Source: a virus. Taken from it: a stretch of DNA of 38,866 nucleotides. The stretch is from positions 1 through 38,866 of IMG/VR virus record IMGVR_UViG_3300048834_000286. One strand, given 5' to 3'. Positions 1-38,866 of the stretch are shown here, one piece after another (position 1 is the first letter of the stretch; each line of letters opens with the position of its first letter). The translations under genes were made by a program, and so were the position numbers. Under the pieces are notes generated by a model. It did no database searches and was not told the origin of the DNA. It worked only from the letters and a program-made list of their open reading frames with translations.

Positions 1-2
1 CG

Positions 3-917
3 GACTGGTCGCTGTTCTACACCGCCGCCGCCCGCCGCATCGTCGTCGGGGCACGGATTACCCCCCGCGGCGAACTGGTCGACGTGTGGCAAGGTTCTGT
101 TGCTAACGCCGCCGCGCATCGGGCCGGGATCGCAAACCTAGTCCTACAGCGCATCGCGCTGGGCCGCGACGGGTGGACAGGGGACGACACGTGCGGCCGG
201 TTCAACCGGGTTCTGTACGCGCTGGGCTACGACCGGACCGGGCTGCCGGAGGGCAACTCGAATATGTGCCCGCAGCACACCGATGGCGGTGTGTTGGCTG
301 ATGCGCTCACGGACTGTGCGACCGCCGAGCGGGCGCCGTGGTGGGTGGGTCGTGACGGGGTACCGACGATGGCCCCGAGGTCCGCGCGCTGGTCCGCTGC
401 AACCGTCGCGACGATACCCGCCGCCGCTTTGGGGCAGTCGTTGGAGTTCGCGCAGGACAATGCGACCCGCCAGACCGTTGCGGTGGTGTCGCGCCCCGGT
501 GGGCCGACGATCACCCGCAGGCATCCCGCGGCCGATCTCGTCGGTGAGACCGGCGACCCGATGACCCTGCTCGTGGATTCCGATGGGCAGTTGGAAACCT
601 ACGCCGACGAGTTGGTGACCGACCGTAACGCGATCCCGCAGATCGAAACCGAATCCGTGACGGTGGATTTGGTGCGCTCCGGTCGGCTGCTCGACATTCC
701 CGACGTGCTCGCCGTGGACGTCGAGGACGTGGTGGAGATCACCGGGCTGCCGGCGTCGGCGCCGTGGACGTCGCGGCGCATGTTGGTGCGCCACATCACG
801 GACCGCATTACGCCGTCGTCGTGGCTGCGCACGTTCACCGTCGTGGACGCGCCAGACCTGGTCGACGTGTTCCGCGTCGGCGACGAGCTCGACGGACCGA
901 GAGTATTGGGATGGTGA
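3..917 (+). CDS. Minor tail protein, C-terminal part (5' truncated by window edge)
   Basis: The frame is open from base 3 with no start codon; the visible part is nearly identical to the last 305 residues of the complete gene at 35327-37366. It begins inside the region corresponding to a LamG/concanavalin-like segment and ends in the same D-G-P-R-V-L-G-W tail. The few protein differences from the other copy include Ala for Ser, Gly for Ser, and Val/Ile or Thr/Ala swaps. It is probably an allele of that gene and not a second gene. The product should sit at the distal tail or baseplate. Confidence 0.85.
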   Translation, partial: DWSLFYTAAARRIVVGARITPRGELVDVWQGSVANAAAHRAGIANLVLQRIALGRDGWTGDDTCGRFNRVLYALGYDRTGLPEGNSNMCPQHTDGGVLADALTDCATAERAPWWVGRDGVPTMAPRSARWSAATVATIPAAALGQSLEFAQDNATRQTVAVVSRPGGPTITRRHPAADLVGETGDPMTLLVDSDGQLETYADELVTDRNAIPQIETESVTVDLVRSGRLLDIPDVLAVDVEDVVEITGLPASAPWTSRRMLVRHITDRITPSSWLRTFTVVDAPDLVDVFRVGDELDGPRVLGW

Positions 918-921
918 GGCA

Positions 922-1440
922 ATGACCTGGACGGCGCCTAAGACGTTCATCCCCGGTGAGGATTTGACCGCCGGGGAACTGAACACCCATGTGCGCGACA
1001 ACACCGCGTTCCTGTACGCCGCCCACCACGGCACGTTCGGCCGGTTGGCTGCGCTGTCGGTGGCGACGTCGACGTTCGTGGCGGTGCCGTGGGACTTCGC
1101 CCTCGAGCAGAACCCCACGATGTGGTCCGCCGGGTCGAACCCTGACCGGATCACCCCGCCGCTGGCCGGGATCTGGCACATCTCCGCACTGATCCGCTGG
1201 GAGGCGTCTACCGCCACGGGGACGCGTGCGGTGAGGTTGCAGAAAAACGGCAGCATCCTGCTCGCCCAGGAGCGCGACGAACTGCTATTCAACGCCACGC
1301 AGTACATCACCGCCTCCGCAGTGGTGCGACTGTCCGGCTCGGACTGGATCGACGCAGCCGTGTGGCAGAACACCGGATCTACCGAATCGCTCGCATCGAG
1401 CGTGGACCGCAGTATCGCCGTTACATGGATGGGAGCATGA
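922..1440 (+). CDS. Minor tail / fibre-associated structural protein
   Basis: A 172-residue protein that starts five bases after the upstream stop and ends two bases before the next start. It opens with a W-T-A-P-K-T-F-xP-G-E-D motif typical of short proteins after actinophage minor tail genes. Its second half is rich in alternating hydrophobic residues and could form a C1q/TNF-like jelly roll, although this is an inference. The other allele (37370-37891) begins M-A-D-W where this one begins M-T-W, and it differs at few other positions. No enzymatic motif is visible. Confidence 0.75.
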   Translation: MTWTAPKTFIPGEDLTAGELNTHVRDNTAFLYAAHHGTFGRLAALSVATSTFVAVPWDFALEQNPTMWSAGSNPDRITPPLAGIWHISALIRWEASTATGTRAVRLQKNGSILLAQERDELLFNATQYITASAVVRLSGSDWIDAAVWQNTGSTESLASSVDRSIAVTWMGA

Positions 1441-1441
1441 C

Positions 1442-2785
1442 ATGCCTCTAATTGATCCCGAGGACTACCCGACGACTTCGCGAGGCTACCGCCACCCACC
1501 CGACGATGTTGGCGGACTGAACATCGCCAACGACGTGCCCGCCGATGTGACCCGCCTCGCGGAGGACATCAACGACGACGTCGATTCGGTGGTGGCTGCT
1601 GCCGCTGCCGGTGCCGCCGCTGTCGCCGGTGACCTCACCGACCACGAGGGCACCACGACCAACGTGCACGGGATCACTAACACCGCGGCGCTCGTCACCA
1701 CGGCGCGGTCTGTCACTGCGGGTGCCGGGCTGACCGGTGGCGGTACGTTGGCCGCAGACCGCACCTTGTCGATTGCCAACGGCGGTGTGGGCACGACTCA
1801 GATCGCCGATGACGCGATCACCACGGGCAAGATCGCGCCCGGAGCCGTGGGCACCACTGACCTGGCCGACTCGTCCGTGACCGACGGCAAACTGGCCGGG
1901 TCGATCACCCCGAGCAAGATCACGGGCACCGCTGTGGTGCAGGCCCGCACCGTCGCCACTACGGGCAGCCTCACCGGAGGCGGTGACCTGTCGAACAACC
2001 GCACCCTCGACGTGGCCGATGGCGGGATCGGCACCACGGAACTGGCCGACGCCGCAGTGACCACCGCCAAGATCGCCAACGGCGCGATCACCCTGGCGAA
2101 GCTGGACGCGGGCACCACGTTCGTCCCCGAGGCGACCGTGGGCAACCTGCTGCCGCTGAACGTCGCCGACGGCTCCGAATCGGGCACCGTCACGGGTGTG
2201 GCGTGGCGCAACACGTTCTCCACCGTCGACTCGTCTACCGCGTCCGCGAGCCAGGGCATCCGGTCGCTCCTGGTCACCAAGCCGGTGAACACCTCCGGCA
2301 ACCCGTTCATCGCGGTCGGTTCGTCAACAACCGGCGCTGTGACCGCGGCGACGAACATCACCGCAGCGGCCCCGGTCATCGGGGGTCAGCCGTACACGAT
2401 CCTGGCCGACCTGTGGTCCCCTGTCGGGCTGGAGATCGCCATCGGGTTGCGCATCTTCTGGCGGTTGGCCGACGGCACCACGGCGGCAGCTGTGGCGTCT
2501 GCGGAGTCTACGCAGATCGCGACGACGACAACCCCGACGCTGCGCTCCTACACCGCCGTAGCACCCGCCGATGCGGTGACCGGGTTCGCCCAAATCGGCC
2601 GGTTGACGAACTCGACCGGGTTCGGATCGTTCTACGCCGACCGCATCTCATTCCACCGCGGCGCGGGCGGGGTGTGGACACCCCCCGGCTCCACCGTGAC
2701 CGGGCTCGGCACACGCGCCAATCCGGCCGACAACACACAAGTTCAAATCTGGAACCCCGGCAACTCGACGTGGATCACGGTCTAG
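1442..2785 (+). CDS. Tail fibre protein with repeat stalk and C-terminal binding-like domain
   Basis: A 447-residue protein. Residues about 1-50 look like a virion-attachment region. Residues about 85-220 contain two copies of a stalk motif (TGGG-L-x4-RTL followed by GG-G-TT-A-D-A-T-KIA-GA), a common trimeric beta-structured fibre repeat. From about residue 235 (N-L-L-P-L-N-V) to the end lies a domain shared with the collagen-like protein at 3821-4729, including matching R-L-A-D-G-T-T and Q-V-Q-x-W-N motifs. That shared domain is the best candidate for receptor binding. The second allele is cut by the right window edge. Confidence 0.8.
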   Translation: MPLIDPEDYPTTSRGYRHPPDDVGGLNIANDVPADVTRLAEDINDDVDSVVAAAAAGAAAVAGDLTDHEGTTTNVHGITNTAALVTTARSVTAGAGLTGGGTLAADRTLSIANGGVGTTQIADDAITTGKIAPGAVGTTDLADSSVTDGKLAGSITPSKITGTAVVQARTVATTGSLTGGGDLSNNRTLDVADGGIGTTELADAAVTTAKIANGAITLAKLDAGTTFVPEATVGNLLPLNVADGSESGTVTGVAWRNTFSTVDSSTASASQGIRSLLVTKPVNTSGNPFIAVGSSTTGAVTAATNITAAAPVIGGQPYTILADLWSPVGLEIAIGLRIFWRLADGTTAAAVASAESTQIATTTTPTLRSYTAVAPADAVTGFAQIGRLTNSTGFGSFYADRISFHRGAGGVWTPPGSTVTGLGTRANPADNTQVQIWNPGNSTWITV

Positions 2786-2796
2786 GAGGCAATGAC

Positions 2797-3471
2797 ATGA
2801 GCGAAGTCATCGGCGAGAACGTCAACGACGCTAACCCCGAAACCCGCGAAACCGTGACAGTGCTGCGGGAGATGTCACCCCCGGCGAAGTACCCGGACCG
2901 CGAGAGTGGGCTGAACGTCGGTGTCGCTGCTGCGGTGGTGGGCACCATGACCCCTGTAAAGGGTCAGGTGTGGTTTACCCCGGTGTGGCTGCCCGGTGGT
3001 GTGCAGATCAGCACCGCATATATCCCCAACACGGAGAGAACGACTGGCGGTGGCGTGGCCCGCATGGGGCTGTATCGCCGTGGGGACCGGGACGAACCGA
3101 CCACGCTGGTGGCCGACTTTGGTGCCAGGTCGATGGATGACGCGTCCCTCAGCTCGAACACGTCAATGCCGCTGGACCCGCCCGTGGTGGTCCCCGAGTC
3201 GGACTGGTATTGGTTGGCGTTCGTCGAGCAAGGCACCGGCACTCAGGGCACGTATCGCTCCGTGGTGGTGGCCGCTGGTATCCCACTCAACCTGGCCGGT
3301 GAAGAGGTGCACTGGGGTCCGGATCCGGTGCAGGCTTTCGCCTACTGCTCCACGAAGTCCGGAGGCGGGGTGATGGGTGCGCTGCCCGCGTTAGCAATCG
3401 ACACGGGCACCGGGTTCACTGTTCGCAGCGGTCCGCCGCGGCTGTCGGTGAACATCGTGCCGGTGACCTGA
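2797..3471 (+). CDS. Minor tail / fibre accessory protein
   Basis: A 224-residue protein. I chose the ATG at 2797 because a strong AGGAGG sits at 2784-2789; the frame is open much further upstream, but that part overlaps the fibre gene. The first 20 residues (V-N-D-A-N-P-E-T-R-E-T-V) resemble the N-terminus of the small gene at 4738-4944, which also follows a fibre gene. The rest is a soluble, beta-rich sequence of unknown function. Its stop overlaps the next start by one base. Confidence 0.7.
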   Translation: MSEVIGENVNDANPETRETVTVLREMSPPAKYPDRESGLNVGVAAAVVGTMTPVKGQVWFTPVWLPGGVQISTAYIPNTERTTGGGVARMGLYRRGDRDEPTTLVADFGARSMDDASLSSNTSMPLDPPVVVPESDWYWLAFVEQGTGTQGTYRSVVVAAGIPLNLAGEEVHWGPDPVQAFAYCSTKSGGGVMGALPALAIDTGTGFTVRSGPPRLSVNIVPVT

Positions 3472-3824
3472 TGGCTAACCTGACGATCCGCCAGGGCACC
3501 ACGTGGCGCCCGACGCTGCGGGTGCGCACCACTCCCGGCGGCGACCCGTACGACCTGACCGGGTGGGGGCTGCGTATGCAGATCCGCGCCGACATCGCAG
3601 ACCGGGCGCCGGTCGTCCTCGCTGACCTGTCCATCGGTTCGGGTATCACCGTGACCGATGCGCCCGGCGGTGTGGTCGAACTGCTGCTCACCGCGGCGCA
3701 AACCCGAACACTGCCCGCCTCACCCCCGCCGCTGGTGTACGACATCGAGGCGATCACCCCCGACGGCGACACCCTGCGCTGGGCGTCCGGGCGTGTGACA
3801 GTGGAAGGCGAGGTGACCCGGTGA
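3471..3824 (+). CDS. BppU-like baseplate/fibre attachment protein (putative)
   Basis: A 117-residue protein starting I-R-Q-G-T-T-W and containing Y-D-L-T-G-W-x-L-R-M-Q-I-R. This pattern is seen in small phage proteins related to the N-terminal domain of baseplate upper proteins, which are beta-sandwiches that connect fibres to the baseplate. Its position directly before the collagen-like fibre gene, with a four-base overlap, supports an attachment or adaptor role. The family assignment rests on motif resemblance only. Confidence 0.6.
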
Positions 3825-4729
3825 CACCAGACATTGTGATTGAGGTGCCGACCGACCCCGACGTCACCATCACGGTGGAGGGGCTACCCGGGCTGCAGGG
3901 TGATCCCGGCCCGCAAGGTGATCCTGGCCCTGCCGGAGATCCCGGACCCCAAGGTGATCCTGGCCCGACGGGTCTGACCGGTCCGACCGGCCCCACTGGT
4001 CCCACGGGACCCGAAGGCCCGCAGGGAATCAAGGGTGACCCCGGCCCGGGTGGGGACGTCGCTCCGGGCAACATCGGGAACCTGCTGCCGCTGAACGTGG
4101 CGAACGGCTCCGAGTCGGGCACCGTCACGAGCATCGCCTGGCGGTCCGGTTTTACGTCGGTGTCGTCGGTGGCGAACGCCGCCGTGCAGGGCGCCCGCGC
4201 GATCAAAGTCGAGCGGCTACTCGGCACAACGGGTAACCCGTCCATTCTGGTCGGTTCGGCCACAACTGGCGCGCTGACCGTCGTGACCAGCGCGACGGCA
4301 TCAACGCCGGTCGTCGGTGGGCAGCCCTACACCCTCGCCGCAACCGTCTGGTCCGATACCGGATTCACGAACACCGTCGGCTTGGAGATCTTCTGGCGTC
4401 TGGCCGACGGCACCACCGCCGCGTCGGTCGGTTCGGTGGCGTCCGCCAATCAACCGATCACCACGACGACGCCGACCGTGCGGACCGTGACCGGTACGGC
4501 CCCGCTTGACGCCGTGCTGTGCATGGGCCGCATCGGCCGGAACACAAACACCGTCGAGGCTGCAGGCACCTACTTTTACGTCGATTCGATCAGCATCCAC
4601 CGTGGCCCGGGCGGTATCGCCGCGCTGCCGGGTGTGCCGATCACGGCGCTAGGCACCCGCACCAACCCCGATAACACCGCGCAGGTGCAGGTGTGGAACG
4701 GCCATAGCTCGACATGGGTCACGGTCTAG
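3821..4729 (+). CDS. Collagen-like tail fibre protein
   Basis: A 302-residue protein. After a short beta-like N-terminus (about 25 residues), roughly 18 Gly-X-Y triplets rich in G-D-P and G-P-T form a collagen-type triple-helix stalk (about residues 26-80). Residues from about 87 onward match the C-terminal domain of the fibre at 1442-2785. The same terminal domain is therefore carried on two different stalks. The GTG start at 3821 overlaps the previous stop by four bases. Trimerisation and host adhesion are inferred from the architecture. Confidence 0.85.
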
Positions 4730-4737
4730 GAGGAATG

Positions 4738-4944
4738 ATGGACGACGTTGAGCACGTGGACAACTCGAATCCGGAGATGCGCGAGACGGTCGCACGGTTG
4801 GCCGAGGCGCTGCCCGCCCGCATGCAGCAGATTGCGGCCAACGCCGTGACGTTGGGCACCCGACTGTCGGTGGAGGTCGCCGGGGGTGACCCCGAGCAGG
4901 TGGCGCAAATCGTCGCCGAGGTCACCGCGGAGCCTGTGGGGTGA
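4738..4944 (+). CDS. Small fibre-linked protein of unknown function
   Basis: A 68-residue protein. Two adjacent ATGs (4735 and 4738) follow AGGAGG at 4728-4733; I chose the second for spacing. Its N-terminus (D-N-S-N-P-E-M-R-E-T-V) matches the start of the protein at 2797-3471, and both sit after a fibre gene ending in the same bases (GTCTAGGAGG). It looks like the shortened partner in a duplicated two-gene cassette. Confidence 0.6.
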   Translation: MDDVEHVDNSNPEMRETVARLAEALPARMQQIAANAVTLGTRLSVEVAGGDPEQVAQIVAEVTAEPVG

Positions 4945-5372
4945 TGGCGCTCACCGAACTCCGGCGCAAAATCTGGGGTCGGAAGGTGCAACCGTTGGCG
5001 CTGGCGCTGGCGATTGCTACCGCGGTGGGTGCGCTGTCCACCGTCGTCGGGATCACGTCGGCGTTCGGCATGGATGGGCGCGTGGTGGAGCCGTACACCG
5101 ATTGGGTGTGGGTCGGCGCGGTCCTCGGTGTCGCGTCCGGTGCCACGTCAGTGACGCTCTGGGTGTCGTGGTGGGCGCAGTCCTCGCGCTGGATGTCCCG
5201 CGGGATGCTGTGGGCTGCTGGCGTGTTCTCCGGGGCCATGATCTCACTGATCGCCGAAGGCCTGTATTTCTCAGCAGCGCTCGCCGGGTGCTGGGTCATC
5301 GCAGCCGGCGGCGCCTACCTGCTGGAGGTGGAGGACGCCAACCGTCCGCACGACTGCGGACGGGAGATGTAG
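4944..5372 (+). CDS. Membrane protein, lysis region
   Basis: A 142-residue protein with a basic N-terminus and about four hydrophobic segments (near residues 17-40, 55-75, 85-107 and 110-130), ending in a short hydrophilic tail. ATG 4944 overlaps the previous TGA by one base; a GTG lies one codon upstream. It is the first of three consecutive membrane proteins before the endolysin. It could be a holin component or an antiholin-like protein, but no family signature is visible. Confidence 0.65.
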   Translation: MALTELRRKIWGRKVQPLALALAIATAVGALSTVVGITSAFGMDGRVVEPYTDWVWVGAVLGVASGATSVTLWVSWWAQSSRWMSRGMLWAAGVFSGAMISLIAEGLYFSAALAGCWVIAAGGAYLLEVEDANRPHDCGREM

Positions 5373-5374
5373 GG

Positions 5375-5524
5375 ATGACGCTGGAAATCCTCGCGCTCAT
5401 CGCGCCCGTCGCCACCGTCGTGGTGCTGCGACTGCTCGACTACATCCTGCCGAGTGGCCGGAGGTTCAAAATCCTGGACAGATTCACCACCCCCAACGAA
5501 GAGGATGACGATGAAACGACCTGA
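5375..5524 (+). CDS. Small membrane protein, lysis region
   Basis: A 49-residue protein with one N-terminal hydrophobic segment (about residues 4-25) followed by basic residues and a very acidic C-terminus (E-E-D-D-D-E). It starts two bases after the previous stop, with AGGG just upstream, and its end overlaps the next gene. Short single-span proteins beside holins often modulate lysis timing; that role is only inferred from position. Confidence 0.55.
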   Translation: MTLEILALIAPVATVVVLRLLDYILPSGRRFKILDRFTTPNEEDDDETT

Positions 5525-5846
5525 CTCCCCCGCGATACTCGGACTACTGACCCTGGCCGCGATCCTGTCAATAGGCGCCCTCGTGCTCATCGGCATGGAT
5601 CGCACCGTGCCGCCGGAGGTGTGGGCGCTGATCGCCGGTGCCGTCGGCGCTGTAGGTGGCTGGGTCGGCAAGACCGTGACCACTGAGACGCCGACGCCGG
5701 CAGCGCCTACCGAGGCGCCAGCACCCGCCGAACCGGAGGCCGTAAGCGCCCCCGCCCACTGGTCCCCGGTGGCGTTCGTCGACCCGGTCCCCGTCGCCGT
5801 GGACGACGACGAACTAGCCCGCAGGCAGAACAATGACGTCGCCTGA
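5511..5846 (+). CDS. Putative holin
   Basis: A 111-residue protein that overlaps both neighbours. Two hydrophobic segments (about residues 9-28 and 35-55) are joined by a short turn (M-D-R-T-V-P-P-E), followed by a Pro/Ala/Glu-rich linker and a charged end. Two transmembrane segments plus a hydrophilic tail, immediately before the endolysin and overlapping it by 14 bases, is the usual form of an actinophage holin. Holins lack a universal motif, so the call rests on topology and context. Confidence 0.65.
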   Translation: MKRPDSPAILGLLTLAAILSIGALVLIGMDRTVPPEVWALIAGAVGAVGGWVGKTVTTETPTPAAPTEAPAPAEPEAVSAPAHWSPVAFVDPVPVAVDDDELARRQNNDVA

Positions 5847-6828
5847 CCGGGCAGTCGCCGAAGCGTGGCGGCTGCAATACCTGATCCGCCGGGTACCCCC
5901 GGGATGGCGCACCCCCGTAACCGTGCAGGAATGGGCGCCGAACGCACCCGGATACAGCTACGGCACAGGGCAATGGGTCGACCACTGCGGGCTGTCCATC
6001 AACACGATCCTCCACAACATCGGGCTAAGGGTCGGCACCCACTACGGCAACCAAGCCTGGACCCCGAGCGGCTACTCGTGGTTCCGCTCCAACAGCCGCG
6101 CCATCGACCTCGGAGCGGTCCGCAAAGGCGACATCGTCTACTTCTCCAACTCCGGGTCGATCAACGACATCACGCATGTCGAGATCGCCACCGAAGACGC
6201 CCGAGCAGACGGTGGAGTGCCCTGCCTCGGATGGAACACCGACATCAGCGGCACCGGCATCTACCGGATCCGCTACCGCAACTACATGGTCGCCGCCGGC
6301 CGCCCCGTCTACAGTGCCGTCGTCATCCCCGCGGCGAAACCCGACCCGCTCATTCCGGCCGGGGCGATCGGCACACGGTGGGCCGCCATTGGTGGGGACA
6401 GGTCCGTCATCGGCAAACCCGTGTCCGCCGAATCCGACTTCCTGCAAGGGGTGCGGGTGCAGCGCTTCGAACGCGGGATCATCCTGCACGCCGGACACAC
6501 CGGAGCGTGGGAACTGTACGGCGCGATCGCCCAGTTCTGGGCATCCGGCGGCGCATCCGAGGTCGGGCTCCCCCTCGGACCCGAGACCGACATGCCCCAC
6601 GTTCCCGGTGGCCGCTGGCAGCGGTTCGCCCGCGGCTACATCGTGTGGCATCCAGACCACGGGACGCACTCAATCAAGGGCGCGATCCTCATGGCCTACC
6701 TCGCCGCAGACGCCGCAACCCGCACCCGCTGGGGCCCGCTGACCAGTAGCGAACTGAACGCCAAGGTGTCAACATTCAAAGCCGGCCGCATCGCATGGCA
6801 GCCCGAGCAAGGCGCCTGGGCATCCTGA
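5833..6828 (+). CDS. Endolysin: CHAP-type peptidase with LGFP repeats
   Basis: A 331-residue protein. The N-terminal half looks like a CHAP/NlpC-type peptidase: Cys52 in W-V-D-H-C-G-L-S-I-N and His115 in D-I-T-H-V-E-I-A are the likely catalytic pair, with G-D-I-V-Y-F between them. Three LGFP-like repeats follow (about 177-224, 228-277 and 282-330; G-A-I-x-W, G-x-P-x-E and R-F-x-G-I motifs), a module that binds arabinogalactan-type cell walls of mycolata. It should cleave peptidoglycan peptides after holin release. No LysB-type mycolyl esterase is visible next to it. Confidence 0.85.
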   Translation: MTSPDRAVAEAWRLQYLIRRVPPGWRTPVTVQEWAPNAPGYSYGTGQWVDHCGLSINTILHNIGLRVGTHYGNQAWTPSGYSWFRSNSRAIDLGAVRKGDIVYFSNSGSINDITHVEIATEDARADGGVPCLGWNTDISGTGIYRIRYRNYMVAAGRPVYSAVVIPAAKPDPLIPAGAIGTRWAAIGGDRSVIGKPVSAESDFLQGVRVQRFERGIILHAGHTGAWELYGAIAQFWASGGASEVGLPLGPETDMPHVPGGRWQRFARGYIVWHPDHGTHSIKGAILMAYLAADAATRTRWGPLTSSELNAKVSTFKAGRIAWQPEQGAWAS

Positions 6829-6874
6829 CCATGCCCGCCTAACCACCCGCGTGCCCCAGCTGCACGAGCAACGA

Positions 6875-6911
6875 CGCCCCCCGCCCCGGACAACTCCGGG
6901 AGCGGGGGGCG
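6875..6911. terminator. Strong GC hairpin between convergent operons
   Basis: Bases 6875-6890 pair with 6895-6911 (CGCCCCCCGC against GCGGGGGGCG, extended by CCGGA/TCCGG, one bulged base), with a 4-base loop. It lies between the endolysin and the minus-strand genes, so it probably ends transcription from both sides. The T tract is poor on the plus strand, which is common for actinobacterial terminators. Confidence 0.7.
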
Positions 6912-6922
6912 ATTCGTCGTGT

Positions 6923-7171
6923 CTACCCCCAGGCGGACAACGTCGCCGGGCACGGCTGCCGCGGGAGCGCAGCCAAGTCGCCCCAGGTGACCTCGTCGAT
7001 GATCGGCTCCAGCGACTCATGCTGATGGTCGGCCCAGAAGAACCCCGCCCCGATGGCACGGTCACGCGCAGACGCCCCCCGCGGCATCCGCATCCACCCG
7101 CCACACACCATGCACACCGCATCCGCAGTCGCGGGAGCGGGCCGCGCCGGGCGCAGCCGCCGCGGAATCAT
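6923..7171 (-). CDS. Small Cys-pair protein of unknown function
   Basis: An 82-residue protein on the minus strand. Its start overlaps the lipoprotein stop as ATGA (7168-7171), so translation is probably coupled. It is Arg/Pro/Ala-rich at the N-terminus and has a single C-x2-C pair near residue 20, with no second pair to complete a zinc ribbon. Function is unknown; the coupling suggests it works with, or is co-expressed with, the lipoprotein. Confidence 0.55.
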   Translation of the reverse strand: MIPRRLRPARPAPATADAVCMVCGGWMRMPRGASARDRAIGAGFFWADHQHESLEPIIDEVTWGDLAALPRQPCPATLSAWG

Positions 7172-7689
7172 GGGGTGTCACATCCTGTGCCGGCTGGCCC
7201 GAGCCCGAGTTCGAGGCGCAGCCGGGACACCGGATCGGACACGCCTGCGGCGCTGAGCGAAGCGAACTGCCACACCGAGTCAGGTTTGGCCAGTTCTTCC
7301 GCATAGGCCGCGTGCCCGTAGACGGTCACCATCCACTCCTGCATGTACACCCCTGCCTCGATCGGCCACGGGTAGGCCGGGTCCTGCAGACCCTGCACAT
7401 ATGTGGCCGCGGCCGCTGCGTACTCCGCTGCCAACGCACGCAAATCGTCTGGCACCGGCGTCCCCGGCTCACCCTCATACTGGTCGACTGCCAGCGCCCA
7501 CCTGTCGTTGACCTCGTTGTAGACGCACGTCAACTCCAGGTAGCGCTGGCCTGCCTGCTCGACGGACATCGTCGCTGCAGGACTCGGACTTGCAGCCACA
7601 GCAGCAGGAGTCGGCGCAGCCACATCGGCGCCCCCTCCGCACCCGGCTAACAACAGTGCAGCCCCCGCGGCCGCGAAATAACGCTTCAT
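7168..7689 (-). CDS. Phage-encoded lipoprotein
   Basis: A 173-residue protein with a classic lipoprotein signal: basic M-K-R-Y-F, a hydrophobic stretch and the lipobox L-L-A-G-C with Cys17. A Pro/Ser/Ala-rich linker follows, then a helical domain of about 120 residues. I chose the start at 7689 because GGAGGG lies just upstream and the signal peptide begins there; the longer frame runs into integrase. It sits beside integrase in the lysogenic orientation, where morons are common. Surface lipoproteins of temperate phages can block superinfection, but that role is inferred. Confidence 0.75.
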   Translation of the reverse strand: MKRYFAAAGAALLLAGCGGGADVAAPTPAAVAASPSPAATMSVEQAGQRYLELTCVYNEVNDRWALAVDQYEGEPGTPVPDDLRALAAEYAAAAATYVQGLQDPAYPWPIEAGVYMQEWMVTVYGHAAYAEELAKPDSVWQFASLSAAGVSDPVSRLRLELGLGPAGTGCDTP

Positions 7690-7736
7690 TGCTCTGCCCT
7701 CCATCATTGATCTTGCCAGGCCCCTTGCGCGGGTTG

Positions 7737-8600
7737 TCAGCCGACCAGGCGCAGCGTCGGCCGCTCTGCCCAGGCCACCGCGGCGCGCAGCTCGGAGTCC
7801 GTGACCCCGAGGTAGCGTTGCGTCGTCGTCAGCGAAGCATGGCCGAGCAGCTTTTGGACCACCACGAGTGAGCCGCATTCGGCGTAGGTCCTGGTCGCGA
7901 ACTTGTGTCGCAGTGTGTGCGCTGTCCACCCCTTGCCCAATGTGCGAGCGATGCGGGTGCCGATCGCATCGGCCTTCACGTGCCCGCCGTAAGGGGAGGG
8001 GAACGCCCAGCCGCGCCCGGATAGCCAACCGGCGACGTCCGGCGGCACTGGTATGGCCCGCTTTTTGCGGCCCTTGCCCTCGATGGTGACGACGCCAGCG
8101 TTGAGCATGTCTGAGTGCAGCGCGGCGAGTTCGGCGCGGCGCATCCCTGTCGCCTCGGCTATGCGCAGCAGCCAGTAGCGCTCACCTGTGGACCGTGCCA
8201 GCGCCGCCTCGAACACCGCATCGGGGCACGGTTTGGGGCACGGTTCCGCTTCTGGAGGTGACTCCAGATTGCGCGCCGGGTTTTTCAGCCGCTTGGGTTT
8301 GCGTTCCCCGGGTGCGCGCTCCCTAATCTGCCGGCGTCGTTCCCACACCACCCACCACTTGTAGAACTGCGAGATCGACTCGATCGCGGACCGGCGTGTG
8401 TTGTCGGCCCAGTGCGGATGTGCAGCCAGCCACACCTCGATGTCGTCGACGTCGATCTGTGAGGGGTGCCGGCCCCCGAGCATGCGCCGGACATATTTCT
8501 GTCTCAGGGCGATCGTCCCCTGGCTGCGTCCCTTAGCCCCCAGGTGAGCGCCCCAACCCATGAGGATTGGATCAGTCACAGGCACGATCATGGCAGGCAT
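7737..8600 (-). CDS. int: Tyrosine-family integrase
   Basis: A 287-residue recombinase. An N-terminal SAM-like core-binding region (about 10-90) is followed by the catalytic domain with Arg154 in T-G-M-R-R-A-E-L, Lys176 in E-G-K-G-R-K-K-R, His228/Arg231 in H-T-L-R-H-K, His254 in L-L-G-H and nucleophile Tyr263 in T-T-Q-R-Y-L-G. All key residues are present, so it should be active. Its start is two bases from the stop of the upstream small gene, in a minus-strand unit with the repressor. The tRNA-like sequence 0.4 kb upstream is the likely attP. Confidence 0.95.
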   Translation of the reverse strand: MPAMIVPVTDPILMGWGAHLGAKGRSQGTIALRQKYVRRMLGGRHPSQIDVDDIEVWLAAHPHWADNTRRSAIESISQFYKWWVVWERRRQIRERAPGERKPKRLKNPARNLESPPEAEPCPKPCPDAVFEAALARSTGERYWLLRIAEATGMRRAELAALHSDMLNAGVVTIEGKGRKKRAIPVPPDVAGWLSGRGWAFPSPYGGHVKADAIGTRIARTLGKGWTAHTLRHKFATRTYAECGSLVVVQKLLGHASLTTTQRYLGVTDSELRAAVAWAERPTLRLVG

Positions 8601-8602
8601 GG

Positions 8603-8854
8603 CTACCCCTGCGCTCCAACGTTGGCAAGATTGTGCACAACTCGTTCCCGCTCGGTGAGCAGATCGGCGATCTGCCCGGAGCGCAGCCGGATCCGGCCCA
8701 ACACTTTGTAGCCCTGCTCGGCCAGGACGTTTGCCAAGTCCAGATCGCCGGTGCGCAGGGCACGAGTCGACTCGACCAGCAGACGGTCATAGGTGGCGCC
8801 GTCTGTGCGCTGCGCCTCGATGAGGCCCGGCAGCTGCTCGGTGATTGTGCTCAT
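8603..8854 (-). CDS. Small protein between repressor and integrase
   Basis: An 83-residue, largely helical protein whose ATG (8852-8854) overlaps the repressor stop as ATGA and whose TAG stop lies two bases before the integrase start. It contains no visible HTH or metal motif. Three coupled genes in the order repressor, this gene, integrase suggest a regulatory or recombination-accessory role. It could be a directionality factor, but the sequence does not show this. Confidence 0.65.
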   Translation of the reverse strand: MSTITEQLPGLIEAQRTDGATYDRLLVESTRALRTGDLDLANVLAEQGYKVLGRIRLRSGQIADLLTERERVVHNLANVGAQG

Positions 8855-9210
8855 GATGCCAGCCCCCATCCGGCGCAAGCGCCGAATAGTGTCCGGTAAT
8901 CACCAGATTCCCGAACGTTTACGCTCAGAGGGCTGCGCGGCCGGAACTGGATGACGTCGGCCAAACGCGTTCGGTAATCGGACGGTTCCAGGTTCGAATC
9001 CCGGCGCGGGAGCAACTCATCCAAGGGGCACCCGAGTGCGTCGGCTGCACGGTAAAGCTCATCGAGCGTCCACGGCCGGTCTCCGCGCAGCTTCTTGCTT
9101 AGCCCCGATTGCGTCATTCCGAGACGTGGAGCCATTGCAGTCTGGGTGATGTGCCGATCCCACATGTGTGAGTGGATCGCTTTCCCTACTTGCGTGTCGA
9201 GACTTGTCAT
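8851..9210 (-). CDS. XRE-family immunity repressor carrying attP in its 3' half
   Basis: A 119-residue protein from the ATG at 9210, which has a G-rich Shine-Dalgarno at 9223-9228; a TTG at 9240 would add ten residues. Residues about 8-62 form an HTH with T-Q-S-G-L-S-K-K-L-R-G as the probable recognition helix. Residues about 67-76 (L-L-P-R-R-D-S-N-L-E-P) are encoded by an antisense tRNA-like sequence, the probable attP. Integration would therefore replace the last 40 or so residues, which end G-W-G-L-A-S. It diverges from the regulator at 9300. Confidence 0.8.
   Translation of the reverse strand: MTSLDTQVGKAIHSHMWDRHITQTAMAPRLGMTQSGLSKKLRGDRPWTLDELYRAADALGCPLDELLPRRDSNLEPSDYRTRLADVIQFRPRSPLSVNVRESGDYRTLFGACAGWGLAS
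8975..9014 (+). other. attP: Candidate attP core: 3' part of a tRNA-Asn-like sequence
   Basis: Read on the plus strand, 8993-8999 is TTCGAAT (T loop), flanked by 8988-8992 and 9000-9004 as the T stem (one A-C mismatch at 8990/9002). 9005-9011 is a 3' acceptor strand, then G73 (9012) and CA. Upstream TAATCGGA matches the anticodon-stem side of tRNA-Asn. An A72/G73 acceptor end also fits tRNA-Asn. The 5' half of the tRNA is absent. Such fragments next to integrase are typical attP cores that restore the host tRNA end. Exact core limits need attL/attR. Confidence 0.7.
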
Positions 9211-9262
9211 ACTTCGAATGTACCCCCCTAGACACGCCAAATCAATCCGTACCTGCCAATAG

Positions 9263-9289
9263 TTGACATTCCAGTCCGGTGCGTACTAG
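9263..9289 (+). promoter_or_regulatory. Early rightward promoter for the 9300 regulator
   Basis: TTGACA at 9263-9268 and TACTAG at 9284-9289, spaced 15 bases (a 17-base spacing would place the -10 at CTAGCG). It lies in the gap between divergent repressor and regulator genes. The next ATG, 9300, is so close that the mRNA may be nearly leaderless. The same -10 word occurs in the promoter at 20931-20959. Confidence 0.6.
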
Positions 9290-9310
9290 CGTGCTTGTCA
9301 TGGCTAGTAC
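9283..9310. promoter_or_regulatory. 28-bp palindrome over early promoter and start codon
   Basis: GTACTAGC at 9283-9290 and GCTAGTAC at 9303-9310 are perfect inverted repeats separated by 12 bases that contain the ATG of the regulator gene. The left arm covers the -10 element. This is the form expected of a repressor operator; in RNA it could also form an 8-bp hairpin with the start codon in the loop. Confidence 0.65.
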
Positions 9311-9497
9311 ACAGCGTCCTAATCAGGACGACCCGCTGATCACCTCCCACGAGGCTGCCGAACTCATCGGCTGCTCCATCCAGTCTCTGCATCGATGGGA
9401 ATCCGATGGGCTAATCACCCCGAACCGCACACCCGGAGGCCACCGCCGATACCGGCAATCCGAAGTTCTGGAGCTGATCGAACGGCGCAGCGCATGA
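9300..9497 (+). CDS. MerR/excisionase-like HTH regulator
   Basis: A 65-residue protein from ATG 9300 (GTG codons at 9279 and 9291 are alternatives). It has the winged-HTH pattern I-T-S-H-E-A-A-E-L-I-G-C-S, then L-H-R-W-E-S-D-G-L-I, then G-G-H-R-R-Y, seen in BldC/MerR-type and phage excisionase-type DNA-binding proteins. It is the first gene of the rightward operon opposite the repressor, so it is either a Cro-like switch protein or the recombination directionality factor. No Shine-Dalgarno is evident. Its stop overlaps the next ATG. Confidence 0.75.
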   Translation: MASTQRPNQDDPLITSHEAAELIGCSIQSLHRWESDGLITPNRTPGGHRRYRQSEVLELIERRSA

Positions 9498-9991
9498 ACT
9501 GCCGGACACCGCGCGTGATCCCAATCCACTTGTGGGATGACGTCTACCAGTCCCGGTGGGATGCGAAGGTGCAGGCTGACGACGTAACCGGATGCCTGGT
9601 GTGGACCGGGGGCAAGACCTGCGGCTACGGGATGTTCGCTTTAGCCCAACAAAACTACCGGGCGCACCGGATCGCCTACGTGCTCAAGCATGGCAACCCT
9701 GCAGAGCCTGAGTTGGTGATTGACCACCTGTGCCGCAACCGGGCCTGCGTCAATCCCGAGCACCTAGAAGCAGTCCCCCAGTGGGTGAACTTCGCACGAG
9801 GGGACGCATGGAACACCCACTACATCAAGTCGGAAGCCTGTTTGCGCGGCCACGTCATGGATGACGAGAACACCTACACGCATCCGGACGGCCGCCGCCA
9901 GTGCCGGACGTGCCTGCGCATGACGCCAGCAGAGCGAGGCCAGTACACGCGCGGCAGGTCGAAGCTCGAAGCCGAACGGCGCAGCGCATGA
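9494..9991 (+). CDS. HNH endonuclease (free-standing)
   Basis: A 165-residue protein. The core reads Y-G-M-F, R-A-H-R-I-A-Y, I-D-H-L-C-R-N-R-A-C-V-N-P-E-H-L-E, a typical HNH_3-type nuclease signature of phage homing enzymes. A C-terminal segment has C-L-R-G-H and C-R-T-C, a likely structural zinc site. It belongs to the same family as the gene at 18211-18684. ATGA overlap with the upstream regulator puts it in the coupled early operon. Confidence 0.85.
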   Translation: MNCRTPRVIPIHLWDDVYQSRWDAKVQADDVTGCLVWTGGKTCGYGMFALAQQNYRAHRIAYVLKHGNPAEPELVIDHLCRNRACVNPEHLEAVPQWVNFARGDAWNTHYIKSEACLRGHVMDDENTYTHPDGRRQCRTCLRMTPAERGQYTRGRSKLEAERRSA

Positions 9992-10197
9992 GCGCCGCAT
10001 CGGGTCAGGCGTACGAGCCGGAGCCGCACCGTATCGATGTGGTGGCCGGGGTGTTGGTGCAAACCGATGGGCTGATCAGTGGGCTGGGGCAGACCCGGAC
10101 TGTGGCGCGCTGCTCGTGCGGCTGGTCCGTGCAGCGGCAGCTGTCGTCCGCGGTTTACAACCAGGTGAAGAAGCACCGCCGCGAGGTGGCGTCATGA
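9988..10197 (+). CDS. Small C-x-C-G-W protein
   Basis: A 69-residue protein with A-R-C-S-C-G-W-S near residue 43 and a basic C-terminus (K-K-H-R-R-E). The C-x-C-G-W motif recurs in several other small proteins of this operon. With two cysteines only, metal binding would need His residues or a partner. Joined by ATGA to both neighbours. Function unknown. Confidence 0.65.
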   Translation: MSAASGQAYEPEPHRIDVVAGVLVQTDGLISGLGQTRTVARCSCGWSVQRQLSSAVYNQVKKHRREVAS

Positions 10198-10604
10198 CTG
10201 ACAGCGTCGAGGGCGACATCGTCCTACAACTCACCGCGCTGCAGGAGCAGATCGAAGACGCACGCAGATACCTGGCCGAGCACGGCAGCGTGCCTGGGCT
10301 GGTGCGACCGTCGCTCGTCGACATGGCCGCAGACGTGGTCCGCCAGCGTGACGAGGCTCGGGCCGACGTGGAGCGGACCATGCAGGCTGAGGCCGCCATC
10401 AGGGATGCACTGACCGTGCAGCGTGACGAGTCGCGGGCCGAAGTGGAGCGGCGCCAGACCTGCCTTCGGTGTCGCACCATCGCCCCGCCCGCCACCATGA
10501 CTGCCGTCGAAGCGCTCGCCCTGGTCCGCGAATCGGGCCACATGACCAGCGACGGACTGGCCTACGTTGCCGGGCTTCTTGCCGGAGTCGGGGTGGCGCC
10601 ATGA
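10194..10604 (+). CDS. Coiled-coil protein with Cys pair
   Basis: A 136-residue protein. Residues about 8-90 are strongly helical and contain two copies of a R-D-E-(A/S)-R-A-(D/E)-V-E-R motif about 26 residues apart, consistent with a coiled coil. A C-x2-C pair (C-L-R-C) follows near residue 94. The product is unknown; coiled-coil early proteins of this type are frequent in actinophages. Starts within the previous stop (ATGA). Confidence 0.65.
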   Translation: MTDSVEGDIVLQLTALQEQIEDARRYLAEHGSVPGLVRPSLVDMAADVVRQRDEARADVERTMQAEAAIRDALTVQRDESRAEVERRQTCLRCRTIAPPATMTAVEALALVRESGHMTSDGLAYVAGLLAGVGVAP

Positions 10605-10753
10605 ACGGGCTGCCGACTGTGGTCACGGTTGCGGCGATCCTCGTCGGGGCCGGGTCGCTGGTGTTGATGTGGGCCGATGAGCGCTGGATCCGCCGGCAGA
10701 AGGAACTGATGTCCAGGTGCCGCTGCGTGGCATGCCGGGGGGTGCGGCGATGA
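10601..10753 (+). CDS. Tiny membrane protein with Cys cluster
   Basis: A 50-residue protein with one hydrophobic span (about 6-24), then a basic segment and C-R-C-V-A-C near the C-terminus. It overlaps both neighbours by four bases (ATGA at start and end), which supports expression despite its size. Function unknown. Confidence 0.6.
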   Translation: MNGLPTVVTVAAILVGAGSLVLMWADERWIRRQKELMSRCRCVACRGVRR

Positions 10754-10983
10754 GCCCGGAGGACGCGTTCGCGTCGCAGCTGCCGCCCGTCGAGGCCGTT
10801 TTGCAGCTGGTGCAGATCGAATCGATTTTGGAACAGGCGGGGCTGCGTGAGGGGCATCCCACGTTAGCCGATGCGGTGCGCACCGTGGTCGATGTTGCGG
10901 TGGGCCGCGACACCGTCGATGCGCGCATGGTGTCGGCGCGACTCAGACATCCGGCAGGACGAGGAAGGGCAGCGAAGATATGA
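10750..10983 (+). CDS. Small helical protein of unknown function
   Basis: A 77-residue, mostly helical protein (P-P-V-E-A-V-L-Q-L-V-Q-I-E-S-I-L-E-Q-A-G) with a basic C-terminus. No motif is recognised. Its ATG lies in the stop of the previous gene and its stop overlaps the next ATG, keeping the coupled chain intact. Confidence 0.6.
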   Translation: MSPEDAFASQLPPVEAVLQLVQIESILEQAGLREGHPTLADAVRTVVDVAVGRDTVDARMVSARLRHPAGRGRAAKI

Positions 10984-11351
10984 ACACGCAAGCAAGCGAC
11001 CACGAGCGGCGCACCCTGGCTGGGGTGCGTAACTATCTGGGCGACTGGGCCGAGATGTGCGACTGGCAGTCCGCCACTCTGCGCACCCTCGGCTATCTGG
11101 ATGCGCTGATCCGAGAGGACATCGACACACCGACGGTGGCCGAAGATGCGGCCGGGCAGGGTTCAGGCTTCTCGCTGGTTTCGGAGCCGTCCGCGCAGGA
11201 CGCCATCGTGGCTGATCCTCGCGGGCTGGTGTGGCATCACCTCGGACACGAGTGGGTCGCATGGTCTCCATACGACAAGGATCATGTGCACCAGCGGTGG
11301 GACCAACTTCACCGCCCGCTGCGGTTGGTGTTCGGGGGGATAGCCGAATGA
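10980..11351 (+). CDS. Early-region protein of unknown function
   Basis: A 123-residue acidic protein with conserved-looking W-A-E-M-C-D-W and H-H-L-G-H-E-W-V-A-W segments, the latter containing three His residues. No family is recognised. Start and stop both share ATGA with neighbours. Confidence 0.6.
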   Translation: MNTQASDHERRTLAGVRNYLGDWAEMCDWQSATLRTLGYLDALIREDIDTPTVAEDAAGQGSGFSLVSEPSAQDAIVADPRGLVWHHLGHEWVAWSPYDKDHVHQRWDQLHRPLRLVFGGIAE

Positions 11352-11632
11352 GCGCCGCCGAGAGTGTGACGGTGGTGGAACCTGAGCGCAGCCACATGGT
11401 GCGGATGGTGTGGCAGGACACGACGATCACCTGCACATGCTGGTGTGGCTGGTCTGCGGAGATCACCGACCCGAATGGCCGGGACTGTATCGGGCAGCGC
11501 CGCCACTTCCGCGACGCCCAGCAGTTGGCCGCGTGGCACCAGTACCCGGACCTGCCCGCAGCTGAAGCTGTCGACGCGCTGGCCTGCGAGTTGTGGGCGC
11601 GGCTGCTGGATTGGCCGGTGGATGTGCGATGA
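11348..11632 (+). CDS. C-x-C-W-C-G-W protein
   Basis: A 94-residue protein whose N-terminal half has C-T-C-W-C-G-W-S-A-E-I (about residues 29-40), a three-cysteine version of the C-x-C-G-W motif repeated in this operon, followed by a helical region. The V-x5-I-T-C-T-C-W-C-G-W pattern suggests a short beta hairpin that holds the cysteines. Coupled to neighbours by ATGA. Function unknown. Confidence 0.65.
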   Translation: MSAAESVTVVEPERSHMVRMVWQDTTITCTCWCGWSAEITDPNGRDCIGQRRHFRDAQQLAAWHQYPDLPAAEAVDALACELWARLLDWPVDVR

Positions 11633-11841
11633 GCGCCAAACTGTCGACGGAGCATCTGGTGCAGGTGCTGCAGCGCACGGGTGGGGCACGGTTGGAGTGC
11701 TCCGGCTGCACATGGTCCGCGACGATCACCGTCTATGACTGCTTGCCGCGGCCGCTGAACACCGCCGAATACCGGCAGGTCGCATTCGAGGCCCGGGCTT
11801 TGGCCGATGCGCACCGCTACTCGTGGGACGGCCGGACATGA
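11629..11841 (+). CDS. C-x2-C-T-W-S small protein
   Basis: A 70-residue protein with L-E-C-S-G-C-T-W-S-A-T-I near residue 22, closely parallel to C-W-C-G-W-S-A-E-I in the preceding gene, followed by a helical segment ending in an H-R-Y motif. The two adjacent genes are probably diverged paralogues. Coupled by ATGA on both sides. Function unknown. Confidence 0.65.
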   Translation: MSAKLSTEHLVQVLQRTGGARLECSGCTWSATITVYDCLPRPLNTAEYRQVAFEARALADAHRYSWDGRT

Positions 11842-12317
11842 GTAGCGGGGTGACGTCGCTGGTGGTGCGGATCCCGGGCACCCCTCGCACTCAGGGGTCT
11901 GCGGCGCTGGCCGGGGGGCGCATGTACAAGAAGGCCAGCGAGAAGGCGCACCGGGAACTGGCTGTGTGGCTGATGCGCAAGGAGTGGGCCGGGGTGCGCA
12001 TTGCCACGGGCCCGGTCCGGGTCGACATCCGCGCCGAGTTCCACCGCCCAGCCGCCCACTACCGCACAGGACGTTTCGCTGCGGACCTGAAACCTTCCGC
12101 CCCTCACACCCCACACGCCCAGAAGCCGGACGCGGACAAGATCGGCAGGCTGATCTGCGACGCGCTGACTCTGTCCGGGGTGATCGCCGACGACGCCCAG
12201 GTCGCAGAGCTGCGCGTAGAGAAGCGCTGGATTCCGCGCGGCGAAGAATCCGGCACGACCGTCACTTTGACCGCCGTCGACATCCTCACCGTGAAGGGCA
12301 CACACCATGACCAATGA
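11838..12317 (+). CDS. rusA: RusA-family Holliday junction resolvase
   Basis: A 159-residue protein with the family signature K-P-D-A-D-K (96-101), R-x3-D-A-L-T-x2-G-V, then D-D-A-Q-V (118-122). Asp98, Asp100 and Asp118/119 correspond to the catalytic acidic residues of RusA. It resolves branched DNA during replication and recombination, which helps make packageable DNA. ATG 11838 overlaps the previous stop; a GTG 15 bases upstream is an alternative start. It likely acts with the RecT protein encoded at 18681. Confidence 0.85.
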   Translation: MSSGVTSLVVRIPGTPRTQGSAALAGGRMYKKASEKAHRELAVWLMRKEWAGVRIATGPVRVDIRAEFHRPAAHYRTGRFAADLKPSAPHTPHAQKPDADKIGRLICDALTLSGVIADDAQVAELRVEKRWIPRGEESGTTVTLTAVDILTVKGTHHDQ

Positions 12318-13107
12318 CGAGTCTCGCTGGCAGGAGATCGAGGACGGGGTGCGGCTGCTGCGCTACGGCCATCTGAACAGTCACGACGGTATCGACCGTG
12401 CCCGCCTCGATGACCTGGCCGCCAAGCATGGTGCCCGCCCGGATGATGTGCGCGCCATGTTCGACGCCGCGGTGGACCGCAACGAGTTCCCGCGCCCTGA
12501 TGATCTGTCGCGGGTCGTGCCGACGCCGGCCGGTGAGCGCAGGGCAAAGCCGGTGGATGGCCCGCCGCCGCGGAAACGCTGGAAGTGCCCTGTGTGCAAA
12601 CTCGAGTTCTCCGCGATGGGTTCCTACAATCATCTGGCTGCGTGCCGCAAGAAAAACGCGCCCACAGACCCGCCTCGTACGGAGCACCCGAACACGGGTG
12701 AGGCGGATGCGCCGGTCGGGGTGGACTCTTCTCCTACCCCGGCCGGCGACACCCCCGGGGTCGACGCACCCCCTGCTGGCACGGTGACCCTGGCCGACAG
12801 GATGGGCGAGGCGCTGGATTCGGCGCAGAAGGTGCACGCCGCCGCCGCGCAGATCGCCGCATTCATCCAGTCCGAGCCCGGGCTTGATGCTGTGCAGCCG
12901 TCGGAGTCTCCGGCGCTGATCGCGCAGCTGGCCGACACCGCGACCTATCACCCGTCGCCTGTGGTGGCTCGGGCTGCGATCGCCGCGCATGAGGCTTTGC
13001 GCACGTTTGAGCGGCTGTCTGCGGACTGGGAGCAGTTGACCGAGCTGCGTGCACGGATCGCCGAACTCGAGGGGCACCTGGGTGTGCCAGAGGCGCAGGT
13101 GGCGTGA
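12307..13107 (+). CDS. Zinc-finger protein with coiled-coil C-terminus
   Basis: A 266-residue protein. Residues 1-80 form a small helical domain. Cys94, Cys97, His109 and Cys113 (C-P-V-C ... H-x3-C) make a C2HC finger. A Pro/Thr/Ala-rich linker runs from about 115 to 155, and the remainder is helical with a final coiled-coil-like segment (R-A-R-I-A-E-L-E). DNA or protein binding is likely, but the family is not recognised. It overlaps rusA by 11 bases and the next gene by one. Confidence 0.65.
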   Translation: MTNDESRWQEIEDGVRLLRYGHLNSHDGIDRARLDDLAAKHGARPDDVRAMFDAAVDRNEFPRPDDLSRVVPTPAGERRAKPVDGPPPRKRWKCPVCKLEFSAMGSYNHLAACRKKNAPTDPPRTEHPNTGEADAPVGVDSSPTPAGDTPGVDAPPAGTVTLADRMGEALDSAQKVHAAAAQIAAFIQSEPGLDAVQPSESPALIAQLADTATYHPSPVVARAAIAAHEALRTFERLSADWEQLTELRARIAELEGHLGVPEAQVA

Positions 13108-13439
13108 TGGCCGGCTGCACGATCCGTGGCTGTCACCGCGACCACCGCGCGAGGGGGCTGTGCTCGCCGCACTATCTGCGCCAGCTGCTGTACGGCGACC
13201 CGCTGGCCGGGATGCCCGTGCGGCCGCGGCGCCGCAACCCTGGCGATCATTGCCCGACGTGTGAGGACATCGAGTTCCTGATCTCGATGGGGAACCGGGA
13301 CATGTTGGAGATCGCGACCCGGACCGTGTCTACCCATCCGGTCAACTATCGGCGCATCGAGGCGCTGCGGGTGCATCTGCGCCGCCACAGCCGGCAGGAT
13401 CTGCTGGACCGCATCGAACCGCGGCTGGTGTCCGCATGA
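13107..13439 (+). CDS. Zinc-binding protein (C-x4-C ... G-L-C-x2-H-Y type)
   Basis: A 110-residue protein. The N-terminus has C-T-I-R-G-C ... R-G-L-C-S-P-H-Y-L-R, a zinc-binding pattern often found at the N-terminus of phage HNH proteins and small regulators. A second pair, C-P-T-C, occurs near residue 50, and the rest is helical and basic. No nuclease core follows, so a DNA-binding accessory role is more likely than cleavage. ATG 13107 overlaps the previous TGA. Confidence 0.65.
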   Translation: MAGCTIRGCHRDHRARGLCSPHYLRQLLYGDPLAGMPVRPRRRNPGDHCPTCEDIEFLISMGNRDMLEIATRTVSTHPVNYRRIEALRVHLRRHSRQDLLDRIEPRLVSA

Positions 13440-14275
13440 GCGCCCACGGAACGTACGCCATGTACACCCGCGGCGGGTGCCGCTGCCAGCCGTGCCGCGA
13501 TGCCACAGCCGCCTACCAGCGCCGCTACCGGATGGAGTGCGCGCAGCGGCGTTGGGGCGCCTCGGAGTCGTGGCTGGTCGATGCGCAGCCTGTGCGTGAG
13601 CACATCGCGATGCTGCGCACACACGGTCTGGGTTGGCAGCGCATCGCGACCCTCGCCGAGGTGCCTCGGGTGACGGTGTCGCGTCTGTCCGGGCACGGCG
13701 ATCCGCGCCGCCCGCAACGCCGCCTGGCACGCACATCGGCCGAGCGGATCCTGGCTGTCACCCCCGATCAGGCCGCCGGCCGGGCGCTGGTGCCGTCGGG
13801 TCCGACGGTGCGCCGGCTGCAAGCGTTGGCCGCCGCGGGTTGGACGTTGCAGGCGCTGGCTGACCGGCTCGGGGTGTGGCGCCAACACGTGTCGGTGGTG
13901 CAGTCCGGTGACCGGGAACTGGTGCGCGCAGACACCGCGAGGGCTGTGACCCGCGTGTACCGCGACCTGCACATGACCCCGGGGCCGAACAGGCACACCG
14001 CTGCGAGGGCCCGCCGGCGTGGCTGGCTGCCGCCGCTGGCATGGGACGATATCGACGCAGGGGTGGTGGGTGACACCGCGCAATGGGTGGGCTGCCAGAT
14101 GTGCGATGACGTCGCTGCCGCGTTGGCTGCCGGCGCAACCCCGGACCAGGCCGCGAGGGTCATGTCCGACGCCCAGTTGGCCCATTCGCGGCGCTCGGCC
14201 CTGTCCAAGCATCTGCATGCGCATGCCCGCTGGGATTTGCTCGAAGCGGTCGGGTTGACGGGGGTCGCGGCGTGA
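13436..14275 (+). CDS. Helix-turn-helix DNA-binding protein with N-terminal Cys cluster
   Basis: A 279-residue basic protein. It opens with G-T-Y-A-M-Y-x3-G-C-R-C-Q-P-C-R-D-A, a pattern common in actinophage DNA-binding proteins. Two HTH-like regions follow: G-L-G-W-Q-R-I-A-T-L-A-E-V-P-R-V-T-V-S-R-L (about 64-84) and A-G-W-T-L-Q-A-L-A-D-R-L-G-V-W-R-Q-H-V (about 133-151). A late C-Q-M-C pair lies near 222. It probably regulates phage or host genes, or binds phage DNA. The targets are unknown. Confidence 0.7.
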   Translation: MSAHGTYAMYTRGGCRCQPCRDATAAYQRRYRMECAQRRWGASESWLVDAQPVREHIAMLRTHGLGWQRIATLAEVPRVTVSRLSGHGDPRRPQRRLARTSAERILAVTPDQAAGRALVPSGPTVRRLQALAAAGWTLQALADRLGVWRQHVSVVQSGDRELVRADTARAVTRVYRDLHMTPGPNRHTAARARRRGWLPPLAWDDIDAGVVGDTAQWVGCQMCDDVAAALAAGATPDQAARVMSDAQLAHSRRSALSKHLHAHARWDLLEAVGLTGVAA

Positions 14276-14550
14276 GTATCGAGGAGCACGAGGTTGTCGA
14301 CACTGCGCTGCGAGGGTTCGGCGCCGGGCGGGTGTCGTGCTCGTGCGGGTCGACGTTCCTGTCGACGTGGGATTGGCAGACCCATGTGGAGCAGGCCGAG
14401 GGCAACATCAGCGTCGACGGGCCCGGGCTGACTGTGCCGCGGGCCTGTGACCACCTGGCCGCCGTGTTGGATTCGCGGCGCCGCCTCACCGTCACCGAAT
14501 GCCTGTCCCTGGCCGCTTTGGCCGCATCGTTGAAAGGTCGAGGGCTATGA
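14272..14550 (+). CDS. C-x-C-G small protein
   Basis: A 92-residue protein from GTG 14272 (GTGA overlap). It has V-S-C-S-C-G-S-T-F near residue 21 and, 17 residues later, W-x2-H-V-E-Q, so C-x-C ... H might bind one metal. Related in pattern to the other C-x-C-G-W genes here. Function unknown. Confidence 0.6.
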   Translation: MSIEEHEVVDTALRGFGAGRVSCSCGSTFLSTWDWQTHVEQAEGNISVDGPGLTVPRACDHLAAVLDSRRRLTVTECLSLAALAASLKGRGL

Positions 14551-14879
14551 CTTTCGAGCAGGCTGTACTCACTGTGTTGGTTGCTGCGGCCGCGATCGGC
14601 GTCGCGCTGGGCTGGCTGCGCTGGCGGGCCCGCCCCGCCCAGGGCTGGCCGGACTGGGACGACATCCCGGACCTGTGCATGCGCTGCGGGGTTGACCTGC
14701 CGCTGCGTGACCGCATCGAACCGATCCCGGGCTCGGTGATCGACGTCGTCTACGCGCCCGTCGGGATGTCGTGTGAGTCGACCGGTATCGCCGGCTGGCT
14801 GTGCGGCCCGGTCTGCGCCAGGGCATGGAACGACCAGCACAACCACGTCCACCACCAACAACCGGAGAACCGCACATGA
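14547..14879 (+). CDS. Membrane-anchored Cys-rich protein
   Basis: A 110-residue protein with an N-terminal hydrophobic span (about 5-24), basic residues just after it, then C-M-R-C-G and, about 40 residues on, C-G-P-V-C-A-R-A-W, which together suit a zinc ribbon facing the cytoplasm. A His-rich end follows (N-H-V-H-H). Coupled by ATGA to the broken exonuclease gene downstream. Function unknown. Confidence 0.6.
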   Translation: MTFEQAVLTVLVAAAAIGVALGWLRWRARPAQGWPDWDDIPDLCMRCGVDLPLRDRIEPIPGSVIDVVYAPVGMSCESTGIAGWLCGPVCARAWNDQHNHVHHQQPENRT

Positions 14880-15490
14880 CGCGCACCCTGTTCGCCTGGC
14901 TCGACATCGAAACAACCGGGCTCGACCCGGACTGCGATCACCTGTTGGAGGTGCACTGCCAGATCACCGACGAGGCGTGCAACTGCATCGGCGTCTAGCA
15001 TGCCCTCGTCTCGCTCCCCGACGGCTGGGACCACGCACACCCCGAACTGTGGCCCGTGGACCAGGTGGTGCTGGACATGCACACCCGCAACGGGTTGTGG
15101 GCCGAGATCCGGTCCGCCGGGGCGCACCTGGCAGCCGAGGACGACGTCATCGATGACCTGATCCGCTGGATCGGGTTCTATGCCGGCGACGGCGTCACGA
15201 TCCATCCCGCCGGATCCGGCATCTCCCGCTTCGACATTCCGTGGCTGTTCTCCCGCGCCGACCCCGATCTGGGCTGGCCGCTGCACTACCGGGAGTTGGA
15301 CATCTCGGGCATGCGGATGGTGTTCGAGCGCGCCGGGTGGGCTGTGCGCCGCACCGGAGGGCCGGAGCATCGCGCCGGGCGTGACGTGCGCGACGAGATC
15401 GACGAATACCTGTTCATGTCCGGGCTCATCGACTCCATCCGTGACGTAGCCGCAGCGGCGGGCACGTGGCCGAAGATGGTCACGCGGTGA
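14876..15490 (+). pseudogene. Orn/DnaQ-like 3'-5' exonuclease interrupted by an amber codon
   Basis: The frame encodes a DEDDh exonuclease: ExoI motif W-L-D-I-E-T-T-G-L-D-P (residues 7-18), an ExoII-like S-G-I-S-R-F-D-I-P-W-L, and ExoIII-like E-H-R-A-G-R-D-V. The opening closely resembles oligoribonuclease. A TAG at 14996-14998 stops translation after 40 residues, but the same frame stays open and homologous to 15490; full readthrough would give 204 residues. Overlaps with both neighbouring genes are kept, so the change looks recent (CAG to TAG would do it). Alternatives are a base-call error, host suppression or restart at GTG 15056. Confidence 0.75.
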
Positions 15491-15654
15491 GCCGGCCCCG
15501 CCGCTGGCGAGGCATCCCACGGGCAGACGGCCACTCCGGCTACGACTCGATCGAGTGCCGCTGGTGCGGGCACCGCATGCCCGCCGACATCACCCTCCTA
15601 CCCGCAATGTCCGCGCACACCCTCGAATGCCACGAACCGAAGGACGCAGCATGA
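15487..15654 (+). CDS. Small zinc-finger protein
   Basis: A 55-residue protein from GTG 15487, overlapping the exonuclease stop as GTGA. It contains E-C-R-W-C-G-H-R-M and, 20 residues later, H-T-L-E-C-H, giving C-x2-C ... H-x3-C-H, a complete small zinc finger. It may bind nucleic acid; no family is recognised. Confidence 0.65.
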   Translation: MSRPRRWRGIPRADGHSGYDSIECRWCGHRMPADITLLPAMSAHTLECHEPKDAA

Positions 15655-16175
15655 AGATCGATTTCAGCGAGCACAAGTTGACTGCGCTCCACGACGACGG
15701 CAACTACCGGCACTTGACCGGTCGGCACCCCGACACGTGGATGTGGGGATTCCAGGTGATGACGTGGCCCTATCATCTGGCAGTCACCGGAGATCTCGGA
15801 TACGCCACGTTCACAATCAACGACCGGGACGTGCTGCCCTACTTCGCCAACGTGGACTACCACTACTGGGCCGAGAAGGCAGAAGCAGCAGGCACCGCAC
15901 GGGTCCGAGCATTCAGCGCAAGCAGAGCCACGCAGGGACTCCTGGACCGCTCCGGCGACAGTCACCCCATCGAACTGCCGCGGCTCATTGCAGACCTCCA
16001 CGAGGGCATGACTGCGCACGAGTACGGCGAAGTGGTCGAATCCCACGGGCTCGCAGGAGTGGAGACCTACGAGGTGCTGGACGATGGCCGCATCATCGAC
16101 CCCCACTTCAAGAACGTGTGCGACGCGGTCGCATGGACCCGGCAGCAGTACCTAGCAGCCCAGGACGCAGCATGA
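15651..16175 (+). CDS. Early-region protein of unknown function
   Basis: A 174-residue soluble protein, Trp/Tyr/His-rich in its first half (H-L-x-G-R-H-P-D-T-W-M-W-G-F, Y-H-Y-W) and helical in the second. No catalytic motif is assigned. The W-G-F-Q-V-M-T-W-P-Y-H-L-A-V-T-G-D-L-G segment resembles one seen in other actinophage hypothetical proteins. Coupled by ATGA at both ends. Confidence 0.65.
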   Translation: MKIDFSEHKLTALHDDGNYRHLTGRHPDTWMWGFQVMTWPYHLAVTGDLGYATFTINDRDVLPYFANVDYHYWAEKAEAAGTARVRAFSASRATQGLLDRSGDSHPIELPRLIADLHEGMTAHEYGEVVESHGLAGVETYEVLDDGRIIDPHFKNVCDAVAWTRQQYLAAQDAA

Positions 16176-16435
16176 GCACGGTCAAAGGCCACTCAGTGGC
16201 CACACCAAGACACAGCCCTGCCGGCGGGTACGCGACCTTGTGCCAGTGCGGCTGGGCCTACAGCGGCATCTTGCGCGTCCTGGTCGACGAGCAGCGAGCA
16301 CAGCACAGGTGGCGCGCCCCGCAACCGATCCGACCAGGCTGGCGTTGCCCATGCGGCGTATGGTTCAACACTCGACGGGACCGCGAGTCGCACATGCTCG
16401 AATGCGGCGAAGCCCCTGCGGGGTGGACAGCATGA
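16172..16435 (+). CDS. Double C-x-C-G protein
   Basis: An 87-residue protein with two Cys motifs: L-C-Q-C-G-W-A-Y (about 23-30) and R-C-P-C-G-V-W-F (about 58-65), followed by H-M-L-E-C. The second with H and C forms a plausible zinc finger, and the first matches the C-x-C-G-W motif of other genes in the operon. Function unknown. Confidence 0.65.
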   Translation: MSTVKGHSVATPRHSPAGGYATLCQCGWAYSGILRVLVDEQRAQHRWRAPQPIRPGWRCPCGVWFNTRRDRESHMLECGEAPAGWTA

Positions 16436-17061
16436 GTACCGCAGCCGAGCGCTATGACCAGCTGCTGCGCGCCTACCTGATCGAACCGGACCCGGCCAAG
16501 AGTGACGCCATCCTGGCCGAAGTGTTGGCCGCCGGGCGCATGGTCGACGAGGGGCCGGCCCCGCGGCCGACGAGGGCTGCCCTCGCGGCAGACATCGAAC
16601 AGTGGAGTGCGCAGCGAACCGTCGAAAACCCGCAGAGTCGCTACGACGACTGGCACGAGGGAGTCGCCTACGGCATGGGGCTGGCCGCCGATTTGGTCCG
16701 CGGCACCGTCACGCTGCGGCGCTCCTGTCACCACATCGCGTGGACGATCGAGGCCGACGGGGCGATCCGGGGCACCGCGACCTGCCACGAACCAGAAGGA
16801 TCCGACTGCCGCGCATACTGCGCAAGATTCTGCGACGTCGATGATGACGCCTGCCAGACCGAACTTGCCCGCGGTACATGCGTCACGTGCGGTGAGTCGC
16901 TGCTGCCAGACGGCGAGTGCAACTTCATTACGTGGATCGAGAACAGCGATGGCTGGCAGTGGTCCTACAGCGGACCCGAAGTGCCCCTCGCCTCCGGCCC
17001 GATCGAGTTCGACTGGGACGGAGACACATGGACCTGGTCCTACGTGGAGGTCGAATCGTGA
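16432..17061 (+). CDS. Cys-rich early protein
   Basis: A 209-residue protein. The N-terminal 95 residues are helical; the second half has many cysteines (C-H-H, C-H-E-P, C-R-A-Y-C-A-R-F-C, C-V-T-C-G) and ends in a Trp-rich acidic segment (W-D-G-D-T-W-T-W). Multiple metal sites are likely. The family is not recognised. ATGA start overlap and GTGA end overlap. Confidence 0.65.
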   Translation: MSTAAERYDQLLRAYLIEPDPAKSDAILAEVLAAGRMVDEGPAPRPTRAALAADIEQWSAQRTVENPQSRYDDWHEGVAYGMGLAADLVRGTVTLRRSCHHIAWTIEADGAIRGTATCHEPEGSDCRAYCARFCDVDDDACQTELARGTCVTCGESLLPDGECNFITWIENSDGWQWSYSGPEVPLASGPIEFDWDGDTWTWSYVEVES

Positions 17062-17321
17062 GCCAACGACACCGGGCGGCCGCGTTCGCACGCTGGCGCA
17101 AGCAGCGCGCCCACGATCAGACCGTGTGGTGGCTGGAGCACGCGGCCGAGCGGGCGCGACTACGGGCCGTGGACCTATCGCACAGCGCAGCAATCGCCAA
17201 GCATCCCGCCGACGCACGCAAGCTGCGAGGCATGGCCTGCGCGAACATCGACGCCAGTTACACACTGGCCGCGATCGCAGACGATGTGCGCGACGGGAAC
17301 TGGCCGGTGCCTCATGCCTGA
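17058..17321 (+). CDS. Small basic helical protein
   Basis: An 87-residue, Arg/Ala-rich, mostly helical protein from GTG 17058. It has no Cys motif. Charge and size fit a nucleic-acid-binding or anti-host protein, but nothing specific is visible. It overlaps the next gene by eight bases. Confidence 0.55.
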   Translation: MSQRHRAAAFARWRKQRAHDQTVWWLEHAAERARLRAVDLSHSAAIAKHPADARKLRGMACANIDASYTLAAIADDVRDGNWPVPHA

Positions 17322-17481
17322 ACTGTCTGCGGCTGCGCGCGGGGCCGGTCCGTGGACCGCGTCACGCGGATGGTTCCGCTGCTACCTGTGCCCCGGCCCT
17401 GTCTTCAAGCATCCGGGCGGATCCCGCGGCTGGCGCAACCACTACCTACACACCCACTACACACCGGAAGGACGGCACTGA
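17314..17481 (+). CDS. Small C2H2-like protein
   Basis: A 55-residue protein with F-R-C-Y-L-C-P-G-P-V-F-K-H and R-N-H-Y-L-H-T-H-Y, giving a C-x2-C ... H-x3-H arrangement that could fold as a single zinc finger. The final A of its TGA is the first base of the next ATG. Confidence 0.6.
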   Translation: MPELSAAARGAGPWTASRGWFRCYLCPGPVFKHPGGSRGWRNHYLHTHYTPEGRH

Positions 17482-17873
17482 TGGGGCTTCCCTGGGTGCG
17501 GCTCGACTCCGCGTTCGCAAGGAATCACAAGATCATCGACCTGGCGCACGGTAAACGGTGGCAGGCCATCGTCACCTACGTCGCAGGGCTCGGCTACTCA
17601 GGGGAGCACGGCCTCGCAGGGTTCATCCCGGAGCCGTCGCTGCCATTCATCCACGGCACCAAAACGATCGCCTCGCAGCTGTGTGAGGCAGGTCTGTGGA
17701 TCTCCGTTCCCGGAGGTTGGGAGGTCAACGACTGGGCCGAATATCAGCCGACGAATGAGGAAGCCGAGCGGCGCCGCACACGGGCGCAGACAGCTGCCCG
17801 GGCGCGCTGGGAGAAAGCCCGCGCGAAAGACCCCGTCACCAACATCGCCGACCGGAGAAGAGGAATGGCATGA
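17481..17873 (+). CDS. Winged-helix replication initiator / replisome organiser-like protein
   Basis: A 130-residue protein opening L-P-W-V-R-L-D-S-A-F-A-R-N-H-K-I, with an A-G-F-I-P wing and V-N-D-W-A-E-Y-Q-P, then a basic helix rich in R-A-R-W. This is the N-terminal winged-helix pattern of phage replication proteins of the DnaD/replisome-organiser type. It is short compared with usual members (about 250 or more residues), so a C-terminal loader region seems to be missing. The iterons begin 145 bases downstream, which fits an origin-binding role. Confidence 0.65.
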   Translation: MGLPWVRLDSAFARNHKIIDLAHGKRWQAIVTYVAGLGYSGEHGLAGFIPEPSLPFIHGTKTIASQLCEAGLWISVPGGWEVNDWAEYQPTNEEAERRRTRAQTAARARWEKARAKDPVTNIADRRRGMA

Positions 17874-18031
17874 CACTGCCCGGCCGCTGGGTGAAGCACA
17901 CCCTGCCGAACAAGCGCAAGCCGTACACCCTGCCCAAACCCGAGACCCACACCCTCCCCGAACCAGAGACGAACGTGCTCCCCGAGCCCGAGGAATACGA
18001 CATTCACTGGCGAGACAAGCAATGCCCGTAG
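17870..18031 (+). CDS. Small Pro-rich repeat protein
   Basis: A 53-residue protein coupled by ATGA to the initiator-like gene. Its centre consists of about four 8-residue repeats (T-L-P-N-K-R-K-P-Y, T-L-P-K-P-E-T-H, T-L-P-E-P-E-T-N, V-L-P-E-P-E-E-Y) that shift from basic to acidic, with a matching 24-bp DNA repeat. The last codons run into the iterons. Such repeats suit an extended linker or protein-binding peptide. It may be a fragment of a longer replication protein. Confidence 0.55.
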   Translation: MTLPGRWVKHTLPNKRKPYTLPKPETHTLPEPETNVLPEPEEYDIHWRDKQCP

Positions 18032-18061
18032 CAATGCTCAGAGCAATGCAGCAAGCAATGC
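18018..18061. repeat. Four 12-bp-period iterons (AGCAATGC)
   Basis: AGCAATGC occurs at 18018-18025, 18030-18037, 18042-18049 and 18054-18061: four perfect copies spaced exactly 12 bp. The array lies after the replication-protein genes in a mostly non-coding gap, as expected for a replication origin bound by an initiator. Confidence 0.8.
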
Positions 18062-18210
18062 ACGTACGTAACGGACGCACGGACTGACTCACGAAGAAAG
18101 TGGCTGATGCAGACGGGAACCCTTTCGGTAGTCAACGCACACGCGCATATGCCGAGATTCATCGATCAGCCTGTGGACAACCAACAACCGCACACCAGGA
18201 GGCACCCAGC
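18032..18210. other. Candidate replication origin region
   Basis: This largely non-coding stretch holds most of the iteron array, a palindromic ACGTACGT just after it, a lower-GC segment and the DnaA-box-like site. A 21-residue frame rich in Ala and Met crosses the iterons (18022-18087) but looks like a by-product of the repeats. Together with the upstream initiator-like gene it is the best origin candidate in the window. Confidence 0.55.
18172..18180 (-). promoter_or_regulatory. DnaA-box-like sequence
   Basis: TGTGGACAA, the complement of TTGTCCACA, matches the GC-rich DnaA box form preferred in actinobacteria. It lies 110 bases from the iterons in the same intergenic gap, strengthening the origin call. 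A single 9-mer could occur by chance. Confidence 0.5.
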
Positions 18211-18684
18211 ATGACAAGCACCGACCTCGCAACCGCAACCCTGCCAGACCGGAGAGGGTCGTCTGCTATCGCTCGGATTCTCGACAGAGTCGAGATTGTC
18301 GGGCCTCTCGGTTGCTGGATCTATCCCACCCTGAACGATTCTGGATACGGCGTCATCGGAGTGGGAGGTCGAGGTGGGCCGACCATGCGAACGCATCGGG
18401 TGGCCTACGAGCACATGGTTGGCCCGATCCCGAAAGGCATGGATCTAGATCACGTCTGCCGAGTAAGGGCTTGCTGCAACCCAGCTCATGTGGTTCCAGT
18501 TACTCGCGGGGAAAACCTGGCCCGCGGGGTGAAGAAGACATTGCAAACACACTGCAAGCAAGGCCACGAGATGACAGGCGCCAACGTAAAACACACCAAG
18601 AGGCAACGTATCTGTCTGGAATGCGCCAGACGCGCATCCCGCGAATACCAAGCCCGCAAACGAACGAAGGGCGAATCAGCATGA
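18211..18684 (+). CDS. HNH endonuclease, probable mobile insertion
   Basis: A 157-residue protein from ATG 18211 with AGGAGG at 18198-18203. HNH core: G-C-W-I-Y, G-Y-G-V-I-G, R-T-H-R-V-A-Y-E-H, L-D-H-V-C-R-V-R-A-C-C-N-P-A-H; then C-K-Q-G-H and C-L-E-C. It belongs to the same family as 9494-9991. Its codon use is visibly less GC-biased than neighbours (for example GAT, GTT, TCT and AAA codons), and it lies between the origin and recT, which suggests recent arrival as a homing element. Confidence 0.85.
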   Translation: MTSTDLATATLPDRRGSSAIARILDRVEIVGPLGCWIYPTLNDSGYGVIGVGGRGGPTMRTHRVAYEHMVGPIPKGMDLDHVCRVRACCNPAHVVPVTRGENLARGVKKTLQTHCKQGHEMTGANVKHTKRQRICLECARRASREYQARKRTKGESA

Positions 18685-19445
18685 GCACTGCGAACCTTGC
18701 CAAGCAGGACAATTCACTGGATGACAGGCTGCGCTACGCGGAAGCGTTGTCGCAAGCATCAATGCTGCCGCCCCACTTCAGGGGTAAACCTGCAGACGTG
18801 CTTCTTGCGATGGAGTGGGGGGCCGCGCTCGGCATGGCCCCGATGCAAGCCATCAACTCGATCCATGTCATCAACTCCAAGCCGGGCTTGTCCGCAAACG
18901 CACTGGCCGCCCTGGTGCGCCGTGAGGGTCACCGGATGCGCGTGACCGGAGACGATAAGACCGCCACTGCCAGCATCTGGCGCCGTGACGACCCGGACTT
19001 TGAGTACCGCGTCACCTGGACTATGGACATGGCCAAACGAGCCGGACTGCTCACAGGTAAGGACAACTGGGACAAGTACCCGGGCGCGATGCTGAAAGCA
19101 CGGGCGCAGACCGCTGTCGTGCGCGACGCCTGCCCCGAACTGATCATCGGGCTCCCCGGAGACGACACCGACGACGGCGACGACGCACCCACCTGGGCAA
19201 CCCCGGTGCAGGCCACTGCCGAACGCATCACAGTCGACACCGCGACCGGCGAAATCTTCGACGCCCCGGCCGACCCGCAGTTCCTCGACCTCGACGCGAT
19301 CGGCGCAGACATCGAGCACGCAGACATGGGCGGGCTACGCGACGCATGGACCCGCCACCAGTCGCACCCGGACTGGCCCGAGATCGCCCAGATGATCACC
19401 GCCCGCAAAGCGCAGCTCGAAGCATCCGAGGGGGCCGAGCAGTGA
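18681..19445 (+). CDS. recT: RecT-family single-strand annealing protein
   Basis: A 254-residue protein with the family pattern: A-L-S-Q-A-S-M-L-P-P-H-F-R-G-K-P, then L-A-M-E-W-G-A-A-L-G-M-A-P-M-Q-A-I-N, and K-A-R-A-Q-T-A-V-V-R-D-A near 145. The last 90 residues are acidic and more variable. It anneals complementary single strands during replication-linked recombination. No RecE/lambda-exonuclease partner lies beside it, and the only exonuclease-like gene (14876) is broken, so it may rely on host nucleases or on replication-fork gaps. Confidence 0.85.
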   Translation: MSTANLAKQDNSLDDRLRYAEALSQASMLPPHFRGKPADVLLAMEWGAALGMAPMQAINSIHVINSKPGLSANALAALVRREGHRMRVTGDDKTATASIWRRDDPDFEYRVTWTMDMAKRAGLLTGKDNWDKYPGAMLKARAQTAVVRDACPELIIGLPGDDTDDGDDAPTWATPVQATAERITVDTATGEIFDAPADPQFLDLDAIGADIEHADMGGLRDAWTRHQSHPDWPEIAQMITARKAQLEASEGAEQ

Positions 19446-19666
19446 CCCGCCACCCATCCCGAGGACCAGCCCAACCGAGGACCTACCCCACCGACTGGCG
19501 CGACGAACTGGACGACCTGCGCACGATGCTGGCCGAGGCGGGCCGGACAGGGCCGCTGCGGGACGAAATCGCGACGCTGCTACACGAGGTAGGGGTCGCC
19601 CGTGACGCGGGCTACGCGCAAGGGTGGCGCGATGCGCTCGGGCTGGGTCCGGGTGAGTCCCAATGA
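19442..19666 (+). CDS. Small helical protein of unknown function
   Basis: A 74-residue charged helical protein from GTG 19442 (GTGA overlap with recT). It is rich in Asp/Glu/Arg (W-R-D-E-L-D-D-L-R-T-M-L) and ends in a G-W-R-D-A-L-G-L-G motif. No family is recognised. Confidence 0.55.
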   Translation: MTRHPSRGPAQPRTYPTDWRDELDDLRTMLAEAGRTGPLRDEIATLLHEVGVARDAGYAQGWRDALGLGPGESQ

Positions 19667-19929
19667 TCGACATGGGATGGATGGACCGCTATCTCGGCCG
19701 CCGAGAGTCCTGCGCCGTGGTGGTGATTGACGTCGCACGCTGGGCCACCGCCGAGGACTTCGATGCGGTCGTGTCCGAGATTCGGGAAGCGAAGGGGTGG
19801 GAATCGGAGCGCGAACGGATCGCGCAGCTCGTGGAATCGCTGCCGGTCGGGATGTGGGCAGACAGCCACCCGGACTATCGCGGCCCCACCCCCACCGAGA
19901 TCGCCGCGAAGATCCGGGGCATGGCATGA
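19663..19929 (+). CDS. Small early protein of unknown function
   Basis: An 88-residue protein with a beta-like start (A-V-V-V-I-D-V-A-R-W) and a charged helical middle. Coupled by ATGA at both ends. No recognised motif. Confidence 0.55.
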   Translation: MIDMGWMDRYLGRRESCAVVVIDVARWATAEDFDAVVSEIREAKGWESERERIAQLVESLPVGMWADSHPDYRGPTPTEIAAKIRGMA

Positions 19930-20915
19930 GTAGCCGGGAGGGCAGATGCGCGGTGTGCACCCGCCCGATCCGAGACGCAGACCCCGACCCGACAGGCCCG
20001 GTGTGCCACTGGTGCGCCAGCCGCATGCGCGACGGGCTCGACACCATCGGCGCCGCGTGGCAAACCCTCGCCCTGGCCTACCAGCCGGCATCGGCCACAG
20101 CCGGCGCCGGCACCGAACCGGCGCTGCCCGGTGGCGCATCGCGGCTGTCATTCATTGCCCGCGGTTTGGGTTCGCCGACTGGCAGGCTGTCGTGCATCGC
20201 GGCGAGCATGCACGCCGCGGCCACCGACTCGCCCGTACCCACGACCAGCCAGATCCCGGTGGCGACGCTGCCTCTGGTGGTGCAGGCGATCCGGGTAGCC
20301 ATCGACTCCGGAGGCATGCACGACCCGCACATCGTTGACCACGCCGCCACCATCGGCCAACTCGCCGCACTCGGCACCACCCTCTGCGGATGGGACGAGC
20401 AAGGCCAGTGGGTGACCTGCCCTGTCGACACGGAGCAGGGTGTGTGTGGGCGCCGGCTGCGCATCGACCTGGCCGCACCGGACCGTGCCGTGCAGTGCTG
20501 GTGGTGTCAGACGATGTGGACGCCGGCGCAGCTGCTGTACCGGGCAGTGCACGGTGGTGGCGAACTGTGGGCTGACCCCGAGGCGATCGCCGGGGTGACC
20601 CAGATCCCACTGACCCGCATCCGACGGTGGAAGTCAGCCAGGAAGATCCGTTCCCGCGGCCAGCTGGTCCTCGCCTCCGATGTCATCGCCGCGAGGGATG
20701 CCGCGATCCACGATGCGCATCGGCAGCTGGCAGCGCAGATGCGCACACCCGCGACTGTGAACGTGCGCTACCGCTGCCACACATGCGGTGAGCTGCACGA
20801 GGTGACAGGGTCGACGCTCACCGATGCGCACACCGCGATCGAGCAGGCGCAAACCGAACACGCTGCCCGCCACTCCCGCCGCTGGCACACCGACGGGAGC
20901 AGCGAACCCGCCTGA
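19926..20915 (+). CDS. Zinc-finger / HTH DNA-binding protein
   Basis: A 329-residue protein with three zinc-type pairs: C-A-V-C ... C-H-W-C at residues about 8-30, C-P ... C-G-R-R ... C-W-W-C at about 165-200, and C-H-T-C-G near 282. Between them an HTH-like region reads I-A-G-V-T-Q-I-P-L-T-R-I-R-R-W-K-S-A-R-K-I, similar to a MerR-type recognition unit. Last gene of the early operon. It may act as a late-gene regulator, since the next feature is a strong promoter for the packaging genes. Confidence 0.7.
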   Translation: MSSREGRCAVCTRPIRDADPDPTGPVCHWCASRMRDGLDTIGAAWQTLALAYQPASATAGAGTEPALPGGASRLSFIARGLGSPTGRLSCIAASMHAAATDSPVPTTSQIPVATLPLVVQAIRVAIDSGGMHDPHIVDHAATIGQLAALGTTLCGWDEQGQWVTCPVDTEQGVCGRRLRIDLAAPDRAVQCWWCQTMWTPAQLLYRAVHGGGELWADPEAIAGVTQIPLTRIRRWKSARKIRSRGQLVLASDVIAARDAAIHDAHRQLAAQMRTPATVNVRYRCHTCGELHEVTGSTLTDAHTAIEQAQTEHAARHSRRWHTDGSSEPA

Positions 20916-20930
20916 CGCGTCACGCTTGAC

Positions 20931-20959
20931 TTGACAACCAAACCCTGGCAATCTACTAG
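20931..20959 (+). promoter_or_regulatory. Strong sigma70-type promoter for packaging/structural operon
   Basis: TTGACA at 20931-20936, a 17-base spacer and TACTAG at 20954-20959. Consensus -35 and ideal spacing in a short intergenic gap before HNH and terminase genes. The same -35 and -10 words occur in the early promoter at 9263-9289. Confidence 0.75.
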
Positions 20960-20962
20960 GGT

Positions 20963-21012
20963 CATGCCAGTGGTGTGCAAGGGCCGGGACTAACCTCCCG
21001 GCCCTCGGCATG
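20963..21012 (+). promoter_or_regulatory. Structured 5' leader hairpin
   Basis: Immediately after the promoter, GGGCCGGGA (20981-20989) pairs with TCCCGGCCC (20996-21004) across a 6-base loop, enclosed by CATGCC (20963-20968) pairing with GGCATG (21007-21012). There is no T tract. It sits between the predicted transcription start and the Shine-Dalgarno at 21016, so it may act as a stabiliser or attenuator of the late transcript. Confidence 0.6.
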
Positions 21013-21028
21013 TGCGGAGGTGGACAAG

Positions 21029-21328
21029 GTGCAGGACCCGCGCAAGTCCCGCGCCTACCGCGACGCCCGCACCAAGTTCCTTGCGCGTTCCGCGCCGGTC
21101 TGTCACTGGTGCGGCGTCGCGGTCTCCGATGACCTGCCGATGGGCCACCCTCGTAAGGCCACCACGGATCACACCATCGAGGTCGACCGGGCGCCTTCCC
21201 TCGCACTGGACACGCGGCTTTGGGTCGTGGCGTGTTGGGGCTGCAACTCCAAGCGAGGGTCGCGCTACTGGCACGACGGCCGCGGCTCCGAACCTTCGGG
21301 TGTCGGCTCACCGTCGCGCGAATGGTGA
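21029..21328 (+). CDS. HNH endonuclease of the packaging module
   Basis: A 99-residue protein from GTG 21029, chosen because GGAGG lies at 21016-21020. It has C-H-W-C-G (about 25-29), T-T-D-H-T-I as the catalytic His motif, and C-W-G-C-N-S-K-R-G, an HNH finger. Small HNH proteins beside terminase genes assist DNA cutting during packaging in HK97-like phages. Unlike the other two HNH genes here, its location argues for a structural role in the packaging motor. Confidence 0.8.
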   Translation: MQDPRKSRAYRDARTKFLARSAPVCHWCGVAVSDDLPMGHPRKATTDHTIEVDRAPSLALDTRLWVVACWGCNSKRGSRYWHDGRGSEPSGVGSPSREW

Positions 21329-21415
21329 AACGTCCTTCCGGTTTTTAGTGTCGGGGGGCTGTCGACCCGCCCCGGAACATTATTTCTCTCCCCGTAATAT
21401 TCGGAGGTCGCGAAT
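21329..21415. other. Intergenic gap before terminase; possible cos/pac region
   Basis: This 87-base gap holds a GC-rich imperfect dyad around GTCGAC (G6 at 21353-21358, CCGCCCCGG at 21367-21375), then an AT-rich stretch. Phage packaging sites are often found between the HNH and small terminase genes. No cohesive end can be proven from sequence alone. Confidence 0.35.
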
Positions 21416-21417
21416 AT
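21397..21417 (+). promoter_or_regulatory. Hairpin over terminase small subunit ribosome site
   Basis: ATATTCG (21397-21403) and CGAATAT (21411-21417) form a 7-bp inverted repeat. The loop GAGGTCG contains the Shine-Dalgarno core, and the right arm includes the first two bases of the ATG at 21416. It could limit translation of the small terminase or serve as a protein-binding site. Confidence 0.5.
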
Positions 21418-21808
21418 GTCGACCTGCAATAAGTGCGGCACCACGTTGCCGCAGCAGACCGGGCGTGGCCGCCCTCGCAGCATGTGCACCGACTGCAGTC
21501 CCCGCCGGGGCTCGCCGAAGTTGCGCCCCGTGACTGCACTGCCCGTCGCTCCGCCCGTGGTCGAAGTCGACCCGCCGGAAAGCGTCAAAGAGGCCGTGAC
21601 CCGCGAACTGGTCGCTGCCGGCCGCCGCTGGTCGTCGGCTGGGATGGCCGCGGTGCTGCTGGCACAGAAACTCGACGAGTCCGCCTGGGAGCCGGGCACT
21701 GGTGCCGCGGTGCTGGCCCGGCAACTGTCCGCGACGATGGGTGAGGCGCTGGCTGATGCGAACGTTGACACCGCCGACGACCTCGACAAGCTCCTCGCTG
21801 ACGGCTGA
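21416..21808 (+). CDS. terS: Terminase small subunit (putative)
   Basis: A 130-residue protein. The N-terminus has C-N-K-C-G and C-T-D-C, a zinc ribbon; after a Pro/Val linker comes a helical region of about 70 residues that could oligomerise. Position directly before, and overlapping, the large terminase supports the assignment. It should recognise the packaging site and load the motor. The helical HTH typical of TerS is not obvious, so the call rests mainly on context. Confidence 0.7.
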   Translation: MSTCNKCGTTLPQQTGRGRPRSMCTDCSPRRGSPKLRPVTALPVAPPVVEVDPPESVKEAVTRELVAAGRRWSSAGMAAVLLAQKLDESAWEPGTGAAVLARQLSATMGEALADANVDTADDLDKLLADG

Positions 21809-23240
21809 CTACGGCCGGCCCCCGACCTACAGCAGCCTGGTCGACGCGTCGATCACCCGCGGCCCGAAGGTCGCGAAGTTGTGCTCGATGCTGGGGTTCG
21901 CCCCGGATCCGGAGCAGCGACTCGTACTTGACCAGACATTCGCCGTCGACGCCGATGGATTCCCGAAAGCGTCGACGGTGGTGATCCTCGCCCCGAGGCA
22001 GAACTTGAAGACCGCGGCGCTGCAGATGATGGCCCTCGGGTGGCTGTTCGTAGCCGCCGAACAATCGATCGTGTGGACCGCGCACGAGTTCTCCACCGCG
22101 CAGAAGGCCTTCGAGTCGCCGCACGGTGACGGGATGGCACAGCGGGTGGAACGCTCCCCGATGCTGGCCCGGCGGGTGCGGAAAGTGAGTAGGACGAACG
22201 GCGACGAGTCGATCATCCTGCACACCGACGCGTCGCTGTCGTTCCGCGCCAGGACGAAGGCCGGCGGCCGTGGTCTGACCGCAGACAAAGTGATCTTGGA
22301 TGAGGGTTTCGCGTTGCAGCCGGTGCAGCTCGGTGCGCTGGTCCCGACGATGATGGCGCGACCTCGCGGCCAGATCATCGTCGCATCGTCGGCGCCGCGC
22401 AAGAACTCGTCGGTGCTGCGCGACTACATCGAACGCGGCCGCGCCGGGGAACCGGGCATCGCCTACATGGAATGGGGCGACCCGTTCCCGGATCAGTGCA
22501 GCACGGAGGACTGCGACCACGCCAGGACGACGCGTGGCTGCGCCCTCGATGACCTGGAACGGCTGGCAGCTGCGAACACCGCCTACCCGCACAGGATCTC
22601 CGAGGCATCATTCCGGGCGGCACGTCGGGCGTTGACCCCGCGGGAGTTCGCGATCGAGATCATGGGCTGGCACGAGGAGCCCGAGCAGACCACATCGGAT
22701 TTGACTGTGGAGATTTGGGCGGCTGGAGTGACAACAGAGGCACCATCGGGCCGGCTGGTCATCGCAGCGGACACCGCACCCTCGCACGCATGGTCATCCA
22801 TCGCCGTGGTCGGTGGCGGTGTGCTGGAACTGGCCGACCGCCGCCGCGGTTCGTCGTGGCTGCCGGAACGGCTGCGCGACATGTGCGACCGGCACGGCAT
22901 CTACGAGGTGGTGCTGGATCCGGCAGGGCCGATCGCCGGGGTGATCCCCGACATCGAGGCCGCTGGCGTGCGGGTGCGGATGTTGACCGGGACGCAGGCC
23001 GCCGCCGCATGTGGGGCGTTCGTCGAATCGATTTCGCAGCAGCGCATCAAACCGCGGCACGCTGACGCGTTCTTGTCGGCTGTGGCCGGGGCGCAGCGGC
23101 GCAAGGCCGGCGACCGGTGGAAGTGGTCGCGTGCCTCATCCGAGGTCGACATCAGCCCGCTGGTCGCTGCGACGTGGGCCGCGTGGGCGTGGCTCGATGA
23201 CCAGGCCGCCGACTACGTCCTCGAAGAATCCTTCTACTGA
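21759..23240 (+). CDS. terL: Terminase large subunit
   Basis: A protein of about 493 residues. ATPase domain: Walker A-type I-L-A-P-R-Q-N-L-K-T (about residue 76-85) and Walker B V-I-L-D-E-G near 178. Nuclease domain: I-A-A-D-T-A-P (about 335) and V-L-D-P-A-G (about 385) supply acidic metal ligands, with a further Asp near H-A-D-A-F. It pumps DNA into proheads and cuts it. The start is uncertain: ATG 21759 overlaps terS, and the frame is open to 21702; the conserved part begins about 21810. Confidence 0.9.
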   Translation, partial: RTLTPPTTSTSSSLTADYGRPPTYSSLVDASITRGPKVAKLCSMLGFAPDPEQRLVLDQTFAVDADGFPKASTVVILAPRQNLKTAALQMMALGWLFVAAEQSIVWTAHEFSTAQKAFESPHGDGMAQRVERSPMLARRVRKVSRTNGDESIILHTDASLSFRARTKAGGRGLTADKVILDEGFALQPVQLGALVPTMMARPRGQIIVASSAPRKNSSVLRDYIERGRAGEPGIAYMEWGDPFPDQCSTEDCDHARTTRGCALDDLERLAAANTAYPHRISEASFRAARRALTPREFAIEIMGWHEEPEQTTSDLTVEIWAAGVTTEAPSGRLVIAADTAPSHAWSSIAVVGGGVLELADRRRGSSWLPERLRDMCDRHGIYEVVLDPAGPIAGVIPDIEAAGVRVRMLTGTQAAAACGAFVESISQQRIKPRHADAFLSAVAGAQRRKAGDRWKWSRASSEVDISPLVAATWAAWAWLDDQAADYVLEESFY

Positions 23241-23251
23241 GTGGGGCAACA

Positions 23252-23434
23252 ATGCTGGAACTGGTGACGACTGTGATGGAGGTGCTGGCCGTGGTGCTGA
23301 TCGCTGCTGGCGCGGGTGTCGTGGCCGGAGTCCTCATCGGGGGTCTGCTCGGTGCCGGTGTGGGGCTGATCGTGTGCGGTGGGCTGCTGGGGGCCGCGTC
23401 CGCCGTTGTGGCAGTCCGGACGGCCGCCGCATGA
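23252..23434 (+). CDS. Small membrane protein between terminase and portal
   Basis: A 60-residue, almost wholly hydrophobic Gly/Ala/Val-rich protein with two likely membrane segments (about 8-30 and 31-56). Its stop overlaps the portal ATG. Its location is odd for a holin; it could be a second lysis or membrane-associated factor. Function unknown. Confidence 0.55.
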   Translation: MLELVTTVMEVLAVVLIAAGAGVVAGVLIGGLLGAGVGLIVCGGLLGAASAVVAVRTAAA

Positions 23435-24618
23435 GCCTGTTCTTCCCCCGCCAGCAGCGCAGCACCGGTCTGGGTGCGTTCGCGCCGCCGGGGCCGACGT
23501 CGACCGAGGCTCGCATGGCTGGGAACCCGAACGACCGCAGTCTGCGGGTGTCTGCGGTGTGGGCTGCCCGCCGGCTACGCGCCTCACTGATTTCGACCCT
23601 GCCGCGCGACGTGTACCGCAAACTGCCTGACGGCCGGTCGGTGGAGGTTGCCCGCACAGGGTTCTTCACCCGCCCGAGCAGCTTGTTCGATTGGCAGGAG
23701 TGGGTGTACGCCACCCAGATGGATCTGGATGCCTACGGCAACGCATTCGGGATCGTCACGGTGCGTGATGGTGCAGGGCGGCCGGCATCGATCGAGTTGT
23801 CGTCCGCGAAGGAGTGGACGGTGCGCCTGGTCGGTGGGGCACCGCAGTACCGGCGCCTCGGTGTGCTGGTCGACACGTTCGACGTGTGGCATGAGCGGCA
23901 GTATGTGGTGCCCGGTGTGCCCGTCGGGCTGTCCCCGGTGGCGTACGGCGCGATGAGCGTCGAGCACAACCTGAGCGCGCAGGAGTTCGCGCTGCAATGG
24001 TTCACCAGTGGCGCTGCCCCGTCCGGGGTGTTGCGTAACAGGGAGCGGGTCCTCGACGGCACTACCGCCCAGGTCGCCAAGGACAGGTTCAAGGCTGCGA
24101 CGCAGCGCCGCGAACCGTTCGTCGCCGGCGCGGACTGGGAATGGCATGCCGCGGACGCTGCCGGGTCGGATGCGAAGTTCCTCGACGCGATGGGCGCCAC
24201 GAGTGTGGACGTCGCCAGATATTTTGATGTGCCGGCTGACCTGATCGACGCCGCAGTCAGCGGACAGAGCATCACGTACGCGAACATCACTGAGAGAATG
24301 TTGCAGTTCCTGGTAGTGCATCTGGGGCCGGCTATCGCGCGCCGGGAAAACGTGCTGTCCGAGCGGCTGCTCGCCGCGCCCCGATTCATGAAGCTCAACT
24401 CCGAGGCGCTGCTGCGGATGGATCCGGCTGCGAAGATGACGCTGCTCGGGTCCGCGATCGATTCGCGCATCCGCACCCCCGACGAGGCCCGCGCGATCCT
24501 CGACCTCGAACCGCTGACCGAGGACGACTACATGCAGTTCGACCGACTGTTCCCCCGGAACTCGGCGGCGTACGCCAACGCCAACCCCGACGTTTCCCAC
24601 CCTGACGTGAACGAGTGA
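23431..24618 (+). CDS. Portal protein (HK97 family)
   Basis: A 395-residue protein with the usual HK97-portal features: V-S-A-V-W-A-A-R-R-L-R-A (about 36-47), S-P-V-A-Y-G, F-T-S-G-A-A-P-S-G-V-L, D-V-A-R-Y-F-D-V-P-A-D-L-I and the C-terminal helix with E-A-L-L-R-M-D. It forms the dodecameric DNA gate at one capsid vertex and docks terminase and connectors. ATG 23431 overlaps the previous stop. Confidence 0.9.
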   Translation: MSLFFPRQQRSTGLGAFAPPGPTSTEARMAGNPNDRSLRVSAVWAARRLRASLISTLPRDVYRKLPDGRSVEVARTGFFTRPSSLFDWQEWVYATQMDLDAYGNAFGIVTVRDGAGRPASIELSSAKEWTVRLVGGAPQYRRLGVLVDTFDVWHERQYVVPGVPVGLSPVAYGAMSVEHNLSAQEFALQWFTSGAAPSGVLRNRERVLDGTTAQVAKDRFKAATQRREPFVAGADWEWHAADAAGSDAKFLDAMGATSVDVARYFDVPADLIDAAVSGQSITYANITERMLQFLVVHLGPAIARRENVLSERLLAAPRFMKLNSEALLRMDPAAKMTLLGSAIDSRIRTPDEARAILDLEPLTEDDYMQFDRLFPRNSAAYANANPDVSHPDVNE

Positions 24619-24629
24619 GGAGCCCCACA

Positions 24630-25268
24630 GTGGATGACCTACGCACTGCCGCGCAGGCGCGGGCTGCGGGTGTGACCCAGCGGTCGCATCGCCCGCAGCA
24701 GCGTCAGGCCGCCGACGGTGGGGGCCGGGTGTCGTTCCGCGCCGCCCTGTCCCTTGACGACACGGACGGGCTGCGGTTCCGCGGCTACGCCACGGTCTAC
24801 GAGGCCCCGTATGAGATGGCCGACTTCTTCGGGCCGTATGCGGAGGTGGTGTCTGCCGGCGCCGCCGCCGACACTTTGAACCGCGGCGATTTGGATGTGC
24901 CGTTCGTGCTCGGGCATGACCAGCTGCGGCGCATCGCTCGCACGACGAACGGCACGCTCACCCTGACCGAGGATGAGACGGGGCTGCTGGTGGAGGCCAC
25001 CCTCGACCCGTCCGATTCCGACGTTGCCTATATCGCCCCGAAGTTGCGCGCCGGGCTGATCGACGAAATGTCGTTCGCGTTCCGCATCACCAGCGGGCTG
25101 TGGTCCCCGGACTACAGCGAGTACCGCATCGACCGTTTCGATCTGCATCGCGGAGATGTCGCGATCGTCGGGTTCGGTGCGAACCCTGCCACTGCCGGAT
25201 CCGGGCTGCGCCACGCGCCCGATCTGGCACATCTGCGTGCGCGGCTGCTGCTCGCGTCCGCGCTCTGA
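24630..25268 (+). CDS. Prohead maturation protease (HK97 U35 type)
   Basis: A 212-residue protein from GTG 24630 (AGGAG at 24618-24622). Motifs: F-R-G-Y-A-T-V-Y, V-L-G-H-D with the catalytic His, and E-M-S-F-A-F-R with the catalytic Ser, then V-A-I-V-G-F-G-A-N-P. It cleaves the N-terminal delta domain of the capsid protein and itself during maturation. It lies between portal and capsid genes, as is standard. Confidence 0.9.
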   Translation: MDDLRTAAQARAAGVTQRSHRPQQRQAADGGGRVSFRAALSLDDTDGLRFRGYATVYEAPYEMADFFGPYAEVVSAGAAADTLNRGDLDVPFVLGHDQLRRIARTTNGTLTLTEDETGLLVEATLDPSDSDVAYIAPKLRAGLIDEMSFAFRITSGLWSPDYSEYRIDRFDLHRGDVAIVGFGANPATAGSGLRHAPDLAHLRARLLLASAL

Positions 25269-25272
25269 TTCT

Positions 25273-25294
25273 CCCCACCACCCTGGTGGGGTTT
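25273..25294 (+). terminator. Hairpin with short T run between protease and capsid genes
   Basis: CCCCACCA (25273-25280) pairs with TGGTGGGG (25284-25291) across a 3-base loop and is followed by TTT. This looks like an intrinsic terminator but lies inside the structural operon, so it may be partial or an mRNA-processing barrier that sets protease versus capsid levels. Confidence 0.55.
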
Positions 25295-25368
25295 CGGTCC
25301 CTCGCACGCTGCGGCCTGACCAGCGGACCTCCTCCTGTATCACCCGAACCCTTGAAAGGGGAAACACG

Positions 25369-26724
25369 ATGACTCTCGAAGAGCTCATCACGCGGGCGCG
25401 TACCGACCTGGCCGCGCTGCTCGCTGACCGCAACTCCAAGACCGAAACCCTTACCGCCCTGCGTTCCGCGGACACCCTCGACGAGGCGACCGTGGAGGCC
25501 GCTATCGCCGCCCGCGACGCGCTCGACCCGAAGATCGCCGCCGGGCAGGCCCGACTCGAAGAGCTCGAGGCCGAGCTGCTGCGCGACCAGGCCGCGGCAG
25601 AGTTGGCGTCCCGCTTCCACATGGTTGCCCCCGAGCAGCGTGCCGGTGTCTCGGTGATTTCGGAGCCGGAGGTGTACACCCGCGAAGGCCACGTCTCCTA
25701 CTTCAAGGATCTGTACCGGGCCAAGGTGCACGGTGACCGTGACGCTGTCGACCGCCTCTCGCGCAACGACAAGGCTGTGCAGTCCCGCGCCATCGGCACC
25801 CCTGACGGTGGCATCGGCGAGTTCATCCCGCCGCTGTGGATCACCGACGAGTACGAGGCGTTCGCCCGCGCCGGCCGTGTCGCAGCTGACCTGCTGCGCA
25901 AGGAGGTTCTGCCCGGTGGCACCGACTCGATCAGCCTGCCGATCGTCACCGGCGGATCTAGCGTCGGCGAGCAGACCGAGGGTTCGGCTGCGTCCGAGAC
26001 GGACATGACGTCGTCTAGCACCACGGCCGCAGTTGCAACGATGGCCGGGTTGCAGACGTCGTCGCTGCAGCTGGTGGAGCAGTCCCCGTTCAACATCGAC
26101 TCCATCATCTTGGGCGATTTGGCCGCGGATCACGCGCGGAAGGTGTCGCAGTTCGTCATCTCCAACAACGCGGCGAACAAACGCGGTCTGCTCAACGTTT
26201 CCGGCATCAACGCGATCACGCTCACCACGGGTAGCCCCACGTTCCCGCTGCTGTGGCCGAAGCTCGTAGACGCGCAGCTGCAGGTCCACACCGGTCGGCT
26301 CCTGCCCGCGACGCACATCCTCATGCACCCGCGCCGTTGGGCGTGGTTGCAGTCGCAGCTGGACTCGACCGGCCGCCCGTACGCGTCGGCTGACATCGAC
26401 TTCCCGCTGCTGGCCACCGTGAACGGTTCGGTGCCGGAGGGCTTCGCCGGGCAGATCCGTGGCATGTCGCTGCCGGTCTACCTCGACCCGAACGTGCCCA
26501 TCAACCTGGGTTCGGGCACGAACGAGGACCGCATCATCGTGTTCCGGCCGGCTGACAGCGTGCTGTTCGAGTCCGCCCCGCAGGCCGAGGCGTTCCGCGA
26601 AACGAAGTCGAAGGAATTGCAGGTCGTGTTCCGGTTGTACAACTACATCGCGCTGCTCAACGCTCGCGCGCCGAAGTCGATCAGTGTGATCGCGGGTACC
26701 GGCCTGGTCACCCCGACGTTCTGA
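25369..26724 (+). CDS. Major capsid protein (HK97 fold)
   Basis: A 451-residue protein. The first 110 residues are a charged coiled-coil delta domain that serves as built-in scaffold and should be removed by the protease. The HK97 body follows: G-G-I-G-E-F-I-P-P-L-W, an E-loop region with G-G-T-D-S-I-S-L-P-I-V, H-I-L-M-H-P-R-R-W-A-W-L, P-V-Y-L-D-P-N-V-P, and a C-terminal beta region. Shine-Dalgarno AAAGGGG precedes ATG 25369. The gene is flanked by hairpins, consistent with strong separate expression. Confidence 0.92.
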   Translation: MTLEELITRARTDLAALLADRNSKTETLTALRSADTLDEATVEAAIAARDALDPKIAAGQARLEELEAELLRDQAAAELASRFHMVAPEQRAGVSVISEPEVYTREGHVSYFKDLYRAKVHGDRDAVDRLSRNDKAVQSRAIGTPDGGIGEFIPPLWITDEYEAFARAGRVAADLLRKEVLPGGTDSISLPIVTGGSSVGEQTEGSAASETDMTSSSTTAAVATMAGLQTSSLQLVEQSPFNIDSIILGDLAADHARKVSQFVISNNAANKRGLLNVSGINAITLTTGSPTFPLLWPKLVDAQLQVHTGRLLPATHILMHPRRWAWLQSQLDSTGRPYASADIDFPLLATVNGSVPEGFAGQIRGMSLPVYLDPNVPINLGSGTNEDRIIVFRPADSVLFESAPQAEAFRETKSKELQVVFRLYNYIALLNARAPKSISVIAGTGLVTPTF

Positions 26725-26737
26725 TCGCCCTAGAAGT

Positions 26738-26774
26738 CGTGCCCCGGCCGTTGCTGCCCTCCGGCCGGGGCACG
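26738..26774 (+). terminator. 13-bp perfect hairpin after capsid gene
   Basis: CGTGCCCCGGCCG (26738-26750) pairs perfectly with CGGCCGGGGCACG (26762-26774) over an 11-base loop. There is no T tract. A stem this stable after the capsid gene probably limits downstream transcription or protects the capsid mRNA 3' end. Confidence 0.65.
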
Positions 26775-26796
26775 GCACTACCCTCGGAGGTTCCCA

Positions 26797-26985
26797 ATGG
26801 CAGACCCGTGGCTAGATGCACTCCGCAACGAACATGCCGGCTACGTGGCCCAGGGCCACTCTGACCGTGCCGCCGAGGTGCAGGACCAGATCGACCTGAT
26901 CACCGGAGCAGCGCAAGAGCGCGCCGAGCAACCCAAGCAGGCCGCCGCTGCGAAGCGTGGCCGCCAGACGCGTAAGGGGGTCTGA
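26797..26985 (+). CDS. Small head-region protein
   Basis: A 62-residue helical protein with a basic Ala/Lys/Arg tail (K-R-G-R-Q-T-R-K), preceded by GGAGG. Position after the capsid gene fits a small head or connector accessory protein. No family is recognised. Confidence 0.6.
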   Translation: MADPWLDALRNEHAGYVAQGHSDRAAEVQDQIDLITGAAQERAEQPKQAAAAKRGRQTRKGV

Positions 26986-26987
26986 TT

Positions 26988-28232
26988 GTGACGAGTCCTG
27001 GTCTCACTCCCGGTCTCACTGTGCAGGCCGACTCGGGGCGTAATGACGCTTTCGGCCGGATGCGCACATCGGAGCCGCGCACGTTGTTCTCGTCGACTCA
27101 TGTGGTGACTGACGGGGCTGACTTCTGGCAGACCATCCTCACCGGCGCGGGTGCCACCACACACCTGCCTAATGAGGCTGCGGTGCGGCTGCGGTGCGGA
27201 ACTGACTCCGGCGATGCCGTGGTGCGTCAGACGTACCGCTACTTTCCCTACATTCCCGGCAAGTCGCAGTTGATATTTCTCACCGGCACCGTCGGTGACG
27301 AAACGGACGGGGTCCGCAAACGCTGGGGCTACTTCGACTCCGCAGACGGGCTGTTCTGGGAGCAGACGGCCGCGGGTGTGTCGGTGGTGAGACGGTCCTC
27401 GGTGACCGGTTCGCCTGTCGATGTTGCGGTGGCCCAGGTCGGCTGGAATCTTGACCCGTGCGACGGGCTCAGTCCGTCCGGCATCACCATCGACTGGGCC
27501 ACATCTCAGGTGTTCGTGATCGACTTCGCGTGGCTCGGGGTGTCCCGGGCACGTATGGGTGTCGTGATCGACGGGCAAGTTATCTACGTTCACGAGTGGC
27601 TGAACGCTAACGTGTTCCCCGGCGTCTATATGTCCCGGGCGAACCTGCCGGTGCGCTACGAGATTGAGAACCTTGACGACACCGAAGCGGCCACTGACCT
27701 GTTACAGATTTGCTCAACGGTCATCACCGAGGGCGGTGGGGAATCGGACCTGTCAACGCGGATACGCACCGCGAACAACGGCACCGCCTCTGTGAGCGTG
27801 ACGACGAGGCGCGCGGTGTTGTCGATCCGGCCGGCTGCCACCTTTAACGGGCGCGTGAACCGTGGGCTGATCGCGCCGCTGGATATTTCGCTGACCAACA
27901 TCTCGAACCAATCGGTGCTGGTGGAGGTCGTGCGCGGCGGTGCCCTCGGGGGTACGCCGTCGTGGTCTGCGGTGTCGCCATCGTCGATTGTGGAGCGCGA
28001 CAGCGCCGGTACGACCGTTACCGGCGGTGAGGTCATCTGGTCGGGCTACGTGGTCGCCTCATCCCAGAACCCTGGGCATGTGAACCTGCCTATCGCCGAT
28101 CTTGCCAAGGCTGATATTCCGCTGACGGTGGATGCGGCCGGGGCTAATCCGGTGTCGCTGTCCGTGGTGGTGACGTCGCTCGGTTCTGCCGCGACGGTGT
28201 ACGCCGCTATGACTTGGCGAGAGGTGTACTGA
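26988..28232 (+). CDS. Large head-region structural protein (possible decoration/fibre)
   Basis: A 414-residue beta-rich protein from GTG 26988 with no enzymatic motif. It begins D-A-F-G-R-M-R-T-S-E-P-R, a start seen in phage proteins of the capsid/tail region that carry a jelly-roll-like body; the last third has S-V-V-V-T-S-L-G-S-A-A-T-V-Y-A-like strands. It may decorate the head or form a head fibre. The family is uncertain. Confidence 0.6.
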   Translation: MTSPGLTPGLTVQADSGRNDAFGRMRTSEPRTLFSSTHVVTDGADFWQTILTGAGATTHLPNEAAVRLRCGTDSGDAVVRQTYRYFPYIPGKSQLIFLTGTVGDETDGVRKRWGYFDSADGLFWEQTAAGVSVVRRSSVTGSPVDVAVAQVGWNLDPCDGLSPSGITIDWATSQVFVIDFAWLGVSRARMGVVIDGQVIYVHEWLNANVFPGVYMSRANLPVRYEIENLDDTEAATDLLQICSTVITEGGGESDLSTRIRTANNGTASVSVTTRRAVLSIRPAATFNGRVNRGLIAPLDISLTNISNQSVLVEVVRGGALGGTPSWSAVSPSSIVERDSAGTTVTGGEVIWSGYVVASSQNPGHVNLPIADLAKADIPLTVDAAGANPVSLSVVVTSLGSAATVYAAMTWREVY

Positions 28233-28234
28233 CC

Positions 28235-28381
28235 GTGGCTGCCACCGGCGCGCGGCGCATGGACTACGGCGAAGACGCCGCCGAGCACCCGACGTATGCC
28301 GAGTCCGCCGAGGCCGATCCGGCATATGCCGGGCGTGGTGTGGTGGAGAACGTGACCGCGACGATGGAGGGCAGCAGATGA
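28235..28381 (+). CDS. Small Ala/Glu-rich protein
   Basis: A 48-residue frame from GTG 28235 to a TGA that overlaps the next ATG (ATGA at 28378). It fills the gap between two structural genes and is acidic, with H-P-T-Y-A-E-S-A-E-A-D-P-A-Y-A as a loose internal repeat. The coupling supports it as a real gene; function unknown. Confidence 0.45.
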   Translation: MAATGARRMDYGEDAAEHPTYAESAEADPAYAGRGVVENVTATMEGSR

Positions 28382-29151
28382 GTTGGGATGTCGGAGATAC
28401 CGTCCCGCTGGGTGTGAAGGTCCGCGATAACGGGGTGCTGGTCGACCCGTTCGCGCTGTCACTGTCCATTGACCGCCCTGATGGTGTGGTGGAGCCCGTC
28501 GACCCGCTGCACGTGGCCACGGGTGATTTCCGCGCCGAGTACGTCGTCCGGGTGCCGGGCACTTACGGGGTGCTGTGGACGTCGACCGGACCGGACACCG
28601 CGTACCGCGACCAGATCACCGTGATCGATTCGCGCCGGGTGATGCCGCTGAGTCTCGGTGAGGTCAAGGCGTGGCTGAAGATCGAGGGCACCGGATCGGA
28701 TGAGGTGCTGCGCGGGCTGATCGCCGAGGTGTGCGACATCGGCGAAACCTACACGGGGACCGTGTTCGGCCGGCGCACCGAAGTCGCGGACCTGCGCGGC
28801 ACGGGCACCACCTACCTGCAGCTGCCGATCGGCCCTGTGTTGTCGGTGTTGTCTGTCGAGATCGACGGCGAGGACATGGCGACGGACTGGCGGGTGATGC
28901 CGGATGCCGCGATCCTCGACCGCATCGCAGGCTGGCCGTTGGGTGCTGAAATCACGGTGACCTATGCCGCCGGGTTCCGCGCCCAGCCTGGGCAGCACAT
29001 CACCGGTGCCCGGGCGCTGCTCAAGCACATCTGGCGCGAATCCCGCGGGGCTGTGAAGCCGGGCGCGCCGGTGGATGAGTGGATGCCGTTCGGGGTCGGG
29101 TTCTACGTCGCCGATTTCTGGAGCATGGGCCGCGTTACGGGGTTCGCATGA
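28378..29151 (+). CDS. Head-tail connector (gp6-like adaptor) with N-terminal beta domain
   Basis: A 257-residue protein. The first 85 residues look like a beta-sandwich (V-G-D-T-V-P-L-G-V-K-V-R-D-N-G). Then M-P-L-S-L-G-E-V-K-A-W-L-K-I ... D-E-V-L-R-G-L-I-A-E-V begins the four-helix adaptor typical of HK97 gp6-like connectors, and V-T-Y-A-A-G-F and a conserved helix near the end complete it. It docks to the portal after packaging. Confidence 0.75.
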   Translation: MSWDVGDTVPLGVKVRDNGVLVDPFALSLSIDRPDGVVEPVDPLHVATGDFRAEYVVRVPGTYGVLWTSTGPDTAYRDQITVIDSRRVMPLSLGEVKAWLKIEGTGSDEVLRGLIAEVCDIGETYTGTVFGRRTEVADLRGTGTTYLQLPIGPVLSVLSVEIDGEDMATDWRVMPDAAILDRIAGWPLGAEITVTYAAGFRAQPGQHITGARALLKHIWRESRGAVKPGAPVDEWMPFGVGFYVADFWSMGRVTGFA

Positions 29152-29603
29152 CGTTGCCCCCGGTGCAGATCATTCCGATCATTGATGCGCTGTCCGCCGC
29201 GCTGATGCTCGCCCTGGATGTGCCCGTGTTCGATGGTCCGCCCGATACCGAAGCGGTGCTCGGTGAGGCCGTGATCGTTGGCTATGACGGGGTTTCCGAG
29301 GAGGGCCGCGCCGGGAGTTTCAGCCAGCAGTACGCCCATCTCGGGTTGCAGGCGCAGCGCGACGAGACTGGCGAGATCACGTGCGCCGTGTTCGCCCAGT
29401 CCGGCGACGCGTCCTACCGCACTCTGCGCGGCCGGGTGCTGGACATCCTGGCCGACATTCAGACGCTGCTCCGCACCGACCCGACGTTGGGTTTGGATTG
29501 GGTGCAGCGCGTCGAACTGGCCGGCGGGGAACTGTTCGCCGGCGACGCCGACGGCAACGCCGTGCGCCTCACGTTCCGCTTGACCTACGCCTCACGCACC
29601 TAG
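29148..29603 (+). CDS. Tail terminator / head-tail joining protein
   Basis: A 151-residue protein with alternating helix-strand pattern (V-Q-I-I-P-I-I-D-A-L-S-A-A-L at the start, L-R-G-R-V-L-D-I-L-A-D-I, V-R-L-T-F-R-L-T-Y at the end), as in minor tail U/terminator-type proteins. Gene order (after the adaptor and before the tail tube) supports the call. It caps the tail and joins it to the head. Confidence 0.65.
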   Translation: MTLPPVQIIPIIDALSAALMLALDVPVFDGPPDTEAVLGEAVIVGYDGVSEEGRAGSFSQQYAHLGLQAQRDETGEITCAVFAQSGDASYRTLRGRVLDILADIQTLLRTDPTLGLDWVQRVELAGGELFAGDADGNAVRLTFRLTYASRT

Positions 29604-29611
29604 GAGACACC

Positions 29612-29788
29612 GTGCCCAAGTTTCGCTATATCGGCCCCGCCGATCATGTCGCCATCATCGACGGGCGCCCCGTGGCGCTCGAAGTCGACCAGGTCGTCGA
29701 CATCCCCGAAGGATCAAGCCCTGATCTGTGGCAACCCGTTACAGATGAGCCAGCCGCGCCGCGGCAGTCAAAGAAGGAGACAAAATGA
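29612..29788 (+). CDS. Small head-tail region protein
   Basis: A 58-residue protein from GTG 29612 (TAGGAGA upstream). It begins P-K-F-R-Y-I-G, with V-D-I-P-E-G before a charged Lys-rich tail. Short proteins of this pattern often precede the tail tube gene in actinophages. Function unknown; it overlaps the tube gene start. Confidence 0.6.
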   Translation: MPKFRYIGPADHVAIIDGRPVALEVDQVVDIPEGSSPDLWQPVTDEPAAPRQSKKETK

Positions 29789-30774
29789 CCGTCGCAGCCA
29801 GCGGGCTCTACAGCCAGTTCGGTGTCGCCAAGGAGTCGGTGTACGGCACCATCGTGGCGCCGTCCCGGTTCCATCACATGACCGGATTCGACCTGCAGCC
29901 CGAGTACGGCAGGGTGCAGGCCGATGCGTTCCGCGCCGGGCTGCTCACCGCCCCCGGCGCGCAGTACGTCGACACCACTTTCGGTGCGACCGGGCAGCTG
30001 TCGTCCGAGGTGATGAACGTCGGCTGGGGTCTGCTGTTCGAGGCAGCGTTCGGCACCGGTGCCAGCGCGCAGAACGCATCAACCGTCGCCTATACCCAAA
30101 CCTTCACCCTGTCCAACACTGTGGGCAAGTCGTTGACGTTGCAGGGTTCGCGGCCCCTCGCAGGGTCGTCCATCCCGGTGATGGTGGCAGGTGCGAAGGT
30201 CACGTCGTTGGAGTTGTCGTGCATGACTGACGGGCTGCTCACCAGCACCGTCGCGTTCGACGGCCGCGCCATCAACAACACCACCGCCCTCGCCACGGCC
30301 ACGTACAACGCCGCCGCGCGTCCGTGGTCCGGCAACCAAATGTGCGTCAAGACTGGCGCGTTCGGCTCCGAGACTGACCTGGCCGGGGTGAAGGGCGTGC
30401 GGTTCTCCCTCGCCCGCTCGCTGGACACCACGCGGCACTACGCCTGCGCCTCGGGGTTGAAGGCCGAGCCCGTCGAGAACGATTACGTCGCTGTGTCCGG
30501 GTCGATCACCCGCGACTGGGCCGACAAGACCAGCATCGAGGACCTCGGGTTGGCGAACACACCGACGAACCTCAAGTGGATCTTCACCGGGGGGCTGATC
30601 GTCGGGGCGCACAATTTCTCCCTCATCGTGTCCGTGCCCGGGGTCTACTTTGCCCCGTCGGCGCAGGGCGGCGAGGGTAGGGGCACCCTGTCCCGCGACT
30701 GGGACTGGGAGCACAAGTACGACGGCACCAACCCCGTCACCCTCACTGTGGTGACCACGGACACCGCTCTCTGA
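29785..30774 (+). CDS. Major tail (tube) protein
   Basis: A 329-residue protein that starts S-G-L-Y-S-Q-F-G-V-A-K-E-S-V-Y-G-T, the common opening of siphophage tube proteins, and continues with beta-rich sequence and a C-terminal P-V-T-L-T-V-V-T-T. It should polymerise around the tape measure to form the tail tube. ATG 29785 overlaps the preceding stop. Confidence 0.85.
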   Translation: MTVAASGLYSQFGVAKESVYGTIVAPSRFHHMTGFDLQPEYGRVQADAFRAGLLTAPGAQYVDTTFGATGQLSSEVMNVGWGLLFEAAFGTGASAQNASTVAYTQTFTLSNTVGKSLTLQGSRPLAGSSIPVMVAGAKVTSLELSCMTDGLLTSTVAFDGRAINNTTALATATYNAAARPWSGNQMCVKTGAFGSETDLAGVKGVRFSLARSLDTTRHYACASGLKAEPVENDYVAVSGSITRDWADKTSIEDLGLANTPTNLKWIFTGGLIVGAHNFSLIVSVPGVYFAPSAQGGEGRGTLSRDWDWEHKYDGTNPVTLTVVTTDTAL

Positions 30775-30776
30775 TC

Positions 30777-31538
30777 ATGGTCGAAGGTGGGGTCTCTGGG
30801 ACGGATCTGGCCGCGGTATCGCGGTGGCTGCGGTCGGATCATCCCGAGATCGCCAAGGAGCTGCGCAAGTCGATCCGTGAGGCCGCTAAGCCCGTGCTGG
30901 ATGCCGAACGCGCAGCGGTGAAGGCACTCACCTTCTCCACCACGAGCACGTCTAAGACTCGGGTGCTGCGCCGCACCGTGGAGACCACCGTCGCCGGTCC
31001 TGGCCGTGGTGGCGGGTCTGGTGCGAAGCAGCGCGCCGCCGCGAGGGGCACGCAGAACATGGTCGTTGCCGCGACGACCGGGCAGCGGTTGCTCACGGCG
31101 AGGCAGGCCGCACGCGCGAAGCGTGGCGCTGGTCTGCGCGAGACCGTCGCCCGCGGCATGAGGATCACCTACAGCGACCGTGGCAGCGAAGCGAAGTCGA
31201 CAGTCAAGACCACCTCGTCGGCGATGCCGGCCGGGCAGAAAAACCTTCCCAGGTTGATCAACTACGGCCGATGGCGGCATCCGGTGTTCCCGAAACCGGG
31301 CACGAGCCGCAGCAACTGGACGTGGGTCTATCAGCACCCAAACCGGGTCGGCTGGTGGTGGGTGACCGCAGACAAAGAACTACCCACGAGCATGGTCATC
31401 TTTGAGCGTGGGCTGTCGAACATCGAGCAGCAGGTCGCGGCCGCGGCGCAGGTCGCCGCCCGCGGAGTGGACCGGGCCGGGGTACCGGAGGCCGCGGCGC
31501 AACTGTTCGGCGAAACCCGTACGGGCAAGCACCGATAA
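30777..31538 (+). CDS. Head-tail / tail completion protein
   Basis: A 253-residue basic protein with R-L-I-N-Y-G-R-W-R-H-P-V-F and W-V-x-Q-H-P-N-R-V-G-W-W-W, reminiscent of the HK97 gp10/minor-tail Z type, whose conserved end reads H-P-x-F-G-x ... W. A long Arg/Lys/Ala-rich middle (about 50-130) is unusual. It likely acts in tail completion. Its place after the tube gene is slightly unusual, since such genes generally precede it. Confidence 0.55.
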   Translation: MVEGGVSGTDLAAVSRWLRSDHPEIAKELRKSIREAAKPVLDAERAAVKALTFSTTSTSKTRVLRRTVETTVAGPGRGGGSGAKQRAAARGTQNMVVAATTGQRLLTARQAARAKRGAGLRETVARGMRITYSDRGSEAKSTVKTTSSAMPAGQKNLPRLINYGRWRHPVFPKPGTSRSNWTWVYQHPNRVGWWWVTADKELPTSMVIFERGLSNIEQQVAAAAQVAARGVDRAGVPEAAAQLFGETRTGKHR

Positions 31539-31556
31539 CAACCGAAGGGCAGCAGC

Positions 31557-31925
31557 ATGAGCGCAATAACCGAACTGATAGTCACCTACCAGGGCAAGGA
31601 CTACCCGGTCGACACGGCCGAGTTCCGATTCAAGGAGGCCCGGCACATCCGGCGGTGGCTGAACGTGCCGCCCGCCGAGAACGTGCGCAACGTGTGGGCG
31701 CAGGCCTTCGACGCGCGCAACGAGGACGCCGCCGCATGCCTGGTGTGGATGGCGCTGCATAGGGCCGGGGAGGCCCCCGACTCGATCGATGACCTCGCCG
31801 ATTTCGACCTGAGCGATTTCTTCCGCCTCGCAGACCCCGACGGGTATGCCGAAGCGGTCGCAGCCGCGGAGGTCGATGACGCCACCCCTACGCGGTCCGA
31901 CGAGCCCTCGGAGTCCCCGACGTAG
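31557..31925 (+). CDS. Tail assembly chaperone, upstream part (gpG-like)
   Basis: A 122-residue protein immediately before the tape measure region, with an acidic C-terminus. Siphophages encode tail chaperones here as two overlapping frames joined by a programmed frameshift. The frame ends at TAG 31923-31925. Shine-Dalgarno AGGGCAGC-like sequence precedes ATG 31557. Confidence 0.75.
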   Translation: MSAITELIVTYQGKDYPVDTAEFRFKEARHIRRWLNVPPAENVRNVWAQAFDARNEDAAACLVWMALHRAGEAPDSIDDLADFDLSDFFRLADPDGYAEAVAAAEVDDATPTRSDEPSESPT

Positions 31926-32089
31926 CCGACCTCGAAGCCCAGGTCCGCGAATATGAGCCGCTGATCCGGCACTACTACCACACCGACGCCCGCACCGTGA
32001 TCGACGAGTGGACAACCGAGCAGTGGGAGCACCACCGCACATTCCTTGACGACTTCTTCCTGAAGATTGGGGCGACACATGGCGCGTAG
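31880..32089 (+). CDS. Tail assembly chaperone, downstream -1 frame (gpT-like)
   Basis: After 31880 the -1 frame is open to TAG 32087-32089 and has no good start of its own. It encodes A-D-L-E-A-Q-V-R-E-Y-E-P-L-I-R-H-Y-Y ... E-Q-W-E-H-H-R-T-F, a helical chaperone tail. A -1 slip in the 31880-31925 overlap would fuse it to the upstream protein; CCACCCCTA (31882-31890) and TCCCCGA (31914-31920) are the best slip sites. The end overlaps the tape measure start. Confidence 0.6.
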   Translation, partial: RHPYAVRRALGVPDVADLEAQVREYEPLIRHYYHTDARTVIDEWTTEQWEHHRTFLDDFFLKIGATHGA

Positions 32090-35000
32090 CGCGGACCTGA
32101 TCTTCAACTTGATAGGGAAGGACAAGACCGGCCCGGCGTTCAAAGCCGCGGCTGGGAACGCGGACAAGACCCGCGGCTCGTTCGATCAGGTTGGCGTGTC
32201 GATGGGCAAACTCGCCAAGTTGGCCGGGGGTCTGGCGTTGGGTGCCGGGATCGTCGCCGGGTCTAAGGCGCTGGCCGGGTTCGCGATGTCGGCGACGATG
32301 GCCGCATCCGACCTCGGCGAGGTCCGCACCGCCAATGAGCAGATCTTCGGGTCCGAGGCCGCGGCCGAGCTGAACGCGTGGTCTGCGAAGGCTGCCACCG
32401 CACTGGGGCAGACCAAAACGCAGGCCTTGGACGCCGCTAAGACGTTCGGTGTGTTCGGCAAGGCCGCGGGGTTGTCGGGCACTGACCTGTCCGGGTTCAG
32501 CATGGAGTTGACGACCCTCGCCACCGACATGGCCAGCTTCAACAACACCAGCCCCGAGGAGGCCATTGAGGCGATCGGTGCGGCGCTGCGCGGAGAAGCA
32601 GAACCCATGCGTCGGTTCGGGGTGCTGCTCGATGATGCGACGTTGAAAGCCCGCGCGATGGAAATGGGCATCTGGGACGGCACCGGATCCCTCACCCAGC
32701 AGCAGAAGGTGCTGGCCGCCCACGCGGAGATCCTCGCGCAGACCAGTGACCAGCAGGGCGACTTCGCGAAGACTTCCGGCGGGATGGCGAACCAGCTGCG
32801 CACCACGACGGCGATTTGGGAGAACATCAAGATCGCCGCCGGTGAGGCTTTGGTGCCCGTCGCCGAGAAGTTCTTGCCGATGGTCAATGAGGGCCTGACC
32901 GGGCTGCTGACCAGCGTCGAAGAGAACATGCCGCAGATCCAGGCCCGCATCGTCGGGTTCGCTGATGACGTGATCGCCAAGTGGCCCGAGGTCAAGGTCA
33001 AACTTGAAGAGGCGTTCGCCGGGATCAAGTCTGAGTGGCCCGAGATCAAGGACACCCTGAACACGTTCGGCGATGCGTTGGAGCGGGTCGCCGGGTTCGG
33101 ACAGTTGATGTGGGACGCTTTCAAGTCGCTCCCGCCGGAGGCGCAGAAGATCATCGCGCTGCTCGCAGTGGCGAAGACATCCGGGGTGCTGTCGGTGGCA
33201 TTCAAGGCCACCGATCTGGTCAAGTCGCTGTTCGCTGCCAACGTCACAGTTGTGGCGAGTAACGTGGTCACCCCCGGCGCTGGCGGCGCCGCAGGGACCG
33301 CTGGCAAGGCTGGCGCAGTGGGGGCGCTGACACTCGGGGGCGCTGTAACGATCGCCGTAGGCACCGCCGCAATCGCGTGGAGCGCTATCGAGATCCTGAA
33401 AGGCTACGACTCGAACGAGCGCACCGAATCCGACTCCCGCCCAGGATCTACGATGGGCGACCGTGCCGCGGTCGCCGCGGGTACGTCCGCCGGAGGATCC
33501 CCAGGGACTGCCGGGCTGGGGGCAATGATCGCAGGATGGCTCGAAGCCGACCAGGCGGTGCAGAAGTACAACTACTCGCTGTCGCGCGCTAACGAGCACA
33601 TGTCGCGGGCGCAACCATCCGCGCAGCGGTTGGCGCAGTCCGTGGCCGCCGCGGGTACCGCCGCGGGCGCCTCACAGTTGCAGATCAGCGCTGTGTCCGC
33701 TGCTGTGCAGAAGCTGCCGGCAGGCGCGAACATTGAGCAGCTGCGTGCCGCGATTGCTGAGGCTGGGCGCCAGGCTGGGCTGACCGAAGACCAGATCGCA
33801 GGGATGACGTCGGGCGTGCTGAACGTCCCGGCCGCGGGTAACCTACCTGCGCTGCAGATGCAACTGGCTTTTGCCGGGTCTGCCGCCGGTCTTACCAGCG
33901 ACCAGGTTACGGCCATGTCTGCCGCTGTGAACATGATTCCGCCGGGCGCCACCGCGGTGCAGGTCGGTGAGGCGATCCGTATCGCAGGGCAGAAGGCCGG
34001 AATGTCCGACTCTCAGATCCGGTCGATGACCGCTGCTGTCACTGGCATCCCGGGTGCTGCGCAGTTGCCGAACCTGCAGACCGCGATCGCGAACGCCGGG
34101 CGTGCTGCCGGGCTGACCGATGGGCAGGTCCGCACCATGTCCGCGTCGGTGTTCGCGATCCCGCGGGGCGCGACCGCCGAGCAGGCCGGTGAGGCGATCC
34201 GTGTCGCGGGGCAGAAGGCCGGGCTGACCAAGACCCAGGTCGACACGTTGATCGCGGCGATCAACGGCATCCCGCCGAACAAGACGAGCACGATCACGAC
34301 GAACGCTGACGCTGAGCGGACGAAGATAGGCGCGTTACAGCTCGCGATCAACTCGCTGGCAGGTAAGGAACTGAAAGTAGGAGTGAAGCTAGAAGGCAGC
34401 TACGGCGGAGGACCTACCGGCGGCAGTGGCGGCACATCGACGTACACGGGCAGCGCCGGTGGTGTGTCGTCGTGGCTCACCGGAGAGGTCGACGGTCTGG
34501 CAAACGCACTGGCCCCGAAACTGGCTGCGACGGGTGACATCGGCTCGGGTCCGTGGGTGCGCCCGACATCGAACTACTCCGTGTCCTCGGAGTGGATGCG
34601 TGGCGGCACGGCGATCCACTACGGGATCGATTTGGCCGCGCCGATGGGCACCCCTGTGCACTCGGTTGCCGCCGGGCGGGTCACAAGGGCGTTCTGGAAC
34701 AACGGTTACGGCAATTTCGTGGAGGTCGACCACGGCGGCGTCTACACCTCCTACTCGCACCTTTCGGCGATCCTCGCCAGTGCCGGGCAGACGGTTGGCC
34801 CCGGCTCCGTGATCGGCGCCATCGGATCCACGGGTGACTCGACCGGCCCGCACCTGCACTTCGAGACCCGCCCGGGTGGGCAGGCTGTGGAACCGCGCGG
34901 ATTCATGCGTTCCCGAGGCGTCGAACTGCGTGCTGGTGGCATGGTTCCGGTCAACGTGAGCAACGGGGAATGGTTCGTGCCGGAGACCAAAGCCAAGGAC

Positions 35001-35327
35001 CACATGCCGCTGCTGCACGCGATCAACGCCGGGCAGATCAACGGGCCCGGCACCGGCACGTCTGACTCGATCCCCGGTGCAGCCCGTCCGGGTGCGTTCG
35101 TCGTGAACGCGGCCCAGACGCGCCGTAACCGGTCGCTGCTGCGCTCCATCACCCACGGGTCTGGACCGTCGCAGTACCTTGCTGGCGGCGGCGTGGTGGG
35201 CTCTGGCGGGGCCGTGTTCGCCGGTGGTGCGCAGACCGTGGAGCTGCACATCTCCGGCCGCGTGCTCTACGGGGCATTGAGCGACTACCGGCGTGACTCG
35301 GGCCGTGCCGTGCTGGAGTTCGCCTAA
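32079..35327 (+). CDS. Tape measure protein with M23 peptidase domain
   Basis: A 1082-residue protein, start ATG 32079 (a TTG at 32067 is possible). A helical N-terminal half carries a hydrophobic Gly/Ala stretch (about 400-440). Five exact-length 37-residue repeats span about 535-719 (Q-V/I ... M-x-A-A-V ... I-P-x-G-A ... A-I-x2-A-G-x-A-G-L-T). An M23 metallopeptidase domain lies at about 830-945, with His847 and Asp851 in H-Y-G-I-D and His925/His927 in H-L-H-F-E as zinc/catalytic residues. It sets tail length and probably cuts peptidoglycan locally during DNA entry. Confidence 0.92.
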   Translation: MARSADLIFNLIGKDKTGPAFKAAAGNADKTRGSFDQVGVSMGKLAKLAGGLALGAGIVAGSKALAGFAMSATMAASDLGEVRTANEQIFGSEAAAELNAWSAKAATALGQTKTQALDAAKTFGVFGKAAGLSGTDLSGFSMELTTLATDMASFNNTSPEEAIEAIGAALRGEAEPMRRFGVLLDDATLKARAMEMGIWDGTGSLTQQQKVLAAHAEILAQTSDQQGDFAKTSGGMANQLRTTTAIWENIKIAAGEALVPVAEKFLPMVNEGLTGLLTSVEENMPQIQARIVGFADDVIAKWPEVKVKLEEAFAGIKSEWPEIKDTLNTFGDALERVAGFGQLMWDAFKSLPPEAQKIIALLAVAKTSGVLSVAFKATDLVKSLFAANVTVVASNVVTPGAGGAAGTAGKAGAVGALTLGGAVTIAVGTAAIAWSAIEILKGYDSNERTESDSRPGSTMGDRAAVAAGTSAGGSPGTAGLGAMIAGWLEADQAVQKYNYSLSRANEHMSRAQPSAQRLAQSVAAAGTAAGASQLQISAVSAAVQKLPAGANIEQLRAAIAEAGRQAGLTEDQIAGMTSGVLNVPAAGNLPALQMQLAFAGSAAGLTSDQVTAMSAAVNMIPPGATAVQVGEAIRIAGQKAGMSDSQIRSMTAAVTGIPGAAQLPNLQTAIANAGRAAGLTDGQVRTMSASVFAIPRGATAEQAGEAIRVAGQKAGLTKTQVDTLIAAINGIPPNKTSTITTNADAERTKIGALQLAINSLAGKELKVGVKLEGSYGGGPTGGSGGTSTYTGSAGGVSSWLTGEVDGLANALAPKLAATGDIGSGPWVRPTSNYSVSSEWMRGGTAIHYGIDLAAPMGTPVHSVAAGRVTRAFWNNGYGNFVEVDHGGVYTSYSHLSAILASAGQTVGPGSVIGAIGSTGDSTGPHLHFETRPGGQAVEPRGFMRSRGVELRAGGMVPVNVSNGEWFVPETKAKDHMPLLHAINAGQINGPGTGTSDSIPGAARPGAFVVNAAQTRRNRSLLRSITHGSGPSQYLAGGGVVGSGGAVFAGGAQTVELHISGRVLYGALSDYRRDSGRAVLEFA
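33681..34235 (+). repeat. Five in-frame 111-bp repeats within the tape measure gene
   Basis: Five units of exactly 37 codons encode an A-G-x2-A-G-L-T-x2-Q motif, followed by a partial sixth. Units 3 and 5 resemble each other (P-x-G-A-T-A-x-Q-x-G-E-A-I-R), as do 2 and 4, so the array may have grown by duplicating a 74-residue pair. Confidence 0.8.
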
Positions 35328-37366
35328 TGGCCCGCCGTCCGATCTCGCGCCAAATCGGGGTGCGGGTGGAGATGTCGCCCACCGGGTCGGTGGCGCAGAT
35401 GCTGCGCGGCGAAACCCTGACGTGGGTCGACGTGTCGTGCCATGTGCGCCTCGATGGTGGGATCGAACTAGGCCGCGGGGTGTCCGGTAACGGGCTGTCC
35501 CCCGACACTGGCACGCTCACCCTGACGGTGGCGAACGATGACGGGTCATGGACACCGGGGCAGGCGACACACGCCGTGTTCGGGGTGCCGGATCCGTTGG
35601 CGATGCGAGGCATCCCGGTGCGAGTCCTGCACTTAGGCGACGTCCCGACGTACGGCGAAACCTCCGCGCTCTGGGTGACCTACGAGGCGTGGGCCGATGC
35701 CGAACCCACCTACGGCGACGTGACCACCCCTGCCGTGCTGTGGTCCGGCGTGGTGACCAAAGCCCGCGCCGCGTGGGTGAACGGTTCACTACCGGTGGTG
35801 CGGATGACCTGCGCCGACCCGGTGGCGACGCTGCAACGCCAGCGGATGGAGTCGCTGCCGGTGACGATGACCACCCACGTCGGTGGCGCCGCCTGGTGCT
35901 ACCCGCTGACCGAATCCGCCGCGCCGATGTCCTCACCCACAGCTACGGCTGGGGTGCGCCCGCTGACCAAAGTCGCGGTCGGGTTCCCGCTGGAGGGCAA
36001 CGAGCTGGAGTTTCAGGCGTTCCCCTCGCCTGGGTCCAACGGTGGCGCACCGGAGGCGCAGGTGCCGGTGTGGGAAGGTTCCACGACGCACACCGGGTGG
36101 GCGCTGGACACCGGCATCGTGGCGACCGCTGACATGCCTGCCTTGTCGTCGTTCTCGCAGGTGTGCACACTGCACGCCATGATCGCGCCCTCACCCGAGG
36201 GTGTGGGCCGGGTGCGGTATGCGCTGTCCGTGTCAGGTGACATCGGCTCGATCATCTCCATCGGCGTGAACGCGCTGAACTACCCGGTCGTGGAGGCGCG
36301 CCCGGGTGCCCCCGGTGTGGTGCACACGCTGACCTCGCCGGTGCAGGTGCGGTCCGGGGAATGGTCGCATGTGGCGCTGCGCCTCACGGGTGACCCGTTC
36401 GAGTCCGTCGCCGAGTTGTGGGTGGACGGCGCGGTCGTGGCGACGGCACCGTACTGGCCGCTGTTCTACACCGCCGCCGCCCGCCGCATCGTCGTCGGGG
36501 CACGGATCACCCCCCGCGGCGAACTGGTCGACGTGTGGCAAGGCTCTGTCGCCAACGCGTCCGCACATCGGGCCGGGATCGCAAACCTAGTCCTACAGCG
36601 CATCGCGCTGGGCCGCGACGGGTGGACAGGAGATGACACGTGCGGCCGGTTCAACCGGGTCCTGTACGCGCTGGGCTACGACCGCACCAGTCTGCCGGAG
36701 GGCAACTCGAATATGTGCCCCCAGCACACCGATGGCGGTGTGTTGGCTGATGCGCTTACGGACTGTGCGACCGCCGAGCGGGCGCCGTGGTGGGTGGGCC
36801 GTGACGGGGTACCGACGATGGCGCCGAGGTCCGCGCGCTGGTCCGCCGCAACCGTCGCGACGATACCCGCCGCCGCGTTGGGGCAGTCGTTGGAGTTCGC
36901 GCAGGACAATGCGACCCGCCAGACCGTTGCGGTGGTGTCGCGCCCGGGCGGGCCGACGATCACCCGCAGGCATCCCGCGGCCGATCTCGTCGGTGAGACC
37001 GGCGACCCGATGACCCTGCTCGTCGACTCCGATGGGCAGCTGGAAACCTATGCCGACGAGTTGGTGACCGACCGTAACGCGATCCCGCAGATCGAAACCG
37101 AATCCGTGACGGTGGATTTGGTGCGCTCCGGTCGGCTGCTCGACATCCCCGACGTGCTCGCCGTGGACGTCGAGGACGTGGTGGAGATCACCGGGCTGCC
37201 CGCGTCGGCGCCGTGGACGTCGCGGCGCATGTTGGTGCGCCACATCACGGACCGCATCACACCCACATCGTGGCTGCGCACCTTCGCTGTCGTGGACGCG
37301 CCAGACCTGATCGACGTGTTCCGCGTCGGCGACGAGCTCGACGGACCGAGAGTATTGGGATGGTAA
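35327..37366 (+). CDS. Minor tail protein with LamG-like region
   Basis: A 679-residue protein whose ATG overlaps the tape measure stop by one base. The first 200 residues resemble distal-tail proteins (V-D-V-S-C-H-V-R-L-D-G-G-I-E-L-G-R-G, L-T-V-A-N-D-D-G-S-W-T-P). Residues about 220-420 look like a LamG/concanavalin fold (W-S-H-V-A-L-R-L-T, V-A-E-L-W-V-D-G-A-V-V). The remainder is a beta-rich tail-tip region ending D-G-P-R-V-L-G-W. The last 305 residues recur at the left end of the window as another allele. Confidence 0.8.
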   Translation: MARRPISRQIGVRVEMSPTGSVAQMLRGETLTWVDVSCHVRLDGGIELGRGVSGNGLSPDTGTLTLTVANDDGSWTPGQATHAVFGVPDPLAMRGIPVRVLHLGDVPTYGETSALWVTYEAWADAEPTYGDVTTPAVLWSGVVTKARAAWVNGSLPVVRMTCADPVATLQRQRMESLPVTMTTHVGGAAWCYPLTESAAPMSSPTATAGVRPLTKVAVGFPLEGNELEFQAFPSPGSNGGAPEAQVPVWEGSTTHTGWALDTGIVATADMPALSSFSQVCTLHAMIAPSPEGVGRVRYALSVSGDIGSIISIGVNALNYPVVEARPGAPGVVHTLTSPVQVRSGEWSHVALRLTGDPFESVAELWVDGAVVATAPYWPLFYTAAARRIVVGARITPRGELVDVWQGSVANASAHRAGIANLVLQRIALGRDGWTGDDTCGRFNRVLYALGYDRTSLPEGNSNMCPQHTDGGVLADALTDCATAERAPWWVGRDGVPTMAPRSARWSAATVATIPAAALGQSLEFAQDNATRQTVAVVSRPGGPTITRRHPAADLVGETGDPMTLLVDSDGQLETYADELVTDRNAIPQIETESVTVDLVRSGRLLDIPDVLAVDVEDVVEITGLPASAPWTSRRMLVRHITDRITPTSWLRTFAVVDAPDLIDVFRVGDELDGPRVLGW

Positions 37367-37369
37367 CGA

Positions 37370-37891
37370 ATGGCTGACTGGACGGCGCCTAAGACGTTCA
37401 TCCCCGGTGAGGATGTGACCGCCGGGGAACTGAACACACATGTGCGCGACAACACCGCGTTCCTGTACGCCGCCCACCACGGCACGTTCGGCCGGTTGGC
37501 TGCGCTGTCGGTGGCTACGTCGACGTTCGTGCCGGTGGCGTGGGACTTCGCCCTCGAGCAGAACCCCACGATGTGGTCCGCCGGGTCGAACCCTGACCGG
37601 ATCACCCCGCCGCTGGCCGGGATCTGGCACATCTCTGCACTGATCCGCTGGGAGGCGTCTACCGCCACGGGTACGCGCGCGGTGAGGCTGCAGAAGAACG
37701 GATCCATCCTGCTCGCCCAGGAGCGCGACGAACTGCTATTCAACGCCACGCAGTACATCACCGCCTCGGCTGTGGTGCGCCTGTCCGGCAGTGACTGGAT
37801 CGACGCCGCCGTGTGGCAGAACACCGGATCGACCGAATCGCTCGCATCGAGCGTGGACCGCAGTATCGCCGTTACATGGATGGGAGCATGA
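37370..37891 (+). CDS. Minor tail / fibre-associated protein, second allele
   Basis: A 173-residue allele of 922-1440. It begins M-A-D-W-T-A-P where the other begins M-T-W-T-A-P, and has E-D-V for E-D-L and F-V-P-V-A-W-D for F-V-A-V-P-W-D. The stop of the upstream gene is TAA here but TGA in the other copy. Most remaining DNA differences are silent. Confidence 0.75.
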   Translation: MADWTAPKTFIPGEDVTAGELNTHVRDNTAFLYAAHHGTFGRLAALSVATSTFVPVAWDFALEQNPTMWSAGSNPDRITPPLAGIWHISALIRWEASTATGTRAVRLQKNGSILLAQERDELLFNATQYITASAVVRLSGSDWIDAAVWQNTGSTESLASSVDRSIAVTWMGA

Positions 37892-37892
37892 C

Positions 37893-38866
37893 ATGCCTCT
37901 AATCGACCCCGAGGACTACCCGACGACTTCGCGGGGCTACCGCCACCCGCCTGACGACGTTGGTGGGTTGAACGTCGCCAACGATGTGCCCGCCGATGTG
38001 ACCCGCCTGGCCGAGGACATCAACGACGATGTTGATTCGGTGGTGGCTGCTGCCGCTGCCGGTGCCGCCACTGTCGCCGGTGACCTCACCGACCACGAGG
38101 GCACCACGACTAACGTGCACGGGATCACCAACACCGCGGCGCTGGTCACCACTGCGCGGTCTGTCACTGCGGGTGCCGGGCTGACCGGTGGCGGTACGTT
38201 GGCCGCCGATCGCACCCTGTCGATTGCTAACGGCGGTGTGGGTACGGCGCAGATCGCCGATGACGCGATCACCACGGGCAAGATCGCGCCCGGAGCCGTG
38301 GGCACCACGGACCTGGCCGACTCGTCCGTGACCGACGGCAAACTGGCCGGGTCGATCACCCCGAGCAAGGTCACGGGCACCGCGGTGGTGCAGGCCCGCA
38401 CCGTCGCCACTACGGGCAGCCTCACCGGAGGCGGTGACCTGTCCGCGAACCGCACCCTCGATGTGGTGGATGGCGGGATCGGCACCACGGAACTGGCAGA
38501 CGCCGCAGTGACCACCGTCAAGATCGCCGACGGCGCGATCACGCTCGCGAAGCTGGACGCGGGCACCACGTTTGTGCCCGAGGCGACCGTGGGCAACCTG
38601 CTGCCGCTGAACGTCGCGAACGGCTCCGAATCGGGCACCGTCACGGGTGTGGCGTGGCGCAACACCTTCGCCACCGTCGACTCGTCTACCGCGTCCGCGA
38701 GCCATGGCATCCGGTCGCTCCTGGTCACCAAGCCGGTGGACACCTCCGGCAACCCGTTCATCGCGGTCGGTTCGTCAACAACCGGCGCTGTGACCGCGGC
38801 GACGAACATCACCGCAGCGGCCCCGGTCATCGGGGGTCAGCCGTACACGATCCTGGCCGACCTGTG
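37893..38866 (+). CDS. Tail fibre protein, N-terminal part (3' truncated by window edge)
   Basis: The frame opens at ATG 37893 and is open to the end, covering the first 324 residues of the fibre described at 1442-2785: attachment region, both stalk repeats and the start of the N-L-L-P-L-N-V domain. Protein differences are conservative (for example N-V for N-I, A-T-V for S-T-V, S-H-G-I for S-Q-G-I). It is probably an allele of that gene. Confidence 0.8.
   Translation, partial: MPLIDPEDYPTTSRGYRHPPDDVGGLNVANDVPADVTRLAEDINDDVDSVVAAAAAGAATVAGDLTDHEGTTTNVHGITNTAALVTTARSVTAGAGLTGGGTLAADRTLSIANGGVGTAQIADDAITTGKIAPGAVGTTDLADSSVTDGKLAGSITPSKVTGTAVVQARTVATTGSLTGGGDLSANRTLDVVDGGIGTTELADAAVTTVKIADGAITLAKLDAGTTFVPEATVGNLLPLNVANGSESGTVTGVAWRNTFATVDSSTASASHGIRSLLVTKPVDTSGNPFIAVGSSTTGAVTAATNITAAAPVIGGQPYTILADL

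Follow-up and report, generated by a model that had tools for sequence, protein, structure and literature searches.

The repressor gene of this phage raises the question of whether its attachment site (attP) lies within the repressor reading frame itself, so that integration would alter the repressor and thereby establish immunity. The initial annotation had proposed as much, on the model of mycobacteriophages BPs, Brujita and Charlie. The window, the whole stretch of DNA that we analysed, is a 38,866-base virus record with genes for terminase, portal, major head, tape-measure and tail-fibre proteins. On its minus strand, an XRE/Cro-C1-type helix-turn-helix (HTH) repressor (8851..9210; 119 aa in its viral form, with the HTH at about residues 16-67) is followed by P0002, an 83-aa ORF (8603..8854) that matched no Pfam or PHROG family, and then by a complete tyrosine integrase of 287 aa (7737..8600), in which the catalytic R, H-x-x-R, H and Y are conserved. 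The repressor was matched by the Pfam profiles HTH_3 (9e-8) and BetR (4e-8) and by phrog_4583, transcriptional repressor (3e-12). Its stop codon overlaps the ATG of P0002, the P0002 stop is 2 bp from the integrase gene, and by this arrangement the three genes are a coupled unit, as had been claimed. For the integrase, Pfam recognised the catalytic domain and, weakly, a SAM-like N-terminal domain only, and no arm-binding domain.

Divergent from this unit on the plus strand, in the position of an excisionase or Cro, lies a gene for a MerR-type HTH protein (9300..9497), matched by MerR (2e-12) and by phrog_66, excisionase and transcriptional regulator (5e-9). The interval between it and the repressor gene (9211..9299) is presumably a divergent control region, and an inverted repeat (9277-9290 / 9303-9316) that reaches into the 5' end of the MerR-type gene is a possible operator. 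The XRE protein could itself be a Cro-type regulator, although its position and architecture argue for a repressor. In the tail-gene region, 84-917 and 35327-37366 match one PHROG, phrog_5313, with overlap at profile positions 710-946, and may represent two paralogues.

The attP common core is a 39-bp stretch of the plus strand, 8975..9013 (TAATCGGACGGTTCCAGGTTCGAATCCCGGCGCGGGAGC), which reproduces the 3' half of the host's tRNA-Asn(GTT), starting with U36 of the anticodon and ending one C beyond the discriminator base, and which is antisense to, and in frame with, repressor codons 66-79. All 39 bases are identical to the tRNA-Asn(GTT) genes of two Actinomycetota MAG loci, L027 and L030; the identity is broken by host T against phage G at one end and by host C against phage A at the other, and an unusual T-stem mismatch, CCAGG/CCCGG, is common to the phage core and the host tRNA. 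The exact core was present in two of 166 genomes of the MAGs' order, those of L027 and L030, and a reversed-pattern control in none; the match far exceeds what chance would give. The antisense tRNA-like codons reported by the initial annotation are thus real, although LLPRRDSNLEP spans L66-P76 and had been numbered one residue off, as 67-76, and the exact core is longer than the 8988-9014 first given. The core sits 375 bp from the integrase, close to the 0.4 kb stated. A scan of the 38.9-kb window for T-arm-like elements found this core alone, and comparison of the left 20 kb with the L027 and L030 genomes gave no other match of comparable strength. Rfam and ARAGORN found no match at attP, as expected of half a tRNA. 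Four other loci, L004-L007, matched the tRNA-Asn pattern and were set aside as ordinary tRNA-Asn-like sequences in other viruses.

The consequences of recombination at this core were modelled by joining the 5' half of the L027 or L030 tRNA to the window across the core. ARAGORN recognised a tRNA-Asn, without an encoded CCA, in the simulated attL, and no tRNA was present in the simulated attR or in attP. With either host sequence, the repressor was cut to 78 aa, ending LLPRRDSNLEPSD and then TAA. Codon 79 (8974..8976, minus strand) is TAC (Tyr) in the phage and TAA at attL, where tRNA bases U36-A37-A38 of the Asn anticodon loop, read in antisense, form the stop. Since this antisense places a TAA in frame, no host-encoded tail is expected and 41 residues are lost. 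The expectation that integration would swap the last 40 or so residues for a host-encoded tail was therefore not borne out, the simulated frame stopping at once (LEPSD-TAA), whereas the HTH would indeed be spared, as truncation at 78 aa leaves it untouched. Both the gene anatomy and this predicted truncation can be read from the DNA itself. The sequence removed, codons 79-119 and the stop (8851..8976, minus strand), encodes a 41-residue C-terminal tail that is specific to the viral form, has GWGLAS as its last residues, and is predicted to carry an inactivating or degradation signal.

We suggest that the armless tyrosine integrase would recombine the core with the host tRNA-Asn, the crossover falling, at a guess, in the region of the 7-nt T loop that the two T-stem arms enclose. 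attL would then consist of the 5' half of the host tRNA, the core and the N-terminus of the repressor, and attR of the 41-codon tail, P0002 and the integrase gene. At attL the tRNA would be intact, and the repressor frame, reading antisense into it, would meet the TAA, such that the lysogen would make a 78-aa HTH protein. By homology with known systems, the 119-aa viral form would be inactive or unstable through its tail; immunity would be set up only after integration, and excision would restore the long form. An attP inside the immunity repressor gene, acting as an integration-dependent immunity switch, is very probably what this locus represents.

Relatives of the phage carry the core at the same place. 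In the nearest, L002 (IMG/VR contig 3300043447_000514), the integrase is 78% identical to that of the window, the repressor only 36%. The L002 core lies at the same repressor codons (LLPRLDSNQQPSDY), differs from the window core at the T stem, and is identical over 39/39 bases to the tRNA-Asn of Georgenia-group genomes (L011, L012, L028, L032). With the window core matching L027 and L030, these two cores thus each follow a different host tRNA. A third case (LLPRMDSNQQPSGY) was found on L043, a 3-kb MAG contig with an integrase 47% and a repressor 39% identical to ours; its core is at the same place, and none of the fetched loci contains a host tRNA that matches it exactly. L137 combines a repressor with 45% identity over 85 residues and a tRNA-Asn-like core. 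A query of viral contigs with the repressor gave no match. L044 (minus strand) encodes a related repressor that extends just five codons (YWMAA) beyond the site of the predicted stop; immediately ahead of the core, its reading frame passes through a hairpin resembling a tRNA terminator.

Lysogens provide attL/attR evidence for the same anatomy. Integrase-family profiles were run on 395 sampled genomes of the class, and both junctions could be read in six lysogens with related integrases, with tRNA-Lys (G325), tRNA-Arg (G375, G504, G382 and G020) or tRNA-Met (G518) as the target. In all six, attL carries an HTH ORF that enters an intact tRNA gene in antisense and terminates within it at a TGA or TAG codon, while at attR the integrase gene lies beside a partial tRNA copy with a 35-41-bp core. 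When the flanks were rejoined, the phage forms of the HTH proteins were 10 to 103 residues longer. Other candidates were set aside: G340 and G395, with no second core copy within 60 kb, G497, where the core is near a contig edge, and G517, which has a core pair and no HTH ORF there. The prophage of G375 (L076, L091-L093), only about 17.5 kb long, shares this architecture, and its phage-form tail does not end in -AA; it could represent either a satellite or a prophage in decay.

The junctions anticipated in actinobacterial genomes therefore exist for six related prophages and were not found for the phage's own clade: no integrated copy of the phage or its immediate relatives was detected in the 166 genomes of the order or in genome contigs, the integrase pair had no match in genome contigs, and the repressor profile retrieved from the 166 genomes only L043, in its attP form, and unrelated XRE genes. 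The missing lysogen of this exact phage is what would be expected if the tRNA-like stretch had arisen by chance or were a defunct remnant, with a working attP elsewhere. Yet such an origin is highly improbable given 39 exact base pairs, a nearest relative equally exact to a different host, the lack of any other tRNA-like core in the window, and related prophages that use the equivalent site. The placement of attP in the repressor gene, as initially claimed, is instead supported by the exact tRNA-Asn match, its conserved site in relatives, the correspondence of core and host tRNA, and the six lysogens.

The fate of the viral form depends on its tail. Four of the six rejoined phage forms end in -AA (RLAA, ERAA, SAA and VAA), and, when rejoined and intact attP-in-repressor forms are taken together, 10/17 do so against 25/855 background long ORFs of the same regions, a strong enrichment to which no exact probability can be attached, as the 17 forms were chosen by architecture and some are related. 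The same figures bear on whether a functional attP merely overlaps the 3' end of the repressor gene, the tail being dispensable and integration having no regulatory effect. The untouched HTH and the variable length and sequence of the relatives' tails would suit a dispensable tail. The enrichment of -AA ends speaks against it, as does the fact that the site keeps its place in repressors that have diverged strongly and with several types of tRNA, and we consider this reading improbable. Integration-dependent immunity of the BPs, Brujita and Charlie type, as first proposed, remains the best explanation.

Under integration-dependent immunity, we infer by homology that the 119-aa form is degraded. 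The viral forms of the nearest clade end in GLAS (window) and RSAR (L002), and the L043 frame runs into the integrase gene; the nearest clade is thus without a canonical -AA degron. Some published members of the class also lack -AA tags and are still counted as integration-dependent (PMC8092301), and hence the tag is typical and not obligatory. It is conceivable, with a probability that we put clearly below even, that integration truncates the repressor while the tail is something other than an ssrA-like degradation signal: it might block oligomerisation or carry another protease signal, or both forms might be active. The endings in the window, L002 and L043, those published members, and the pattern PSDY.T...VI...S.DYRT shared by the window and L002 tails all fit such a tail; however, L137, with its tRNA-Asn-like core, ends SLAA, and most related systems end in -AA.

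The tails also contain repeats of the core edge. In the window, a 22-nt partial direct repeat of the integrase-proximal edge (8880..8901, plus strand; other copy 8958-8979, spacing 78) is weak against shuffles (16/200), and apart from it, at 78 bp, no arm-type integrase sites were found flanking the core. In the L002 tail, 47 nt of the core edge and adjoining sequence are repeated directly at 74% identity on the integrase side (3611-3657 and 3683-3729, spacing 72), and similar repeats occur in Gordonia phage Pipp (L008, near 3250 and 3343, spacing 93) and L151 (near 2340-2480, spacing 123); for each of these three, 0/200 shuffles did as well. The repeat may have been left behind by a duplication of att, or it may serve as an accessory site for the recombinase. 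Direction control in the armless integrases of such systems has been called a conundrum (PMC6109161), and one speculation, to which we give little credence, is that the window and L002 tails hold a diverged partial copy of the integrase-proximal half of the core, which as an accessory integrase or excisionase site would lend directionality to the armless integrase, and that the encoded tail would inactivate the repressor with no need of an -AA degron.

The exact tRNA-Asn core also gives a host link, and the host tRNA itself would supply the stop codon. The MAG with the exact core at L027 (G007) holds contigs related to the phage, L204-L206, and the major head protein of L204 is 80% identical to that encoded at 25156-26724 of the window; we take these contigs as an independent hint at the host. 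The locus is probably a known type of lysis-lysogeny switch in a new phage, with a host that is probably new as well. Integration-dependent immunity is thereby extended to a lineage of phages from uncultivated actinobacteria, with the same anatomy evidenced by attL and attR in six bacterial genomes, and how members without -AA are switched off becomes a directly testable question.

Integration-dependent immunity has been described in mycobacteriophages BPs, Brujita and Charlie (clusters G, I, N and P; PMC4557955). As in the window, BPs, Brujita and Charlie have the attP core inside the repressor ORF, a tyrosine integrase downstream in the same leftward unit, a divergent small DNA-binding gene, and a shorter repressor after integration; the truncation is 41 residues in the window and 33 in BPs (PMC4557955). 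The window differs from them in its tRNA-Asn target, the extra ORF between repressor and integrase, the MerR-type gene in the cro position and the GLAS end. Gordonia phages also have such systems (PMC5559632), and gp38 of Pipp (MN234179), 40% identical to the N-terminal part of our repressor, likewise contains antisense tRNA-like codons (ARRDSNPKPS) beside a tyrosine integrase, although its tRNA-like core is a different one and its tail ends AAA. In the M. abscessus prophage clusters MabB, C, H, K, N and O, bacterial sequence supplies the attL stop, as predicted here, and some members resemble the window in having no -AA tag, but the reported truncations are 20-35 residues and the host and repressors are others (PMC8092301, PMC9934374). 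The Bifidobacterium prophages Bb423phi2 and 689b-1 share a predicted attP in the repressor, a tRNA target and loss of the tail; unlike the window, they use tRNA-Met and lose an 18-residue tail with an ssrA-like tag (PMC6109161). The window phage thus joins a form of immunity already described in phages and prophages of mycobacteria, Gordonia and Bifidobacterium.
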